The notes below the pieces were generated by a model. The model was not told where the DNA came from. It ran no database searches and worked only from the letters and a program-made list of their open reading frames with translations. Source: an uncultured Methanobrevibacter sp. (GTDB lineage Archaea > Methanobacteriota > Methanobacteria > Methanobacteriales > Methanobacteriaceae). From it: a DNA stretch of 64,000 nucleotides. Below, one piece after another: positions 1 to 64,000 of this stretch. The number at the start of each line of letters is the position of its first letter. The stretch's first letter is position 1. The position numbers and the translations under genes were made by a program. The stretch is from contig NZ_CAMHFP010000007.1 in NCBI RefSeq assembly GCF_946184425.1, positions 1-64,000 of the forward strand, written 5' to 3'.

Positions 1-38
1 TTTAATTTTTATTATTAAATTACATTATTTACTAAAAA

Positions 39-46
39 TTTATAAA
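39..46 (+). promoter_or_regulatory. putative TATA box for first adhesin gene
   Basis: TTTATAAA in an AT-rich leader about 60 bases before the ATG at 105, a workable position for an archaeal promoter with a short 5' UTR. The surrounding composition makes such matches common, so support is modest. Confidence 0.35.
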
Positions 47-104
47 TGAATTTTTAGATATATTAATAATGTATTAAAATTTTGAAAATTTGAGGTAAAT
101 TTTT

Positions 105-2372
105 ATGAAAACTAAAGAAATTTTTATAGTATTGGCCATATTGTGCCTTTTAGTGTCTGTAGCGGGAGTGTCCGCTGAAGATAATAATACTATAAAAGAT
201 AATAAAGAAACGGTTTTAACCAGTTTCGATGATTCTAATAAAGTATTGGAATCTTCAATATCTGAAAATTTAACAAAAACTTCTAAAACTATCAGTGATT
301 TTCGTGATGAAATAGAAAATTCTGATGATAATTCCGTTGTAAAAATAGAAAAGGATTATTACTTTAATAATGACAGTACTCCTGACAATAGAGGGATAAC
401 CATATTAAAAAATAATGTAACTATAGACGGTCAGGGACATACATTTGATGGAAATTCATCAAATTTGACTTTTCTTTTCAGAATCCATGGAGATAACGTA
501 GTATTGAAAAATATGAACTTTATAAATTGGGAATTATACAATTCTTATGACATTATTGAATGGATAGGTAATTCAGGATTGCTTGAAGATTGTAGATTTA
601 TTAATAATACTGGTATAAGCGGTGGAACTGTTGACTGGACAGGTATTTCTGGACTCATGTCTGGTTGTGAATTTATAAACAATACTGCAGATAACGGTGG
701 AGCAGTCTATTGGTATGGTGAAGATGGTCATATATCTGATTCCACTTTCTACAATAACACAGCTTATGAAGCTGGTGGGGCATTATATGTCTATGGAAGA
801 AATTTCACATTGTCTTATAGTAATTTTGAACTAAATAGTGCAGATGTTGGTGGAGCAATATACTGGGAAAATGACAGAGGACTAATTTATGAAACTCAGT
901 TTATAAACAATACTGCCGATACGGCTGGAGCATTATACCTTTTAATAGGTCCTTTTAATGTGATGGAGTCTACTTTTATAAACAACACTGCTGATGATTA
1001 CGGTGGTGCTATTTATTGGGAAAGTATGGATGGAAATATTACTGAATGTTATTTTTTAGCAAATAATGCATCAAACGGTGGAGCTGTATACTGTGACAAT
1101 TATTGTGATGTAACTATAAATAAAACTTACTTTGAGAATAATAGTGCAGATTTCGGTGGGGCTGTAATGATTGAGGATAACGGCAATATTGACAATTCAT
1201 TATTTGAATCTAATTCCGCTACATCCTATGGTGGAGCTATCTATGCGGATAGTGAAGCAACAATCAATAACACTGATTTTACTGGAAATAAAGCTGAAAC
1301 TGGTGGTGCTGTTGCAATGGCGGATGGTAATATTTCAAATTCAACATTTACAAAAAACACTGCAAATTCAGGTGGAGCGGTAGCTGCTGCCGGTGAAGTT
1401 GTGGTTGATGGAGTTTCTTTTGAGGCAAACAAAGCAAAAGATAAAAGTAACAATATCATTTCACAGGACGGCAATATCATAACAAAAAATTGCGATTCCG
1501 ACACTCCAATTATTTTAAATGGAATTGAAATGGAAATTGATGACAGCATTGACCAGTATACATATGGTGAGATAATTAAAATACCTGTTGCAATAACTCA
1601 AAACGGTAATTCGGTTAATGGAGGAGTTGTTTCAACTAAAATCAATGGAAAAACATACTCAGCAAATGTCGTAAACGGTACTGCAACAATAGCTGTTCCT
1701 AAATTAAATGTAGGAAAATACTCCCTAACCGTAAATTATGTTAGACAAGGATATAATGATCCTGCACTTAAGTACAATGTCACAGTAGTTAAATCAAAAG
1801 CTATTGTAATTGCATTTGCAAAAAGATTTATTATAAACTATCCGAACAAATTTAACATTGCACTTAAAGACGGCAAAGGAAAAGTTATTGTAGGTAAAAA
1901 AGTTATTGTTAGAGTTAATGGCAAATATTTGGGAACTGCAAAAACCAATTCAAAAGGTATTGCTACATTAATAATCTCTGCAGTTAAATTCAAGATATTA
2001 AAAGCAGGTTATAAAAATTTAGCTATTACTTTTACTGATTCAAATTATAATACTGCTTCCAAAGTGGTTAAAATTAGAATACTTAAAGAAAATACTAAAA
2101 TCGCAGCTAAAATTAATACCTACAAGAGCTCTTTGAAAATTAAAAAATTTGCAGTTGTATTGAAGAATTATAAAAATAAACCGGTGAAGAACTTGAAAGT
2201 TACACTTAAAGTTAATGGAAAATTATATGTTGCTAAAACTAATTCTAAAGGTCAGGCAATATTCAAAATAACTAAATTAACAAAAAAAGGAACTTTTATT
2301 TCTATAGTTAAATTTTCCGGTAATTATTATTATAATACAATATCCAAAAAGGTAAAAATTAGGGTTATATGA
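105..2372 (+). CDS. adhesin-like surface protein, beta-helix plus Ig-like domains
   Basis: Predicted exported surface protein of 755 aa. It has a signal peptide (residues 1-25, hydrophobic core then VSA-ED). A right-handed beta-helix region (about 60-455) is built of repeats of the Chlamydia Pmp type, recurring as N-N-T-A-D-x-G-G-A-(V/I)-Y. Two or three Ig-like or invasin-type modules follow, with the signature K-T-N-S-K-G-x-A in the last 200 residues. No C-terminal membrane anchor is visible; the tail is basic. A GAGGT ribosome site precedes the ATG. Ten bases separate it from the next adhesin gene, so the two are probably one operon. Such adhesin-like proteins are abundant in Methanobrevibacter and are thought to bind host or partner cells; the ligand cannot be read from sequence. 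Confidence 0.88.
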   Translation: MKTKEIFIVLAILCLLVSVAGVSAEDNNTIKDNKETVLTSFDDSNKVLESSISENLTKTSKTISDFRDEIENSDDNSVVKIEKDYYFNNDSTPDNRGITILKNNVTIDGQGHTFDGNSSNLTFLFRIHGDNVVLKNMNFINWELYNSYDIIEWIGNSGLLEDCRFINNTGISGGTVDWTGISGLMSGCEFINNTADNGGAVYWYGEDGHISDSTFYNNTAYEAGGALYVYGRNFTLSYSNFELNSADVGGAIYWENDRGLIYETQFINNTADTAGALYLLIGPFNVMESTFINNTADDYGGAIYWESMDGNITECYFLANNASNGGAVYCDNYCDVTINKTYFENNSADFGGAVMIEDNGNIDNSLFESNSATSYGGAIYADSEATINNTDFTGNKAETGGAVAMADGNISNSTFTKNTANSGGAVAAAGEVVVDGVSFEANKAKDKSNNIISQDGNIITKNCDSDTPIILNGIEMEIDDSIDQYTYGEIIKIPVAITQNGNSVNGGVVSTKINGKTYSANVVNGTATIAVPKLNVGKYSLTVNYVRQGYNDPALKYNVTVVKSKAIVIAFAKRFIINYPNKFNIALKDGKGKVIVGKKVIVRVNGKYLGTAKTNSKGIATLIISAVKFKILKAGYKNLAITFTDSNYNTASKVVKIRILKENTKIAAKINTYKSSLKIKKFAVVLKNYKNKPVKNLKVTLKVNGKLYVAKTNSKGQAIFKITKLTKKGTFISIVKFSGNYYYNTISKKVKIRVI

Positions 2373-2382
2373 GGTTTTATAA

Positions 2383-5300
2383 ATGAAATCTAAATTATTG
2401 ATTATTTGTTTGTTATTGCTTGCATTATGCTCAATTTCTTCAGTTGCAGCGCAGGACGCCAATAATCAAACAGATATTTTTCAAAATAATAATGAATCAA
2501 TTGAAAATGGCGATGCTTCAATTGATGAAGATTCAAAATTGCTTTTGACTAATGATAATGTACTGTCACAGGGCAGTTTTGATGATTTGCAGAAAAAAGT
2601 TAATAATGCCTCTGAAGGTTCTACATTAGTTTTGGATACAAATTATCAAAGTACTGATAATATTCTAAAAATAGATAAAACCATTACAATTGACGGTAAG
2701 GGTCATACAATCAACTGTTCCAAACAGGGACTGAAATCTTCAGCAGGAACAATCACTATTAAAAATCTAATATTTGTAAATGGTAAAAATGATGATTACC
2801 AAACAGGAGGATGCATATACATAACAGGTTCTGCTAAATACATAGTTATTAACTGTACATTTAAAAACAATTATGCTAAAAATTATGGTGGAGCTATTTT
2901 CAATAACGTGGAAGATACATTAACCATTATCAATTCAACATTCACAAACAATAATGTTGATGTTCATGGCGGGGCAATATATTCAAAAGGAGATATTGTA
3001 GTCAAAAATTCAAAATTTTTAAATAATGCCGCTAAACGTTCAGGGGGTGCAATCTACTCTCAGAGAATGTGTACTGTTACCGATTCAGTATTCGATTCAA
3101 ACAAGGCAGAAAGTGACGGTGGAGCAATCATATCCAAAAAAGATTTAACAGCAGAAAACTCCAAATTCACAAACAACAAGGCTAATAATGGTGGGGCGGT
3201 ATTTACTACAGAAGATGGAGTATTTGATAAATGTATATTCACAGGTAACAATGCTAAAAGCGGAGGAGCTATCTATTCCAATGGTGTAAAACGTACATTG
3301 ATAAATGACTGTATTTTAAACAACAATGTAGCTTCTTCCGGTAGTGGAGGAGCTGTTTATTCATACAAATGGACTCATGTAGATAACTCCACATTCACAG
3401 GCAATACTGCAGACGGTAAAGGTGGAGCAATCTATACAGATTACATCAGCTTCGGAATTAACGGTCTGTTCCAGTCAAATACTGCTAAAGATCATGGTGG
3501 AGCTATTTACACATCCACAATATCAAATGACATCACAAATGTAAAATTCATTGGAAATAAGGTAACCGCTGATTTTGGTGGTGCGCTTTATATCAACAAT
3601 AAATGTAAAGACATAACATTCAAATCATGCAGTTTCATAAACAATTCAGCTACAGCCGGTGACGGTGGAGCAATACACAGTGACAGCAGTTCCACTAATC
3701 TCAAATTCCTTCAGTGCACTTTCACTGGAAATACTGCGGCAGGAGGTAAAGAAAGACGTTATGGTGGTGCAATTCGTTCAAATGGTGTTGTAAACATAGA
3801 TAATTGTACATTTGCCAATAACTGGGCTGAAAACTATGGTGGTGCAATATATACAGAAAAAGCAAATGAGATAAAAAATTCCGTTTTTATTTCAAATCAA
3901 ATTAAAAACGGTGGAAAAAGAGACGGTGGAGCAATTTACATTAATAAAGAGTGTACTATAAATATAAATGGTTGTTATTTTGAATTTAATAATGGTGTGG
4001 AACGTGGTGGAGTACTCTACACAGATTCTAAAAATGCTCATTTAAGATTAACCAATAATGCATTCATAGGAAATTCTGCAAGCGGTCAGGGAGTGACTGT
4101 TTTCAATAGTGGTTATTACGATGCTGTCAACAATAATTGGTGGGGTGCTAATGGTGTTCCTCTTGGAAACCAATTGAAAGAGTACCATACCTTTGGAAGT
4201 AACACTGATAAAAACGATGACAGTCCTGTCAGCGTAAGTGTTTCTGGTGATAAAAACTCATATGTTGATGTAAAAGCATCTATCAAGATATCATTCACAG
4301 GCAATGTTCCATATTATACATTCGATAAAATATCATATTCATCAGACAAAAAAGGTGTTTTTGTTGACAAGAAAGTTAACGGAAATTTCCTGGAACTAAA
4401 ATATATTCCAAACGAGACTGGAATTCATAAAATTACTATTTCAGTCGGCCAGTTCCAAAAATTAACATTTGAAACCACTGCTTCATATATCAGTGTTTAC
4501 GGTTATGATTTAAATAAGGTATTCGGTGAAGATAAATATTATTCTGCTGTATTTAAAGATTCAAAAGGTAATTTCTTGGCTAATGATACTGCAGTAAAGT
4601 TCAACATTAACAATGTCAACTATACTGGATATGTTACTAATGGTATTGCTAGTCTGTATGCTAATTTGCAACCTGGCAATTACACTGTTAAAGCAATAAA
4701 TCCTGTTACCAATCAAACTTTCACAAATAAGCTGAATATTAAAGAAAGAAATATGCTGTTCAACATCAATGATCCTTATGTTGTCCAGTTCAACAGTCAA
4801 TATGCAACAAACAGCAGCAATGTTACATTCACAATAAATGGTAAAACATTCAACAGCAACATTTCCGAAGATGGTATTGCTTACTTCAGACTCAATGTTG
4901 CTGCGGGAAAATACACTGTTACAACCAAATTCGGAGATATTGTCATACAGGAAAACATTACAGTTTCAAATAAATTTTCCAATATGGATTTGGGATTGAA
5001 TGATGCAAGCTATGGTTCATTCCTGCCTATAAGCGGTAATGAAACATTCACAATTAAGAATCTGACCATGGTCAGTTCTCTTGGAGATAATCTCTATAGA
5101 TATGTTTTACCTCAGGGTGAGGCTTTCATATTATACAATGTCACAGCCTCAAATACTGCTGAGCTGACTAATGTTTTAAGAAAAATATCTGCCAAGGAGT
5201 TCAGAGCAGATGTTATTATCATCAATCTTAAAAAGGAAACTTATAAGGTCACTGATAACTTCTGGAGAGACCAGGAATGGTATTATCTTATTCATTTAAC

Positions 5301-7647
5301 TCATGGAACTTTATTCATTAATGGTAATGGAGCTACTTTAGATGACGGTTATCACCATAATTTCATGGCTTTGGAACCAAGTACTCGAACAATTATTAAT
5401 AATGTGACATTTAAGAAATTTTATCGTGTATTTTCAAGTGCTGGTGACGTCAGCTGTACCAATTCAGTATTTGTAGAAAACAACGCTAAATTTTTCCAAA
5501 CAAAAACACCGGCTTCTGTAATCTACAATAAATACAAGGCTTCATTTGAAAACTGTATTTTTGATCATAACAAAAACGATGATGTGACTTTCGGCAGCCA
5601 TGATGAAAACACTATGGGTGGTGTTTTATATGGTGAAAAGAATTCAGTAACCAATTTCATAAAATGTCAATTTAAGGCTGAATCAGATAATGTGCGTGCC
5701 GTTGATAAAAGTATGATTGTAGTTTATGATGATGATTTCAATGCATATAATCATATTGTTGCAAACGGTTATCTTGAAACCGCTGCAAGTATAAGCATAA
5801 TGAAAACAGGTTCATATAATAAAAATAATACATTAACCTACAATATTTCTTCAGTTGATGAACTTTTAAAATGGAATAGATTAAAAGATGGTAAATTCTC
5901 TTTAATATATAGATTATATAATGTTTTAGATGATGCTACAGCATATGTATTCAATTTGGCTCCGGGCGTATATAATGCAAAATATGAACATTACCGTGAT
6001 AAACATCAGGATGAATGGAGAACTGATTATCAAGGTTTAATGCCTGCCATTGTTCAGAATGAATACTTGGTTGATGTAGGTGCTAAGCCTGTTGTTATAA
6101 ACGGTCATGGAGCTACAATAGCTTATCCGGATGCTTTAGTATTTAATGATTATCATTTTGCATATGTTCCAAAATCAGGGTCATTAACTTTAGTTAATAT
6201 GACCATTAAAAATTTCAACACAGCTATTATTAACTATGGAACATTTATTGCGATAAATTGTACATTTGAGAATAATAGAATTAACCACATTAGTAAAACC
6301 GGAGATTTCGGTGGTGCTGTTAGAAACTATGGTCATGTTTATTGCTATAATTCCACATTTAAAGATAACGGAGCTAATGCAGGTGGTGCATATTACAGTG
6401 ATGACTCTGCAAACGCTCTATTTTCAAACTGTACATTTTCAAACAATAAAATTGTATCCAAATTAGTTTGGAAAAATGGAAATCCAAGCAATTTGCACAT
6501 CACTGGAAACTCAGTTGTTAAATTAGTAAATTGTAAAGGTATTGGTAAAGACAGTATTAAACTAGATAAGAGTGGTATTTGCTTAACTAGAGATTCTCTT
6601 GGTTATAGTGTATACAATGCAGTAGTAGACAGCATTTCATCTTTGATAAAAGTTTCCAAAATTGTTAAAAACAATAAGGAATATGATATTATCAATGTAA
6701 CTTTCAAACCTGGAAGTTATGCTATCTTCCCGGATTCAAATACATTATTTGAAATGGATTATGGAATGTTGATTTTAAACGGTAACGGTGCAAGGGTTTT
6801 TGTTTCAAATCCAAAAGATAGTGACGAAACCAAATTCTTAACAACCACTTCACGTTCTACAGTCAATATCGTAAACTTGTCCATTGAAGGATTTAACATG
6901 GCAATAATCAATTCCGGATCTTTAACAATCACTAATTCATCATTAAATAACAATAGGGTGGATTATAATTTCAAAGAAGATTATGGTGGTGCTATCGTTA
7001 ATAAAGGCGGTATTTTGAATGTTTTAAATACTACATTTAACGGCAATTATGCAAAATATGGTGGAGCTGTTTACACTACTAGTGCTACTCACTTTATTAT
7101 ATCCACTTTCACAAACAACTATGGATATAATAGTAAATCAAATGTGGATATTTATAATAAGCAAGGTTCCGTTGAAATTGTTTCTGTTACTAATATAATA
7201 CCTAAAATTACTGAAAAAAATCCTGCACCTGCTTGGAAAGTTCAAATGCTTGAAACTGGTATATTTTTAGTAACTTTAGCTGTTACTATGGGTTCCAGTT
7301 GGGCAATTAGTGCAACAGGTGTTGCGGCTGCGAATTTGATATCAATGGGTGCCGGTGCTCTTATTGGCGGTAGTTTTGGTGCTTTGGAAGGATTTATCTA
7401 TTCCAATGATCATCAGGATTACAGCAGCTTCTGGGTAAGAGTATTAAAAGGTGTAGCTAACGGTATCAGTTTTGTTCCATATGGGGCAGCAGCTAATAAA
7501 TTAGCACCAATTACAGATCAGTTAATTAAAAAAGCTGCTCTTGATAAAATCTATGCTAAATTTGTTCAACAGACTGTTAAATTAGCTAAAGAGCAGGTCA
7601 CTGCAATGAGTAAGAAGAATTCATACGAAATCATGAAAATATTTTAG
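2383..7647 (+). CDS. giant adhesin-like protein with unusual hydrophobic C-terminal domain
   Basis: Predicted exported protein of 1754 aa with a signal peptide (residues 1-24, ending VAA-QD). A long Pmp-type beta-helix (about 70-590) has dozens of G-G-A-(I/V)-Y/F repeats, then Ig-like modules (about 600-930), then a second beta-helix (about 930-1610). The last 115 residues differ: a hydrophobic stretch with G-A-G-A-L-I-G-G-S-F-G type glycine-zipper spacing, then a Lys/Ala-rich helix. This could be a membrane-inserting or polymorphic-toxin-like tail, or simply an anchor. The GAGGT ribosome site overlaps the stop codon of the upstream adhesin gene, which suggests translational coupling. A palindrome with a T-run follows the gene. 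The surface location is well supported; the C-terminal function is unknown. Confidence 0.87.
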   Translation: MKSKLLIICLLLLALCSISSVAAQDANNQTDIFQNNNESIENGDASIDEDSKLLLTNDNVLSQGSFDDLQKKVNNASEGSTLVLDTNYQSTDNILKIDKTITIDGKGHTINCSKQGLKSSAGTITIKNLIFVNGKNDDYQTGGCIYITGSAKYIVINCTFKNNYAKNYGGAIFNNVEDTLTIINSTFTNNNVDVHGGAIYSKGDIVVKNSKFLNNAAKRSGGAIYSQRMCTVTDSVFDSNKAESDGGAIISKKDLTAENSKFTNNKANNGGAVFTTEDGVFDKCIFTGNNAKSGGAIYSNGVKRTLINDCILNNNVASSGSGGAVYSYKWTHVDNSTFTGNTADGKGGAIYTDYISFGINGLFQSNTAKDHGGAIYTSTISNDITNVKFIGNKVTADFGGALYINNKCKDITFKSCSFINNSATAGDGGAIHSDSSSTNLKFLQCTFTGNTAAGGKERRYGGAIRSNGVVNIDNCTFANNWAENYGGAIYTEKANEIKNSVFISNQIKNGGKRDGGAIYINKECTININGCYFEFNNGVERGGVLYTDSKNAHLRLTNNAFIGNSASGQGVTVFNSGYYDAVNNNWWGANGVPLGNQLKEYHTFGSNTDKNDDSPVSVSVSGDKNSYVDVKASIKISFTGNVPYYTFDKISYSSDKKGVFVDKKVNGNFLELKYIPNETGIHKITISVGQFQKLTFETTASYISVYGYDLNKVFGEDKYYSAVFKDSKGNFLANDTAVKFNINNVNYTGYVTNGIASLYANLQPGNYTVKAINPVTNQTFTNKLNIKERNMLFNINDPYVVQFNSQYATNSSNVTFTINGKTFNSNISEDGIAYFRLNVAAGKYTVTTKFGDIVIQENITVSNKFSNMDLGLNDASYGSFLPISGNETFTIKNLTMVSSLGDNLYRYVLPQGEAFILYNVTASNTAELTNVLRKISAKEFRADVIIINLKKETYKVTDNFWRDQEWYYLIHLTHGTLFINGNGATLDDGYHHNFMALEPSTRTIINNVTFKKFYRVFSSAGDVSCTNSVFVENNAKFFQTKTPASVIYNKYKASFENCIFDHNKNDDVTFGSHDENTMGGVLYGEKNSVTNFIKCQFKAESDNVRAVDKSMIVVYDDDFNAYNHIVANGYLETAASISIMKTGSYNKNNTLTYNISSVDELLKWNRLKDGKFSLIYRLYNVLDDATAYVFNLAPGVYNAKYEHYRDKHQDEWRTDYQGLMPAIVQNEYLVDVGAKPVVINGHGATIAYPDALVFNDYHFAYVPKSGSLTLVNMTIKNFNTAIINYGTFIAINCTFENNRINHISKTGDFGGAVRNYGHVYCYNSTFKDNGANAGGAYYSDDSANALFSNCTFSNNKIVSKLVWKNGNPSNLHITGNSVVKLVNCKGIGKDSIKLDKSGICLTRDSLGYSVYNAVVDSISSLIKVSKIVKNNKEYDIINVTFKPGSYAIFPDSNTLFEMDYGMLILNGNGARVFVSNPKDSDETKFLTTTSRSTVNIVNLSIEGFNMAIINSGSLTITNSSLNNNRVDYNFKEDYGGAIVNKGGILNVLNTTFNGNYAKYGGAVYTTSATHFIISTFTNNYGYNSKSNVDIYNKQGSVEIVSVTNIIPKITEKNPAPAWKVQMLETGIFLVTLAVTMGSSWAISATGVAAANLISMGAGALIGGSFGALEGFIYSNDHQDYSSFWVRVLKGVANGISFVPYGAAANKLAPITDQLIKKAALDKIYAKFVQQTVKLAKEQVTAMSKKNSYEIMKIF

Positions 7648-7650
7648 GGA

Positions 7651-7690
7651 ATTAATTGTATACAATTAATATCCTTTCTTTTTTTTATTT
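7651..7690 (+). terminator. palindrome plus T-run terminator after adhesin operon
   Basis: A perfect 20-base palindrome (ATTAATTGTA and its complement, 7651-7670) lies just after the stop codon at 7647 and is followed by a T-rich tract to 7690. This fits transcription termination for the two-gene adhesin operon. Confidence 0.6.
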
Positions 7691-7826
7691 TTAAATCAAT
7701 ATTATTTCATAATATAGAATGACTGCATTTTTAATTGGTTTTCTTTGGATTATAAAGCATTTTTTTTACATCAAAATATTATATAAATTACTATTTCAGA
7801 TTTAATTAAACTTTTTAAAAATAATT

Positions 7827-7865
7827 GTTTTGAATGTCCCTTCTAAAACATTCGATAACAAAAAG
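7827..7865 (+). repeat. degenerate copy of the 37-base CRISPR-like repeat
   Basis: Begins GTTTTGAAT and retains AAACATTCGATA, with substitutions in the middle and a 2-3 base insertion before the A-rich end. It is the leftmost copy seen and lies in the gap before the adhesin gene at 8007. It has the same orientation as the perfect copies at 13196 and 26165. Confidence 0.6.
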
Positions 7866-8006
7866 TTTGGTAATTAACTATACTAGCACCTTTTAATGAA
7901 AGCAATAGCTTTATTTGACTTATATAATTTTTTCATTAAATATATTTTCATAATGTTATTTTGTGTAGAATATCAAATATTTTACGGGCATTATAGGAGA
8001 AAAATT

Positions 8007-10328
8007 ATGAAGCTTAAAAAAATAATGCTTGTCAGCATATTGCTGCTGGCTATTTTAACAATTGGTGCTGTTAGTGCAGAAGACAATGTAACTTCTGATA
8101 AACTGGCAATTGAGGAAATTTCATCTGATGAGATTTCAATTGAACAAAATGATTATGTATCAAAGGATTATAACACGTCTATTGATGTAACAATCCCAGA
8201 TAAAATCATTACTAATGGTAAAGAGTATTTTGATGAGGAAATGAGCATAGACTTGCCGGTGGATGTTGATGAATATAATATGAACGTTTACTTTGATGAC
8301 AAGGTCTACAGAACTTTTGATTCAGAATACAGTATATTCCAATATATTGACTTAGATGATGAATTCTATGAATTTATAGGCAATCCTGGTTATCATGAAT
8401 GGAAAGTGGAATTTTTAGGGGATGGAAAATACAATCCTATGACTCTTGGAGGAAAATTTTTCTATTCTCAAATAGACATTGACTTTTCAGAGGAAACAGA
8501 TTCAGATTATGTGCCTATTGATATATATGCTCCAAAAGGAGCTAACGGATATGTCACAGTTAACATAAATGGCAAACAGGTAACTCGTCAAAAATTCAAG
8601 GATAAAGACTGGGATGATGATTATGCCTGGATGAGTCTGAATGTCTATACTGGCATAAAAGAAAAGCAATTCGGACTTTATCCGTACATTATATCCTACA
8701 CTGGCGATAATAAATTGTATGATTTTGTAAAAAACGGAACATTTAACTATCATTATACTTTTGATGTTTACTGTGATGAAGAGATAGATATTGGACGTTC
8801 AACAGATCTTTGTATTGATCTTCCTGAGGATGTTAAAGGAAAAGTTGATATCACTATTGATGGTGTCACTGAAACTGTCGTTGCAGAAGAAATCATTCGA
8901 AAGGAAATCGAGGGACTGGATTTGTTCAACCACACAATAGTTGTCAGATACTATGGAGGCAACTATCCTGAAAATTCAACAACACTCAATTTGTATGTCC
9001 GTGAATATTGGGATATAGAAAGCTATGTAGACTATAAGCATAATGTAATAGTCAACCTGACAATGAACAAGAATGCGAAAGGAAAACTCGTTGTTAAACT
9101 TGACGATAAGGTAATTGCATCAGCAAATTTTGTTGATGGTGTTGCAAGTGCAAAATTACCTATTTTACCTCTTGGAGAACACTATATTATATGTGAATAT
9201 CAGGGAAGCGACTATAAAATTGAACCAAAAGAAGAATATGTTCAAGTAACTCCTGTCGTAACAATTCCAGACATGCGTGTAGGGGATAATAAGTACCTGG
9301 AAATTGAATATCCATCAGATGCAACCGGTGATTTGGAGGTATTAATTGATTATGAAGAATGTGATGTTGAGTTTAAAAACGGAAAGGCAAGAGTGTCTCT
9401 AGCTTATTTGGATGTTGGTTTATGGGATGTAGAAATTATTTATGAAAACGGAAACTATCCTGATTATGGCGATGATTTTGAAATAGATGTGAAAAAATTA
9501 CTTCCAAAAATAACTCCAACATTTCCTAATACACTGACTGTAGGAGAAAAAGCAAAATTCACATTCACCCTGCCAAAAGATGCAACTGGAGAAATGCAAA
9601 TAATTATTCTTGTCGATGGAATGTATGGTGAAGACTGGGATGACGGATATGGTGATATAAATTCAGGCAAAGCCACAGTGTATGTCACTCCCACAAAAGC
9701 TGGGACCTGGTCATTAAATTATCTCTACGATGGTGATGACAAATATGACATGGTAAGTGAAGCTGTCATGGTGACTGTTTCACCTGCAATAAAAAAAATC
9801 ACAGGAAACACAAATGTCAACATGTACTACTATGACGGACACACATACAAAGTACGTGTAAGAGGTGATGACGGTCAATTTGTTGGTAAAAACCAAATCG
9901 TGCTTATTAAAGTTGGAAAAACATTATTCAGAGTAAAAACCAATGCAAACGGCTGGGCAATTCTCAAAATACCGTACACAATCACTCCAGGAAAATACAT
10001 AATAACTACAGCATATGCCGGACAAACCGTTAAAAACGTTTTAAATGTCATCCAGGTGCTTAAAACACCGAAAACTGCAACAGTCAAAAAATCAGCAAAA
10101 ATACTTTTACTAAAAGCAGTACTCAAAAAAGGCAAAGTACCGATTGCAGGAAAAATAGTTAAATTCAAAGTGAACGGTAAAATCTACAGTGCAAAAACCA
10201 ACAAAAACGGACTTGCAATTGCTAAAATCAACAAAGCCGCAATCAACAAACTGAGCATCAGAAAATATATCGTTCAAACAATATATCTGAAAGATATTGT
10301 AAAATCAACATTAATCGTTAGACGTTAG
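8007..10328 (+). CDS. adhesin-like protein made of Ig-like domains
   Basis: Predicted exported protein of 773 aa. The ATG at 8007 is chosen because it follows AGGAGA and starts a proper signal peptide (residues 1-25, ending VSA-ED); an in-frame ATG at 7896 would bury that signal. Unlike its neighbours it has no beta-helix repeats but a series of acidic Ig-like modules of about 85-95 residues. It ends in two modules typical of Methanobrevibacter adhesin-like proteins (V-K-T-N-A-N-G-W-A and A-K-T-N-K-N-G-L-A signatures). No membrane anchor is visible. The degenerate CRISPR-like repeat sits 142 bases upstream and a hairpin terminator directly follows. Confidence 0.86.
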   Translation: MKLKKIMLVSILLLAILTIGAVSAEDNVTSDKLAIEEISSDEISIEQNDYVSKDYNTSIDVTIPDKIITNGKEYFDEEMSIDLPVDVDEYNMNVYFDDKVYRTFDSEYSIFQYIDLDDEFYEFIGNPGYHEWKVEFLGDGKYNPMTLGGKFFYSQIDIDFSEETDSDYVPIDIYAPKGANGYVTVNINGKQVTRQKFKDKDWDDDYAWMSLNVYTGIKEKQFGLYPYIISYTGDNKLYDFVKNGTFNYHYTFDVYCDEEIDIGRSTDLCIDLPEDVKGKVDITIDGVTETVVAEEIIRKEIEGLDLFNHTIVVRYYGGNYPENSTTLNLYVREYWDIESYVDYKHNVIVNLTMNKNAKGKLVVKLDDKVIASANFVDGVASAKLPILPLGEHYIICEYQGSDYKIEPKEEYVQVTPVVTIPDMRVGDNKYLEIEYPSDATGDLEVLIDYEECDVEFKNGKARVSLAYLDVGLWDVEIIYENGNYPDYGDDFEIDVKKLLPKITPTFPNTLTVGEKAKFTFTLPKDATGEMQIIILVDGMYGEDWDDGYGDINSGKATVYVTPTKAGTWSLNYLYDGDDKYDMVSEAVMVTVSPAIKKITGNTNVNMYYYDGHTYKVRVRGDDGQFVGKNQIVLIKVGKTLFRVKTNANGWAILKIPYTITPGKYIITTAYAGQTVKNVLNVIQVLKTPKTATVKKSAKILLLKAVLKKGKVPIAGKIVKFKVNGKIYSAKTNKNGLAIAKINKAAINKLSIRKYIVQTIYLKDIVKSTLIVRR

Positions 10329-10364
10329 AGAAACACACACTCTAACACTTTTTATTTTTTTTTG
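10324..10364 (+). terminator. hairpin terminator
   Basis: GTTAGAG (10324-10330) pairs with CTCTAAC (10340-10346) across a 9-base loop and is followed by a long T-run. The stem includes the stop codon of the adhesin gene ending at 10328. Confidence 0.75.
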
Positions 10365-10475
10365 AATAATCTTCATATTTTAACAAATAATATATATCAA
10401 AATTACATATTTGAAAGATTAATATTGAACTGATTTGATGTCATAAATGTATTTTTAATAGGGGTTTGTCAAAAA

Positions 10476-11463
10476 ATGCTTAGGAAAAACCCAAAAATAA
10501 TACTCGTTCATAAAAATACTGCCTAAAAGATATAAAGCCTGATGCGGGAAAATTATGGGGCTTTGCCATTGGATATATTATGGCATATGTAAGATATTAT
10601 ATCCTGGAATTGACAGTTTGGACTATTTTTTATATGAATTTTATAATACGCAACATTCCGTGCGCAAAACATTCATTACCGAAGGGGATTTGGCTAAAAT
10701 GGTTAAGACATTCAACGGTGATAAAAAAAACCAGGGATTGGACTAAATTTACCTCTAAAAAACAATTCAACATTGACTTTAAGGAATACATTGATCGCAA
10801 ATGGATTGATGATGAAGTTTCAAAAGCAAAATTCTTTGAGTTTTGCAATTCTCAAGATAAACTTATTATAAAACCAAACGGAGGTTCACAAGGTAAAGGC
10901 ATATTCTTTGCAAAGGTGGAAAGTGACGATGAGATAGAAGCATTATATAAAAAAGTGCAAGATAGGAGATATATCATTGAAGAGGTTATAACACAGAATT
11001 CCAAGCTTGCAACTCTGCATCCTCAATCTATAAACACTTTAAGAATCTACACTACTAGGAGCCTACGTGATGGAAAGCTCCATATTACATGTGCCGTCAT
11101 AAGGATTGGGAGGCGAAATTCCAGAATAGATAATTACAGTTCAGGAGGGATGGTTGCGGAAATAGATATTGACAACGGAATCGTAAAAGTAGAGCTGTAG
11201 ATGAATCCGGAAACGAATTCTTAAAACATCCAGATACTGGCATAGATATAAAAGGATTTGAAGTCCCGGAATGGGAGAATGTAAAGAAAATGGTTTTAAA
11301 AGCCCATGGGACGGTAAAAGACTTTGACTATATATCATGGGATGTTGTGGTTCGAGAAAACGGCAGCATCACATTTTTGGAAGCCAATCTTTTTGGAGGG
11401 GTCCATATTCAGCAACAACCTTCCATGACTGGAAAAAAGAAGATATATGAAAAACTCATGTAA
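10476..11463 (+). pseudogene. frameshifted ATP-grasp (sugar-transfer-associated type) remnant
   Basis: Three frames together encode one ATP-grasp-like protein. LKDIKPDAGKLWGFAIGY then Y-I-L-E begins in one frame, and L-D-Y-F-L-Y-E-F-Y up to about 10745 continues in a second. A third stretch covers F-N-I-D-F-K-E-Y, the nucleotide-binding segment K-P-N-G-G-S-Q-G-K-G-I and I-N-T-L-R-I, to about 11190. The last part (A-V-D-E-S-G-N-E, D-Y-I-S-W-D, E-A-N-L-F-G-G to the stop at 11463) is again shifted. At least two or three frameshifts are needed, so the gene is dead. Intact relatives belong to an ATP-grasp family linked to polysaccharide or teichoic-acid-like synthesis. The exact 5' end is uncertain. 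Confidence 0.7.
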
Positions 11464-11677
11464 TGCATAAAAATTTAACCAAAGATGGATATATCCATGT
11501 TTTAACATATGCTATCAAAAATACTTTTTTTTGTTTAAAACAATTGTCGCCTTTGAAATATGAAACTATTTTTCGAGTTACTGATTGTTAATGCTCGTTT
11601 TACTTGGAACCAATTATTAAAAAAATATCAGAAAACATTTAAATTATTCAAACAACATCGATATACAGATTACAATG

Positions 11678-11702
11678 TAATCAGAAAACATTCGATAAAA
11701 AC
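11678..11702 (+). repeat. partial CRISPR-like repeat (3' two-thirds)
   Basis: CAGAAAACATTCGATAAAAAC matches the last 20 bases of the 37-base repeat, while the first third is unrecognisable. It interrupts an open frame (11560-11865), with unrelated-looking protein sequence on either side. Confidence 0.6.
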
Positions 11703-11865
11703 TAAAACAATGCAAGAGTATGGAATAACATTCCGGGAATTAAGAGATGGAAAAGTTGGAGATAAGTTCACTGCAAATGCTAATCCTGATGATGATACTT
11801 ATATGTTGGATGAAGCAGAAATTTTGTTTGTAGATGGTAGGTCAGTATTTGTTTGTGTAACATAA
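11703..11865 (+). pseudogene. C-terminal gene fragment behind a partial repeat
   Basis: The open frame 11560-11865 reads through the partial repeat. The 3' part encodes about 50 residues (M-Q-E-Y-G-I-T-F-R-E-L-R-D-G-K-V, later D-D-T-Y-M-L-D-E-A-E-I-L-F) with convincing codon use and a normal stop. The 5' part looks non-coding or comes from another gene. I read it as the C-terminal piece of an unrecognised small protein, joined to other DNA at the repeat. No ribosome site precedes either ATG. Confidence 0.45.
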
Positions 11866-12247
11866 ACTATTAAAACAGTGGAAAACATAAATTCAATTGT
11901 ACATATTGAACATGTGGATTTATTTTAATTTATGCTTGCATTAGTATAATGGGATGTCTAAATTAGTGAATCTTGTGCATTCCATTATTTTTTTACATTA
12001 TTTTTGTATTGAACGAGATTGCTTTTTTATTTCCTTTTAATATAGATAGATGTAACATATTGCGACATTTTCTTTGAAGTTACATCTCCAATGCTACTTT
12101 CATTAATATTTTGTTAGGTTTTTAGTTTAGGTATTGTTTTAATTAATCATCTCAGTGAAAATTGTAAAGTCAAATATTGTTTTAGAAATGCTTATTATAT
12201 TCATCAGATATACATAAGAATAACACTACTTATGTGGGGGGGAAAAT
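11866..12247 (+). other. non-coding region upstream of secreted protein gene
   Basis: AT-rich, no convincing open frame. It presumably contains the promoter of the gene at 12248, whose ribosome site is the G-run at 12237-12242. Nothing else is recognised. Confidence 0.4.
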
Positions 12248-13069
12248 ATGAAAAAAAGATATTTTTTGATATTAAGCATGATATTTGTTATTTTAAGTAT
12301 ATCTTGTGTAAGTGCAGTTGATAATGACACTGATATATTTAAAGAACAAAATAATGATGTCATTTCTATTAATGAAGAAGATAATGCCAGTCTTTCAATT
12401 TCTGATGAAGAAAATGAACCTGTGGCTGTAATTAGTGAAAACAATTCTACTATCTTAACTGTAACAAACGATGGCGAGGTATTGGCAAGTGAGAATAATG
12501 CTACTATATTAACAGTTTCATCATCTGATAATGTTTTATCAAGTTCTGTATCTGTTAGTAGTGTTGTAAGTAAATACAAAGTTCCAACTAAAAAACAAAG
12601 AACATTCAATATAGGTGGTTTTAAAACTGTTCTTTCAAATGCTCAATACAAAAAACTTTTTTTAATCAGCAGTATTGAAGATATTTGGTTCGATGATGGT
12701 GATTATTATACTCCTGGAACTAAATATTATGGATATGACCAATATAAATCAGGTTTAAGAACTTATGTAACAGTTAAAACTAATAAATATGTTAAAGTAA
12801 AGCTTAAAGCTGGTAAAAAGACTTATTATAAAAAATCTCGTGTTTATATGTTGTTTTCATATGGTCAGGGACAATCTGGTGTAGCTTATAAACATATGGT
12901 TCAAGTAATACATTACTATGGCTATTTTAACCGTTACTATGATTATGTTAAAGTTCTTGGAAAAAATGCCAAATACTTTGGTAAATGTAAATGTAGTGGT
13001 TCTTTCACCAAATTAAACAAATCTAAGCTTTATAATATACCATACATTTATAAAAAGTTTTCAATATAA
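12248..13069 (+). CDS. small exported adhesin-like protein
   Basis: 273 aa with a signal peptide (residues 1-24, ending VSA-VDN), an acidic, Asn/Ser/Thr-rich linker (25-110), and a basic, Tyr- and Lys-rich C-terminal domain (about 115-273; Y-Y-K-K-S-R-V-Y-M-L-F-S-Y-G-Q-G). The linker resembles the leaders of the neighbouring adhesin-like proteins, but there are no beta-helix or Ig repeats. The tail carries a single pair of Cys (K-C-K-C). The ATG follows an unusually long G-run. Extracellular location is likely; the function of the C-terminal domain is unknown. Confidence 0.75.
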   Translation: MKKRYFLILSMIFVILSISCVSAVDNDTDIFKEQNNDVISINEEDNASLSISDEENEPVAVISENNSTILTVTNDGEVLASENNATILTVSSSDNVLSSSVSVSSVVSKYKVPTKKQRTFNIGGFKTVLSNAQYKKLFLISSIEDIWFDDGDYYTPGTKYYGYDQYKSGLRTYVTVKTNKYVKVKLKAGKKTYYKKSRVYMLFSYGQGQSGVAYKHMVQVIHYYGYFNRYYDYVKVLGKNAKYFGKCKCSGSFTKLNKSKLYNIPYIYKKFSI

Positions 13070-13112
13070 TGATGCAATAGTAATTGTTTAAATTTTTGAT
13101 TTAAAATAAAAT

Positions 13113-13140
13113 TGAGGTTAATCCTCATTTTTTATTCTAT
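13113..13140 (+). terminator. hairpin terminator
   Basis: TGAGG (13113-13117) pairs with CCTCA (13123-13127) across five bases and is followed by a T-run, about 45 bases after the stop codon at 13069. Confidence 0.7.
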
Positions 13141-13195
13141 TTTTTGCTTTAAGTTTGTTAATCACTAAATGTACAAATTTTATTGGAGTTATATA

Positions 13196-13232
13196 GTTTT
13201 GAATAATTCCTTAGAAAACATTCGATAAAAAC
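13196..13232 (+). repeat. 37-base CRISPR-like repeat, perfect copy
   Basis: Starts GTTTTGAATAATTCC and ends CATTCGATAAAAAC. The ends form the imperfect inverted pair GTTTT/AAAAC, as in many CRISPR repeats. It lies 323 bases before the next perfect copy in the same orientation. Confidence 0.9.
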
Positions 13233-13300
13233 ATAATGTGTCATCAACACAAAGTCAACAACATTTATGATTAATTCAATGATAAAATTAAAATAGTATA

Positions 13301-13444
13301 TTATATCTCTTCTATTCTTTTTAGGTATTCTTCCAATGAGATTTCACCAGATACTAATTTATGATCTAAATCAAAAACAGCTTGATCATTACAACACCCA
13401 TCACCAAATGGAAAAATAATCTCTTCATCCTCTTGAGAAGTCAT
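13301..13444 (-). CDS. 47-aa acidic small protein inside repeat-bounded segment
   Basis: Start ATG at 13444 with a strong AGGAGG ribosome site seven bases upstream; stop at 13301-13303. The protein begins M-T-S-Q-E-D-E-E, has a G-D-G-C-C-N-D motif, and ends in an amphipathic helix (S-L-E-E-Y-L-K-R-I-E-E-I). Its start codon overlaps the stop of an upstream fragment (ATGA), so it was the second gene of an operon. It is not recognised; a small regulator or antitoxin-like role is possible but unproven. It is the only intact gene in the 323-base piece between two perfect repeats. Confidence 0.6.
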   Translation of the reverse strand: MTSQEDEEIIFPFGDGCCNDQAVFDLDHKLVSGEISLEEYLKRIEEI

Positions 13445-13555
13445 TTTTTAATCCTCCTAAAAGACATATATTTATTTAGTAATTTATTAGATTTATAGTT
13501 ATCCCATATATTATTTGCAGCATTATAATTTTCACTACCTTCATCACGTAATCCC
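13441..13555 (-). pseudogene. gene C-terminus cut off by repeat
   Basis: The minus strand directly beside the repeat encodes about 37 codons (G-L-R-D-E-G-S-E-N-Y-N-A-A-N-N-I-W, ending S-F-R-R-I-K-K) before a TGA that overlaps the next ATG. The reading frame starts at the repeat border with no start codon or ribosome site, so the rest of the gene is missing. The parent protein is not recognised. Confidence 0.6.
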
Positions 13556-13592
13556 GTTTTGAATAATTCCTTAGAAAACATTCGATAAAAAC
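13556..13592 (+). repeat. 37-base CRISPR-like repeat, perfect copy
   Basis: Identical to the copy at 13196 and in the same orientation. It separates a minus-strand gene fragment on its left from a plus-strand coding fragment on its right. Confidence 0.9.
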
Positions 13593-13712
13593 TCTAATAA
13601 CACCAATATTGATGTTACAGATTACAAGCTTAATGAGAACGGAACATTGGACATAGAAGGAATTGCAAGCACAATAAACAAAGACTTGCAGCTTGAGGCT
13701 AATGTTTTCTAA
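13593..13712 (+). pseudogene. short coding fragment between inverted repeat copies
   Basis: About 36 codons run open from the repeat border (S-N-N-T-N-I-D-V-T-D-Y-K-L-N-E-N, then S-T-I-N-K-D-L-Q-L-E-A) and stop inside the inverted partial repeat at 13701-13726. There is no start codon or ribosome site. It reads as an internal piece of an unrecognised gene. Confidence 0.5.
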
Positions 13713-13726
13713 GGAAATGTTCAAAC
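13701..13726 (-). repeat. inverted partial CRISPR-like repeat
   Basis: AATGTTTTCTAAGGAA followed by TGTTCAAAC is the reverse complement of the 5' two-thirds of the repeat, with a few changes. It faces the perfect copy at 13556 across a 108-base piece. Confidence 0.6.
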
Positions 13727-14026
13727 AAAATCTTTTGCTATGGCTATTTATTAAATTTAACTATTTTTAAACAGAATTAAAAATTCAAAACTAACTTTCA
13801 TCAAAAAATTTCAATTCAACAAAGTTTTTGAAAGATTCCCGATAAATGATAAATATATTTAAATAACAAGAAAAACATAAATTTAATTTAATCTATGTAA
13901 TTTATTTTTAGCATTATATAATTCGATAATCTTTTTTTACAACTACACGAAAGTAACATCCGTTGCTTTTATTTTAATTCCATAGGTTTAATTAAATTAA
14001 CGAATAAAATAAGGGGGAAATTAATT
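13727..14026 (+). other. non-coding leader of adhesin gene
   Basis: AT-rich gap holding one copy of a 26-base direct repeat (13808-13833) and the G-run ribosome site (14013-14017) of the following gene. No open frame is seen. Confidence 0.4.
13808..13833 (+). repeat. 26-base direct repeat, left copy
   Basis: ATTTCAATTCAACAAAG plus TTTTTGAAA. The same 26 bases, with one C/T difference, recur at 15817-15842 on the far side of the adhesin gene 14027-15721, so the pair brackets that gene. Confidence 0.6.
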
Positions 14027-15721
14027 TTGAAAAGAATAATCTACATATTTATATTGTTTTCTTTGTTAATGTTGAGTCTTGGTGTTGTGTCTGCAGATGA
14101 AAACATGACAACACATAATATGCCTTTAAGTGATTTAGGTGAAAATGCAATACAGACAGACGCTTCAAATAATAATAAATTAGTTTCAGAGGATTTTGCC
14201 AATACTCAAAATGATGTTTCAAACAATTCCCATATCAAGTATGTAGAAGGAAATACCTTCAAGGATATTCAAGATGCAATTAATTCAGCATCAGAAAACG
14301 ACACACTCATCCTTAACGGAACATACATCGGAAATGGACAACATATTGTTGTCAATAAAAGCATTACAATCACAAGCGAAAACAACAATGGAATAATCGA
14401 TGCAAACAAAACAAATAGATGCTTATATATCTCAGCAAACAACGTAATACTAAAAAACATAAGCATAACAAACGGCTTGAGAGATTGGAATATGCAAGTC
14501 CCAGCTTTTTCAGAAAACAGAATAGAAGGTGATACTCTTGATGCAGGCTCTGCAATTTATTGGGCAGGTAACAATGGCCAACTAATCAATTGCAAAGTTC
14601 ATGACAATCTTCATGCACATGATGGGCATGAAGGCAATTGCGTTTATTGGGAAGGTTTAAACGGTTCCATAATCAATTCATCCTTCTACTCCAATTATTA
14701 TTATAATATGATTGATGGTATAAAAACAGAATATCCCATTGTAAGTGGTTTTATTCATGGCCATTATGAAGGCAATATTTGGCAAGATTGCTATTTTGAT
14801 AATGTAACCATTAATGCAAAATCAAAATTAACATTTAATAAAATCGTTGTATATAATGATAAAATTTCCTTTAAGATAGTTAATGAAAACAACATACCAT
14901 ATATAAATGATTCGATAAAAATCCACATATACAATAACGGTTATGATTGCATATTTAATGCCAAAACAGATGAAAACGGTTTTTCAAGCATTACATTACC
15001 TTCAAATTTAACAGTGGGAAAATACAATATTGAATTCTATGCAAAAGTATTGAAAGGAAGAACCTATGGTGGACTGCCACCTAATGAAATACTCCTAGAT
15101 GAATATTATGCTAATGAATCAATAATGAATTCTTCAATTAGTGTAGTTAAAAGTACTGCTATTTTAAAATCAAGTAACTTAATCCTGCGATTCGATTATT
15201 CTAATCCATATTTTACCGTTAAGTTATTAGATAACAAGAATAATCCTATCAAAGATTCAAAAATCAAAATAAACATATACAACAAAAACAAACTAATCAA
15301 AACATACTATATAACCACTAATTCCCAAGGAATTGCTAAATTACCATTCCTTTTATACGTTGGAAACTACAAACTGCATATCTACTCATTAAACAAGAAC
15401 TACAACACCAAAGAAATAACTAAAATTATCAGAATAACTAAAGCGCCAACAATAATCAAAACACAAAGCATAGTCAAAAAGAACAAAGCATTTAAAATAC
15501 AAATATTAAACACAATCAAAAATCCAATCCAAAACATATTATTAAAAATCAAAGTCTTTACTGGAAAAACCTACAAAATATACAATGCAAAAACCAATTC
15601 TAAAGGATTTGCAATACTAAACACCAAAAACCTAAAAATAGGAAACCACAAAATCCAAATCACAACAACAAACCCAAACTGGCAAATAAACAAAAAAACA
15701 ACACTAAAAATAACCAAATAA
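14027..15721 (+). CDS. adhesin-like protein, pectate-lyase-type fold plus Ig-like domains
   Basis: 564 aa exported protein. The start is TTG at 14027: it lies nine bases after GGGGG (14013-14017) and opens a good signal peptide (residues 1-24, ending VSA-DEN); no ATG fits. A parallel beta-helix segment (about 70-265) has the surface-protein pattern F-K-D-I-Q-D-A-I-N-S-A. Three Ig-like or invasin-type modules with N-S-(Q/K)-G signatures follow, to a very basic C-terminus. The gene is bracketed by a 26-base direct repeat, which may mean it moved or was exchanged as a unit. The last third is noticeably richer in A and C than the neighbouring adhesin genes. Confidence 0.82.
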   Translation: MKRIIYIFILFSLLMLSLGVVSADENMTTHNMPLSDLGENAIQTDASNNNKLVSEDFANTQNDVSNNSHIKYVEGNTFKDIQDAINSASENDTLILNGTYIGNGQHIVVNKSITITSENNNGIIDANKTNRCLYISANNVILKNISITNGLRDWNMQVPAFSENRIEGDTLDAGSAIYWAGNNGQLINCKVHDNLHAHDGHEGNCVYWEGLNGSIINSSFYSNYYYNMIDGIKTEYPIVSGFIHGHYEGNIWQDCYFDNVTINAKSKLTFNKIVVYNDKISFKIVNENNIPYINDSIKIHIYNNGYDCIFNAKTDENGFSSITLPSNLTVGKYNIEFYAKVLKGRTYGGLPPNEILLDEYYANESIMNSSISVVKSTAILKSSNLILRFDYSNPYFTVKLLDNKNNPIKDSKIKINIYNKNKLIKTYYITTNSQGIAKLPFLLYVGNYKLHIYSLNKNYNTKEITKIIRITKAPTIIKTQSIVKKNKAFKIQILNTIKNPIQNILLKIKVFTGKTYKIYNAKTNSKGFAILNTKNLKIGNHKIQITTTNPNWQINKKTTLKITK

Positions 15722-15816
15722 AAAAAATACTCCACCCATCACCATTATAAAACCATAAAAGTTAATAAAAAAAATATGAAATAAATCAAAAAATCCACAC
15801 CCTTATTTAAATAAGA

Positions 15817-15842
15817 ATTTCAATCCAACAAAGTTTTTGAAA
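15817..15842 (+). repeat. 26-base direct repeat, right copy
   Basis: Same sequence as 13808-13833 except one base. It begins ATTTCAAT, the complement of the ATTGAAAT end common in type I CRISPR repeats, but two isolated copies do not prove that origin. Confidence 0.6.
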
Positions 15843-15861
15843 AAGTCATTTAAGTAGGGTA

Positions 15862-16154
15862 TTAAATTAAATTATATTCTTTTCCAGCCAAAAATACATT
15901 AATTACTATTGTAAATTCCTGATTTTTAACTTCTTTTTCATTATTATTTATCAACAAATTTTTCATCCGGGACATATAAATTTCCTTTAATTTTTTAGGA
16001 TTGGTCTTGATATATGCCTCATGAACCTGATTTTTGCTACGTCCCTGAAGCGCATCGATATATTCGGCGGATAATCCGATATTTGATGCATGAAATTTTC
16101 TCAAGGAGTGAGATTTGAAAAATCTATATCGTCCCTTAAAACCCCAGTTCATCA
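15862..16154 (-). pseudogene. tyrosine recombinase C-terminal fragment cut at a repeat
   Basis: About 96 codons encode the end of a phage or element integrase: G-R-Y-R-F-F-K-S-H-S-L-R-K-F with the H-x-L-R box, A-L-Q-G-R-S-K-N-Q-V, and the probable nucleophile Tyr in E-A-Y-I-K-T-N-P-K-K-L-K-E-I-Y. The first catalytic Arg and the DNA-binding half are missing. The reading frame begins immediately next to the repeat copy at 16155, so the gene was truncated at the repeat border. It differs from the complete integrase at 33047. Confidence 0.75.
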
Positions 16155-16191
16155 GTTTTGAATAATTAATTAGAAAACAATCGATAAAAAC
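16155..16191 (+). repeat. 37-base CRISPR-like repeat, three mismatches
   Basis: Same length and orientation as the perfect copies; CC is replaced by AA in the middle and T by A in ACATTCG. It directly adjoins the integrase fragment. Confidence 0.85.
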
Positions 16192-16210
16192 AAAATATGA
16201 TGTTTGAATA

Positions 16211-16234
16211 TTGAAAAAAAAGAAAAAAAGAAAA
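16211..16234 (-). terminator. oligo-T terminator on minus strand
   Basis: Long A-runs on the plus strand (T-runs in the transcript) lie just after the stop of the gene ending at 16239, the usual form of an archaeal terminator. Confidence 0.5.
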
Positions 16235-16238
16235 TGGT

Positions 16239-16895
16239 TTATTCCATATCACCATTTTCAGTATATGGTCGGTTGTTAATTATATCTATCATCCTTTGAC
16301 CATCTGATTGTCCGCCTCTAACAATACCATTATCATCGTACCATACGTTTAATTCTTCATCATAGTATAAATTAGGGCCAGATCCTTCAGAAAGGTTTGT
16401 TGAACTGGATGAACTAGTTGTGCTTGCTGATTGAGATGGGGTATTATATTTTGCAGTACTTGCAGTGGAATTTGCAGTGACTTTTTGGGTTGTTGTTGTG
16501 TTTCCATCTTGGATGTTAATAGTTGTTTTAGCATTACAACCATTGTATTTATTGTTACCTCCATAAGTTACACTTACTTCGTGATTTCCTTTGTCTTCAT
16601 TGTTTAATGAAAGACCAGCTTTACCGCTGTTGTCTGTAATAACGGAGAAATTTTGTTTTTGTCCATTACCAACAAAAGTAATGTTAACAGTTTGGTTTGC
16701 AATCGCATTTCCTTTTGCATCTTTAAGTTCAAATTGCACTATATCCCCATTTTTTAAGTTTGCTTCACTTAAAAAATTGATTTGGGTATTTAGTTTACCA
16801 TCTTGTGTAGTAGCTTGTGGTTGTGTAAACATAAATGCTGCTACAACTGCTATGATGATTACAACTAAAATAGCAATAATTATATTTTTATTCAT
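16239..16895 (-). CDS. membrane-anchored Ig-like protein
   Basis: 218 aa. The N-terminal transmembrane anchor (residues 4-24) starts almost at once, so the rest lies outside the cell. An Ig-like domain (about 33-128) has the pattern L-K-N-G-D-x-V-x-F-x-L-K-D, V-N-I-T-F and T-D-N-S-G-K-A-G-L. A Ser/Thr/Gln linker (130-168) and a Tyr/Trp/Asp-rich tail (170-218) follow. A good AAGGAGG ribosome site precedes the ATG. The same plan occurs in the 130-aa protein at 51888. It probably acts at the cell surface; no catalytic motif is seen. It lies as a complete gene between the repeats at 16155 and 17024. Confidence 0.75.
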   Translation of the reverse strand: MNKNIIIAILVVIIIAVVAAFMFTQPQATTQDGKLNTQINFLSEANLKNGDIVQFELKDAKGNAIANQTVNITFVGNGQKQNFSVITDNSGKAGLSLNNEDKGNHEVSVTYGGNNKYNGCNAKTTINIQDGNTTTTQKVTANSTASTAKYNTPSQSASTTSSSSSTNLSEGSGPNLYYDEELNVWYDDNGIVRGGQSDGQRMIDIINNRPYTENGDME

Positions 16896-17023
16896 ATTTG
16901 ACCTCCTTATTTTAATATTAGATAGATTTAATTAATATATCTTTTTATTATCTATGAAAAAAATTAGAAAATTCTATTGATTTATATAAATTAATAAAAT
17001 AAAGTTATAATTAATTCAATTAT

Positions 17024-17060
17024 GTTTTGAATAATTCCTTAGAAAACATTCGATAAAAAT
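17024..17060 (+). repeat. 37-base CRISPR-like repeat, one mismatch
   Basis: 36 of 37 bases match the perfect copies; only the terminal C is T. The next base starts a DprA coding fragment. Confidence 0.9.
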
Positions 17061-17326
17061 TTGTGGTAGCTTTATCAGATGCAGTTTTTGTTGTGGAGTG
17101 CGGTATTGAAAGTGGAACAATGCATACAGTTGATTTTGCAAGTAGATATAATAAAACAATTTTCACATATGTTCCAGAAGAAATTCCTGAAGGATCATTT
17201 GATGGAAATGAGTTCATATTGAAAAATAAAGAAAATTCAATAGAAGTAACAAACATTGAAAAATTCTTAAATGATTTATATAATCAAAAAAGTAAAAAAC
17301 AATCTTTTCAATCAAAATTAATGTAG
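17061..17326 (+). pseudogene. dprA: DprA-like C-terminal fragment starting at a repeat
   Basis: About 88 codons run in frame from the repeat border. V-V-A-L-S-D-A-V-F-V-V-E followed by S-G-T-M-H-T-V-D-F-A is the final strand-helix part of the Rossmann fold of DprA/Smf or a related SLOG-type protein. The nucleotide-binding N-terminal half is absent. The GTG at 17063 has no ribosome site, so this is a truncated gene and not a short protein. DprA family members load recombinase on incoming DNA or act in defence islands; this copy should be inactive. Confidence 0.65.
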
Positions 17327-17391
17327 CATTTACTTAAATAATTAAATGATATTAGTTACATACATAATTGTAACTAATTGGGGGTTTAAAT

Positions 17392-18078
17392 ATGGATAGA
17401 AAATTGATTATATCAATTCTTGCCTTGGTAAGTGTACTTGTTTGCATTTCACCTATTGTGGCAGCTGAAAGCAATGCGTTGTCTGATTATGTATTACTGG
17501 ATTTCAATCCTTTCGGCGGATCAGATGATTCAGCATTGAAAATTGAAAACATTTCTTTGATAAAACTTAAAACAGAGCATACTGATGTTAGCGGAAATAC
17601 AGATAAGAAAACTGAATATTATCTGAAACTGAATGTTTCCAAAGACGGAGATTCAATGGGCAATTACTCAATTGAAATTAACTGTCTGGATAAAAACAAC
17701 AAATCCGTTAAAAAAATCAAATCATATGTTGATAAGAAGGGAGATATCAAAATCAACCTGCCTGGTGTTAAAAACGTAAAAAGTGCCAATGTAACCATCT
17801 ACGGAAGCGACGGGTCTAAAGTAATCTATAATAAAATGGTTGATGTTAAAGTAAAAGAAAAAGTTACCAAAGATGAACCGAAACCCGAAACAACTTCAAC
17901 ATCTTCATCAAGTTCATCATCAGGCCAGACCTACTGGGCAAGTTCAAATTCAAATAAATTCCACTATCCTGGCTGTGAATGGGCTCAGAAAATCTCAGGC
18001 AAAAACAAAGTTGTTTTCAACTCAAGAGATGAGGCCTTAAACGCAGGATATCAGCCATGCCAGGTATGCGGTCCTTAA
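17392..18078 (+). CDS. exported protein with Ada-like zinc-binding C-terminal domain
   Basis: 228 aa. It has a signal peptide (residues 1-25), a beta-rich Ig-like middle (about 45-155), a Ser/Thr linker (160-180) and a C-terminal domain of about 50 residues. That domain has one Cys in Y-P-G-C-E-W-A-Q-K-I and the pair C-Q-V-C at the end, the pattern of the metal-binding fold seen in Ada and in tails of secreted nucleases. A G-run ribosome site precedes the ATG. The same terminal domain recurs in the next gene (18178), so the two are related. The probable role is metal or ligand binding outside the cell; no enzyme motif is visible. Confidence 0.7.
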   Translation: MDRKLIISILALVSVLVCISPIVAAESNALSDYVLLDFNPFGGSDDSALKIENISLIKLKTEHTDVSGNTDKKTEYYLKLNVSKDGDSMGNYSIEINCLDKNNKSVKKIKSYVDKKGDIKINLPGVKNVKSANVTIYGSDGSKVIYNKMVDVKVKEKVTKDEPKPETTSTSSSSSSSGQTYWASSNSNKFHYPGCEWAQKISGKNKVVFNSRDEALNAGYQPCQVCGP

Positions 18079-18082
18079 CAGG

Positions 18083-18110
18083 ATTGCATCTTTTTTTATT
18101 TTTTTTATAC
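18083..18110 (+). terminator. oligo-T terminator
   Basis: T-rich tract 5-30 bases after the stop codon at 18078, before a new promoter region for the gene at 18178. Confidence 0.5.
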
Positions 18111-18177
18111 TAATTTTTATTACTGACTTACAACAATATTATATTATCAAAACAATATTGTTAGAGGTGTAGTATTA

Positions 18178-18603
18178 ATGGATAAATGTCCAAATTGCGG
18201 TGTTGATGTTAAATCATCAGCAAAACGATGCACTAAATGCGGTGCAGATTTAACCAAAAAAACTAATTCTTCTTCAAAACTCATAATAGGAGTAGTTGTT
18301 GTAATAATTATCATTGCAATAGCAGGTGCTTTTGCAAGCGGTGTTTTCAACAGCAATACTCAGGATAAGGTTCCTGTAAAAGAAGATACTCATGTAGAAA
18401 CAGTTGAACCTGCAGCTGATAATGATTCAAGTTCAGATTCATCAGCAAACACAGAATTCTGGGCCAGTGCAAAGGCTGAAAAGTTCCACACTCCAGACTG
18501 CGAGTGGGCTCAGAAAATCAGCGACAGCAATAAAATTATCTATCACTCACGTGATGATGCTATTGAAGACGGTAAAGTGCCATGCAGTGTCTGTAATCCT
18601 TAA
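18178..18603 (+). CDS. zinc-ribbon, membrane and Ada-like domain protein
   Basis: 141 aa. A cytoplasmic zinc ribbon (residues 1-26: C-P-N-C-G, C-T-K-C-G) is followed by one transmembrane helix (about 36-58), an acidic Ser/Asp linker, and an external Ada-like domain (H-T-P-D-C-E-W-A-Q-K-I and C-S-V-C-N-P). The tail closely matches the exported protein at 17392. GAGGTG precedes the ATG. The layout suggests a small membrane protein linking an inside and an outside metal site. It ends three bases before the next gene, so it probably heads the operon with the metallopeptidase-like and HsdS-like genes. Confidence 0.7.
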   Translation: MDKCPNCGVDVKSSAKRCTKCGADLTKKTNSSSKLIIGVVVVIIIIAIAGAFASGVFNSNTQDKVPVKEDTHVETVEPAADNDSSSDSSANTEFWASAKAEKFHTPDCEWAQKISDSNKIIYHSRDDAIEDGKVPCSVCNP

Positions 18604-18606
18604 AGG

Positions 18607-19839
18607 GTGATTATAATTTCTCTTAAAAATCAGAAGGAATGTCCGGTCTGCGGAAAGATATATGATGAGTCACATAACTTCTGCAGTGAACACCGGGAGC
18701 TGATTGAACTTGAATATTCCAGAAATCTTGTTAAAGTCTGCCCTACATGCGGCATCAAATACACAAAGGATGACAACTTCTGCAGCGAACATAAAAAGCT
18801 GACCAGACTAATTTATGTTGATAATCTGGTTAAAATATGCAATCAGTGCGGTACAAAATATTCTGCGGCCTATGAGTACTGCCGCAAATGCAACTCCCCA
18901 TTGACATATATCACAGACACTCCAAAAATCAGGGATATCAAAACACACCCTAACAGTTACTATAACTTCAAGGATTATTCCAACAGATTTAATGAAATAT
19001 CACAGCTCTTATCATCTGAAAACATAAGCAGGCTTGACAGCTTCGCTCTTACAGAGACACAGTTCGACGGGATTATAGAAAACATCAAAAAAACATACAG
19101 GATGATTCTGGACAATCTGATTGATGAATACAGAATGGATTTTGAATCTCTCTCCACTGTTGAAAAGATACTTCTTTTTTCCAAATCCTTTGTCAAAACA
19201 GAATACAAAGAAGGCGGAGGAGATTTGGGTAATTTCGCTTTTAATGAAATCTACATTGATGACCGGGCGAGCAGAGCCTTGCAGATAACAACAATAATTC
19301 ATGAACTTTCCCATTTTCTTTTAGCAGAAATACTGGAACAGATTGTATCAATACTTCTCAATACAGATAAAACTGATGCAGTTGAAGCATTTGTATGCTA
19401 CACTCTTGTAAATGATTCATTTAATTATCTCGTTGATGAATACTGCGCTCATACTGTGGAGGGAAGATATGCTCTTCTGGGCTATCAGGATTACGGGTCA
19501 TATGAAGACAAATTAAAGGAATTTGAAGATAAAGACCCCGGTTTGATTGAAGTTGCAAATGGAATAGGAAACACATTTGCATGTTACATTAAGAAAATTA
19601 TAAGTTCATTTATTACAGAAGACCTCAGGGAAGATATTAAAGATGAATTCAGCAAGATCAATGATCCTCCTAAATTTTCACAGCTTAGATATGAAACCAG
19701 GGAACTGTATGAATGGGAACGCTTTTCACAGGCATTGAAAATCATTTTAACAAAAAAACTGGATGATATATTAAACAACAATGATGATTTTGAAAATTTA
19801 AATAAATATGCAGTAAAATTCAGGAAAAATAACAGTTAG
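18607..19839 (+). CDS. triple zinc-ribbon protein with HExxH metallopeptidase motif
   Basis: About 410 aa. Three Cys-rich modules open the protein (C-P-V-C-G...C-S-E-H, C-P-T-C-G...C-S-E-H, C-N-Q-C-G...C-R-K-C; residues 12-100). The body has an H-E-L-S-H motif (about 235-239) inside a hydrophobic helix, and downstream D-E-Y-C-A-H-T-V-E-G-R whose Glu could be the third zinc ligand, as in gluzincin peptidases. A paralogue with H-E-L-A-H and D-E-Y-A-A-H-T-V-E-G-R lies at 62968-63987. The start is uncertain: GTG at 18607 is the only usual codon, three bases after the previous stop and without a clear ribosome site. Probably a cytoplasmic zinc protease or a protease-like regulator; the substrate is unknown. 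Confidence 0.65.
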   Translation: MIIISLKNQKECPVCGKIYDESHNFCSEHRELIELEYSRNLVKVCPTCGIKYTKDDNFCSEHKKLTRLIYVDNLVKICNQCGTKYSAAYEYCRKCNSPLTYITDTPKIRDIKTHPNSYYNFKDYSNRFNEISQLLSSENISRLDSFALTETQFDGIIENIKKTYRMILDNLIDEYRMDFESLSTVEKILLFSKSFVKTEYKEGGGDLGNFAFNEIYIDDRASRALQITTIIHELSHFLLAEILEQIVSILLNTDKTDAVEAFVCYTLVNDSFNYLVDEYCAHTVEGRYALLGYQDYGSYEDKLKEFEDKDPGLIEVANGIGNTFACYIKKIISSFITEDLREDIKDEFSKINDPPKFSQLRYETRELYEWERFSQALKIILTKKLDDILNNNDDFENLNKYAVKFRKNNS

Positions 19840-19847
19840 GTGCTAAA

Positions 19848-21932
19848 ATGGACAGTCAGGATTTTTTAAAAGAACTAATTTTAAACTTGGAAGATGGTGA
19901 TGCTGAAGTTAATAATCTGGCATTTAAAGACAATGAAAAGGATGCGGCAGCATTAATCAATGAATTTGACTCTTCCAAAATGATACTGACCGTCTCATCC
20001 AAGTATCTCAACGAAAACATCTCAGATTTACAGGTTAACCGTTATCTTAAAGCAATAATTTCTCTTCCGATATATCATGAGCAGGACAATCTGGTAATGC
20101 TTACATTTGATTCCAAAAAAACTGACAATGAATGTCTCGTTATAGATGAATCAGACAGTCTGATTCACAGGAAAGATTCCAATGACTGGACTTTCATTAA
20201 AAATGAACTGATGGAAAATATATGTGAAAGCTATCATAATTTCAATGAAAGCGATATTGCCCTTAAAGCGGATATAAGTGAATTTTCATCATCAATCTCA
20301 CAACAGCTAAAATCAGATGCTGAATCAGAACTTTTAACTCTCAAATCAAAATCGCCACGCATCAATCCTCGAAAAAACAGGGTTATTTCAGATTCAATAA
20401 TAGATGATATGCTTTCCTTGAAGGAACAGTCCATCAGGTCTCAAATCTCAAAGCATAGCGTCAGATTAGATGATATTGCAGATGATAAAAGCATCAATTT
20501 CACATTCCTGAGCAATGCAATGTATTCCAAAAAAAGGCAGAACCCTGAAAATCTGCTTTACAGGGACAATAAGCGGATTATTGATGGGGATGTAATATTC
20601 AGAAAACTGGGAAAGATTGCTGATTTAAAAAACATTGACTTTAAAAACGACAAGGACACAATTCTTATAGCAACATGCAAAAGCTGCACATCAAAATATG
20701 TAAACTACAATCACGACATTGACAGTTTCAACGGTGAAATATTCATAGAAATAGACAATATCAATGAAAGTGTACTTAAGGAATACCTGTATGAATATCT
20801 CTCATCAGATAACGGTCTTGATGAAATCAGATACTTTTCAAAAGACAACTACTACATAACACCTGAAAACATCAAACAGGTTAAAATTCCGGTTCCTCCC
20901 CTTGAGATTCAAAAGGAAATTGTCAAGGTGGCGCGTGAAAGCAGGGAATTTTTCAAAACTGTTGAACTTCTCAAAAAACAGTTCAATTCAAATATCCTGG
21001 ACTACAAGCACATGAAAGCTTCCCTTGATGAGCTTAAAGGTGATATAAAAATAGATTCCGAGTCAGGTGAAGTAACAAAGATGTCCAGAAGCTGGAGACA
21101 TGTATATAAAGGACTCATCTGGCCTCTTGCGATATCATATCTTTCAGCAACAAAAGGTGGTTTTGAACTGGTTGAGAAAAAGGACAATTACCTTGTTTTA
21201 TTTGAATTTATAGCCGCATTCAATTCAATCATTCTTTTAAGCGGTCTTCCTGAAGATGTCTATAAAAAGAATTTCAAAAAAATCTGGAATGCCTTCAACT
21301 TCAATGTATATAAAAATATGACTTTCGGAAACTGGGTTTATCTGTCCAAAAACCTTGCTGATGTATACAGAAACAACAATTTCACATCACAACTGGATGA
21401 GGAACTTTTTGAGATGATATCTTCAGATAAGATACTGGATGCACTTGAAAAGGCCAAGGATTTGAGAAATGAGGAGCATCACGGATCACATTCAAATTCA
21501 TTTGAAGCGGAAAAAATAATAGAAAAACTTGACGGGTATCTGGATGACATATTTGATATTCTGGAAGTGTATTCAAACTATAAACTGATTTATGTTACCG
21601 GCGACGTTGATACATCCAAAAGAAACTATAATCACAGAGTAATTCTTCTAAATGGTCCATGTGCACAGCCGATTTATGACAATATCATCTTTGACAATGT
21701 CCTTTTCGGTGACTCACTGTATCTTTACAATCCGAAAAACAATAAAAAACTACTCATTAAAGATAATCTGATGAAATTCAAACCTGTTGATGATAACAGA
21801 AAACGATGGGCTCTGTTTATTTATTATTCATGTGATAAAAGTGAATATAATGCATTTTACAAATGCTTCCAGTCAAATGAAAAAGACGTAAAAGAAAGCA
21901 TCACTTCACTGAAAAAAGATATTTTGCTTTAA
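19848..21932 (+). CDS. HsdS-like recognition domain fused to possible HEPN-type domain
   Basis: 694 aa, not a standard restriction subunit. Residues about 240-390 look like one target-recognition half of a type I specificity protein: G-D-V-I-F-R-K-L-G-K-I-A-D-L, I-D-N-I-N-E-S-V-L-K-E-Y-L, then I-K-Q-V-K-I-P-V-P-P-L-E-I-Q-K-E-I-V and a coiled coil. The C-terminal half (about 420-690) is helical and holds R-N-E-E-H-H, matching the R-x4-H signature of HEPN RNases, followed by an unrecognised beta-rich tail. The N-terminal 230 residues are unrecognised. AGGTGCT lies before the ATG, nine bases after the metallopeptidase-like gene, so they are co-transcribed. No methylase or translocase gene is nearby. 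A role in nucleic-acid recognition or defence is inferred. Confidence 0.6.
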   Translation: MDSQDFLKELILNLEDGDAEVNNLAFKDNEKDAAALINEFDSSKMILTVSSKYLNENISDLQVNRYLKAIISLPIYHEQDNLVMLTFDSKKTDNECLVIDESDSLIHRKDSNDWTFIKNELMENICESYHNFNESDIALKADISEFSSSISQQLKSDAESELLTLKSKSPRINPRKNRVISDSIIDDMLSLKEQSIRSQISKHSVRLDDIADDKSINFTFLSNAMYSKKRQNPENLLYRDNKRIIDGDVIFRKLGKIADLKNIDFKNDKDTILIATCKSCTSKYVNYNHDIDSFNGEIFIEIDNINESVLKEYLYEYLSSDNGLDEIRYFSKDNYYITPENIKQVKIPVPPLEIQKEIVKVARESREFFKTVELLKKQFNSNILDYKHMKASLDELKGDIKIDSESGEVTKMSRSWRHVYKGLIWPLAISYLSATKGGFELVEKKDNYLVLFEFIAAFNSIILLSGLPEDVYKKNFKKIWNAFNFNVYKNMTFGNWVYLSKNLADVYRNNNFTSQLDEELFEMISSDKILDALEKAKDLRNEEHHGSHSNSFEAEKIIEKLDGYLDDIFDILEVYSNYKLIYVTGDVDTSKRNYNHRVILLNGPCAQPIYDNIIFDNVLFGDSLYLYNPKNNKKLLIKDNLMKFKPVDDNRKRWALFIYYSCDKSEYNAFYKCFQSNEKDVKESITSLKKDILL

Positions 21933-22031
21933 CTTACTTCAAAAACCAAAAACTATTTATAATATAATAGTTAATATTAAATGATACAACAGAAAATGTA
22001 TCTATTTTACCAGAATAGAGGTGCCGTCATC

Positions 22032-22139
22032 ATGGAAAGTAAAGTTAATTTAAATGTATTATTTAATTCCAAAATGCATGTAAAATCATTATATGTCTGT
22101 AAACTACTTTTTAGCAAAGAATTGGAGGCATATCAATGA
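22032..22139 (+). CDS. possible 35-aa leader peptide
   Basis: ATG at 22032 follows GAGGTG by eight bases and the frame (M-E-S-K-V-N-L-N-V-L-F-N-S-K) ends in a TGA that overlaps the ATG of the next gene (ATGA arrangement). The ribosome site and coupling support translation. The product is unrecognised and the call depends only on these signals. Confidence 0.4.
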   Translation: MESKVNLNVLFNSKMHVKSLYVCKLLFSKELEAYQ

Positions 22140-22375
22140 TGGGATTTTTTGATGTTTTAATTATCATCCTGTTTATCTTTGGAATCATTTCAGCATGTAA
22201 TTCTCTTTTCAATGATACTCCTCAGACCAATAAAAAAATGAAATCCTACAGAAGACCAAACAATTCAAGAATTGAAAGTGAAGAGCACTATAATGACTAT
22301 GATCCGAGCTGGGATGATGCATACTTTGAAAAAACTGGTATTGAGCCATGGTTTGATGATAACTCAAAAAGATAA
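22136..22375 (+). CDS. small single-pass membrane protein
   Basis: 79 aa. An N-terminal transmembrane helix (about residues 4-22) is followed by a hydrophilic tail rich in Asp, Glu and Tyr (D-P-S-W-D-D-A-Y-F-E-K-T). GGAGG stands before the ATG. It belongs to the run of small zinc-ribbon and TPR genes that follows. Family not recognised; it may anchor one of those proteins to the membrane. Confidence 0.6.
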   Translation: MMGFFDVLIIILFIFGIISACNSLFNDTPQTNKKMKSYRRPNNSRIESEEHYNDYDPSWDDAYFEKTGIEPWFDDNSKR

Positions 22376-22387
22376 GGAGACGTTAAA

Positions 22388-22690
22388 GTGATTGAATGTA
22401 TTATTTGCGGTGAAAAAGTCGATGAAGATGATGTTTTCTATGAATGTCCGTTCTGCGGAGAGACAATAAATAACGACGGACTGTGGAGATGCGAGTCCTG
22501 TGATACTGTTCTTGACTGGCAGGGCTATGAATGGGAATGTCCTTACTGCCAGAACACCGGAATCACAGAAGAAATATCTGAAAGAGAAGAAGTTGAGACA
22601 TGTCCTGAATGCGGATCTGAAGACTACGACGGATACTGCTATGAATGCGGATATCCCAACAATCAGGGATGGATTGGAGAAAACTATTAG
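22388..22690 (+). CDS. multi-zinc-ribbon protein
   Basis: 100 aa with five or six C-x2-C pairs (C-I-I-C-G, C-P-F-C-G, C-E-S-C, C-P-Y-C, C-P-E-C-G, C-Y-E-C-G), enough for about three zinc ribbons, and otherwise very acidic. The start is GTG at 22388 behind AGGAG. Such proteins usually bind nucleic acid or mediate protein contacts; no catalytic residues are seen. Nine bases separate its stop from the next, smaller zinc-ribbon gene. Confidence 0.7.
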   Translation: MIECIICGEKVDEDDVFYECPFCGETINNDGLWRCESCDTVLDWQGYEWECPYCQNTGITEEISEREEVETCPECGSEDYDGYCYECGYPNNQGWIGENY

Positions 22691-22699
22691 GAGGTGAAT

Positions 22700-22834
22700 A
22701 TGACAAAACAGTGCTATTACTGCTCATATCCAAACAGTGACACAGCTACGAGATGCGTTAACTGCGGAAGTAAGCTTGAAACCTACTGGGAGAAGTCTGA
22801 TGACAAACCAAAACTCATCAGAAAAAGAAATTAA
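22700..22834 (+). CDS. 44-aa zinc-ribbon protein
   Basis: ATG at 22700 directly follows GGAGGTG. The protein has C-Y-Y-C near the start and C-V-N-C-G at residues 19-23, one complete four-Cys zinc ribbon, then a basic tail (L-I-R-K-R-N). It sits between the multi-ribbon protein and the TPR gene and is probably co-expressed with them. Function unknown. Confidence 0.65.
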   Translation: MTKQCYYCSYPNSDTATRCVNCGSKLETYWEKSDDKPKLIRKRN

Positions 22835-22864
22835 CGAAAATACCACACAAGGAGGACCATCATC

Positions 22865-23784
22865 ATGGTAAATTTAAACAATGCTAAAAAATTATATTCA
22901 CAAAAAAAGTATGAAGAATCTTTAGAAATATACGAAAACCTTTTCGAAAAAGACCCTGACTCTTTTACAAAAGAGAATCTGATTTCATACTCCTGGGCAA
23001 TCTATCAGGTCCATGTAAAGAATTTCAAAGATGAAGATGAGCTTTTTGATGCAACAGACCTAATCACAGAACTGATTCCTCAATCAGATTTAAACAGAAC
23101 TAAAATATGCCCGTACACTTTTTCAGTATTTAAAGTTCTGGAATATCTTATGGATAAAAAAGAATTCTACAACATGTCTGAATGGCTTGATCTTTTAGAA
23201 GCCAAACGTTTGGATGAAAATGACTCAAAATATTCCAAATCAAGAAAGGAATTATACTATGAATACGCATCAAAATCATCACTTGAATGCGCCGAATGGG
23301 AAGCATGCATAGAAATATCCGCAGATGCATTAAAAACCATAAAAACATTTGCAAAAGACGGTGATGTCTGGCACAAATGGAGAATAGCCAAGGCATACAG
23401 AGAAATGAAAGACTATGAAAAAGCACTGGAATTTTTAAGGGAAGTCGCAAAAAGCAAAAACGAATGGTTCATCTTTAGGGAGTTTGCAGAAAACTACTGT
23501 CTTTTAGGAGACCTCAGAAACGCTCTTAAATATGTCAGACCGGCAATTCTGGCCAAGGGTCACCTGAAATGAAGGTCAACCTGTACTGTCTGGCATATAA
23601 GCTTCTTGAAGAAATCAACCCTGAAATGGCATACCGTCACGCTGAGCTGTGCTATCTCATAAGAAAGGAAAACCGCTGGGAAATTCCTGATGAACTTGAA
23701 GATTTGATGATTGAAAAAGATGACTTAAATAAAAACCAGCTGATTGAAATTATAGAATCATACTGGGCAAGTATAACTGAATAA
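22865..23784 (+). pseudogene. TPR protein, frameshifted near the C-terminus
   Basis: The first frame (22865-23572, 235 aa) and a second (23569-23784, 71 aa) together match the intact TPR protein at 24639-25571 over its length. Shared features include Y-E-E-S-L-E-I-Y-E, G-D-V-W-H-K-W-R-I-A-K and M-K-V-N-L-Y-x-L. Alignment with that paralogue places a one-base deletion at about 23568, where stop and restart overlap as ATGA. It may be a broken gene, or the two parts may still be made by translational coupling. TPR helices mediate protein-protein contact. GGAGG precedes the ATG. Confidence 0.7.
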
Positions 23785-23797
23785 GAGGTGTTAAAGC

Positions 23798-24517
23798 ATG
23801 TTTGAAGATATCCGTACAAAAGAACTGATTGAAGAGAGAATCGAATATGAAAACAGTTTCATTTCACAAGCCGACATTCATAAAAGCGAAGAGATGGACT
23901 TCCAGATTAAGGAATATGAATCATTCCTTTACAGCTTTGAAGAAGATGATTTCCTCATGAAACTGAGAGACGACCAGCTCATTGCTGAACGTTTAGAATA
24001 CGAAAAGAATCTTGAAGATTTCTTAAGATATGAAGAACCTATCGAAATTAACTGTAATTCTTATATTGAAGCTGAAATGATGGATATCGGGTATGATGAA
24101 TATCCTGAACTGGATGACTATTACTTTGAAGAAATTAATTTGGATGCTGCATACTGCGGAAATTCACTGAGAGGTTTTGTAGTATCAGATAATCCATATG
24201 ATTCATTTACAGAATATGACTATCCGGAAGGTCCGAATGAAAACATTGACGGTTTCAGATTCGAAGAACCTCAATTTGAGTGCTTTGATATACCTGATTA
24301 TCCTGATTTCGAACCGGATTATGAATGCTTTGAAATCCCTGATTTTGAAGAGGAATATCTTGAAAGCATCATGTCAGATAAAGAGGAATCATACATAACA
24401 AATCAGATTAAAGAGCACCTTGAAGAGGAAAGGCAGTTTATAAATTTCATTAAAGACAGTGAAATGTTTGATGAAGCTAAGCTTCAATTTGAAAGTGAGG
24501 GTATAATTTTATGCTGA
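23798..24517 (+). CDS. very acidic protein of unknown function
   Basis: 239 aa, roughly a third Asp plus Glu, with helical N- and C-terminal parts (E-L-I-E-E-R-I-E-Y-E; I-K-E-H-L-E-E-E-R-Q-F) and a Tyr/Pro/Asp-rich centre containing repeated D-I-P-D-Y / E-I-P-D-F units. GAGGTG precedes the ATG. No domain recognised. Such acidic proteins can mimic DNA or act as assembly partners, but nothing here shows that. It lies between the two TPR genes. Confidence 0.6.
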   Translation: MFEDIRTKELIEERIEYENSFISQADIHKSEEMDFQIKEYESFLYSFEEDDFLMKLRDDQLIAERLEYEKNLEDFLRYEEPIEINCNSYIEAEMMDIGYDEYPELDDYYFEEINLDAAYCGNSLRGFVVSDNPYDSFTEYDYPEGPNENIDGFRFEEPQFECFDIPDYPDFEPDYECFEIPDFEEEYLESIMSDKEESYITNQIKEHLEEERQFINFIKDSEMFDEAKLQFESEGIILC

Positions 24518-24538
24518 AAATGCAATTTTTACAAAAGG

Positions 24539-24548
24539 TTTATATATT
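24539..24548 (+). promoter_or_regulatory. TATA box for second TPR operon
   Basis: TTTATATATT lies in the short gap after the acidic-protein gene, about 90-100 bases before the ATG at 24639. It is a near-ideal archaeal TATA element and implies a separate transcript from here. Confidence 0.55.
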
Positions 24549-24638
24549 ATTTAAAACATAATATTAATATACACTTTTAAAATCACCAAAATTTTTAGAA
24601 AATTGCCTTTTTACAGACACCACTTTGGAGGTACAACC

Positions 24639-25571
24639 ATGACCAGAGAAATTAGAAAAGAGTTAGCAAGAGCAGCCAGGCTCTTTAAATCCAAAAAGCA
24701 TAATGAAGCTTATGAAATCTATGACAAATTTTTCGCTGAGAATCCTGAAGTTTTCAGGCACTGGGACAGGCAGAGATACTGCTGGTGCATATACTATCTT
24801 TTCATAAGAGATTCATCTGACGAATACGAGCTAATGGAATATGCAGAGATGGTTACAGACATCACTGACCAGCAGGATTTGAACTCAGAACCTGTTTGCG
24901 TCTATACTCAGTCAGTGTTCAAGGTCATAATGTTTTTGAAAAAGCAGGATGACTGGGAGTATATGCTCTACTGGCTTGGCAAGCTCAACCCTGAACTTTT
25001 AACACATAATCAGAGAGACTCCAAGTTTGCCTCAAAAAAGGAAGACTACTACAAGTATCTCTCAACAGCATATCTCAAATGCGGGGACTATGAGGAATGT
25101 ATAGATGCATCAAAAAAAGCATTAAATGATCTTGACTCATTCGCTTTCAGCGGAGATGTCTGGCACAAATGGAGAATTGCAAAGTCTCTAAACAGTCTCT
25201 CAAGATCTGAAGAGGCACTTGAATATCTTGAAGAAGTAAGAAATACCTACAGCTACTGGTATATTTTAAAAGAAACTGCTGACTGTTATTATAAAACAGA
25301 AGACAGAGAAAATGCAATAAAATATGCATCAAAGGCAGTTTTAACAGACGATCCGGCAAACATGAAGGTAAATCTCTACTATCTAATATATCAGATACTT
25401 AAAGATACAGACCCTGACTTGGCCATAGCCCATGCAAAGCTCTACCTTGCATTAAAGCTTGAAAGCGGAGCCAGTATTGCAGAAGATATCGAGGATTTGA
25501 ACCTTGATGAAGACAGCCTGGATATAAACGAACTGGAATCAGAAATCACAAACCGCTGGTCCGGTTTATAA
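24639..25571 (+). CDS. TPR-repeat protein
   Basis: 310 aa of alpha-helical tetratricopeptide-like repeats (A-Y-E-I-Y-D-K-F-F, Y-E-E-C-I-D-A-S-K-K-A-L, E-E-A-L-E-Y-L-E-E-V, E-N-A-I-K-Y-A-S-K-A-V). The ATG at 24639 is chosen because GGAGGT precedes it; an upstream in-frame ATG at 24603 lacks this. It is the intact paralogue of the frameshifted gene at 22865. No enzyme domain is attached, so a scaffold role among the neighbouring zinc-ribbon and acidic proteins is the simplest inference. Confidence 0.75.
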   Translation: MTREIRKELARAARLFKSKKHNEAYEIYDKFFAENPEVFRHWDRQRYCWCIYYLFIRDSSDEYELMEYAEMVTDITDQQDLNSEPVCVYTQSVFKVIMFLKKQDDWEYMLYWLGKLNPELLTHNQRDSKFASKKEDYYKYLSTAYLKCGDYEECIDASKKALNDLDSFAFSGDVWHKWRIAKSLNSLSRSEEALEYLEEVRNTYSYWYILKETADCYYKTEDRENAIKYASKAVLTDDPANMKVNLYYLIYQILKDTDPDLAIAHAKLYLALKLESGASIAEDIEDLNLDEDSLDINELESEITNRWSGL

Positions 25572-25610
25572 ATTTTATTTTTTTAAACAACACCATTGGA
25601 GGATAATAAT

Positions 25611-25934
25611 ATGAACAGAAACGATTTAATCAGTTTAGAACAGCTTAATGAAAGATACACCCCAGCAAACCTTACAGGTTTCAGAATAGTAAATGAAAAT
25701 ACATCAAAAAATACTGTGCTGAAACATATCAAAAATGATTTGAATGTCCTGAATACATGCGGCGTTAAAAACAAGCATGTCTCAAGAGTAATTGTCTCTA
25801 ACAGTCATATTGACATATGCACGGCTGACAACGGGACATTCATATCCTATTTTTTCATGCAGGACTCCCCATTCACTCCAGATTCACTCAACTTGAGTGA
25901 AATATGTGAAAACATCTCTATTGAAAGATTATAG
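25611..25934 (+). CDS. unrecognised 107-aa protein
   Basis: ATG at 25611 follows GGAGGATAATA; an earlier in-frame codon at 25596 has no ribosome site. It is soluble and mixed alpha/beta, with no recognised motif (N-G-T-F-I-S-Y-F-F near the end). It is coupled to the next gene (11-base gap) and follows the TPR gene in the same direction. Confidence 0.55.
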   Translation: MNRNDLISLEQLNERYTPANLTGFRIVNENTSKNTVLKHIKNDLNVLNTCGVKNKHVSRVIVSNSHIDICTADNGTFISYFFMQDSPFTPDSLNLSEICENISIERL

Positions 25935-25945
25935 GAAGTGTTTAT

Positions 25946-26197
25946 ATGATCTGTCCGAGATGCAAAGGCAACATCAAAAAAGATGAAAACTGCGAGAGCT
26001 GCGGTATCTCATATGATGAAGTAATCAGAACAATTCGCCACGACGGGATGAAAAATCTTTTCCTGAAAATAGAAAAGAAAATGCAGAATCATGAGGACAT
26101 TACTGTTGAGGAATCTCTGCTGGCGGTTGAGCTTGTAAACTCATCACTTTTGATTCCTGTAAAAGTTTTGAATAATTCCTTAGAAAACATTCGATAA
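25946..26197 (+). pseudogene. zinc-ribbon protein gene cut off by repeat
   Basis: The N-terminus has a zinc ribbon (C-P-R-C-K, C-E-S-C-G) and an amphipathic helical segment, with AGGAAGTG before the ATG at 25946. Native coding ends at 26164: the last codons (V-L-N-N-S-L-E-N-I-R) are the repeat itself read in frame up to a TAA. The normal C-terminus is therefore missing. It marks the junction between the zinc-ribbon/TPR cluster and the repeat-bounded pieces. Confidence 0.65.
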
Positions 26198-26201
26198 AAA
26201 C
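26165..26201 (+). repeat. 37-base CRISPR-like repeat, perfect copy
   Basis: First of three perfect copies spaced at about 0.7 kb (26165, 26878, 27588), all in one orientation. It truncates the zinc-ribbon gene on its left. Confidence 0.92.
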
Positions 26202-26300
26202 ATGTATATTGATGTGTGGGTGCAGAATTATCTGTCAAAGCTGCCTAAAATAAGAATGAACATGATGTACAAAATTAGAGGTAAATTTGAGAGGTTATGA
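26202..26300 (+). pseudogene. C-terminal gene tail at start of repeat-bounded piece
   Basis: The frame runs open from the repeat for about 32 codons (Y-I-D-V-W-V-Q-N-Y-L-S-K-L-P-K-I) and stops at 26298-26300. The first ATG touches the repeat and has no ribosome site, so this is probably the end of a larger gene that preceded the HNH gene in its source DNA. Confidence 0.45.
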
Positions 26301-26327
26301 TAATGGATGATTATGTAGGTGAGTGAT

Positions 26328-26888
26328 ATGGATCTAGGAGTATTAAAAACAGAATTTGGAAGAGCAAAGGTTAAAAAAGGTTATTATACAATAACTTCTA
26401 AAAAAGAAGGAAATTATAATAAATTACTGCATAGGTTAATTTTTGAAGATTTCTATAAAATTAAACTTCCAAGTCATATTATTATTCACCATGAAGATAG
26501 GAACAAATTAAATAATGAAATATGGAATTTAGTACCGATGACTAATTCAGAACATTTAAAAATCCATAGTAGAAATGAAGATAATGGAATGTATGGTAGG
26601 AAACACAGAAAGAATACTTTAAAACTAATGAGTATATCTCAAAACAATTCTACGGGATTTTTTAGAGTTAATAAAATTACAAGAAATGTTAAACAAGGTT
26701 TTGTATGGGCATACATGTATTATAAAAAAGGTGAAAAACACCAAACTTTTATTTCAAGTGTCAATTTGATGAAAGTAAAAGAAAAAGTTATTGCAAAAGG
26801 ATTGGATTGGTTTGTTATTGATGAAGATATTGCCAAATCTGTTTGTAAAGAGTATGGTTATGATGAAGGAGTTTTGTGTTTTGAATAA
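26328..26888 (+). CDS. HNH homing-type endonuclease, end cut at repeat
   Basis: About 186 aa. The HNH core is visible: H-R-L-I-F-E-D-F-Y, I-I-I-H-H-E-D-R-N-K-L-N-N, then W-N-L-V-P-M-T-N-S-E-H-L-K-I-H. A NUMOD3-like DNA-binding element (G-M-Y-G-R-K-H-R-K-N-T) and an AP2-like C-terminal region follow. ATG at 26328 lies after AGGTGA; a GTG at 26319 is less likely. The stop codon lies inside the next repeat, so the native C-terminus is probably lost by a few residues. Such enzymes are typical of phage and self-splicing elements and may still cut DNA. Confidence 0.75.
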   Translation: MDLGVLKTEFGRAKVKKGYYTITSKKEGNYNKLLHRLIFEDFYKIKLPSHIIIHHEDRNKLNNEIWNLVPMTNSEHLKIHSRNEDNGMYGRKHRKNTLKLMSISQNNSTGFFRVNKITRNVKQGFVWAYMYYKKGEKHQTFISSVNLMKVKEKVIAKGLDWFVIDEDIAKSVCKEYGYDEGVLCFE

Positions 26889-26914
26889 TTCCTTAGAAAA
26901 CATTCGATAAAAAC
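26878..26914 (+). repeat. 37-base CRISPR-like repeat, perfect copy
   Basis: Identical to 26165-26201. It supplies the stop codon for the HNH gene on its left and cuts gene A on its right. Confidence 0.92.
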
Positions 26915-27396
26915 TCTTCAGAATTAATATGAATCACTTCAACATTAGAGTCCATATAATAAGGATTATAATCCATTACTTCTGAAATAATATTGTCTTT
27001 TTCATCTAGTAAAATCTTTTTTTGATATTTTGCATCATATCTTCCAAAGTTTTTATCACGTTTTAAAGGAGTTACCCAGTACTCAATTTTAGCCACATAA
27101 CCATTTGGGAAATTAATAACTCTTTCAAATTCATCACCTATTTTTAAACCTGTAGCTAAAATACTCTTTTCCTTTTCATAAGTTAACTCATCCGGATTAC
27201 TTTCTATAACTTCAGAAATAATATTTCCTTTATCATCTAACAATTGAGATCTTCTCTTACTACCAGAATATCTTTCAAAAGCAGGATAATAATGTCCATC
27301 ATCATAAGATATAACTCCATAATCTATATGAACATGTAAACCTTTAGATAAAATAAAATCTTCTGTCTTTACATCCCCAATTGTTCTAACAACCAT
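26893..27396 (-). pseudogene. gene A: two-repeat protein, C-terminus cut by repeat
   Basis: The frame from ATG 27396 runs about 160 native codons and then continues into the repeat (F-L-S-N-V-F) to a chance stop at 26893. The protein contains two similar units of about 80 residues, recognisable as F-x-R-Y...L-L-D-D-K-G-N-I-I-S-E-V and G-R-Y...L-L-D-E-K-D-N-I-I-S-E-V. Family not recognised. A shorter, frameshifted homologue (27633-27823) stands in the next repeat-bounded piece. Gene B precedes it in the same direction, so both were part of one operon before truncation. Confidence 0.65.
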
Positions 27397-27417
27397 AATA
27401 CCACATGAAAATAACTA

Positions 27418-27587
27418 TCATAGTATATTATTAATATACATATATTTATTTTTATGCATCTGAATTACAAAAGTATTTTCATTAAGAAGTTCCTTAATTG
27501 ATTCAGCAAACAATTCTCCATAATACTTATCTAAATGTTTACTTCTTTCTTCAACACTTACTTTATTATAATTTTCCTTTAATTCAA
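27418..27587 (-). pseudogene. gene B: C-terminal fragment beside repeat
   Basis: About 56 codons (K-L-E-L-K-E-N-Y-N-K-V, L-F-A-E-S-I-K-E-L-L-N-E-N, H-K-N-K-Y-M-Y-I) run out of the repeat at 27588 and end at 27418. Any upstream ATG lies inside the repeat read on this strand. The native N-terminus is missing. A homologous tail occurs at 27869-27984. Confidence 0.6.
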
Positions 27588-27624
27588 GTTTTGAATAATT
27601 CCTTAGAAAACATTCGATAAAAAC
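27588..27624 (+). repeat. 37-base CRISPR-like repeat, perfect copy
   Basis: Third perfect copy of the tandem set, with gene B cut on its left and the homologous A' segment on its right. Confidence 0.92.
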
Positions 27625-27632
27625 AATATTAA

Positions 27633-27823
27633 TCAAAATCTAATTTCTGTAAGGATATTTTTATTCTGATCTAAAAGTTGGGATCTTCTAAGGCTTCCAG
27701 AGTACCTTCCAAAAAAAGGTTCATATACTCTTCCCATATGATACCATAATCAATTCTAACTTGCATCTTATTTGGGAAATCAATTTTTTCAACACGAGCA
27801 TTACTTGGAATAATATAAAACAT
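27633..27823 (-). pseudogene. gene A': frameshifted homologue of gene A
   Basis: ATG at 27823 begins M-F-Y-I-I-P-S-N-A-R and matches gene A around R-I-D-Y-G-I. A one-base shift then brings up E-P-F-F-G-R-Y-S-G-S-L-R-R-S-Q-L-L-D, nearly identical to gene A (R-Y-S-G-S-K-R-R-S-Q-L-L-D). It ends at a TGA a few bases from the repeat, so it is both broken and shortened. Confidence 0.6.
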
Positions 27824-27868
27824 GAGAATATCCTCTTCAAATTTTTAATGTAATATTAGTTCAAAATA

Positions 27869-27984
27869 CTATTTAAATATATATTTCTTTTCATGCAAAT
27901 TTTTAAGTCTAGCATCTTTCATAAGAATTTTAACAGAATCTGCAAAGATTTCAGCAAAAAATCTTTCTTTAACTGTTTCTTTAC
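27869..27984 (-). pseudogene. gene B': C-terminal fragment, homologue of gene B
   Basis: About 38 codons (K-E-T-V-K-E-R-F-F-A-E-I-F-A-D-S-V-K-I-L, H-E-K-K-Y-I-F-K) run out of the degenerate repeat and stop at 27869. They resemble gene B (Y-Y-G-E-L-F-A-E-S-I-K-E-L-L, H-K-N-K-Y-M-Y-I). Together with A' this repeats the B-A arrangement of the neighbouring piece. Confidence 0.6.
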
Positions 27985-28020
27985 CTTTTGAATAATTCTA
28001 ACTAAAACATCAATGAAAAC
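27985..28020 (+). repeat. degenerate CRISPR-like repeat closing the array
   Basis: TTTTGAATAATTC is conserved, then TAACTAAAACAT and a changed end (GAAAAC). It is 36 bases long and in the same orientation as the perfect copies. Confidence 0.65.
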
Positions 28021-28238
28021 AATTATAAAATATAAATAACTTCACTTATTTATTATGCTCAGTAAATATTTTAGACTAGATAAAATAATTTAGACAATCT
28101 ATCTTAAACAATAATATTTTCCCGAAAATTTAATGCTGAATATTGTAAAATTTAGGAAACATTAGTAACTTTACTTCAATCAACTTTATTATGGAGAAAA
28201 AATATAATAATAATAATTAAAAAAATGGAGGAATATAT

Positions 28239-28448
28239 ATGGCAAATGAAATTCTAGCAGCAGTATTGTCTTTTTTCATTCCAGGATTAGGTCAAGCTTA
28301 TGCAGGAGATATTAAAAAAGGTGTAATTTTCTTTGTAATTGCAATTATTTTAGCAATTGTATCATTCTTTACAGCATTTTTATTATCTATTCTATCATTG
28401 ATTTTTGCAATTTATGCTGCTTATGACGCATATAAAATGGCAGCTTAA
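28239..28448 (+). CDS. small TM2-like membrane protein
   Basis: 69 aa with two or three hydrophobic segments. The first contains F-F-I-P-G-L-G-Q-A-Y-A-G-D-I-K-K-G, the hallmark of TM2-type small membrane proteins (P-G-x-G-Q-x-Y-x-G). GGAGG precedes the ATG. Widespread family without an assigned biochemical role. Confidence 0.7.
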   Translation: MANEILAAVLSFFIPGLGQAYAGDIKKGVIFFVIAIILAIVSFFTAFLLSILSLIFAIYAAYDAYKMAA

Positions 28449-28469
28449 TCCATTAATGTATACAACTTA

Positions 28470-28512
28470 AAACTAGGATTTTATAATAATTCTAGTAAAC
28501 TTCTTTTTTTTT
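28470..28512 (+). terminator. hairpin plus T-run terminator
   Basis: ACTAG and CTAGT arms about 15 bases apart, followed by a run of T, after the TM2-like gene ending at 28448. Confidence 0.5.
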
Positions 28513-28589
28513 AATTTTCCAATAATTTTTAAGTCAGTAATTTGTGTTAATATTTATATACATCGATTATAAATATAATATAGATTACA

Positions 28590-29312
28590 ATGAAAAAAAT
28601 AATCAAAATTTTACTTGTAATATTGATTTTACTTATTATTTTAGCCGGAATAGCCACTTTAACACACCAGAGTGAACCGCAAAGTATTGAAAATCTGGAT
28701 AAATATGCAGCAAAAATTGGTGCCAACTCCAATGGAACAGTTTATAAAATAACAGGAGGCAATGCATTTTCCAGTGATACTGCAATAGTCATATTGGGAG
28801 TTCACAGTCTTGAAAGTGGCATTCATAATGCTACATATGATGCAATTATGAATTTTACCCGGGACGGCAGCCTTAATAAAAAGTTCATCATATATTTCAT
28901 TCAGCTTAATTTCAACGACAGCGGAATGAATACCAGCGATTATGATACAAACCGACATATGGGTGAACTGCTGGCCAACGAATACATTGTTCCAGATATT
29001 GAGAATTATGACCCTTATGTTATCGTAGATGTCCATGAAATGGAAGACTATTGGGATCTGCAGAGATATGTTGGCGTTGTTGATAATAAATCAAGTGTTA
29101 CCATGGATTATGCCAATAGGATAGGTGCTAACTTAAGTTATCCCGCATATACTGTTAAGACGGGTACTTCACCAGAGTGGGTAACAATACCTCTTGCCAA
29201 AAAAAATCATAACGTTCTCTTGTTTGAAACTGCTCAAAATGATACTCAGTATAAAAAATCTTTAACTGCAAGAGATTTGGTGAGAACTATTGACTCCCTG
29301 CCTGTTTATTGA
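28590..29312 (+). CDS. membrane-anchored M14-like zinc carboxypeptidase/deacylase
   Basis: 240 aa. An N-terminal transmembrane anchor (residues 4-24) puts the rest outside the cell. The pattern fits M14-type zinc hydrolases: G-V-H-S-L-E (H-x2-E ligands) near residue 73, V-D-V-H-E (third ligand) near 150, and L-L-F-E-T-A (possible catalytic Glu) near 212. The protein is short for a peptidase of this clan, so a succinylglutamate-desuccinylase-like or cell-wall peptide role is possible. A TATA-like ATTTATATAC (about 28551-28560) stands some 30 bases before the ATG and no ribosome site is present, which suggests a leaderless transcript. Confidence 0.5.
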   Translation: MKKIIKILLVILILLIILAGIATLTHQSEPQSIENLDKYAAKIGANSNGTVYKITGGNAFSSDTAIVILGVHSLESGIHNATYDAIMNFTRDGSLNKKFIIYFIQLNFNDSGMNTSDYDTNRHMGELLANEYIVPDIENYDPYVIVDVHEMEDYWDLQRYVGVVDNKSSVTMDYANRIGANLSYPAYTVKTGTSPEWVTIPLAKKNHNVLLFETAQNDTQYKKSLTARDLVRTIDSLPVY

Positions 29313-29676
29313 TTTTAATAAGAAATACATTAATAGTTTTCATCAGAATCCGGGATTTTTAGCATTTTTTGCTGGTAACTTTTACTATTTCGGATTAAAT
29401 TCCTTTTTTACCATTACCCTTAATATTAACTAATCAATGACAACAATTTACCTTCATCAAATCTTTTGGGATTTTCAACTTTGTTGATTCCAGTAGCAAT
29501 TCTTCCAACGTATTAATAACCTACTTGGTGTAAACATTCTTTTGATTTCTACGTCTTTGAATGTGTGTTGTATATAAAGAAAAAAACATCATATTTTCCC
29601 TAGTTTAAAATTATTTACTCTCCTATTGCAATATCTTTGGAGAGATTATTAAACCAATTAAAATAAATATTATTTC
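29313..29676 (+). other. 364-base gap before cas2 copy 1
   Basis: AT-rich with no convincing frame on either strand. The last bases before the cas2 start (ATTATTTC directly before ATGTATATGAT) are shared with cas2 copy 2, so the duplication reaches slightly upstream of the coding region. Confidence 0.4.
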
Positions 29677-29952
29677 ATGTATATGATAACTTCATTTGAA
29701 TGTAAATTCAAGACTAACCAGGAAAAAATTGAAAAAGTCCTTCAGCATTATGGGCTTAGAAAAATTCAACATACATTATATGTAGGGGAAATGAATAATA
29801 ATGAAAGAGATGATCTTGCGAAAAATATCAGAGAAATTGTCCGTGAAAATGACATTGTATTGATAATGCCTATTTGCCGAAACGGTTATTCCAAAAAAGA
29901 AAGTTTGGGTCGTGAAATCAAATTCAAAAATGACTTGTACAGGGTGTTTTGA
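29677..29952 (+). CDS. cas2: Cas2 (copy 1)
   Basis: 91 aa, ferredoxin-like Cas2 of usual length, beginning M-Y-M-I-T-S-F-E-C-K-F-K-T-N. The position of the conserved Asp after strand 1 holds Glu (S-F-E), where copy 2 has Asp (S-I-D). Other family marks are G-L-R-K-I-Q-H-T-L-Y-V-G-E and V-L-I-M-P-I-C. Cas2 pairs with Cas1 to insert spacers into CRISPR arrays. Its stop overlaps the cas1 start (TGATG). The attached cas1 is truncated, so this copy cannot act alone. Confidence 0.8.
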   Translation: MYMITSFECKFKTNQEKIEKVLQHYGLRKIQHTLYVGEMNNNERDDLAKNIREIVRENDIVLIMPICRNGYSKKESLGREIKFKNDLYRVF

Positions 29953-30164
29953 TGAAGATAGTTATTGACGGATATAACAAGTCCATTCACAAAAAGGATA
30001 ATCAGATTGTCATACATGAAAAGGATAAAATCATTGATTCAATAAAGGCAAGTTCAGTTAATGACATAACCATTACAGGAAAAGGATACATCACCTTCGA
30101 TGCACTTAATTTAATAGCCGAAAACAACATTAAATTTATGGCCATCAATCCAAAAGAATGTTGA
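29952..30164 (+). pseudogene. cas1: truncated Cas1 (copy 1), N-terminal domain only
   Basis: About 70 codons match the N-terminal beta domain of Cas1 (D-G-Y-N-K-S-I-H-K-K-D-N-Q-I-V-I-H-E-K-D, F-D-A-L-N-L-I-A-E-N-N-I-K-F). Compared with copy 2, similarity stops at A-I-N-P-K, near 30155. The entire helical catalytic domain with the Glu/His/Asp metal site is missing. What follows is an unrelated frame, so the gene was cut and joined to other DNA. Confidence 0.75.
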
Positions 30165-30445
30165 TTAAAAAATCTGAACCAAATGTTAAACTTAATAAAA
30201 AGAATCTTGAAGATTCTTATAAAAAAGCTAATGATAAACGAAAGGATTATGTGAATGACAATATTGCATGGGCTTCTGATGAATATAAAAAGGATAATAT
30301 TAATAATTTCAATTATTTCCAAATGGCAAATGATTTAGATGAAATTAAAGATAAAGTTCGCCATAGTAACTTTAAGGAGCAATGTGAATTTTTTAATGAG
30401 GAATTTAATCAATTTGGTATTGAATTTATTTATATTTCACCATAA
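30158..30445 (+). CDS. unrecognised 95-aa frame fused behind truncated cas1
   Basis: Highly charged, probably helical protein (K-K-N-L-E-D-S-Y-K-K-A-N-D-K-R-K-D-Y, D-L-D-E-I-K-D-K-V-R-H-S). Its ATG overlaps the end of the cas1 fragment and has no ribosome site, so it is more likely the rear part of a longer gene joined at the breakpoint than a native start. Family unknown. Confidence 0.4.
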   Translation: MLIKKSEPNVKLNKKNLEDSYKKANDKRKDYVNDNIAWASDEYKKDNINNFNYFQMANDLDEIKDKVRHSNFKEQCEFFNEEFNQFGIEFIYISP

Positions 30446-30501
30446 ACTTTATATGGTCATAATTTAAAATCAATATTAATTAAGAATGGAGATGTTGAAT
30501 T

Positions 30502-30702
30502 ATGGAATCAAAAGGATTTGGAGCAGGATTAGAATTTTTACCTACTCAAGAAGATAAAGAAGAAACTTTACTTGAAGTTTGGGAAATGATTGATCCATCG
30601 CAAAGAAAAAATTTTGAAGCTGATCTTAAAGCTAGGGATGCTACTGCATTTCAACATTTTCATGACCACGTTTTAGTCAATCACCCTGAATATAAAGATT
30701 AA
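30502..30702 (+). CDS. unrecognised 66-aa acidic protein
   Basis: ATG at 30502 behind GGAGATG. The protein (G-F-G-A-G-L-E-F-L-P-T-Q-E-D, W-E-M-I-D-P-S-Q-R-K-N-F, F-H-D-H-V-L-V-N-H-P-E-Y) is small, acidic and soluble. It lies 26 bases before the inverted repeat copy. No family recognised. Confidence 0.5.
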   Translation: MESKGFGAGLEFLPTQEDKEETLLEVWEMIDPSQRKNFEADLKARDATAFQHFHDHVLVNHPEYKD

Positions 30703-30728
30703 TTTTTTGTATTATTTTTCATATTGCA

Positions 30729-30765
30729 GTTTTTATCGAATGTTTTCTAAGGAATTATTCAAAAC
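30729..30765 (-). repeat. 37-base CRISPR-like repeat, perfect copy, inverted
   Basis: Exact reverse complement of the other perfect copies, and the only full-length copy on this strand. It lies between the two cas2-cas1 remnants, 0.56 kb after the first. Confidence 0.9.
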
Positions 30766-30856
30766 TTAAAAAGCAAACAACATTCGTTAACTATTTATAA
30801 CAAATTTATTAATATTAAAAATATAAACTATTTTAACTTTTAATGGAGACAGAAAA

Positions 30857-31570
30857 ATGAGTGAATATTTCAAATATGAAAATAAGGATTATGATATTCC
30901 TTTTTTAAACGGGATTCCAGAGCTTACAACTCCCAAGATTATAGTATTAGTTATAGGATTTTTAATCACATTCATAACACCATTTGTTGTTCCTCTAGAA
31001 GGATTTCATATCCAAAAAGCTTTAATAGTCTGTTTTGCAACATTAATTCCTATAATTTATGCTTTGAAAGGTAATCTGTCAATGATTTTTAGAGTTCCAC
31101 AAGTTAAAGACATCAAAATAATAATTTTAGGTCTAATCGGAGTTATGATTTTATCAGCAATAATCAATTTTATTTTAACCGGAAGAATTGGTAACACTGC
31201 AACGGATGCTGCAATGAAGGGTAGTCCGACCGTATTAATAATTGGCTTAATAATCCAACTGGTCGGTGAAGAACTGTTCAAATTCATACCTTTAATATTA
31301 GTCGTTGCATTCACATACAAATCATTAGGACGTAAAAATGCAATAATTGCTGGAATTGTCATTTCACAGTTACTCTTTGCATTGGCGCACATTCCTGCAT
31401 ACGGATTTGACTTAAAATTTTTAATTCTTGCACTGGGCGTGGGCGGCTGTATACTACCGATAACCTACATACATACAAAAAATGTTGCTGTACCATACTT
31501 CATACACTTAATTGAAGATCTAATAGGATTAGTTGTTATGCTTGGAACTGCAGGACTTTTATTTTTCTAG
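30857..31570 (+). CDS. CPBP (CAAX-type) intramembrane protease
   Basis: 237 aa with about seven or eight transmembrane segments. The family motifs are present: G-E-E-L-F-K (paired Glu; residues about 138-143) and L-A-H-I-P-A-Y (His). GGAG precedes the ATG. CPBP proteins cleave within membranes and take part in peptide processing or protection. A paralogue lies at 42812-43504. Substrate unknown. Confidence 0.75.
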   Translation: MSEYFKYENKDYDIPFLNGIPELTTPKIIVLVIGFLITFITPFVVPLEGFHIQKALIVCFATLIPIIYALKGNLSMIFRVPQVKDIKIIILGLIGVMILSAIINFILTGRIGNTATDAAMKGSPTVLIIGLIIQLVGEELFKFIPLILVVAFTYKSLGRKNAIIAGIVISQLLFALAHIPAYGFDLKFLILALGVGGCILPITYIHTKNVAVPYFIHLIEDLIGLVVMLGTAGLLFF

Positions 31571-31676
31571 ATTATGGAAATATCCATAATCATTTTCTTT
31601 ATGAGACAACCATACCACCACATATACTATACGAATAAACCACCTCTCGTTAGTCAGCCCCATAAAACAAATAACA

Positions 31677-32045
31677 TTAACGACGACCATTTTGGTTTTG
31701 AATAATTACTTCCAAAAGATACGTTTCAAACAGTTCATGACCAATAAGTAAACCAATTTTGTTTTCACTTAGTTTGTACTGCTGCTTTTTAAGATAAACA
31801 TTTTTCCAGTCTGGAGATTCCAGTGTATATGTCAGCTCCCCTCGTGTATTAACTGATATCAGTTTGATATTATATTCAGCCATCAAATCAAGTGCATCAA
31901 ATGTCACATGACCTTTTCCTATAATAGTGATGTCATCAATTTTAGATGCCCTGATTGAATCTATTATTTCGTCTTTTTCATGTATAACAATCTGGTTGTC
32001 CTTTTTGTGAATTGATTTGTTGTATCCTTCTATAATCAGTTTCAT
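31677..32045 (-). pseudogene. cas1: truncated Cas1 (copy 2), ends in a degenerate repeat
   Basis: ATG at 32045, one base after the cas2 stop. The frame covers the Cas1 N-terminal domain and the first helix of the catalytic domain (L-S-E-N-K-I-G-L-L-I-G-H-E). It then reads F-E-T-Y-L-L-E-V-I-I-Q-N, which is the degenerate CRISPR-like repeat at 31695-31731 translated, to a stop at 31677. The metal-binding residues are absent. A third case of a gene cut at this repeat. Confidence 0.8.
31695..31731 (+). repeat. degenerate CRISPR-like repeat cutting cas1 copy 2
   Basis: Exactly 37 bases. The first 13 (GTTTTGAATAATT) are identical to the perfect copies, then CTT, AAAA and the CAAAC-type end are kept; by eye 28 of 37 positions match. 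Confidence 0.7.
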
Positions 32046-32046
32046 T

Positions 32047-32322
32047 TCAATACACCCTGTAGAGTTCATCCCTGAATTGTATTATGCGACCAATGCTAAT
32101 CTTTTTAGAGTAGCAATTCTGACAAATGGGTATTATCAATACACTGTCAGTTTCGCGAACAATTTCAGAAATCTTTTCACCCAATTCTTTTCTTTCATTT
32201 TTGTCAAGATCTCCTGCATATAATGAACTTTGAATCTTTCGAAGTCCGAAACGCTGAAGGATCTTTTCAATATTTTCATGGTTTGTTTTGAATTTGCAAT
32301 CTATGCTGACTATCATGTACAT
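32047..32322 (-). CDS. cas2: Cas2 (copy 2)
   Basis: 91 aa, beginning M-Y-M-I-V-S-I-D-C-K-F-K-T-N with the conserved Asp present, and sharing G-L-R-K-I-Q, V-L-I-I-P-I-C and L-Y-R-V-Y with copy 1. It is probably a competent Cas2, but its cas1 partner is truncated. It is oriented away from copy 1 across the inverted repeat and the CPBP gene. The two pairs are homologous but diverged, so they are not a recent duplication. Confidence 0.82.
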   Translation of the reverse strand: MYMIVSIDCKFKTNHENIEKILQRFGLRKIQSSLYAGDLDKNERKELGEKISEIVRETDSVLIIPICQNCYSKKISIGRIIQFRDELYRVY

Positions 32323-32423
32323 GAAATAATTTTTATTATAACTTCTTGTAAATTTTTTATTTTATAAAATATATGGATCAGATTCGTGTTATGTGGATTA
32401 GAATATGAGGTACCTTAAATAAT

Positions 32424-32647
32424 TATGAAAAAAATATAATCTGCACAATGTTAAATCATGAAAACAGTTCATGGTCTGAATTGGAAAAGAGTTTGGACAT
32501 GGCTCCAGCCACTTTAATAAATATATTAAAACATTACAAGATAAAGGAATAATAAACTATTTTGATAAGAGGCACTCTCTTGAAGATTTAATGCTTAAAA
32601 CCTGGTTGAATCATGAGAAAGAACGTAAAGGAGTTTATCCTTACTAA
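32424..32647 (+). pseudogene. remnant of winged-helix end of an archaeal ATPase
   Basis: Two frames complete each other: I-I-C-T-M-L-N-H-E-N-S-S-W-S-E-L-E-K-S, then after a one-base shift L-Q-D-K-G-I-I-N-Y-F-D-K-R-H-S-L-E-D and W-L-N-H-E-K-E-R. This resembles the helix-turn-helix tail of archaeal AAA+ ATPases. The ATPase core is gone. Identification is tentative. Confidence 0.4.
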
Positions 32648-33046
32648 ATTATACTTTTTATCATATTTATTTTTAATAAAAAATATCTTATTATCGAATA
32701 AATCTTTCTGTAACTTATAGGTTACGTATTCTATTTTTTTTGTAAGATTGAATTTATAAAGATATCACTTCAACGAAAAAATTTTTATTACTTTTCATCA
32801 AATTTTTTATTACAAATCCAAAACTTGAAGAAATCACCATTTTGAAACCGCTTGATGTATATGTATTACTTCACTTTCAACATTTCAAAATGAAACTCCA
32901 AATTGACCAAATTTTATATATAAAGAGAACGTATATTTTATGTAATAATATACAGTTAAAAAGAAAAGATACGAAGTATTTATATACTCAAAAAAACAAT
33001 AGTATATACAAGGGTTAGGTATAAAAATTTAGGGGGCAAAAAGCTT
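32648..33046 (+). other. promoter region of the recombinase gene
   Basis: About 400 AT-rich bases without an open frame, holding the TATA box at 32978 and an AGGGGG ribosome site 13 bases before the ATG at 33047. No attachment-site core could be recognised by eye. Confidence 0.45.
32978..32987 (+). promoter_or_regulatory. TATA box of the recombinase gene
   Basis: ATTTATATAC about 65 bases before the ATG, allowing a 5' UTR of roughly 35 bases that includes the ribosome site. Confidence 0.55.
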
Positions 33047-34129
33047 ATGATCGAGGTTAATGAGCTAACAGACTACCTAGATGAATACTTAGAAGAAAAA
33101 CAAGAGGTAAAAAACTTAACTGAAGAAACAATAGAAAAACAAACATTTAATATTTCAAAATTCATTGAATATCTTGAAAATGAAGGGATAGATGAGTTGA
33201 ACAGTAGCAATGTCAAAAAACAGTTAAGACATTATCGTAGATACTGTTTAAAAAAACGTGGGAATAAAAGGACAACAGTTAAAACATATATGATGAATAT
33301 TTTGGAATTCATCAACTCAGAAGATGTTCAAGAAGAAATCCAGCATGATACAATCAAAATGAAGGATATCATTGAGGTTAAAGCTGAAGATCCTGAAACT
33401 GCTAAAAAAAGAATTGAAAAAATCAGCTTAACATGGCAGCAATCCAATTTCTTTTTGGATACGATCAAACAAAGAGGAAATCCAAGAGATTATGCGATTT
33501 GCAGAACTTTCATTGATTCCGGTATGAGGCTAAAGGAACTGGTACTTCTGAACAAGGATGATATTCAGGTTCCAATCGATGAAAAAGGATTTTATGAGCT
33601 GCCGAATGATACCAATGAGTTTATTGAAGTATATCTGCGTGCAGAAACCACTAAAGGAGAATTAAAGGACCGTACAACATTCATTACCTTCGACACGCTG
33701 GTCAGCTTAAATGATATGATAATGGATCGTATCACAAAACTTAGAAAAAACACAAATGATGTTTACAGACCAGTGATTCAAAGAAACAAAGCAGCAGAAG
33801 AAGTAAATCGTGAAGAATTATTTACAAACATTAAAGGTAAACGAATAGGAAAACGTGGAGTGCAGGATATAGTAAAAAAATATGCTCATCTTTCGGATGA
33901 TAGGATAGAATCAGAAAACATTGATTGTCCTGTAAACTATGGAAAAAATGTCAGTGTCCATATCCTCAGACACACCGCATTAAGCCATTATGCTGAAGTA
34001 TTGACTGTTGCTGAAGTTCAAACAATTGCAGGACACTCCAACAGCCAGACAACAGATAAATATATTCATGTTGATAGAGAACAAATGAAACAAAAATTAA
34101 AAGCAAATAATATGAAATTTAATATGTAA
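33047..34129 (+). CDS. tyrosine recombinase (XerC/D or integrase type)
   Basis: 360 aa, complete. An N-terminal SAM-like DNA-binding region (about 1-110) is followed by a catalytic domain with Arg in G-M-R-L-K-E-L (about residue 163), H-I-L-R-H-T (H-x2-R), A-G-H-S-N-S-Q-T-T and the nucleophile Tyr in D-K-Y-I-H-V. All key residues are present. AGGGGG ribosome site. It may resolve chromosome dimers, or integrate and excise the accessory region beside it. It is the only intact DNA recombinase near the repeat-bounded pieces, so it is also a candidate for acting on the repeats; that link is inference. Confidence 0.85.
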   Translation: MIEVNELTDYLDEYLEEKQEVKNLTEETIEKQTFNISKFIEYLENEGIDELNSSNVKKQLRHYRRYCLKKRGNKRTTVKTYMMNILEFINSEDVQEEIQHDTIKMKDIIEVKAEDPETAKKRIEKISLTWQQSNFFLDTIKQRGNPRDYAICRTFIDSGMRLKELVLLNKDDIQVPIDEKGFYELPNDTNEFIEVYLRAETTKGELKDRTTFITFDTLVSLNDMIMDRITKLRKNTNDVYRPVIQRNKAAEEVNREELFTNIKGKRIGKRGVQDIVKKYAHLSDDRIESENIDCPVNYGKNVSVHILRHTALSHYAEVLTVAEVQTIAGHSNSQTTDKYIHVDREQMKQKLKANNMKFNM

Positions 34130-34261
34130 TAATTAAATTTCCCTCTTTTTTTATTCTTTAAATATTAAATATGAACATTTAAATAGTATTTCATTAAAAT
34201 ATAATAATGATAGGAATTTTTTTATAATTCTATTTTTCATTAAATTTTTTTAAGGGTTTAT

Positions 34262-35284
34262 ATGATATCTAAAAGAATAATATTGTTATTGTGTATATTT
34301 TTGGTACTGATTCCCGTATTGGGAGTTAATGCAACAGATAATCATCATAATCTTCATGATATACAGCAGATTTTGGATGAAACTGATGAATCAGATATGA
34401 TTGGGTGTTGTTCCGTTGCCTTGCAATTAGATGGAAACAATAGTATTTTTTCTTTTAGACGTGATGCTAATTTAACCGCCGATATTTACATAGAAGAAAT
34501 AGATTGGCATGGTATTCAAGCTATTAAGCAATATAAAACTACTGGAGACTATTTCTGTCAGGTAATCATAACCAGCAACGGTTGGACTATAGGTTATGGT
34601 GGAGTAGATGACGGTCCTGATAACGAAAAAATCGAAGAAATTACTTCACATATGATTTCTGATGACAATAGTATTTCTGAAGATTATTTAAAACAAATTC
34701 AGGAAATAAAAAAATCTTACAAGTTAGGACATGTATTGATTAAAGCACCTAATGGTAACTATGGTATTGCTACAGCAAATGACCATTATATGGGTAAATT
34801 AGAACCTGGTCAGTATATTTCCGTCCCAAATAGGGATCATTATATGAGAGACGGTGAAATTCCATTGAATACCTCCGATAAGATTTCTGCAATGACCGAA
34901 ATGGCAGCATCAGACGGTTTTGGTCTTACCCGAAGAGATATTACAACTTATCATTTCCATACTTTTGAAAATTCAACACATAAAGGAAATATGACCGAAG
35001 CTTTTGTTTCTAATGATGACGGATCACTTTATGGTATGAACACAGCAGACCTTGTTGATAATGTATATTTCAATAAAACTTTATTCAAGGCTGAAGAAAT
35101 TCCTATTGCTCCAAATTATAAAGCTATGGGAAACATGACACTGGATCAACCTGTAAATCAGGTAAGCAATATATTGCTCCTATTTATACTTGCTATTGTG
35201 GTAGTGTTTATTGGAGTATTATTTATGGGAGTTTATCAACTTGTTAAATTTATTAGAAGAAGGCTTCGTCGCCGTAGATTTTAA
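34262..35284 (+). CDS. exported protein with C-terminal membrane anchor
   Basis: 340 aa with a signal peptide (residues 1-25), an external domain (about 45-295) starting with a Cys pair (I-G-C-C-S-V-A-L-Q-L), then a transmembrane helix (about 302-326) and an Arg-rich cytoplasmic end. The domain contains W-T-I-G-Y-G-G and T-T-Y-H-F-H-T-F. A Cys at the mouth of the folded domain could be a catalytic Cys as in Ntn or papain-like hydrolases, but I do not recognise the family. AAGGG precedes the ATG. Confidence 0.65.
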   Translation: MISKRIILLLCIFLVLIPVLGVNATDNHHNLHDIQQILDETDESDMIGCCSVALQLDGNNSIFSFRRDANLTADIYIEEIDWHGIQAIKQYKTTGDYFCQVIITSNGWTIGYGGVDDGPDNEKIEEITSHMISDDNSISEDYLKQIQEIKKSYKLGHVLIKAPNGNYGIATANDHYMGKLEPGQYISVPNRDHYMRDGEIPLNTSDKISAMTEMAASDGFGLTRRDITTYHFHTFENSTHKGNMTEAFVSNDDGSLYGMNTADLVDNVYFNKTLFKAEEIPIAPNYKAMGNMTLDQPVNQVSNILLLFILAIVVVFIGVLFMGVYQLVKFIRRRLRRRRF

Positions 35285-36034
35285 TAAATTTCATAAATTT
35301 TAATAAAAAACAGTGAAAATTAAAGAAAATGTTATATTTCAATAGCTTGATATATATCAAACAGTTCATTTATGACATTTTATCAATATTATATGAGTAT
35401 AAGTGGTAAAATATGTATTAATACTTTAATCTGTAAATATTGAAAATATGTATTATATATATTTCTGCAAATACAGAAAAATGTATTTATATATTAATAT
35501 ACCTACTACCACATTACTAATTATATGTAAATATATATAATTACTATTAATGGTTAATTATCTATAATATATACTAATACTATTTTTACATATTTCCGTA
35601 TAATACATATTTATGGATAATATACGGAAATACTTTTCCGACTATAGTAATATTACACTAACAAGAATTTTAATAAAAATAACGATTTTAAGAGTTTAAA
35701 ATTTAATATAACATTCAGTATACTATGATTATAAATTAAATTAGTTCCCTATCATTATTTATCAATAGTTATAAACTAAATAATTACCTTAGCACTTTTA
35801 TTTTTTATAAAATTTATTAAATTTTATGAAATTTATTATTTTTGACGTTTACCATTTCAAGCTTGACATTTCATAAATATTCAAAAAGTATAGATTTAAA
35901 CTTTTACATATATATGGATTAGTTAAACTTTAATGATTTCGTTAAAATGTAATATTATTTATAAAAAATTGGGTTAAATTTTTATAGTTTTTTTCTAAAA
36001 CCTAATATTAAATAGCATAATTGAGGTTTTATTA
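35285..36034 (+). other. 750-base AT-rich non-coding region with inverted repeats
   Basis: No open frame of significance on either strand. It contains short A/T tandem-like patterns (ATATGTATT, TATATATT) and a clear inverted repeat at 35591-35632. The 3' end carries the GAGGT ribosome site of the next gene. It is the longest gap in the window and could be a regulatory region, an RNA gene or an old origin; nothing decides. Confidence 0.5.
35591..35632. repeat. 12-base inverted repeat
   Basis: TATTTCCGTATA (35591-35602) and its exact complement TATACGGAAATA (35621-35632) surround an 18-base loop. No T-run follows directly, so it is not a simple terminator. Confidence 0.7.
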
Positions 36035-36832
36035 ATGGAATTCAATATAGTTAACAAAATCGACGGAAAATTTAAACCGATAGTACTGCTTAAAAGTGAT
36101 GAATTGCCTGAAGAGGCAATATGTCCAAAACCAGGTAAAGGCGGCTGTGCAATGGCATTTGTATCACAGACAATTGCCAAAAGAAAAACAACAGCATTCG
36201 GACGTGAAAACATTACATGCGGAGGTGTAGCAACAGGATTTGGATGGGGAGACGGTTTTGCTGATGAGGCAGCTCTTGAATTTCAGGCCACATTCCTTTC
36301 ACAGGGTGAAGATTCAGCAAAAGACAGGGAACAATATCTAAAAAGTTTAGAAAACAGGCCTCCAAATGTTAAGGAAATGTTTACAAAAGGTGAGAGGATA
36401 TATTGTGATTTTGATACTGCAGTAGACCACATAAAATCAAGGCCGGTTTACGATGAAAATGAATATGTCATATTCAAACCTATTGAGCTACTTGGAGAAG
36501 GTGAAATTCCTCATTCTGTTGTTTTTACATTAAATATAATAGAATTGTCTGCTGTTTTACAGATTAACGGTTCATTCAGGTCAAAAACTGCACACATAAT
36601 GACTCCTCAGGCATCAGCATGTCAGGCAATAGGGTCATTTACATTTGAACAGAAAGACAGTGACGACCCGGTACCTGTTTTAAGCCCGATTGACTTTGCT
36701 GCAAGAGCTCATATGAAACATTTCATTCCTGATGATTATATGTGCCTCTCAATGCCTTGGAAATTGTTTTTGAAACTGGATGAGTTAAGTAAAAAAAGTG
36801 TTTTTCAGACTCATTTATGGACTGACTGGTAA
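36035..36832 (+). CDS. DUF169 family protein
   Basis: 265 aa. Recognisable DUF169 pattern: P-E-E-A-I-C-P-K-P-G-K-G-G-C-A-M-A-F near residues 28-45, then the conserved region I-T-C-G-G-V-A-T-G-F-G. Common in methanogens and anaerobes, of unknown biochemistry; the conserved Cys residues suggest a redox or metal role. GAGGT precedes the ATG by about ten bases. No operon partner. Confidence 0.8.
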   Translation: MEFNIVNKIDGKFKPIVLLKSDELPEEAICPKPGKGGCAMAFVSQTIAKRKTTAFGRENITCGGVATGFGWGDGFADEAALEFQATFLSQGEDSAKDREQYLKSLENRPPNVKEMFTKGERIYCDFDTAVDHIKSRPVYDENEYVIFKPIELLGEGEIPHSVVFTLNIIELSAVLQINGSFRSKTAHIMTPQASACQAIGSFTFEQKDSDDPVPVLSPIDFAARAHMKHFIPDDYMCLSMPWKLFLKLDELSKKSVFQTHLWTDW

Positions 36833-36924
36833 AAAAAAGAGTATTGTGGATAAGAAATTTACAATATTCAATTTCTTTTTTTTGTATAAAAATGAATTTT
36901 ACTATTTTAAATTAATAATAATTA

Positions 36925-36954
36925 AAAAAGATAGTTGCTAAAAACTATCTTTTT
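36925..36954. terminator. bidirectional hairpin terminator
   Basis: AAAAAGATAGTT (36925-36936) pairs with AACTATCTTTTT (36943-36954), giving an A-flanked, T-flanked hairpin that can serve both the DUF169 gene and the convergent MFS gene, whose stop codon lies in the right arm. Confidence 0.75.
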
Positions 36955-38330
36955 GTATTGAATTCAGATTTGGATCTGACACCCACAAGGGAAGCGAATA
37001 TTGCAAGTACACATGCAACAGTACATATTCCGCAGATTATTTGTGATGCCTGAATAATCATGCCTGCATATTGTGTGGACAGTTGCAGATTTCCCATAAC
37101 CCATGCGAACACCAATGTCAGAAGACCCAAACTCATGGTCTGGCCTATTGTTCTCATGGTTGCCTGAGAGGCTGATGCTGTTGGAGCATCCTTAGGAGGA
37201 ACTGAGCTCATAATTGCATTCATGTTCGGACTTGAAAAGAGTCCCATACCAATTCCCTGAAGTATCATTGCAACAACAACAAGATATACTGGGGTATCTG
37301 CATTTAAAAATGTCAATATAAGAAGTGCAACTGTTGCAATACCCATTCCAAATGCGGCAAGTTTCTGCGGATGAATCCTGTCTGACAGTTTTCCCGCATT
37401 AGGGGCCATGACTGCCATCAGTATTGGTGTAATTATCAAAATCAATCCTGCCATCTGGGCATTCCATCCTCTCACATACTGGAAATGATAGTTAAGAATT
37501 GTGGTAACTACCATAACTGCAATGTAACTGCATAGTGATGCTATATTGGATGATGTGAACTTTCCGTTCTTGAAGAGGTTCATATTGAATACTGGGGACT
37601 TTTGCCTTAACTCATATGCTCCAAATATTACAAGCAATAATATTCCGGCAATTGTAATAATCAGACCGTTTTGTGTAGTCAGTGTTGTAAATCCGTATAT
37701 GAAAGCAAGAATTCCTATTCCATATAGAATGGAACCTATCTTGTCAATCTTGTCGTTTTCATATGTTTTCCACTCCTGAGGTATTTTCAAAATCATCAGT
37801 ATTATGCATAACACCAAAAATGGAATTACAAAGTAAAACATTGATCTCCATCCCAGGTTATGCACTAAAAATCCACATATTACCGGAGAAAGTGAAGTTG
37901 CAAGATATACTCCTGTGACTGTAAATCCTAATGCTTTTCCCCTGTTTTGAGGTTTGACAGCCTGTACTACCATAGCCATTGCAGAAACATTTAAAAATGC
38001 TACGCCCGCACCTTGAAGCATTCTGAATATGAGGAATGTTTCAGTTGAAAATGAAAGGCATGCACCGATTGATGCTATAAGATACAGGATGACCCCTGCA
38101 AGCAGTGTTTTTTTTACTCCGAACTTTCCTGATATCTGACCTGCCGGAACTGTGAAAATGGCCACAACCAGGAAAAATATTGTCGGCACCCAGTTCTGTA
38201 TGACATTGTTCATTGCGAATTCCTGCGCAATGGCTGGAACTCCGATGATGATACCATTTGAGAGAAACACAGCAAAAAAAGATGTGATGAATGATATCAT
38301 TATTATATATGTTTCAAATTCTATTTTCAT
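36945..38330 (-). CDS. MFS drug efflux transporter (DHA2-like)
   Basis: 461 aa with 12-14 hydrophobic segments. Early motifs include S-N-G-I-I-I-G-V-P-A-I-A and the motif-C-like stretch M-L-Q-G-A-G-V-A-F-L-N-V-S-A-M-A-M, with R-G-K-A-L-G-F after helix 4, as in EmrB/QacA-type proton-driven exporters. It is the second gene of an operon with a MarR regulator (14-base gap), the usual arrangement for inducible efflux. Substrate not predictable. Confidence 0.82.
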   Translation of the reverse strand: MKIEFETYIIMISFITSFFAVFLSNGIIIGVPAIAQEFAMNNVIQNWVPTIFFLVVAIFTVPAGQISGKFGVKKTLLAGVILYLIASIGACLSFSTETFLIFRMLQGAGVAFLNVSAMAMVVQAVKPQNRGKALGFTVTGVYLATSLSPVICGFLVHNLGWRSMFYFVIPFLVLCIILMILKIPQEWKTYENDKIDKIGSILYGIGILAFIYGFTTLTTQNGLIITIAGILLLVIFGAYELRQKSPVFNMNLFKNGKFTSSNIASLCSYIAVMVVTTILNYHFQYVRGWNAQMAGLILIITPILMAVMAPNAGKLSDRIHPQKLAAFGMGIATVALLILTFLNADTPVYLVVVAMILQGIGMGLFSSPNMNAIMSSVPPKDAPTASASQATMRTIGQTMSLGLLTLVFAWVMGNLQLSTQYAGMIIQASQIICGICTVACVLAIFASLVGVRSKSEFNTKR

Positions 38331-38344
38331 AATAAACCCTCTAA

Positions 38345-38794
38345 TTATTTATTTTCTATAAGCTTCATGCCCATAATTGCGATTTCTTCCAGTCTTTTTT
38401 TAAGTTCCATGTCCTCTTGTGTGATTCCGACTTCATCCTCCCATTCCTTCGAGATTCTTCTGTATTCCGGAACCAATTTCGAGCCTTTTTCTGTTGTGTT
38501 CAGCATGTATTTTCTTCTGTTTTGCGGATTGACCTCTCTTTTGATATATCCTTCATTTTCGAATTTTTTAAGTATTTTAGCAATATTGCCTTTGCTTTGA
38601 CCGAACATACTGACAAGTTCATCCTGTGAACATCCGGGATGGTCATAAATGAACATTATGTATCTTACGTCATGGCCAAAATCAACGTTTGAAAATTTGG
38701 ATTTCATGTATTTCTGCTGATTTAGGGAAATGTTGTGTATCCATGCGACGAAAGGAGAATTGTCAGTTATTCCCTGAAAAGAATCATCTTTCAT
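38345..38794 (-). CDS. MarR-family transcriptional regulator
   Basis: 149 aa winged-helix protein: helix-turn-helix S-Q-D-E-L-V-S-M-F-G-Q-S-K-G-N-I-A-K-I-L-K-K-F and wing I-K-R-E-V-N-P-Q-N-R-R-K-Y-M-L. AGGTG ribosome site. It probably represses its own operon with the MFS exporter and releases DNA when a drug or phenolic compound binds. The inverted repeat at 38835-38850 just upstream is the likely operator. Confidence 0.82.
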   Translation of the reverse strand: MKDDSFQGITDNSPFVAWIHNISLNQQKYMKSKFSNVDFGHDVRYIMFIYDHPGCSQDELVSMFGQSKGNIAKILKKFENEGYIKREVNPQNRRKYMLNTTEKGSKLVPEYRRISKEWEDEVGITQEDMELKKRLEEIAIMGMKLIENK

Positions 38795-38834
38795 TATTTC
38801 ACCTGGTTAACAGTATAGTTTGAGCGCATATAAA

Positions 38835-38850
38835 TGTTTCTATTGAAACA
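38835..38850. promoter_or_regulatory. putative MarR operator
   Basis: TGTTTC (38835-38840), TATT, GAAACA (38845-38850): a perfect inverted repeat in the divergent gap between the marR-MFS operon and mntP, next to a TATA-like CATATAAAT. A further AGGAAACA half-site-like sequence lies about ten bases away. Confidence 0.55.
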
Positions 38851-38902
38851 GTTAATTAGGAAACAATAATATTTTTATTTGCAAATCATCAATCTAATAT
38901 CA

Positions 38903-39457
38903 ATGTCACTTAATCTCATTTCGGTTTTTTTGATTGCGGTCGCTCTTGCAATGGATGCATTCAGCGTTTCCCTGACTAAAGGGTTTACTCAAAAAAATCT
39001 TAAGATACGGGAAAAATTATATTATGGTCTGTTTTTCGGAACATTCCAGTTCATTATGCCTATTCTTGGATATTTCTCTGCAAGTACAATATCCGGCATA
39101 ATAGAATCATTCGCATCAATTATAGGTTTCATTTTACTTTTGGCTATCGGACTCAATATGATTCGTGAGAGTCTTTTCGGTAACGGTGAAGACATTACAG
39201 ATGAATTTTCATTTAGGGAAGTTACCCTGCTTGCAATAGCTACAAGTATCGATGCATTTGCAGTTGGAATTACATTTGCACTTTTGAAAGATCCTATATG
39301 GATATCTTCTGCAATAATAGGTGTGGTTGCATTTGCATTTAGTGTTGTCGGCGTATATATCGGAAGGCAACTTGGTGACTGGTTAGGTGATAAATTCCAA
39401 ATATTAGGTGGTGTAATCCTAATATTGATTGGAATTAAAATACTTTTAGGATTTTAG
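38903..39457 (+). CDS. mntP: manganese efflux pump MntP
   Basis: 184 aa, six transmembrane segments in two similar halves marked by A-M-D-A-F-S-V-S-L and S-I-D-A-F-A-V-G-I, the conserved Asp-containing motifs of the MntP family, which exports Mn(II). The ATG at 38903 fits the family's N-terminus; an upstream in-frame TTG at 38879 is less likely. Its stop overlaps that of the convergent coiled-coil gene. Confidence 0.85.
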   Translation: MSLNLISVFLIAVALAMDAFSVSLTKGFTQKNLKIREKLYYGLFFGTFQFIMPILGYFSASTISGIIESFASIIGFILLLAIGLNMIRESLFGNGEDITDEFSFREVTLLAIATSIDAFAVGITFALLKDPIWISSAIIGVVAFAFSVVGVYIGRQLGDWLGDKFQILGGVILILIGIKILLGF

Positions 39458-39825
39458 AACTTAAAGAAATCATTAGCCCAACTGATTTCACGTTTTACAT
39501 CCTGAACTTTGATTTCATAAGATTTTTTATCATTATATTGGTCTTGAAGCATTTTTGTTTTTTCGTAAACGTCAATTGGAGATTCTTTCAGCTTATTGAA
39601 CTCTTCCATTTCCTTATCAAGCTCTTCAATCTGCTTTTGAAGCTCTGATTTCTGATTTGTAACCTCTGTAAGTCTTTGATCAATCAGTTCATTACTGTGT
39701 TCCAAAATGTCTTCCCTAAACTTAAATAGCAAGTCTATAGCATCACCTACTGAAATGCCGTTTTCTTCAAGAACTTGAACTTTTTCCATCTGTTCCTCTG
39801 TCAATTCAATTGTTTTTTCACCCAT
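39454..39825 (-). CDS. coiled-coil protein
   Basis: 123 aa. The N-terminal part (residues 5-45) could be a short DNA-binding or dimer domain; residues about 45-85 form a strong heptad coiled coil (L-Q-K-Q-I-E-E-L-D-K-E-M-E-E-F). Overlaps the mntP 3' end by four bases, tail to tail. Family not recognised. Confidence 0.65.
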   Translation of the reverse strand: MGEKTIELTEEQMEKVQVLEENGISVGDAIDLLFKFREDILEHSNELIDQRLTEVTNQKSELQKQIEELDKEMEEFNKLKESPIDVYEKTKMLQDQYNDKKSYEIKVQDVKREISWANDFFKF

Positions 39826-39892
39826 GTTTATACCTCAAAAAATATAGTTACTAATATTTTTATAAATAATAAGATTAATAGATTACTATTTT

Positions 39893-40342
39893 TTACATCA
39901 TATTTTCATTATATGACCTGAACTGTTTGATGAAATAATCAAGTTCCTCTTCAATTTTAGTCAAGGATAGTGTTGGTTTGTAGTTTAGAAGAGTATTTAG
40001 TGCTATAAGCAAAGGTATGGCCTCACCTACACGGACATTGTTGAATTCCAGTGTCTGGTAAGTAATTTTAAAATTTCCGTTAAGATGCTCATCAATTCTC
40101 AGACCCTGAGGGATGAAATTGATTTCCTGTTTATCAATCAGCTCCTCCAGGACTGCAGTACCTTCAAGAATGTCTTCAAATTCCACCTTTTCCTTTGAAA
40201 GAATTGGTGTTATGAAATCAAATAGTATGTCATAGTCATATTTTGAATAGTGATGCCTGAAGTAATTGTCCACCATCAGATAATTGATGTAAAGCTCATG
40301 GTTTTGAATAGAATATTTCTTGTTATTCAATATGAATTCCAT
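39893..40342 (-). CDS. unrecognised 149-aa protein
   Basis: Soluble, mixed alpha/beta protein (N-N-K-K-Y-S-I-Q-N-H-E-L-Y, G-E-A-I-P-L-L-I-A-L-N-T-L-L). No signal peptide or membrane segment and no motif that assigns a role. It stands alone between the coiled-coil gene and the MATE gene. Confidence 0.6.
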   Translation of the reverse strand: MEFILNNKKYSIQNHELYINYLMVDNYFRHHYSKYDYDILFDFITPILSKEKVEFEDILEGTAVLEELIDKQEINFIPQGLRIDEHLNGNFKITYQTLEFNNVRVGEAIPLLIALNTLLNYKPTLSLTKIEEELDYFIKQFRSYNENMM

Positions 40343-40383
40343 AATTAAAGTATGGTAAAAAATAGTATAAAAAAATAGCCCTT

Positions 40384-41781
40384 CTAAGAGCTATTTTCAT
40401 GACTTGTATATTTTCTTATTGAAATCTGTTTGAATTTTCTGATGAAGAATTTCGCCCAGATATAACCTACAGTTCCTCCTACGAAACATCCGAATACCAC
40501 TCCGCCGTAGATTCCCGGAAGTCCCCATCCGAAGATAAAGCAGAAAAGGTATGCGAATATACTTTCCAAAATCAGTGATCTTAAAAGTGTAATCAGAAGT
40601 GAATATACTCCCTTTCCGACTCCCTGAAACATCATTGATGACATTATACCATGAGGGATTGCCAGAACAAACAGGCTTAGAACGGATATTGCTGTTGCAA
40701 TCTCTGATGCAAGTCCCGCACTGGCCTGAGTATATGCAAACATTCCTGCGATTTGACCTGAAAATATAAACATTACTGCTCCAAGCAATATTGATACAAC
40801 AAAACCAATCCTGATTGAGTATGAATGAGCGGTCTGGAGGTTTTCATAGTTATGTGCACCGTAAGCAACACCTGCAACTGTAAGAACCGCTGTTCCGATA
40901 CCTATTAACGGAATCATTGCCAATTGCACAATTCTCATTGAAGCAGTATATACAGCCACTGCAGTGGTACCAGCAGCAAGCACAAGCATACTGTTAATTA
41001 TAATTGCCAATGCTGAAAATACGATGTTTTCCAGTGTTGAAGGAATAGCGACCTGCAATGTGTCAAGCATGATTTGACCTGAGTAGTTAAAGTTTTTAGG
41101 AGACAAGTCAAGGTAAAGGTCTTTTTTACCCCAAATCCAGTAGCTCATCACAAGACATGAAAGTATTGCAGATATCACTGTTGCCCATGCTGCTCCTGCA
41201 ATTCCGAATTTCAATACATAAATGAATATAGGATCCAATATGATGTTCATTATTGCAGTTACGGCAATTGCAATTGTTGCCCTTCTCATGTCCCCTTCAG
41301 ATCTGAATATTGCGGAAGCAACTCCGGAATATACAAAAATGAAAAGGAATCCGAATATCACATAACTGTAATCCATTGCATATTGAATGGTATTTCCCGC
41401 ACCCATAAACTGTAAAATAGGAACCATAAATACTTCTATCAATATTGTAAATATTACTGATACGATAATTGACAATACGATTGCATGCAATCCTGCATTG
41501 TTTGCCTGTTCTATATTTTTAGCACCGATGTTTCTTGCAATAAGTGAGTTTGCACCGGCACCAATTCCGTTTCCAAGTCCTACAAGTACCATAAATAATG
41601 GTGTAATAAATCCAACTGCTGCAAGGGCATCCGCACCAAGCCCTGCAACCCAAATACTGTCTGCGATGTTATACATCATAATTAAAAGCATGGAAACCAT
41701 CATCGGCAATGCCAGTTTTATGATTGCCTTTTTAGGGTCTCCTGTAATCATTTCGATATTGCTGTTTTTTTGTTTTGCCAT
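40384..41781 (-). CDS. MATE-family multidrug efflux transporter
   Basis: 465 aa with about 12 transmembrane helices in two halves. Family features near the start: D-P-K-K-A-I-I-K-L-A-L-P-M-M, N-I-A-D-S-I-W-V-A-G-L-G-A-D-A-L-A-A-V-G, then G-N-G-I-G-A-G-A-N-S-L-I-A-R. Exports cationic compounds against Na+ or H+. It follows a MarR gene by two bases, so the two are coupled. Confidence 0.85.
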   Translation of the reverse strand: MAKQKNSNIEMITGDPKKAIIKLALPMMVSMLLIMMYNIADSIWVAGLGADALAAVGFITPLFMVLVGLGNGIGAGANSLIARNIGAKNIEQANNAGLHAIVLSIIVSVIFTILIEVFMVPILQFMGAGNTIQYAMDYSYVIFGFLFIFVYSGVASAIFRSEGDMRRATIAIAVTAIMNIILDPIFIYVLKFGIAGAAWATVISAILSCLVMSYWIWGKKDLYLDLSPKNFNYSGQIMLDTLQVAIPSTLENIVFSALAIIINSMLVLAAGTTAVAVYTASMRIVQLAMIPLIGIGTAVLTVAGVAYGAHNYENLQTAHSYSIRIGFVVSILLGAVMFIFSGQIAGMFAYTQASAGLASEIATAISVLSLFVLAIPHGIMSSMMFQGVGKGVYSLLITLLRSLILESIFAYLFCFIFGWGLPGIYGGVVFGCFVGGTVGYIWAKFFIRKFKQISIRKYTSHENSS

Positions 41782-41783
41782 TC

Positions 41784-42245
41784 CTATTCTCCTTCATTTA
41801 ACTCTATAGCATTTATTGCAATTTCCTTTAAAACATTTTTAAATGTCCTATCATCAATAATATCATTATTAAATACTTCTTTTTCCCATTTATTTAAAAT
41901 CTCGATACCTTTTTTCATGATTTCTTTGCCTTTTGGGGTAAGTGATATCTTGTTCTGTCTTCGGTTGTTTTCATCAATTTCGCGAACAATCAAATCTTTG
42001 TCTTCCATTTTTTTTATGGATCTTGCAACAGCGCCTTTGTTGAAATTGCATCTGCTGGCTATACTGTCCTGGTTTATGTTGTTTTGATGTGAAATCTCAA
42101 AAAGCAGATGGAGCTGTGTTGAATTGATGTCCAAATCCTTCAGATGATGATTCAAATAGATAATCTGGCTTCTTGAAATCATTGAAATCAATTTGCCTAT
42201 GGGAAGCACTGAAGCGTCCAGCTGTTTGAATTCTTCAAGGGACAT
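41784..42245 (-). CDS. MarR-family transcriptional regulator
   Basis: 153 aa, winged helix (N-Q-D-S-I-A-S-R-C-N-F-N-K-G-A-V-A-R-S-I; wing V-R-E-I-D-E-N-N-R-R-Q-N-K-I-S-L). It lies between a flavodoxin gene (nine-base gap) and the MATE gene (two-base gap), so all three probably form one operon, read from the promoter near 42740. Likely self-repressing, drug-responsive. Confidence 0.82.
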   Translation of the reverse strand: MSLEEFKQLDASVLPIGKLISMISRSQIIYLNHHLKDLDINSTQLHLLFEISHQNNINQDSIASRCNFNKGAVARSIKKMEDKDLIVREIDENNRRQNKISLTPKGKEIMKKGIEILNKWEKEVFNNDIIDDRTFKNVLKEIAINAIELNEGE

Positions 42246-42254
42246 GTTATCATC

Positions 42255-42713
42255 TTATTTAATAAAATCAGTTAACTTATCTTCAAATAAATCCTTTTTA
42301 ACCTCTTTGGTTGTTAAGGCAAGAACCACATGTGGTTTAACATTCACATACTTTTCCAATTGTTCAAATGTTGATTCGAAGCCGCTTGAACTTGCTGTGG
42401 CAAAGAACTTGACATTTGAAAATTTTCCTTCATTTTGCTTGATATATGAAATCAATGGATTTGCTGCCTTTGAAGCCCATACAGGTGCTCCAAGATATAC
42501 CATGTCATAGTCTTCAGGGTTATATTTCAGGGTTTCGAGGTCGATGATTTTTTCTGTAATTGCATCCTTTCCTCCTCGGGCATAACCTATTTTTCCCTGA
42601 TAATTTACTTTAGGGATTATTTCTTCAATATCTGCATTGACTTTGCCTGCAATACTTTCTGCAAGCTTTTTTGTAATATTTGATCTTGAGTAATATGCGA
42701 CTAATGATTTCAT
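42255..42713 (-). CDS. flavodoxin-like protein
   Basis: 152 aa. FMN-binding phosphate loop near the start (Y-Y-S-R-S-N-I-T-K-K-L-A) and a second contact region Y-L-G-A-P-V-W-A-S-K. The ATG at 42713 is chosen because the flavodoxin fold starts there (M-K-S-L-V-A-Y-Y-S) and a TATA box sits about 25 bases upstream, which implies a leaderless message; an in-frame start at 42758 would overlap the operator. Acts as a one- or two-electron carrier, or as an NAD(P)H quinone reductase if fused partners exist. Confidence 0.8.
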   Translation of the reverse strand: MKSLVAYYSRSNITKKLAESIAGKVNADIEEIIPKVNYQGKIGYARGGKDAITEKIIDLETLKYNPEDYDMVYLGAPVWASKAANPLISYIKQNEGKFSNVKFFATASSSGFESTFEQLEKYVNVKPHVVLALTTKEVKKDLFEDKLTDFIK

Positions 42714-42731
42714 TATAATAATTAAGACTTT

Positions 42732-42743
42732 ATCATATATAAA
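42732..42743 (-). promoter_or_regulatory. TATA box of flavodoxin-marR-MATE operon
   Basis: TTTATATATGAT on the minus strand. Spacing of about 25 bases to the ATG at 42713 and the lack of a ribosome site suggest transcription starts at or next to the start codon. Confidence 0.6.
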
Positions 42744-42744
42744 C

Positions 42745-42775
42745 TGTTGCATTGACAACTATTGCATATGCAACA
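42745..42775. promoter_or_regulatory. putative MarR operator
   Basis: GTTGCAT (42746-42752) and ATGCAAC (42768-42774) form an inverted pair, with the internal palindrome TTGCATATGCAA. It lies directly upstream of the TATA box of the operon that encodes its likely regulator. Confidence 0.6.
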
Positions 42776-42784
42776 TTTTTTGGA

Positions 42785-42803
42785 AAACAAAAAAAAGAAA
42801 AAA
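42785..42803 (-). terminator. oligo-T terminator on minus strand
   Basis: A-run on the plus strand just beyond the stop of the CPBP gene ending at 42812, giving a U-rich transcript end. Confidence 0.5.
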
Positions 42804-42811
42804 GTTCAGCA

Positions 42812-43504
42812 TTAGCTGATACCTATAAATATTAAGATAAAAATCACTGCATCAGTCAATAAATGGGTTATGTATGGAACCAGCAAATTTTTAGTTCTTA
42901 AATATCCGTAAAGTTCAAATATTGTTCCAACACCCTGAAGCACCAATACTGAAGCTATAGTGTTGAACGGTGGAGCATAATGCAGCAAACCGAATCCTAA
43001 TAACACAAGCACAAATGAGATAATTATAGATAATTTACGATTATCAGTATATTTATAAACTAACCTCATGAAAAACATCAATGGAATGAATTTGAGCAGC
43101 TCCTCACCCATCATTGAAAATATTAATGATATTATTATTTCCGGTGTTACTGTTATTGTATCTGTAATACTTGCCGCTGATGAGAGATGAAAGCTATCCA
43201 GAACTACGCCTGCAATTATTGCATATGTCATATATCCTATAAACATCAGCAAAGCAAGGATTATTTCATTTTTTGTTGGTTTATGGAATAACAACTTATA
43301 ATCCCAATTTGAAAAGTACAGCAATGGAATAAGTATTAAAAAACAGAAGAATATGCTTCCTAAAAATTCTGAACCGAATAAAAATTGTCCGAACAGTGCA
43401 ATTGGAACTAAGATCAGCAATATGAACCACTGCAATTTGGACAGTCTAGGATTATGATTATAGTAAGGAAAATCTCTTGTCTCATCAAATGATAAAAATT
43501 TCAT
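42812..43504 (-). CDS. CPBP (CAAX-type) intramembrane protease
   Basis: 230 aa, about seven or eight transmembrane segments, with M-G-E-E-L-L-K-F-I-P (paired Glu) and G-L-L-H-Y-A-P (His). Paralogue of 30857-31570, with the same G-E-E-L-x-K-F-I-P-L core. It starts five bases after the flavin-reductase-like gene in the same direction, so the two are probably one unit. Substrate unknown. Confidence 0.75.
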   Translation of the reverse strand: MKFLSFDETRDFPYYNHNPRLSKLQWFILLILVPIALFGQFLFGSEFLGSIFFCFLILIPLLYFSNWDYKLLFHKPTKNEIILALLMFIGYMTYAIIAGVVLDSFHLSSAASITDTITVTPEIIISLIFSMMGEELLKFIPLMFFMRLVYKYTDNRKLSIIISFVLVLLGFGLLHYAPPFNTIASVLVLQGVGTIFELYGYLRTKNLLVPYITHLLTDAVIFILIFIGIS

Positions 43505-43508
43505 TTTT

Positions 43509-44084
43509 TCACCTAAATTTCAAACCCGGCTTGAATGCATCTGATATCTTTTCACCCATTTCATAATATGAATGAGTTACATCATCATATGCAAGTGGGT
43601 TAAGCTTTTCGAAAATAATCTTACCTTTGTTGTCAATGACACTTTCATCCGCCTGTATGTTGACAATTTCACCAGTGATTTGAGTGTGTGACCCCACTTC
43701 AGCAATATGCATTGCCCTGCATTCAACTGAAACTTTGAATTCCTCAATAATTGGTGCGTTAACCATTTCAGCATTTTTATAGTTAAAGTTTGCCTTTTGC
43801 AGTTTGGCTTGCCTATATCCTGTTTCTATTCCAAAATAATCAGTTTCAGCCATATGTTCCACACTTGGAAAACCTACACAGAACTCCTTGGTATTGAGAA
43901 TATCTGCCAGAGTCTTTCTTTTGAGAGTTGAGTTTATCGCAATCATGATGGCGGGCGGATGATGTGAGCACATTGTTGCAAAAGCAAGAGTGCAGCAATC
44001 AGGATTTCCATCCTCATCATATGCACTTGCAACAACTGCTGGGGCAGGATACATCATTGTACGAGGTTTTAAATTTATTTTCAT
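43509..44084 (-). CDS. flavin reductase-like FMN-binding protein (flavoredoxin type)
   Basis: 191 aa. Family pattern: P-A-P-A-V-V-A-S-A-Y-D-E-D-G-N-P-D, C-S-H-H-P-P-A-I-M-I-A-I, K-T-L-A-D-I-L-N-T-K-E-F-C-V. These split-barrel proteins bind FMN and transfer electrons or hydride to partner proteins. The CPBP gene follows directly. Divergent from the PAP2-like gene across 37 bases. Confidence 0.82.
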   Translation of the reverse strand: MKINLKPRTMMYPAPAVVASAYDEDGNPDCCTLAFATMCSHHPPAIMIAINSTLKRKTLADILNTKEFCVGFPSVEHMAETDYFGIETGYRQAKLQKANFNYKNAEMVNAPIIEEFKVSVECRAMHIAEVGSHTQITGEIVNIQADESVIDNKGKIIFEKLNPLAYDDVTHSYYEMGEKISDAFKPGLKFR

Positions 44085-44121
44085 AATAATCTATTTATTG
44101 TGTTATATTATAAATAATTAT

Positions 44122-45000
44122 ATGAACAAATTTAAAATCGCTAAGATAATATCTGATATAACTAATCCGCCTATAATATGCATTCCTCTATTTTTGATAA
44201 TGTCAGTTGTGCTTTCATTTGAAAATGGAGTATTCAACGTATCAAAATTCATAGTCCTTGAACTGATATCACTTGTCTTTTCATCAGCACTGCCAATGGC
44301 AATCATATTAATCTGGGCAAAGAAATTAGGAACCGACAAGGACATATCCAACAGAACAGACAGGTTTGTCCCCTTGATTGTAGGGGTAATATCCTATTTC
44401 ATTGGATTTCTGGTATCCTATGCAGTGGATCTGAGCAATTTTATGACTATTCTACTTTTATGTTATTCGGTAAACACATTGATTGTAATGATTATTACAT
44501 TCAAATGGAAAATTAGTGTCCACACAACAGGTTTGAGCGGTCCTGTAGGTGCACTGATATTGCTTTTAGGACCGATTGGAGCATTGTTTGGAATATTATA
44601 TCCTATACTGATATGGTCAAGGGTACTTTTGAAAAAACATACATTAGCACAGGCCATCTGCGGTGCTGTACAGGGATTTTTCTTAACAATATTTGAGATG
44701 TATCTATTTTTGAATGTTTTAAGATTGCCTATTGAAGATATTGTAAGTCTGGAACTTGCAAGTATGTTTATCATTGCAATCATTGTAACCCCAATAATCC
44801 TCGGATTTTTAAGTTATATTCCTCAAAGGAATGGAAAAGCAATATTTTATGTCCTGGAAATAATATTGTGTGCGCTGTTTTTAATCTTTACACCGTTGGA
44901 GGTATTTGTAATATTTGTTCTTGTAAGCATGACTTCAATTATTATTTCCTACAGCGCAGGTGAAGACTTCATCTGGTTTAGGGTTCTGAAATCATCATAG
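44122..45000 (+). CDS. PAP2-like membrane phosphatase
   Basis: 292 aa with about eight hydrophobic segments. The PAP2 signature is spread over S-V-H-T-T-G-L-S-G and W-S-R-V-L-L-K-K-H-T-L-A-Q-A-I-C-G-A, with the histidines expected for a phosphoenzyme mechanism. Likely removes phosphate from a polyprenyl or lipid phosphate, which would fit envelope polymer synthesis. The ATG at 44122 starts the first membrane region; an upstream in-frame start would overlap the divergent gene. Its last 52 bases overlap the opposite glycosyltransferase gene. Confidence 0.65.
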   Translation: MNKFKIAKIISDITNPPIICIPLFLIMSVVLSFENGVFNVSKFIVLELISLVFSSALPMAIILIWAKKLGTDKDISNRTDRFVPLIVGVISYFIGFLVSYAVDLSNFMTILLLCYSVNTLIVMIITFKWKISVHTTGLSGPVGALILLLGPIGALFGILYPILIWSRVLLKKHTLAQAICGAVQGFFLTIFEMYLFLNVLRLPIEDIVSLELASMFIIAIIVTPIILGFLSYIPQRNGKAIFYVLEIILCALFLIFTPLEVFVIFVLVSMTSIIISYSAGEDFIWFRVLKSS

Positions 45001-45941
45001 TCTTTTGACTTTATGATGTCACTGAAAAATTTTCTTTTTACAGGACCCAGATTATCCAGATAGTCATCAAAATACTCACTTGATTTAATTGCTTCGTAGT
45101 CTTTTTTAATTAAATAATATAGGTCTTCTTTGTATTTTTCTTCAATGCCCATTAAAGCATATCGCGGACCATTTATTTTGAAGGCAAGTAAATCAAACTT
45201 ATACATATCATACCATCCATTTTCAATAAAAATTTCCATTAATATTTGGCCCGCCGGCACAGTATCCAGAAACTTGCTGTCCACTGATTCGGTGATTGAC
45301 CCTTCATGCTTGCGTCGCACATAGAGATGCCTTCTAATTATTGATATCCTTTCGGATTTAAGAAATGTGTAAAAGAAAAAAGGCATGTCCTCAAAATAGA
45401 TGCCCTTTGGAAAACTGGCTGTTATATCTGATAAAAATTGGCGATTGAAAATCTTCTGGCAGGCACTTACAGATATATCAAAGAGGAAATTTCCACATTC
45501 ATCAGGCGCAAATACCCTGTTATCAAAACTTTCATCAAAATTGTTCAGGTTAAACCAGTCATTTTGAGAAAATTTGCCGTCATGGTATTTTATAATCTGA
45601 AAAATGGAAATATCTGTATTACGGTTTTTCGCTTCACCATAAGATGTTTCCAATGCATCCGGACAAAACCAGTCATCAGCATCCAGAAACATTACATATT
45701 CACCCACAGCTATTTTAAGTCCATTGTTTCTTGCCTCGCCAGGGCCCTGATTTGACTGATTAATCAGTATTATTCTTTCATCATCAAAGGAATTGATGGC
45801 AGCCAATGTGTCATCTGTTGAGCCGTCATTTATGATAATCAGTTCAAAGTCATCCAATGACTGTTTGAGGACTGATTCAATAGCTTTTTTAATGTATTCC
45901 TCCCCATTGAAAACGGGCAATATAATGGAAACTTTAGTCAT
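44949..45941 (-). CDS. family 2 glycosyltransferase
   Basis: 330 aa. GT-A nucleotide-sugar domain at the N-terminus: V-S-I-I-L-P-V-F-N-G-E-E-Y-I, I-I-I-N-D-G-S-T-D-D-T and the metal-binding D-A-D-D near residue 88. The C-terminal half is the acceptor region. Soluble, probably adds a sugar to a surface glycan. Its 3' end overlaps the convergent PAP2-like gene by 52 bases. Confidence 0.85.
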   Translation of the reverse strand: MTKVSIILPVFNGEEYIKKAIESVLKQSLDDFELIIINDGSTDDTLAAINSFDDERIILINQSNQGPGEARNNGLKIAVGEYVMFLDADDWFCPDALETSYGEAKNRNTDISIFQIIKYHDGKFSQNDWFNLNNFDESFDNRVFAPDECGNFLFDISVSACQKIFNRQFLSDITASFPKGIYFEDMPFFFYTFLKSERISIIRRHLYVRRKHEGSITESVDSKFLDTVPAGQILMEIFIENGWYDMYKFDLLAFKINGPRYALMGIEEKYKEDLYYLIKKDYEAIKSSEYFDDYLDNLGPVKRKFFSDIIKSKDYDDFRTLNQMKSSPAL

Positions 45942-45980
45942 GGAATAATTTTTATGGATATTGGTTTATATATTTTGGTT

Positions 45981-45994
45981 AAAAAAAGAAAAAA
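45981..45994 (-). terminator. oligo-T terminator on minus strand
   Basis: Plus-strand A-run just beyond the end (46005) of the zinc-ribbon membrane protein gene. Confidence 0.45.
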
Positions 45995-46004
45995 GTGTAT
46001 TCAA

Positions 46005-46685
46005 CTAGAAGGTCTGAGTACCGCTAGTTGGTGATAATGATACACTTTTGGAATCTAAAAGATTTGAATTGCTGTCATACAGGTTGATTGATGCATGATC
46101 AGGATAATATGCATATGCATCTGCACTTTGAACTTCAAGATATCCGTCGGAGTGAACAGTTACAGGCACCATATTACCGTTGTTAAGGGTGGATCCGTCT
46201 CTGCTGTACCAAATTTGGAGAATCACACTTTTACCAGCATGTTCTTTTCCGACATAAATGTTAGCATAGGTCAAATCGCTCAATTCACTGCCTGTGGAGA
46301 AACTTCCTCCCTGAATCTTCATGGCTGTGGACTGTGGTGTAGCAGTTACCTGTTGACTTTGTTGAGCTTGAGTTGATTGAGCTTGACTGGATTGGGATGG
46401 ATTATTCTGACTAACCTGTGATCCTGAATTAGATGCATTACTTTGAGCATCCTGTGAGTGTGAATCACTGTTAAATCCCTGAAGATATATGAATGCACCA
46501 GCTAAAGCAACGACAACAACTATCAATACCGCAATGATGATTTTGGTATGGTCAGATTTCTTTTCATTTGACATGGAGTTGATCATTTTTTCATGACTAA
46601 CAACTGTCTTTTCCAAAGGTGTGCCGCATTTTTTACAAAATTTCGCACCCTCACTATTTTCAGCATTACAATTTGGACATTTCAT
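46005..46685 (-). CDS. zinc-ribbon membrane protein with external beta domain
   Basis: 226 aa. Cytoplasmic zinc ribbon (residues 1-24: C-P-N-C, C-K-K-C-G), one transmembrane helix (about 48-70), a Gln/Ser-rich linker (75-120) and an external beta-rich domain (125-226). Same overall plan as the protein at 18178, but without the Ada-like tail. GAGGTTG lies before the ATG. Function unknown; an envelope sensor is possible. Confidence 0.65.
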   Translation of the reverse strand: MKCPNCNAENSEGAKFCKKCGTPLEKTVVSHEKMINSMSNEKKSDHTKIIIAVLIVVVVALAGAFIYLQGFNSDSHSQDAQSNASNSGSQVSQNNPSQSSQAQSTQAQQSQQVTATPQSTAMKIQGGSFSTGSELSDLTYANIYVGKEHAGKSVILQIWYSRDGSTLNNGNMVPVTVHSDGYLEVQSADAYAYYPDHASINLYDSNSNLLDSKSVSLSPTSGTQTF

Positions 46686-46847
46686 AAGTCAATACAACCT
46701 CACAAATAATATTTGTTAATAATATTTTATCCACAATATTAAATAAAGTTATTCTTAATAGTTGAGAATATATCTGAAACATGAAAAAATAGAATTGATT
46801 GTAAAAATCAGAAAAATAGGTTTTGAATAAAGATATTGAATATATCT

Positions 46848-47531
46848 TTAATCATAAAATTTTCCCAAGAACTCTTTCATCCTCTTGTTGTCGGATGAAA
46901 ATACCTCTTCAGGAGTGCCCTGCTCAACAATAACACCCCCTTCCATGAATATTATTTCATCGGCAACGTTACGGGCAAAAGCCATCTCGTGAGTAACAAT
47001 GACCATTGTCATATGCTCTGAGGCAAGCTCTTTTATTACTTCCAGAATTTCACCTGTAAGTTCAGGGTCAAGTGCGGAAGTAGGTTCATCAAAAAATAAT
47101 ATGTCAGGATTCATTGCAAGAGCCCTTGCAATAGAAACACGTTGTTGTTGACCGCCTGAAAGTTCACAAGGATATGCGTCTTCCTTATCTTCCAAACCCA
47201 TTTTTCTTAAAAGATCGCGAGCATGTTCATAAACTTCTTTTTTATCCCTTTTCTGAACTCTGATAGGCGCATTTGTAATGTTTTTCATCACGGAATGATG
47301 AGGGAACAAATTAAAATTCTGGAAAACCAAACCGAAGGTTCCGTCAAAATTAATTTCACCACTGTCTTCTTGTTCTAAATCAGTAATACATCTAAGTAAG
47401 GTAGATTTACCTGAACCTGAAGGTCCAATAATTGCTAAAACTTCACCTTTATCAACGCTAAGAGAAATATCCTTTAAAACTACATTATCATTAAAACTTT
47501 TTTTAAGATTTTTAATTTCAAGCAAACTCAT
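46848..47531 (-). CDS. polar amino-acid ABC transporter, ATP-binding subunit
   Basis: 227 aa with Walker [10 protein letters not shown], signature L-S-G-G-Q-Q-Q-R, Walker B I-L-F-F-D-E-P-T, and H-loop V-T-H-E. Closest in type to GlnQ/ArtP ATPases. Slightly shorter than the usual 240. Third gene of the operon after the binding protein and permease; AGGAGG precedes the ATG. Confidence 0.92.
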
Positions 47532-47542
47532 AAATATTCCTC

Positions 47543-48193
47543 CTATTCATAGTAATCTAATCTATTTTCAAGGCGTTCCATAACAAATGCAACAATCACG
47601 TTGAATATGTAATAGAATACACCAGCAACCAATAATGCTGCAATAGATGCATCAGCTGCTGCAATTTGTTTAGCCACAGTAAACATTTCAGGAATTGCAA
47701 TTACAAATGAAAGAGATGTATCTTTAACAAGTGTAATAACTTCATTAGTAACAGAAGGAAGAATTACTTTTACAACTTGAGGCATGATTATGATGAAAAA
47801 TGTTTCAATTTTACTATAACCCAATACTTGTGCAGCTTCATACTGCCCACTGTTAATGGATTCTATTCCGCCTCTATAAATTTCAGCGAAATAAGCTGCA
47901 TAATTAATTGTAAATGCAATGATAACTGCTATAAATCTGTAATCACTGGAAAGACTCATACCAAAGAGATAGTATGGTCCGAAAAATACCACAATTAACT
48001 GCAACATCAATGGTGTACCTCTCATGATAGAGATATAAATCTTCATCAGCCACCTTAACGGTGCGAAACTACTCATTCTTCCTCCGGCAACAACTAAACC
48101 AAGAGGAAGAGAGAATAAGAGAGTAAGTAAAAATATCTCTACTGAGGTAACCATACCCCAAAGTAATTGTTCAATTACTGTACTCAATATCAT
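47543..48193 (-). CDS. polar amino-acid ABC transporter, permease
   Basis: 216 aa, five or so transmembrane helices, with the His/Glu/Gln permease pattern [10 protein letters not shown] and the cytoplasmic loop [14 protein letters not shown] that docks on the ATPase. One permease gene only, so it probably forms a homodimer. Confidence 0.92.
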
Positions 48194-48219
48194 ATATCAA
48201 ATTCTCCCTCTTAACTAAT

Positions 48220-49053
48220 TTATTTTGGTTGAATTAAAGCGTCTTCGGAAATACCGTATTTAGCTGCGATTTTAGCAACAGTACCATCTTTAAACATTTC
48301 ATCTAATGTGGATTGTACTTTGTCTTTTAAGTCAGTGTTTCCTTGTTTAAATCCAATACCGTATTTTTCTGTTGTAATAGATTCATTTAAAATTTCGAAA
48401 TTAACAGAAGTAGAGTTTTTGTTTTTGATGTCGTATTCTGCAACACCAATATCCATAGCTACAGCATCACATGCGCCTGATTCCAAGTCCATGAATGCAG
48501 TGTTATAGTCAGCAACTTCGGTTAAGGTAGCGAAAGTGTTTTTAATTGTTTTGTTTTCGCCGTTAAGAGCTGCTAAAGCTGATGAATCTTTTTGGGTTTC
48601 TACAGTTTTACCTGATAAATCAGAGATTTGTTTAATGTTAGAATCTGATTTTACAACAAATATTTGTTTGTTGTCGAAATAAGGGTTAGACCATAAGTAT
48701 TCGTTTTCTCTTCCGTCAATGGTGAATCCGTTCCAGATACAGTCAATGGATCCAGAATTTAATTCAGCATCTTTTGCATCCCAATCAATCGGTTGAGCTT
48801 TGAAGGTCCAGTTATTTCTAACACAAACTTCTTTTGCTAAATCTAAATCGAAACCAGTGTAGCTTCCATTTGCGTCTTTATATCCGTAAGGTGGGAATTC
48901 TGCATCAAATCCTACAATGAAAGTGTTTTCGTCATTTGCGGTTTGATTAGAATTGTTTCCTCCTAAAAAGTCAAAAAATCCTGCACTTACTGATCCTATC
49001 ATCATTACTGATACAAGCAGTAAGACTAAAATAAAACCTATCTTTTTATTCAT
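48220..49053 (-). CDS. polar amino-acid ABC transporter, substrate-binding protein
   Basis: 277 aa with a signal peptide (residues 1-25, ending VSA-GFF) and a periplasmic-binding-protein type II fold: F-I-V-G-F-D-A-E-F-P-P-Y-G-Y, G-F-D-L-D-L-A-K-E-V. It has no clear lipobox Cys, so anchoring is unclear; the hydrophobic N-terminus may stay uncleaved. Glutamine, arginine or a similar amino acid is likely. First gene of the three-gene operon. Confidence 0.9.
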   Translation of the reverse strand: MNKKIGFILVLLLVSVMMIGSVSAGFFDFLGGNNSNQTANDENTFIVGFDAEFPPYGYKDANGSYTGFDLDLAKEVCVRNNWTFKAQPIDWDAKDAELNSGSIDCIWNGFTIDGRENEYLWSNPYFDNKQIFVVKSDSNIKQISDLSGKTVETQKDSSALAALNGENKTIKNTFATLTEVADYNTAFMDLESGACDAVAMDIGVAEYDIKNKNSTSVNFEILNESITTEKYGIGFKQGNTDLKDKVQSTLDEMFKDGTVAKIAAKYGISEDALIQPK

Positions 49054-49065
49054 TTTAAAACACCA

Positions 49066-49097
49066 ATAGTTATAACTATACCGTAGATAAAATCTAC
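49066..49097. promoter_or_regulatory. two inverted repeats upstream of amino-acid transporter operon
   Basis: ATAGTTATAACTAT (49066-49079) and GTAGATAAAATCTAC (49083-49097) lie directly before the transporter operon. They are candidate operator sites for nutrient control. No GGAA/TTCC nitrogen-repressor pattern is seen. Confidence 0.4.
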
Positions 49098-49261
49098 TAT
49101 AATATTTTTTATTTTTTTATATATTTATGTATTATTATTCAAGTTTTGACTGAATTTAATCGAACATTATTGAGTAATTGAAAAAAAATAAGTGAAAAAT
49201 TAGTATAAAAAAATTTGATTATTTTAAAAAATGTAAAATATATGTTGAATTTCTTTAATGA

Positions 49262-51838
49262 TTAATCATTAAATATTGCATCATAACATCTTTTTGAGTT
49301 GTTTTTATCATTATATTTGAAAAATTCATCTACACGTTTTTTATAATCATCATCCATTTGGGCACCGTTTGATATGTAGTCTGAAATCCTTTCAACCAAC
49401 TTCTCCTCATCACTGATAACATCACCAAAACCCATGCTCTCATAGTCAAAATAGCTGTCCTCACAGTCATAATGGAAGTCATTTGCGTAATGATAGTAGA
49501 TGACCGGCTTTTTGAGGTAAGCAAAATCAAAAAACACTGATGAATAATCGGTGACAAGTATTGCTGACTGGTTGAATATATCCTGATATTTGATTTCCAT
49601 ATCAAACTTTACATAGTCATTGTCATCGAAGCAATCAATATATCCTGAAAGCTCGTGATGGGGCTTGAAAAGTATGTCATATCCATTCTTGCGGGCAAAA
49701 TTAATTAATTTTTCATTGTTGATTAGGGAATTGAAGCGCTCAAAATATTCAGATGCCAAAAGGTCATCCCTGTTGGATATGTAGTTTCTCCAGCTTGGCA
49801 TGATGACTATCTGCTTTCTATATCCGGAATTATCCAGATTGTCATACCTCGGAAGTCCCAATACCCTGAATGTGTCTTTGGAATAGTTGTATATGTCACT
49901 GTTTAATGATTCGCATTCAAGCTTGGAAGATGTAACCATCATCTTGGGGTTTCTGTCATATTTAACAAGCCAGTCTGACAGATTGTGAAGGACCACTCCA
50001 TGCTGAAGGAAGTAAAAATCAAGATTTGATATTCCCGCAGTCTGATGAAATGCCCTGCTCATGAAAGGATTGAGGTAAAATTCAGAGCCCTGTGAAGAAA
50101 TGAGCTTATCTGCAAATATATAATAAAATCTGTGTTTGATTGACTCATAAGCCAAGACATTATCATATTCACTAGTTAATCTGTCGAAATCAGCAGTGTT
50201 CGGAAGTACTGTGAAAAACTTCTTCACTCCATCATTCTGTCTTGCTGCATATTTGAAGAAATGCTCGGCATTGTCATCGGCCACATCTTTACGGTCCATT
50301 ATAATCCAGATTTTCTTGTTTCGCATGAATGGATACAATATGAGATGAACCAATCTGAAGAATAGTGCCTGTTTAAAAAATGCGTCTTTTCTTTTGAATA
50401 CTGCGATAAGACCTGGAATTTCATATCTGATCATTTTCATATATGAATAAGGCATTACATGAAAAGCGTTTTGAGTATAAAGAATTATCCGGTTGTCCTT
50501 GACGAAGTAATTGCTCAGCTCGGATATGTTGCAGTACTCTCTAAAGGAGATTTCATTGTTGAGATTGCTTTTTTTAAAGTTCAAATCTAGACTTATGGAT
50601 GAAACTTCACCGGATGAAAGGGGCACCTCTATATCAAAATTGTAGACATTTTCCCATTCGATACCCACCATGTAATCTGATGACCTGCTTGGATAATTGA
50701 ATGATGCCGAAGAGATGATTTCCGCATTTCCATCATCATATTTCCTCACAGCAGATACTGATAAATCCTCTTTTGAAAAATTGCTTTTGATATATCCTGA
50801 AAAAAGCAATCTGTCATCTCTAAGCATTACAAAGTCCAGATGGAATTTTCTTTTTGACAAATCATCAATCACATAATCTTTTGTACGGATTACGGGTTTG
50901 CCGTTATCCATATTAGTTTTCAGACTATTACTTTCTAGTGAAATATCACCGTTTTTTACTGCAATCAAAAAGCCTGCATCCGATGTGTCCCTGACATGCC
51001 TTAATATATCCTCATTATCTAAAAATGACAGAATATATTTTATGGATTTGAAAAACTCATCCAGTTCAGTGGCATTCAATACCTCTCTGATAGCAGTGTT
51101 CTTTATAAGCTTTATGAGATGATTCAATGTTATAATTTTTACAAACTCATCAATATGACCAAAGCAACTATTGCACCAGTCTATGGTGTCCTTTAAGAAA
51201 TAATTGATTTGTGCAACATAATCATATCGGAGGTTATCAGACTTTCTGGAAAAATAACTTGAATCACTTATTAAATGGTATTTCTTTGCTTTAATTTGAG
51301 TCCTTGTAAGGAAATCCAGTTTCGGGGTTGTCAATGCACTTTTAAATTCAATACCCTCAATAAAATCCCTTTTGAAAAATACGCTGTTGATTGATGTCAG
51401 ATAAGATTCAGGACTTTCATCCAAATCAACCATAGAATCACTGACTTTCTCACGCATGCATACAATGTTATGTGAAGCATGTTCCAGTTTTAAAAGAAGA
51501 TCACTGTCATATTCATCCAGTTGATCAGTGAAATTGACATATTTTGAATTGCAGTATCTAAGAGCCATATTATATATGTCCGCTTCATCTGAATAGGGAC
51601 ATGACAGAAACAGAATGTTTTCGGGATATTTCTCTTCATACTTCATGGCAATATCATGTGAAAATTCATCACTGCCTTCATCAATCAGTATCAGCTGAAC
51701 GTTATCCTCAAATGAAATGCTTTGAGTGATGATTGATTTTATAATGTTGTTAAGATTTGTCTTGTTTTTAAAAGAAAGAATAAATGAATATGTTCTCTTT
51801 TTACACTCAATCACGTCATCTTTATCTTTTAAAATCAT
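49262..51838 (-). CDS. GT2 glycosyltransferase fused to CDP-glycerol glycerophosphotransferase
   Basis: 858 aa. The N-terminal GT-A-like domain (about 15-230; V-Q-L-I-L-I-D-E-G) is degenerate in the D-x-D region. A middle region (about 300-470) is beta-rich, and the C-terminal TagB/TagF-type domain (about 480-855) has I-M-D-R-K-D-V-A-D-D-N-A-E-H-F-F, F-L-Q-H-G-V, F-K-P-H-H-E-L and V-T-D-Y-S-S-V-F-F-D-F. Such enzymes build poly(glycerol-phosphate) or related polymers from CDP-linked precursors. A paralogue follows at 52772. Probably cytoplasmic, associated with the membrane. Confidence 0.85.
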   Translation of the reverse strand: MILKDKDDVIECKKRTYSFILSFKNKTNLNNIIKSIITQSISFEDNVQLILIDEGSDEFSHDIAMKYEEKYPENILFLSCPYSDEADIYNMALRYCNSKYVNFTDQLDEYDSDLLLKLEHASHNIVCMREKVSDSMVDLDESPESYLTSINSVFFKRDFIEGIEFKSALTTPKLDFLTRTQIKAKKYHLISDSSYFSRKSDNLRYDYVAQINYFLKDTIDWCNSCFGHIDEFVKIITLNHLIKLIKNTAIREVLNATELDEFFKSIKYILSFLDNEDILRHVRDTSDAGFLIAVKNGDISLESNSLKTNMDNGKPVIRTKDYVIDDLSKRKFHLDFVMLRDDRLLFSGYIKSNFSKEDLSVSAVRKYDDGNAEIISSASFNYPSRSSDYMVGIEWENVYNFDIEVPLSSGEVSSISLDLNFKKSNLNNEISFREYCNISELSNYFVKDNRIILYTQNAFHVMPYSYMKMIRYEIPGLIAVFKRKDAFFKQALFFRLVHLILYPFMRNKKIWIIMDRKDVADDNAEHFFKYAARQNDGVKKFFTVLPNTADFDRLTSEYDNVLAYESIKHRFYYIFADKLISSQGSEFYLNPFMSRAFHQTAGISNLDFYFLQHGVVLHNLSDWLVKYDRNPKMMVTSSKLECESLNSDIYNYSKDTFRVLGLPRYDNLDNSGYRKQIVIMPSWRNYISNRDDLLASEYFERFNSLINNEKLINFARKNGYDILFKPHHELSGYIDCFDDNDYVKFDMEIKYQDIFNQSAILVTDYSSVFFDFAYLKKPVIYYHYANDFHYDCEDSYFDYESMGFGDVISDEEKLVERISDYISNGAQMDDDYKKRVDEFFKYNDKNNSKRCYDAIFND

Positions 51839-51850
51839 ATCTAATCACAT

Positions 51851-51870
51851 TAAAAAAAAATAGAAAAAAG
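51851..51870 (-). terminator. oligo-T terminator on minus strand
   Basis: Plus-strand A-run beyond the stop of the gene ending at 51888, separating it from the transferase gene downstream. Confidence 0.45.
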
Positions 51871-51887
51871 TTTAATTAAAAACTTGT

Positions 51888-52280
51888 TTATGATAATCCG
51901 TCATCAATGGAAAATTCCTTGATGGTTTTTGAACTTGTTAGGAACATGGTTCCGTTGAAACTTGCATGTGCGGTATAATTTCCGTTTTCAAGACCCATCA
52001 GTTGAATATAAGCCATACCCTGATCATCGGTAGTGGCATTATATTTGTGAGCCCATCCGGAATCATCCAACACCTTCACGTCAACAACCTGATTTGGAAT
52101 CACATGTCTGTAATTATCCTTAAGTAAAAATGATAAGTTATCTCCGTTTTTAATGGTATTGTTGTTTTTAAATTCAATAGCAGTTTCTGCGGTGTTTGCA
52201 GAAATGTACATGAAAGCAACTACAGCAACTATCAAAACGATAACAACAGCAATCACTATTTTTTTAGTATTCATAATCAA
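51888..52280 (-). CDS. small membrane-anchored Ig-like protein
   Basis: 130 aa: transmembrane anchor (residues 6-26) and one Ig-like domain (about 35-122; I-K-N-G-D-N-L-S-F-L-L-K-D, A-T-T-D-D-Q-G-M-A-Y). Same architecture as the 218-aa protein at 16239. It follows the universal-stress gene by three bases. Likely exposed on the cell surface; role unknown. Confidence 0.7.
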   Translation of the reverse strand: MIMNTKKIVIAVVIVLIVAVVAFMYISANTAETAIEFKNNNTIKNGDNLSFLLKDNYRHVIPNQVVDVKVLDDSGWAHKYNATTDDQGMAYIQLMGLENGNYTAHASFNGTMFLTSSKTIKEFSIDDGLS

Positions 52281-52283
52281 CCC

Positions 52284-52712
52284 CTATCTATTATTCTGAA
52301 CTAATAAAACATCAATATTTGAGGTTTTAAGAACCTTTTCAGCCACACTTCCTATGATGAATCTGTGGATTCCGCTTTTTCCGGATGAAGAGATGACAAT
52401 CAGTTCAACATCTTCATCTTCTGCAACCTTATTGATAGTTTCAGCGGGAAAACCTGTTTTAACTATTGTTCTTGTGTTAATGCCCTCCGGAAACAGGGCC
52501 TCCATTTTGGATACGTTTTCCTTGGCCTCTTTCAACATTCCAGCATTAACTTTTCTTACATTTTTTCTGCTTTGAAATGCAGATGATGTTAATTTACCGG
52601 CAACAGATAAGATAATCACTTCCCCGTCATCGGCGATTAATTTTTTTACTAAGCCTATTTCCTTTTCTGCAGAATCTGAACCGTCTGTTGGAAGAAGAAT
52701 TTTTTTAAACAT
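52284..52712 (-). CDS. universal stress protein (UspA family)
   Basis: 142 aa alpha/beta fold starting F-K-K-I-L-L-P-T-D-G-S-D, with the ATP-binding type motif G-K-S-G-I-H-R-F-I-I-G-S near the C-terminus (G-x2-G-x-n-G-S). Small nucleotide-binding stress protein; exact role unknown. Probably in an operon with the Ig-like protein at 51888. Confidence 0.85.
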   Translation of the reverse strand: MFKKILLPTDGSDSAEKEIGLVKKLIADDGEVIILSVAGKLTSSAFQSRKNVRKVNAGMLKEAKENVSKMEALFPEGINTRTIVKTGFPAETINKVAEDEDVELIVISSSGKSGIHRFIIGSVAEKVLKTSNIDVLLVQNNR

Positions 52713-52771
52713 GTTTACACCATAATAATATTTTCTCTTTAATAGTTATAATAATTTACGAATAATTATAT

Positions 52772-55438
52772 TTATTCATCATTCAATATCCATTCATACA
52801 CTCTTTTTCTGTTGTTCTTATCGGTATGCTTGAAGAATGTCTCAACCCTATTGACATATTTATCCTCCATCTTGCAGTCGTTGTCGATATAATAGAAGAT
52901 TTTGTCAATCAAATCCTCTTCGGTGGTTATCAAATCTCCAAAACCAAGTTCATCAAAGTCAAAATATCCCTTGTTGTAATGGTACTCGTCGGCGTACTGG
53001 TAATATATGACCGGCTTTTTGAGATATGAAAAATCAAACGCCACAGTTGAATAGTCTGTAATAAGGACTGATGACTTGTTGAAGAACTCCTGATAGTATT
53101 CCGCCTCGGAAATGATGACATTTTCATGTTCTGACTTGAAATATTCAGCATACGGATACATTTCAGGGTGCAGCTTGAAAATAAACTTGTAGCCTGTTTG
53201 CTCAAGTTTTTTCAGTAGCCTTTCGTTGTTTAAAAGGTTTTTTATTTGAATGTAATATTCGGAATTGATCAGTGACTCCTCACCCTTAATGTATGATCTC
53301 CATGTAGGAATGAATAATATCTGCTTTTTTACATCCTCATTGGTTAGGGTATCAAACCTAGGCAATCCCAATGCAGGAACCCTTTCAGGCTTGAAATTAT
53401 AATTGTGATTGTAGATAATGGAATCCCTTTCCATATCTGCACTTGTCAAGAACATTGCCAGGTTTCTCATAGGCTTGTTTAACCTGTCGGACAGGTCACC
53501 TTCAATAACTCCATGCTGGAGGAAGTATTTGTCACTGCTTGCAAGACCACAGTAAAGCGCTTTGTTACGGTAAGCCAGAGGATTTGCAAACTTATCGATA
53601 ATGTGGCTTACAATAATCTTTTCAGCGTAAAGGTAATAGATCTTGTTTTTTAATGTCTTGAATCCTAAAACGTTTTTGCTGATGCCTTTCATGACCTTGT
53701 AATCAGGGACGTTTTTGTCAACGACAAAGTACTTTTCAACTCCGTCATCATTATCGACACAGTAGCTGAACAGATGCTTTGCATTGTCGTCGGCATGTTC
53801 CGGTCTGTCGCTGAAAAGCCATATTCTTCTGTTTCTCATAAAAGGATATGCTAAAAAGAACAGCAATCTGATAAAAAGACTGTACATGAATTGAGGTTTT
53901 CTTGAAGTCCTGAATATCTTAAAGACTGACCTTGATTCCAATCTCAGCATCTTCTTAAATGAAAACGGTATTACGTCAATTGAATTGTTTCTGAAAATTA
54001 CAATCTTGTTGTCCTTTACATAATAATGGCTGAAAACGGACAGGTTACAGTATGTACTGAATTTCAGTTCAGGATAGAATGAATAACTGACATCCCCTTC
54101 CTGGAAGTTAAGTCTGAGTTTAACGTCACAGTCCTCATCATCCCCGAGAGGAATATTGAAGTCAAAGTTATAATAGAACTCCCACGCAATGTCCATGAAA
54201 ACCATGTTAGGTCTGTATGTTTCATAATCGTTGAACTTGCCTTCAAAAACTGTTGTGTTTGCACCGCTTTTCTTTATCGCTTCAACGCTGATGCATTCAT
54301 TATATGAATTGCTTCTGAAATACCCGTTGATGTTTAAAAAGCCCTGCTTTTTTTCCACATAATCAATTATTATCGGCTTTTTGTTCAGGATGTTGATATA
54401 ATACTCCTTGCACATGATATTGAGATTGTTCTCCTCATCTATATATATTGAGAAATCATTGTGTTTAAGGAAAACCAGAAATCTCTTTTGGTAGAATGTT
54501 ATGTGAGGTGTCCTGTATATTGATGTTTCATCGATAAGGCTTAAAATATTCAGTAATGCCTTCATGAACTGTTTTCGTTCCTGCTCATCATATATGTCCC
54601 TTAATTCCTTGACGAAACATATTTTACAGATTTCATAAACCATTATGGACTGAATAAATTCAGGCACACAGCCGTATTTTTCAACTGAGCGGTCAATCAG
54701 GTCTGAGCAATAATCATATATGAAACTTTCAAGTATTTCCCTTTTAAGCGGATTTTCATCCAGGCTTTCGGGGAACTGCTCGGTCGGTATCATATAATAG
54801 TATGCAACATTATTCTTTTTGAGAAGTCCGAATTTCGGATTGTCCATGAAGATACTGTAAATAAAATTTGATTCCTGCTGAATAAGCAGGTCATCATTGA
54901 ACCTGTGATTTGATAATGTTTCTTTCCTGATGAATGATGAATTCAGGAAAGGGTGAATTTTTGTCGGATTTTCAATCAGGTCTATAACCTCTACATTTAA
55001 ATTGAATTTTGCATTCAGCTTGTGCGGCCTATCACTTTCCAGGTTATACATAGGCACTGTAACTATGTCTAAATCATCGTATTTTTTGAAAAATGAATAT
55101 ATCTCCTTTAATGCATTATCGGAATATCTTTCATGAATATTGAAGAAATTCACATACTCTGCGTCAATATAATCGAATGCCAAATTCCTTGAAGGGTTTT
55201 CCTCATCAATGATTACAATATTATCAGGATATCTCCTCTGATAATCCCTGCATATGTTCAGGGAATTGTCCTGACAGTTGTTGTTTATAAAAATAAGTTG
55301 AATATTATCTTTAAAACCGATAGTTTGTTTTAAAATAGATTCAATAGATTGTTCGAATATTCTGTCCATATCAGTTATGAACATGACTATTGAAAATTTA
55401 AAATTACTCACAACATCACCAAATAAATTATTATACAT
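52772..55438 (-). CDS. GT2 glycosyltransferase fused to CDP-glycerol glycerophosphotransferase (second copy)
   Basis: 888 aa with the same plan as 49262-51838: N-terminal GT-A domain (F-S-I-V-M-F, I-Q-L-I-F-I-N-N-N-C-Q-D-N-S), beta-rich middle, and C-terminal TagB/TagF-like domain (L-F-S-D-R-P-E-H-A-D-D-N-A, F-L-Q-H-G-V-I-E, F-K-L-H-P-E-M, I-T-D-Y-S-T-V-A-F-D-F). A GTG at 55411 preceded by GGTGATG may be the true start, since the ATG at 55438 lacks a ribosome site. The tandem copies suggest successive steps in one surface polymer. Confidence 0.85.
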   Translation of the reverse strand: MYNNLFGDVVSNFKFSIVMFITDMDRIFEQSIESILKQTIGFKDNIQLIFINNNCQDNSLNICRDYQRRYPDNIVIIDEENPSRNLAFDYIDAEYVNFFNIHERYSDNALKEIYSFFKKYDDLDIVTVPMYNLESDRPHKLNAKFNLNVEVIDLIENPTKIHPFLNSSFIRKETLSNHRFNDDLLIQQESNFIYSIFMDNPKFGLLKKNNVAYYYMIPTEQFPESLDENPLKREILESFIYDYCSDLIDRSVEKYGCVPEFIQSIMVYEICKICFVKELRDIYDEQERKQFMKALLNILSLIDETSIYRTPHITFYQKRFLVFLKHNDFSIYIDEENNLNIMCKEYYINILNKKPIIIDYVEKKQGFLNINGYFRSNSYNECISVEAIKKSGANTTVFEGKFNDYETYRPNMVFMDIAWEFYYNFDFNIPLGDDEDCDVKLRLNFQEGDVSYSFYPELKFSTYCNLSVFSHYYVKDNKIVIFRNNSIDVIPFSFKKMLRLESRSVFKIFRTSRKPQFMYSLFIRLLFFLAYPFMRNRRIWLFSDRPEHADDNAKHLFSYCVDNDDGVEKYFVVDKNVPDYKVMKGISKNVLGFKTLKNKIYYLYAEKIIVSHIIDKFANPLAYRNKALYCGLASSDKYFLQHGVIEGDLSDRLNKPMRNLAMFLTSADMERDSIIYNHNYNFKPERVPALGLPRFDTLTNEDVKKQILFIPTWRSYIKGEESLINSEYYIQIKNLLNNERLLKKLEQTGYKFIFKLHPEMYPYAEYFKSEHENVIISEAEYYQEFFNKSSVLITDYSTVAFDFSYLKKPVIYYQYADEYHYNKGYFDFDELGFGDLITTEEDLIDKIFYYIDNDCKMEDKYVNRVETFFKHTDKNNRKRVYEWILNDE

Positions 55439-55493
55439 TAATATATTCTACATCAAGTTTTATATACCTATCTACTACACTATTATAATAGAT

Positions 55494-55528
55494 TTAAAAA
55501 AAGTAATCAAAAAAAAATAAAAAAAAGG
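55494..55528 (-). terminator. oligo-T terminator on minus strand
   Basis: Several A-runs on the plus strand just beyond the stop (55539) of the acyltransferase gene. Confidence 0.5.
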
Positions 55529-55538
55529 ATAATGAAAA

Positions 55539-56642
55539 TTATCCCGCACCGGAAATATATCTGACATATGGAATCCTGTCTAAAACAAGAACTATTATCC
55601 ATGAGATAACAACAGTAAGTACCAGTAATGTTATCGCATATCCTGCATTTCCTATCACTTTGTCCCAGTGTTTGGTATAGATTTTAAGCAATGCCAGAAT
55701 AATCATATGGACAAGATAAATTCCATAGCTTGTAATACTTATTGAAAAGATTGCTTCACCCAATTTGCTTGATTCAATTTTATCATATGCCCTTTTAAAT
55801 ATTCCAGTGGATTCAGAGAAGTATCTGGCAAATAAGAACAATGAAATCAAGGCGGCTATATTCACGATACTGAATTGGTCTAGATGTGTAAATGATTTAG
55901 AACTTATAGACATTGATGCATTGATCAATACCTGAACAGTATAAATCACAATAGTGAGGACAAAAAATATCACTGTCAACTTATTTTCATTAATCCTCAA
56001 TTTTTTGACTGTGAAATCCGTATTGGCCAGATAATACCCGAACACTGCAAAGCAGGTGAAGAACGGATAAGTAAATGGTTTTTTGACTGAAATTATATCA
56101 AGATTTAACAGAATAATTGAAATAATGCTTAAAATTAACGCAATTTTAAAAACTGACGGATATTTTTCATTTATCTTATTTATAATAAATACAAAGATAT
56201 ACACTATCAAAATCATCGGCACAAACCACAGGTATACGGCAGGAGCTTGCGGATTTATATTGAATACACAAGGAAGCAGGCTTGCGGCAGTTATATTCTT
56301 CGGATAATGAAGATTGAATTTGACACAGATCAATACAAAGAAAAAGAACATTACTGCCCAAAATATATAAGGAATAACAACCCTCGTAAGTCTTTTTTTA
56401 ACGAATTTACCTATTGTTTCCCTTCTATTTAAAAGCAATGCCCCGCTTATGGCAACAAATAATGGAACACCAACATCCCTCAAAGTGTTGAAATACATTG
56501 AAAATAACCATAGATTTGTTCCAAAAATACTTTTTTTATTAACATATATTGCAAAAACATGACATGCAATAATGAATATTATGGCAATGCATCTTAGAAA
56601 GTCATAATAAAAAATCCTTTTTTTAGTATTTTTATGAGACAT
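55539..56642 (-). CDS. acyltransferase-3 family membrane protein
   Basis: 367 aa, about ten transmembrane helices. Family opening F-Y-Y-D-F-L-R-C-I-A-I-I-F-I-I-A-C-H-V with the conserved Arg and His, then V-A-I-S-G-A-L-L-L-N-R-R. Such proteins O-acetylate or otherwise acylate surface sugars from inside the membrane. Paralogue of the next gene; both lie beside the glycerophosphotransferases, so decoration of the same polymer is likely. Confidence 0.85.
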   Translation of the reverse strand: MSHKNTKKRIFYYDFLRCIAIIFIIACHVFAIYVNKKSIFGTNLWLFSMYFNTLRDVGVPLFVAISGALLLNRRETIGKFVKKRLTRVVIPYIFWAVMFFFFVLICVKFNLHYPKNITAASLLPCVFNINPQAPAVYLWFVPMILIVYIFVFIINKINEKYPSVFKIALILSIISIILLNLDIISVKKPFTYPFFTCFAVFGYYLANTDFTVKKLRINENKLTVIFFVLTIVIYTVQVLINASMSISSKSFTHLDQFSIVNIAALISLFLFARYFSESTGIFKRAYDKIESSKLGEAIFSISITSYGIYLVHMIILALLKIYTKHWDKVIGNAGYAITLLVLTVVISWIIVLVLDRIPYVRYISGAG

Positions 56643-56688
56643 GGATATTAATATGTTTAATTTATTATTTAAGTATTATTTGAATGGA

Positions 56689-57765
56689 TTAATGGTATCC
56701 TGAAAATCTTCCAATCAAAGGGATTCTGTCGATAATCAGCACGACTATCCATGAAACAATGAAAAATACAACTGACAAAACAACTATGGACAAGCAAATT
56801 TCAAAACCTGTCATTGGCATCTTCCTGACAGCCACCCTTAAAGGCTCTATAAGGGTATGGTGGAAGAGATACATTCCGTAGCTTGCCATACTTACAGACA
56901 GGATAAATCTGTTTATTGAAGCTTTTTCCAAAAATCCTCTGATTTTTGAATAAATTCCATCCTTTGACTCATAGAGATATCTCAATATGACAAAGAGTGA
57001 TGACGCCTGCACAATCTGCATGAATCCCATATCTATGTATGATGCAAGAATCATGGAACGTGTTGCCTCATAGTTTTCTATAAGCTGCATAGGAATATGA
57101 AATACATGTCCTGACATCTTAAAGAGAGTGGAACCTATAAAGAAAATCACGGCAATTGTAATTATTTTATTTGTGCTTAATTTGAAGTCCTTACGGGAAA
57201 GCCAATATCCCAAAATCAGATATGCTATCGGAGATATGAAAAGGTTCAAATCAATGTAATGGACCATTTTCAAAAGAAGAGTGACCTGATAGAATATGGA
57301 TCCTACAAGCACTACTGCAATGAAGTATTCAATCTCCCTTATTGAGGAATGCTTAACGAACTTGTTGATAACAGGAACGGCCAGATAAAGGCTTGCAATT
57401 GTCCAGAAGTACCAGTTATACTGGAAAGGTATCTTTACAAGCCATTTTGACAATGCTCCGAATCCTGTCACATAACTCATAAGAATAAAGAGCACGGCAG
57501 CATACAGAATAAGGTATAATATGAACGGATAAGTGAGTCTTGCAAATCTACGTTTGAAAAAATCATCAAGGGCAATATCCCTGTTTAAAAGCAAAGCTCC
57601 ACTTATCATTAGAAAAACAGGCACGGCAAACTTAAATATTTCTGAAAATGTGTCAATCCTTATGTTCATTACAGTTGCATTCGGCCATGTCTGGAATACA
57701 TGCAAAGCTATTACTCCGAATATTGCCAAAAACCTTAAAGTATCATAATATTTAATACGCTGCAT
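56689..57765 (-). CDS. acyltransferase-3 family membrane protein
   Basis: 358 aa, about ten transmembrane helices, starting R-I-K-Y-Y-D-T-L-R-F-L-A-I-F-G-V-I-A-L-H-V and S-G-A-L-L-L-N-R-D. The ATG at 57765 is preceded by AGGTG at proper spacing; a GTG nine bases earlier is less good. It begins ten bases after the Mur ligase stop, so it is likely co-transcribed with the two ligases and may modify the cell wall. Confidence 0.85.
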   Translation of the reverse strand: MQRIKYYDTLRFLAIFGVIALHVFQTWPNATVMNIRIDTFSEIFKFAVPVFLMISGALLLNRDIALDDFFKRRFARLTYPFILYLILYAAVLFILMSYVTGFGALSKWLVKIPFQYNWYFWTIASLYLAVPVINKFVKHSSIREIEYFIAVVLVGSIFYQVTLLLKMVHYIDLNLFISPIAYLILGYWLSRKDFKLSTNKIITIAVIFFIGSTLFKMSGHVFHIPMQLIENYEATRSMILASYIDMGFMQIVQASSLFVILRYLYESKDGIYSKIRGFLEKASINRFILSVSMASYGMYLFHHTLIEPLRVAVRKMPMTGFEICLSIVVLSVVFFIVSWIVVLIIDRIPLIGRFSGYH

Positions 57766-57774
57766 ATAAAACAC

Positions 57775-59283
57775 CTACAGTTCAAAAATCAGGTCCTTGA
57801 ATTTGGTTGCCGCTTCACCTACAGCTATTACCATTTCACAGTCAAGGTTCAGTGCCATCTTAAGCGAATCCCTCACCTCATCTCTGGAGGCTCCAAGGGT
57901 TCCTGTCTTTTTGAATTCACCCAGATGGTTGAAGAAAATTCTGTCGTTAAGTTCCGGATCTTCCCTTAACATTTCAATCGCTATCTTTTTTGAAGCGGTT
58001 GAAGAGGGCACAACGAACTTCGAGAACTTCAAAACGCTTTCAAAAATGTGCCTGTCTCCGACGTACCCAGATTCGGATGAAACAGTTATTACACATGTGA
58101 AGTCTCCAAATAGTTTTTTAAACTCCCGAAGTACAGTTTCAACGCCTGCCGGATTATGGGCGTAATCTACAAATATGTCCTTGCCTTTGACCTTTCCCAC
58201 TTCCTCCATTCTGCCGCTCACACCTGAAAAACTCTCTACACTAGGAAGTATCTTTTCATAAGGAAGTTTCAGGAACTTATGGGCAGCAATGATTACTCCG
58301 ACCACATTATATACGTTATGAAGACCATCTATTCCCATCTTTACAGTCAGTTTCTGGTCGGGGGTGTGAAGGTCAAATGTTCTGTTTTTCAAATCCACAT
58401 TTGTTGCGATGTAGTCTGCCTGAGGAGTTGTAAGTCCGCATTTGCAGAAGTAAAAACCGCATCCTGAAATTATTTCCTTGACCTTGATTTCCTCTCCGCA
58501 GACACATTCCTTCATGCCGACTGACTGGGGTTTCTCATACACTCCGAATGTAATTACTTCGCCCTCGTAGTCAAGTTCACGAAGCAGTCCCATAATGGTC
58601 GGGTCATGGCCGTTGACAATCAGCGGTCCGTCTCCAAGCTCGGAAATGAACTCACCCTTGACATTGGCATAGTCAATGAAGCTTCCAAGATCATTTAAAT
58701 GGTCAGGGGTGATGTTTGTTATAAGACCTGCATTCATAGAAGTGTTTTTAACAATTCTTGATACTGTTCCTGGAACGCCGAAAGTTCCGACTTCCAGTAT
58801 TGCGACATCACCATGCAATCTTGCCTGAAGGATAGGGATGAATTCAGCATTCCCCTGCATTCCTTCCAGATCATGCTCTGCAGGCATGATGCCGTTATCG
58901 TAAGCTATTTTTTTAAGAAGGGTTGTTGATGTTGTTTTGCCGTTTGTTCCTGTAATTCCGAAAACAGGCTTTTCTGTGCTGATTTTTTGTATGACCTCTT
59001 CAAGTTCTATTATTGGTTTTGTGCATCTTTTAAGTATTTCAGCATCCTTGGACAGACTTGCCGGAGGTATTACATAATCCACCTTCTTGAAAAATGAATC
59101 GGGAGTCTTGCCGTAGTAGACTTCAATGTCATATCCGTCAAGAGATTTTGCGAATCTGCAGTCCTTTTTAAATGAAAGGTCTGTTCCGATTACATTGTAT
59201 CCCCTCTCCCTGAGGATTCTTGCAATAAGATTCCCATTTGCTCCGCAAACACCTATGACTCCAACTGTCTTATTTTTATTCAT
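57775..59283 (-). CDS. Mur-type ligase with MurT-like zinc ribbon (pseudomurein synthesis)
   Basis: 502 aa. Short Rossmann N-terminus (V-I-G-V-C-G-A-N-G-N-L), ATP loop G-I-T-G-T-N-G-K-T-T-S-T-T, central I-T-P-D-H-L-N-D-L-G-S, and ligase tail with D-Y-A-H-N-P-A-G. Between them lies a four-Cys insert (C-V-C-G ... C-K-C-G-L-T-T-P-Q-A-D-Y), as in bacterial MurT, which amidates lipid II. In Methanobacteriales such ligases assemble the pseudomurein peptide with L-amino acids. ATG 59283 is inside the end of the preceding ligase gene (overlap eight bases), so they are coupled; an in-frame ATG at 59304 is also possible. Confidence 0.82.
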   Translation of the reverse strand: MNKNKTVGVIGVCGANGNLIARILRERGYNVIGTDLSFKKDCRFAKSLDGYDIEVYYGKTPDSFFKKVDYVIPPASLSKDAEILKRCTKPIIELEEVIQKISTEKPVFGITGTNGKTTSTTLLKKIAYDNGIMPAEHDLEGMQGNAEFIPILQARLHGDVAILEVGTFGVPGTVSRIVKNTSMNAGLITNITPDHLNDLGSFIDYANVKGEFISELGDGPLIVNGHDPTIMGLLRELDYEGEVITFGVYEKPQSVGMKECVCGEEIKVKEIISGCGFYFCKCGLTTPQADYIATNVDLKNRTFDLHTPDQKLTVKMGIDGLHNVYNVVGVIIAAHKFLKLPYEKILPSVESFSGVSGRMEEVGKVKGKDIFVDYAHNPAGVETVLREFKKLFGDFTCVITVSSESGYVGDRHIFESVLKFSKFVVPSSTASKKIAIEMLREDPELNDRIFFNHLGEFKKTGTLGASRDEVRDSLKMALNLDCEMVIAVGEAATKFKDLIFEL

Positions 59284-60664
59284 ACCTTTTTCTCCCGTCC
59301 TCAAGTCCTATCTTAATTTTATTTACAATATTTTCACGGTCAAATGATATGAGCGGTCCCATATGAAGTATGATATCTCCTGGTTCTGAGTACTTGAAGG
59401 AGAGTGCCGCTGCCTCTTCAAGGGATTCTGTTGCAACCTTAACAATGTCGTGTTCGGTGATTGCGTCAAGGATTTCATTAGCTATATGTATCTCCACTTT
59501 CTGTATGGATTCATCGAATCCGCTTGCAAGAACCGCCTTGATGTTGTCGTATTCATCAAGGATATGACCAACCTCTTCTTTGTCCCTTACCCATGATGTA
59601 TCGAAATGGTCCAAAAACACAACAAGTGTTTGGCCTTCAAAATAGTCGAGAGTTGTTCTGATACCGTCCGGAAGGAATGCAGCATCGATTATTACTTTTC
59701 TTCCGTTCATTTCTCCGAAATCTTCCATATGTGCTGATATGCCCTTATACTCGGACAGTGCCTTGATGATATCTTCCTGTGATATTCCGTAATTTATTCC
59801 TACGGCTGCGGCTCCGACCGCATTTTCAAAAAAGTAGCTCATCATGTTGAATGGTGCGGTAAATTCCTCATCACCGTATGAAATGGTAATCTCACCATCA
59901 CCCATGACTCCGCTGAAGTCGACATCCTTGTCAAGTGCATAGTAGATTGTATCATCCCTTAATGCATCACTTTCATTCTTGCATTCGGCATTTGCAATGA
60001 ATGTTTCACTTATGTCCTGCATAATCAGTTTTCGTTGTTGGTATTTTTCATAGGAGCCTCCAAACTCATTTAAATGTTCGGGAGTGAGATAGGACAATAC
60101 TCCTATTTTTATGTTCAGTTTGTCAAGAAGACCAAGGGAACCGTGAGGAAGTTCAAATATAGCGATATCACATTCATCTACCTTTCCGGTAACGATTCCG
60201 TCAATTATTGTTTCTGAAACCAGATTGTTTGCAAGTGAAGAACATGTCCATGTCCTGTATCCCGCACCTTTGAATACGCATTCTATAAGAGTTGTTGTAG
60301 TGGTTTTACCCATTGATCCTGTTATTCCTATTACATCCACAGGCAAGAGGTCATTTATCATTTGTGAAAATTCCTCGTTTGTAAGTATTTCAACATCACT
60401 TTGTGCAATAAGCTTTGCAATCGGTGCAGTGCTCGGTAGGGTAGGCGGCATATATACCGCATCAATACCGTCAAGGGTTGGTTCGGGATTTTTCAAATCG
60501 AGAACAACTCCCTCATCACCCATCTTATGAAGCCAAGTTTGATAGATAGGTTTGAATTCAGACATTTCTTTTAAATCTGTCATTATGACTTTATGGCCCA
60601 AGTAATTAAGCAATCTTGCAACGGGCCTGCTTGCATTTCCAGCACCAACAACTAAGTAATTCAT
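59276..60664 (-). CDS. Mur-type ligase (MurD-like, pseudomurein synthesis)
   Basis: 462 aa. N-terminal Rossmann domain (Y-L-V-V-G-A-G-N-A-S-R-P-V-A), ATP loop G-I-T-G-S-M-G-K-T-T-T-T-T (Met where Asn is usual), central L-T-P-E-H-L-N-E-F-G-G-S and C-terminal ligase domain. It has no zinc ribbon. It is the first gene of an operon with the zinc-ribbon ligase and an acyltransferase. Which amino acid it adds cannot be told from sequence. Confidence 0.82.
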   Translation of the reverse strand: MNYLVVGAGNASRPVARLLNYLGHKVIMTDLKEMSEFKPIYQTWLHKMGDEGVVLDLKNPEPTLDGIDAVYMPPTLPSTAPIAKLIAQSDVEILTNEEFSQMINDLLPVDVIGITGSMGKTTTTTLIECVFKGAGYRTWTCSSLANNLVSETIIDGIVTGKVDECDIAIFELPHGSLGLLDKLNIKIGVLSYLTPEHLNEFGGSYEKYQQRKLIMQDISETFIANAECKNESDALRDDTIYYALDKDVDFSGVMGDGEITISYGDEEFTAPFNMMSYFFENAVGAAAVGINYGISQEDIIKALSEYKGISAHMEDFGEMNGRKVIIDAAFLPDGIRTTLDYFEGQTLVVFLDHFDTSWVRDKEEVGHILDEYDNIKAVLASGFDESIQKVEIHIANEILDAITEHDIVKVATESLEEAAALSFKYSEPGDIILHMGPLISFDRENIVNKIKIGLEDGRKRYE

Positions 60665-60764
60665 AAAAAATTTCTCCCAAAGTAATTATTCATTTATAAT
60701 ATTGGCCTTTAAGGTTTAAATATCTTAGTAAGGTTTATCAATTAACTTAAATATATTAGAATAT

Positions 60765-61856
60765 ATGTCAAGACAAGACAAAATAGTAAAAACAAGTATC
60801 ATAGGCATTGTAGTAAACCTGATACTGGTTGCATTTAAAGCAACAATTGGAATACTCGTTAACTCAATTGCTATCACTTTAGATGCTGTCAACAATCTTA
60901 CCGATGCACTGTCATCAATTATCACAATCATCGGGACAAAACTTGCAGGAAAATCTCCCGACAAGAACCATCCCTACGGATACGGCAGGATTGAATATTT
61001 TTCATCAGTAATTATCGCAGCCATAGTACTGTGGGCGGGAATTACTGCGCTTATGGAATCCTGGCCAAAGATATTTAATCCTGATGTGACTTCCTACACT
61101 ACCGTTTCACTTGTCATCATTGCCGTTGCGGTTGCAGTGAAATTTGTCCTTGGAAGATATGTAAAAAAGGTCGGGGAGGACATCAACTCACAGGCACTTG
61201 TTGCCTCCGGAAGCGATGCTTTCTTTGATGCAATTCTCTCACTTTCAACATTGGTTGCAGCTATCATATCCATTCTCTGGCACATATCCCTTGAAGGAAT
61301 TCTGGGAGTAATCATTTCCATCGTAATCATCAAAGCAAGTATTGACATGCTCAGGGAAACCCTGGACAGCATGATTGGTGCAAGGGTGGATTCCGAACTG
61401 TCAAGAAAAATCAAGGAATCCATCTGTGAAGTTCCAGAAGTCTATGGGGCATATGACCTGAGCCTTCACAACTACGGTCCTGAGGACATGCAGGGTTCAG
61501 TTCATGTTGAATTAGATGGAAATTTGACTGCACTTGAAATTCAAAACCTAAGTCGTCAGATTACCGCAAAGATTTACAACGAATTTTCCATAGTTCTTAC
61601 TATTGGAATATATGCAAGAAATGACAAATACTCACATATACGCAGCGAACTTGAAAACATAGCTTCTGAGTACGATGAAATCCTTGAAATTCATGGATTT
61701 ATTGTATATGAAGACCAGAATCTCATAACCTTTGACATGATTGTCGACTTCGACGCCGACAGGGCAAGGGTAAAAGAGGAGATAATGTCAAAAATCAAAT
61801 CCAAACATCCTCAATTCAATTATATCATAATTGATGACTATGATGTTAGTGATTAA
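60765..61856 (+). CDS. cation diffusion facilitator (CDF) transporter
   Basis: 363 aa: six transmembrane helices followed by a cytoplasmic domain. Metal-site and family motifs include L-D-A-V-N-N-L-T-D-A in helix 2, H-P-Y-G-Y-G-R-I-E-Y and S-G-S-D-A-F-F-D-A in helix 5. The C-terminal domain (about 205-290) has the ferredoxin-like CDF fold (H-N-Y-G-P-E-D, H-V-E-L). Exports Zn, Mn, Fe or similar divalent metal. No clear ribosome site; the message may be leaderless. Divergent from the ligase operon. Confidence 0.88.
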   Translation: MSRQDKIVKTSIIGIVVNLILVAFKATIGILVNSIAITLDAVNNLTDALSSIITIIGTKLAGKSPDKNHPYGYGRIEYFSSVIIAAIVLWAGITALMESWPKIFNPDVTSYTTVSLVIIAVAVAVKFVLGRYVKKVGEDINSQALVASGSDAFFDAILSLSTLVAAIISILWHISLEGILGVIISIVIIKASIDMLRETLDSMIGARVDSELSRKIKESICEVPEVYGAYDLSLHNYGPEDMQGSVHVELDGNLTALEIQNLSRQITAKIYNEFSIVLTIGIYARNDKYSHIRSELENIASEYDEILEIHGFIVYEDQNLITFDMIVDFDADRARVKEEIMSKIKSKHPQFNYIIIDDYDVSD

Positions 61857-61892
61857 ATACTAAAAGGAATATATATTTATTTAGGTGAAATT

Positions 61893-62261
61893 ATGGAAAG
61901 AAAAAATATTTTACTAATTGTGATAGTAGTACTGGTAGTTGCTGTACTTGCAGTAGCAGCTTTCAGCCTTTCTAATCCGCTTAAGGAAGTGCGCAACGCT
62001 ACTGACAATATCACTTCAAACTTCACCACCAGTATCGGTGATATGAAAAAGAATGTAAACAATACAAATGATACAGTTGTTGGTGACAATTCCAAATTAG
62101 ACAACAACACAATCCATGCATCCAACAAAACATATAAAGTGTACAATCCTCAATCTGACTCATACGTTGATGTTATCGGTGAAAAATTCGATGAAGGCGT
62201 CAACAGATGGTACACATATGACAAGGATGGCGTAAGATATTACAATACAAGAATTAATTAA
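61893..62261 (+). CDS. small membrane-anchored protein
   Basis: 122 aa: transmembrane anchor (residues 6-27), Asn/Asp/Thr-rich linker with many N-x-T sites, and a Tyr-rich end (V-N-R-W-Y-T-Y-D-K-D-G-V-R-Y-Y). AGGTGA precedes the ATG. The tail resembles that of the 218-aa protein at 16239 (W-Y-D-D-N-G). Surface location likely, role unknown. Confidence 0.65.
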   Translation: MERKNILLIVIVVLVVAVLAVAAFSLSNPLKEVRNATDNITSNFTTSIGDMKKNVNNTNDTVVGDNSKLDNNTIHASNKTYKVYNPQSDSYVDVIGEKFDEGVNRWYTYDKDGVRYYNTRIN

Positions 62262-62270
62262 TTTTAATTC

Positions 62271-62288
62271 TACTTTTTTTCTTTTTTT
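62271..62288 (+). terminator. oligo-T terminator
   Basis: T-rich tract ten bases after the stop at 62261, between convergent genes. Confidence 0.5.
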
Positions 62289-62580
62289 AATCTAAAAATA
62301 CGATGTTTATCAGATTGTCCCTGTATGAGGTTTCATCCTTAAGGGATTCAATGTGATGGATTATATTAAGTTTTAAGTCTTCAAGTTTTATTCTGGTTTC
62401 CAGATCGTAAAAATCAACATTGAAATGAATATGATATTTCAAATTCATTTCATAGTCATATATTGCCCAGTCGGGGCCGTTGATATCCAGAAGATGGATC
62501 GACCACCTGGACATTATGCTGTTGATTTTTAACGTAAGTTCATCAACGTCGAAGTCTGGACATATTTCCAGTTCGTTCAT
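62287..62580 (-). CDS. unrecognised 97-aa protein
   Basis: Soluble, acidic mixed alpha/beta protein (W-S-I-H-L-L-D-I-N-G-P-D-W-A-I-Y-D-Y). Its start overlaps the stop of the gene before it by four bases (ATGA), so both are translated together. No family recognised. Confidence 0.6.
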   Translation of the reverse strand: MNELEICPDFDVDELTLKINSIMSRWSIHLLDINGPDWAIYDYEMNLKYHIHFNVDFYDLETRIKLEDLKLNIIHHIESLKDETSYRDNLINIVFLD

Positions 62581-62894
62581 TGATATAAACTCTCAGGTTC
62601 GTCTTTATTACCTAATAAAGAACTTAGGTCAGTTACATTCTTTTCATCCAATATTCCGAAACTAACAACATCATCTTTTCTGACGGTCATGATTTGGCCT
62701 CCTGAGATGTCATTTGCAGGCATCAAAAGGAAGGTAATCCATTCGTCATCTTCAGATAAATATTTGCAAGGTTCGAAAAATTGAAACTTGAATATGAATG
62801 TTACAAGCAAGTCTTCAACGTTTTCTATAGGTTCTCTGGAATATTCTTCAGCAAACCTTTTTTCCATGCTAAGCAATTTATCTTTTACATTCAT
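62577..62894 (-). CDS. unrecognised 105-aa protein
   Basis: Soluble protein with a helical start (K-L-L-S-M-E-K-R-F-A-E-E-Y) and a beta-rich remainder (W-I-T-F-L-L-M-P-A-N-D-I). AGGTATAA precedes the ATG. Coupled to the 97-aa gene. It lies just downstream of the zinc-ribbon metallopeptidase paralogue, in the same direction. Confidence 0.6.
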   Translation of the reverse strand: MNVKDKLLSMEKRFAEEYSREPIENVEDLLVTFIFKFQFFEPCKYLSEDDEWITFLLMPANDISGGQIMTVRKDDVVSFGILDEKNVTDLSSLLGNKDEPESLYQ

Positions 62895-62967
62895 GTTTAT
62901 ACCTTTGTATTTTGTTATATAATAAAGTTATTTTTTATTCGCGTGCAATTTTCCAAAATCAGACATT

Positions 62968-63987
62968 TTAAAAATTTTCCATATAGGTCTCGATAACTTC
63001 CATATCTGCATCCTGAAAACCTTCTGATAATATTAACCATAATGCTTTTATAAAACCCTCATCAGATAATTTATTGCAGTTTTCAAAGCGTAACTGAGCA
63101 TAATCAGGCTCTTCTATGGTATCATTTAAAAATTCCTCTTTGATTTCATCCCTCAAATCCCAGTCAAGAAATCCCTCCATGATATCCTTGATATATATTG
63201 CAAATGTATTGCCTATTGTCTTTGCAATGTCAACATGTTCGGCTTCGAGCTCATTTTGAAGTGCAGTGAATGATGAATAGTCCTGATATCCAAATACAGT
63301 GAATCTTCCTTCAACGGTATGAGCAGCATATTCGTCAATCAGGCTGTTGAAGATTGAATTGCTCAATATATATACAATCACTGATTCGACATGCTTGTTT
63401 TTGTTGATATCAAGTATGTGGCATGTGACATGAACCAGAATCTCCTTTAAAAGAAAGTGGGCCAGCTCATGAATCACTGTTGTAATCTGAAGGGACCTGC
63501 GCTGCCTGTCATCGACATATATCCTGTTGAACTCGAAGTATCCGAGTTCCCCTCCGTAGGATTTGAACTCCACACTGACGAATGACTTTGCAAACAATAA
63601 AACCCTGTCAAGAACTTCCATGCTGGCGAGGTCAATCGAATAATCATTTACCATTTTGGCAAGGTTTTTGAATGCCTGAGATTTAATTGAATGGGTTATC
63701 TCTCTGAAATCATCTATTGAAAAATCAAAATTCTGGATTGCATCATAGCATTCATCGGTCAGTATGTTGTCTGAACTGTGTAATCTTCTAAATTCGATTT
63801 TGGGATTTTCTTTTATGTCCTTCACGTTTACATGATCACTGACATCCTTAAGTGTCTGCAGGCAGTCCGGACAGTAAATCACATGGCAAGGAAATCTTTT
63901 GCCGCATTTCGGACATGTCTTTTCCGGTTCGGATTTAGACATTTTACGCTTTGGTTCCAAATCAAAGCTGATGTCATTGCATTCCAT
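62968..63987 (-). CDS. zinc-ribbon metallopeptidase-like protein, second copy
   Basis: At least 339 aa. One zinc ribbon is visible (C-P-K-C-G ... C-P-D-C), followed by the same body as 18607-19839: I-H-E-L-A-H-F-L-L (HExxH), D-E-Y-A-A-H-T-V-E-G-R with the possible third-ligand Glu, and G-N-T-F-A-I-Y-I-K. The frame is open to the window edge and no ribosome site precedes the ATG at 63987 or 63942. The true start and further zinc ribbons may therefore lie outside. The preserved motif in two diverged copies argues that the active site matters. Confidence 0.65.
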   Translation of the reverse strand: MECNDISFDLEPKRKMSKSEPEKTCPKCGKRFPCHVIYCPDCLQTLKDVSDHVNVKDIKENPKIEFRRLHSSDNILTDECYDAIQNFDFSIDDFREITHSIKSQAFKNLAKMVNDYSIDLASMEVLDRVLLFAKSFVSVEFKSYGGELGYFEFNRIYVDDRQRRSLQITTVIHELAHFLLKEILVHVTCHILDINKNKHVESVIVYILSNSIFNSLIDEYAAHTVEGRFTVFGYQDYSSFTALQNELEAEHVDIAKTIGNTFAIYIKDIMEGFLDWDLRDEIKEEFLNDTIEEPDYAQLRFENCNKLSDEGFIKALWLILSEGFQDADMEVIETYMENF

Positions 63988-64000
63988 TAAGTCATATTCA

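Follow-up and report, generated by a model that had tools for sequence, protein, structure and literature searches.

The window, a 64-kb stretch of DNA from a Methanobrevibacter genome, carries six exact copies of a 37-bp repeat together with several variants and half copies, spread over about 20 kb (Table 1). Eight matches with up to three mismatches were found in the window, compared with none in 100 shuffles. The 37-mer has just one loose match in the rest of this genome, on contig 15, and the exact 37-mer had no match in the public genome contigs or viral contigs searched. Across the genus genomes, matches with up to three mismatches were confined to the window genome, because every species has its own version of the repeat. 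An earlier, sequence-only reading had described three identical 37-mers and a degenerate fourth enclosing 676, 673 and 360 bp, and these coordinates were reproduced. The copies that it listed are real, but its inventory was partial, missing those at 13196, 13556, 30729 (reverse strand), 16155, 17024, 31695 and 11683.

Table 1. Repeats, enclosed pieces and neighbouring genes in the 64-kb window
Feature	Position	Strand	Basis or content
Right-hand repeat half, 20/20	11683..11702	+	Sequence match
37-bp repeat, exact	13196..13232	+	Sequence match
323-bp piece	13233..13555	-	5'-truncated toxin-like C-terminus (37 aa) overlapping a complete 47-aa ORF
37-bp repeat, exact	13556..13592	+	Sequence match
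Degenerate repeat, 27/37, opposite strand	13691..13727	-	Sequence match
Repeat, 34/37	16155..16191	+	Sequence match
832-bp piece	16192..17023	-	One complete ORF, 218 aa
Repeat, 36/37	17024..17060	+	Sequence match
37-bp repeat, exact	26165..26201	+	Sequence match
676-bp piece	26202..26877	+	HNH endonuclease gene (PF13392, E 1.6e-8), stop inside the next repeat
37-bp repeat, exact	26878..26914	+	Sequence match
673-bp piece	26915..27587	-	5'-truncated ORF, gene B (about 56 aa), then gene A
37-bp repeat, exact	27588..27624	+	Sequence match
360-bp piece	27625..27984	-	5'-truncated C-terminus, then start of a gene-A-like ORF
Degenerate repeat, 24/37	27985..28021	+	Sequence match
cas2 copy A, 91 aa	29677..29952	+	TIGR01573, 42.9 bits
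cas1 copy A, truncated (about 68 codons left)	29952..30164	+	
37-bp repeat, exact, opposite strand	30729..30765	-	Sequence match
Variant repeat, 29/37	31695..31731	+	At the cas1 copy B break; 36/37 against the G010 and G055 repeats
cas1 copy B, truncated (about 108 codons left)	31722..32045	-	Breaks off within the variant repeat at 31695
cas2 copy B, 91 aa	32047..32322	-	TIGR01573, 49.3 bits
XerA-like tyrosine recombinase	33047..34129	+	Neighbour

Reading frames had been said to break at the repeats, and the HNH, gene A and gene B ORFs do all run into them, with the HNH ORF stopping at 26888, gene A at 26893 and the gene-B ORF reading through 27588-27624. Members of the gene A family also occur in pieces of three other genomes (G017, G002 and G066), and the layout of the 323-bp piece, a toxin-like C-terminus with a 47-aa ORF, is the same as in piece 3 of G008. 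No close donors for the window pieces were detected in the window genome or in the genus genomes searched.

Two mutually inverted cas2-cas1 loci sit between the window array and the XerA-like recombinase gene, which probably does not belong to the system. Each locus has an intact cas2 and a truncated cas1. A Cas1-Cas2-like insertion had been proposed from the letters alone, but cas2 at 29677 (+) and 32322 (-), with truncated cas1 and adjoining the array, had been overlooked. When a leader remnant was sought in the window, nothing but repeats matched. With neither cas1 complete and no leader detected, the window array is probably frozen and would grow no more. The inverted cas2-cas1 copies (29658-30152 and 31845-32341) share about 72-75 % DNA identity, and another genome (G020, locus L050) likewise has two cas2 copies; in both cases the cas locus itself may have been duplicated or captured.

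Intact loci and piece lengths in related genomes

The system is present in about 25 Methanobacteriaceae genomes, with the window as one decayed remnant. The loci compared were 20 regions around xerA in the genus genomes and then the cas1 regions of genus and family; matches to the long-piece Cas1 at 50 % identity or more came from Methanobrevibacter and related genera, including Methanosphaera and Candidatus Methanovirga. Intact relatives have a constant order, in which cas2-cas1 is followed by a leader and then by 37-bp repeats enclosing long pieces. In the main, genus-wide group the distance from the cas1 stop to the first repeat is 195-198 bp; a second group (G066, G007, G002, G030, G095 and G125), whose repeats are different, has 108-114 bp. 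Alignment of the leaders of 19 genomes revealed stretches of conservation, among them paired TGAGGAAAC / GTCCTCA motifs and AAGAAGAAATATAAA, a block rich in A+T that resembles an archaeal promoter and may serve as one.

Repeats across species follow the pattern GTTT..A..GAATGTTTT......AATTATTCAAAAC, with a variable centre and a separate version in each species. They are near-identical inside a genome, differ between genomes and are decayed at the leader-distal end. Runs reach 11 copies at 37/37 with a degenerate distal copy; such direct repeats, 37 bp long and near-identical, fit the 25-50 bp expected of a CRISPR array. Some of the genomes are drafts, but arrays were also seen in single-contig genomes (G002, G004, G007 and G008) and are therefore not assembly artefacts. 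Two genomes (G010 and G055) have arrays and no detectable cas1, which is explained here as loss of an enzyme that the arrays outlive, as in the window. A CAAX-protease-like membrane protein gene lies between repeats at 30857-31570 of the window and has relatives inside the arrays of these two genomes (68 % DNA identity); it is perhaps an old inherited piece.

The 20 arrays yielded 72 pieces of up to 5 kb, of which 53 were well bounded, with both flanking repeats at 34/37 or better (30/31 for G125). These 53 pieces ranged from 204 to 4299 bp with a median of 891 bp and no clustering, in place of the constant short spacers of CRISPR arrays. The near-equal lengths of 676 and 673 bp in the window, with 360 and 323 bp near half of that, had been read as a hint of measured length; this spread rules out a ruler of about 675 bp.

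Ten pieces sit wholly within one reading frame, which indicates that the pieces are arbitrary cuts and not gene cassettes. Complete genes are present in other pieces; one in G048, for example, encodes a type IIG restriction enzyme resembling MmeI. Inserts occur in both orientations, and no clear strand bias among captured genes was apparent by eye. A viperin-like gene (pVip, E 8.6e-26) is located near the distal end of the G002 array (L074 3427-4866).

Donors and turnover of the pieces

Six pieces in two genomes (G002 and G062) copy, over their whole extent, segments that are still present in the same chromosome. For G002, which is assembled as one contig, piece 1 is identical over 483/483 bp to a segment at 684,625, piece 5 matches a segment at 1,382,517 at 498/499, piece 6 matches one at 921,250 at 525/529 and the most distal, piece 11, matches one at 218,753 at 466/524 with six gaps (about 88 %). 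These matches span from repeat edge to repeat edge, and the donors are intact and carry no repeat. Piece 1 of G062, a fragment of a hisH-type GATase, matches its own chromosome at 329 of the first 333 nt (about 99 %) and piece 2 does so at 430/440 (about 98 %). Pieces farther from the leader differ more from their donors, the gradient predicted for addition of new pieces at the leader end. No common motif that could serve as a protospacer-adjacent motif was evident in the six donors.

In methanogen viruses, the region of portal, MuF toxin and immunity genes is the source of many pieces. The methanogen virus Caudoviricetes sp. vir080 has genes for terminase and portal, followed by the MuF gene and a small gene and then by those for head protease and major head protein. 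Pieces of six genomes (G062, G008, G015, G007, G065 and G002) map to this stretch with differing ends. The same viral locus has been captured repeatedly with different boundaries, strands and repeats. A search of the viral contigs for the MuF protein found none; vir080 came from phage records. Exact self donors and vir080 matches place the sources in mobile elements and the host, as for CRISPR spacers. The description of the pieces as random cuts of foreign operons holds for their arbitrary boundaries, but some are copies of host chromosome and others hold complete genes.

Families recurring across genomes are mostly toxin C-termini with a small gene behind each, and one recurrent C-terminus weakly resembles an ADP-ribosyltransferase toxin. 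MuF toxins with immunity genes have been described in temperate phages (PMC5576092). By ORF layout alone, an arrangement of toxin C-terminus plus small gene was found in 16 of 59 pieces, a mild excess over the 10.8 +/- 2.8 of a random-fragment control. Since this excess is mild, selection for immunity genes is treated here as hypothetical.

Comparison of sister species showed that pieces turn over while the locus is kept. In G002 and G007 the flanks on either side, cas1 and the leader are about 95 % identical, yet no piece is in the same place; the only sequence common to the two arrays is a MuF-toxin segment that is 99 % identical, inverted and cut differently. Identity between G026 and G039 is 94.5 % as far as the final base of repeat 1, beyond which the two are unrelated. 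A presence/absence comparison of this kind had been suggested from the window, and in both pairs flank, cas genes and leader are retained and pieces are not. The fixed leader, distal decay, sister-species comparison and gradient of donor divergence all point to the polarity known from CRISPR arrays.

The inserting enzyme and comparison with known systems

The known role of Cas1-Cas2 is the storage of short, fixed-length guides. In the Cas1 tree, one branch with 100/100 support parts all long-piece loci from all ordinary arrays. The long-piece Cas1 matches TIGR00287 with 240 bits and retains the catalytic E163/H227/D239/E242 region. Ordinary arrays across that branch have 36-bp spacers, leaders of about 300-500 bp and, where checked, adjoining type III-A genes (Cas6, Csm4, Csm5 and Csx1). 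The long-piece loci share with this type III-A adaptation module of Methanobacteriaceae homologous Cas1 and Cas2, catalytic residues, 37-bp repeats, a leader, polarity, repeat duplication, and self and viral sources. They differ in their pieces of 204-4299 bp, in leader length and in a Cas1 and Cas2 that form a separate clade, and no effector or crRNA-processing genes were found in the flanking ORFs scanned. One alternative is that these are ordinary CRISPR arrays in which the loss of spacers, or their disruption by insertions, left the repeats far apart; repeat, leader and cas genes are CRISPR-like and the nearest Cas1 relatives belong to ordinary CRISPR loci. This is very unlikely, given that none of the 20 arrays has a 30-40 bp spacer, that all 53 well-bounded pieces exceed 200 bp, that pieces are exact donor copies made in a single step, and that effector genes are missing from the scanned flanks.

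A second alternative assigns insertion to the neighbouring XerA-like tyrosine recombinase, which would insert circular cassettes at the 37-bp sites in the manner of integrons or dif modules. The repeats are built like tyrosine-recombinase sites too, with conserved arms and a variable central 6 bp, which counts against a Cas1-Cas2 reading, and xerA adjoins cas2-cas1 in many genomes. However, no XerA ortholog was detected in G017, G048, G053, G065 or G066, all of which have arrays or an array start, and loci with XerA but without cas1 are mostly repeat-free. Repeat type tracks Cas1 and not XerA sequence: repeats of the M. smithii type are wholly different while XerA is 81-82 % identical. A cassette would bring its own site, yet repeats are the same within and different between genomes, and the pieces are linear copies of intact genes whose donors have no site. 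The only tyrosine recombinase found near the loci is XerA-like and missing from several array genomes, at odds with a role such as that of IntI. XerA is the weaker candidate for the inserting enzyme, and this alternative is unlikely; the idea that some other integrase uses the repeat, which had been left standing beside Cas1-Cas2, is disfavoured on the same grounds.

A transposon or MITE family, or a casposon, with the 37-bp repeat as its ends could account for off-array repeats such as the pairs on contigs 5 and 6 of G062 and the loose match on contig 15 of the window genome. The copies are direct rather than inverted, lie mostly within the cas locus and at a fixed distance from cas1, enclose unrelated DNA with no constant body and differ between species, so that this explanation is extremely improbable. 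Casposons (Cas1-solo) resemble the long-piece loci in that Cas1 inserts gene-scale DNA; there, terminal inverted repeats enclose Cas1, whereas here the repeats are direct, cas1 lies outside the array, Cas2 is present, there is a single leader-repeat insertion locus and no inverted-repeat body moves as a unit.

The window is very probably a decayed Cas1-Cas2 gene-capture array, in which a ruler-less integrase would have taken up gene-scale DNA at the leader-proximal repeat with an integron-like outcome. The sequence evidence for this is that cas2-cas1, leader and array keep a constant order, that the leader has a fixed length, that repeats within arrays are identical, that exact copies of intact chromosomal donors occur, that divergence shows polarity and that content turns over between sister species. 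A dedicated Cas2-Cas1 pair, kin to the CRISPR adaptation module and apparently without the ruler that fixes spacer length, would perform the joining and integrate DNA of roughly 0.2-4 kb beside a leader of fixed length. Each integration would duplicate the first 37-bp repeat, leaving the newest piece nearest the leader. Insertion without a length ruler, as first proposed from the window, is strongly supported by the loci of intact relatives, their pieces of 0.2-4.3 kb and the full-length self donors. The benefit would be gene gain, especially of immunity genes against viral MuF-type polymorphic toxins, and not RNA guides, and the array is possibly a bank of toxin-immunity genes. Conceivably, though at somewhat less than an even chance, the system is an adaptive immune memory at the protein level, in which viral and chromosomal genes banked by a ruler-less Cas1-Cas2 would give heritable immunity against MuF polymorphic toxins, along with other defence genes, in place of RNA guides.

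Like integrons (IntI, attI and attC), the intact loci combine an array of gene-scale inserts with an adjacent integrase gene and a promoter-like leader, and their cargo is varied, including the type IIG restriction enzyme. Unlike in integrons, the integrase would be Cas1-Cas2 and the inserts are arbitrary fragments in both orientations; each integron cassette has its own attC, variable within the array, whereas here repeats are identical within arrays, absent at donors and no part of the cargo. Short sites with conserved arms also flank genes in pdif/Xer modules and archaeal XerA-dif, and a xerA-like gene is near many of the loci, but several array genomes are without XerA, and the type of repeat goes with Cas1. 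The parts (Cas1, Cas2, leader and repeat) are of known kind, and what appears new is cargo size, no adjacent effectors and integron-like outcome taken together. No prior description of Cas1-Cas2 arrays with gene-sized inserts was found in the open full-text papers searched, and priority is not proven.

If this reading is correct, a CRISPR adaptation module would have become, in the gene-storing lineage, a collector of genes akin to an integron; archaea would have a route to gain genes in place, and nature would provide an integrase that puts kilobase DNA into a single site. Comparison of the sister Cas1-Cas2 clades makes the determinants of spacer length testable, and the carriers include common gut methanogens, so that direct tests are feasible.

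Repeat-like sites were also observed alone in intergenic DNA (G000:C15:38283-38319, which is L012 1501-1537, and G054:C25:25849-25886), with the common core ATTAGGAAAGATT; these are possibly XerA/dif sites or off-target insertions. Two exact-repeat pairs lie far from the main array of G062, on contigs 6 and 5 (L218 3486-6991 and L219 3501-7165), where duplicated segments of 3.5 kb, containing adhesin and transposase-like remnants, lie between them. Such off-array repeats may seed recombination elsewhere.
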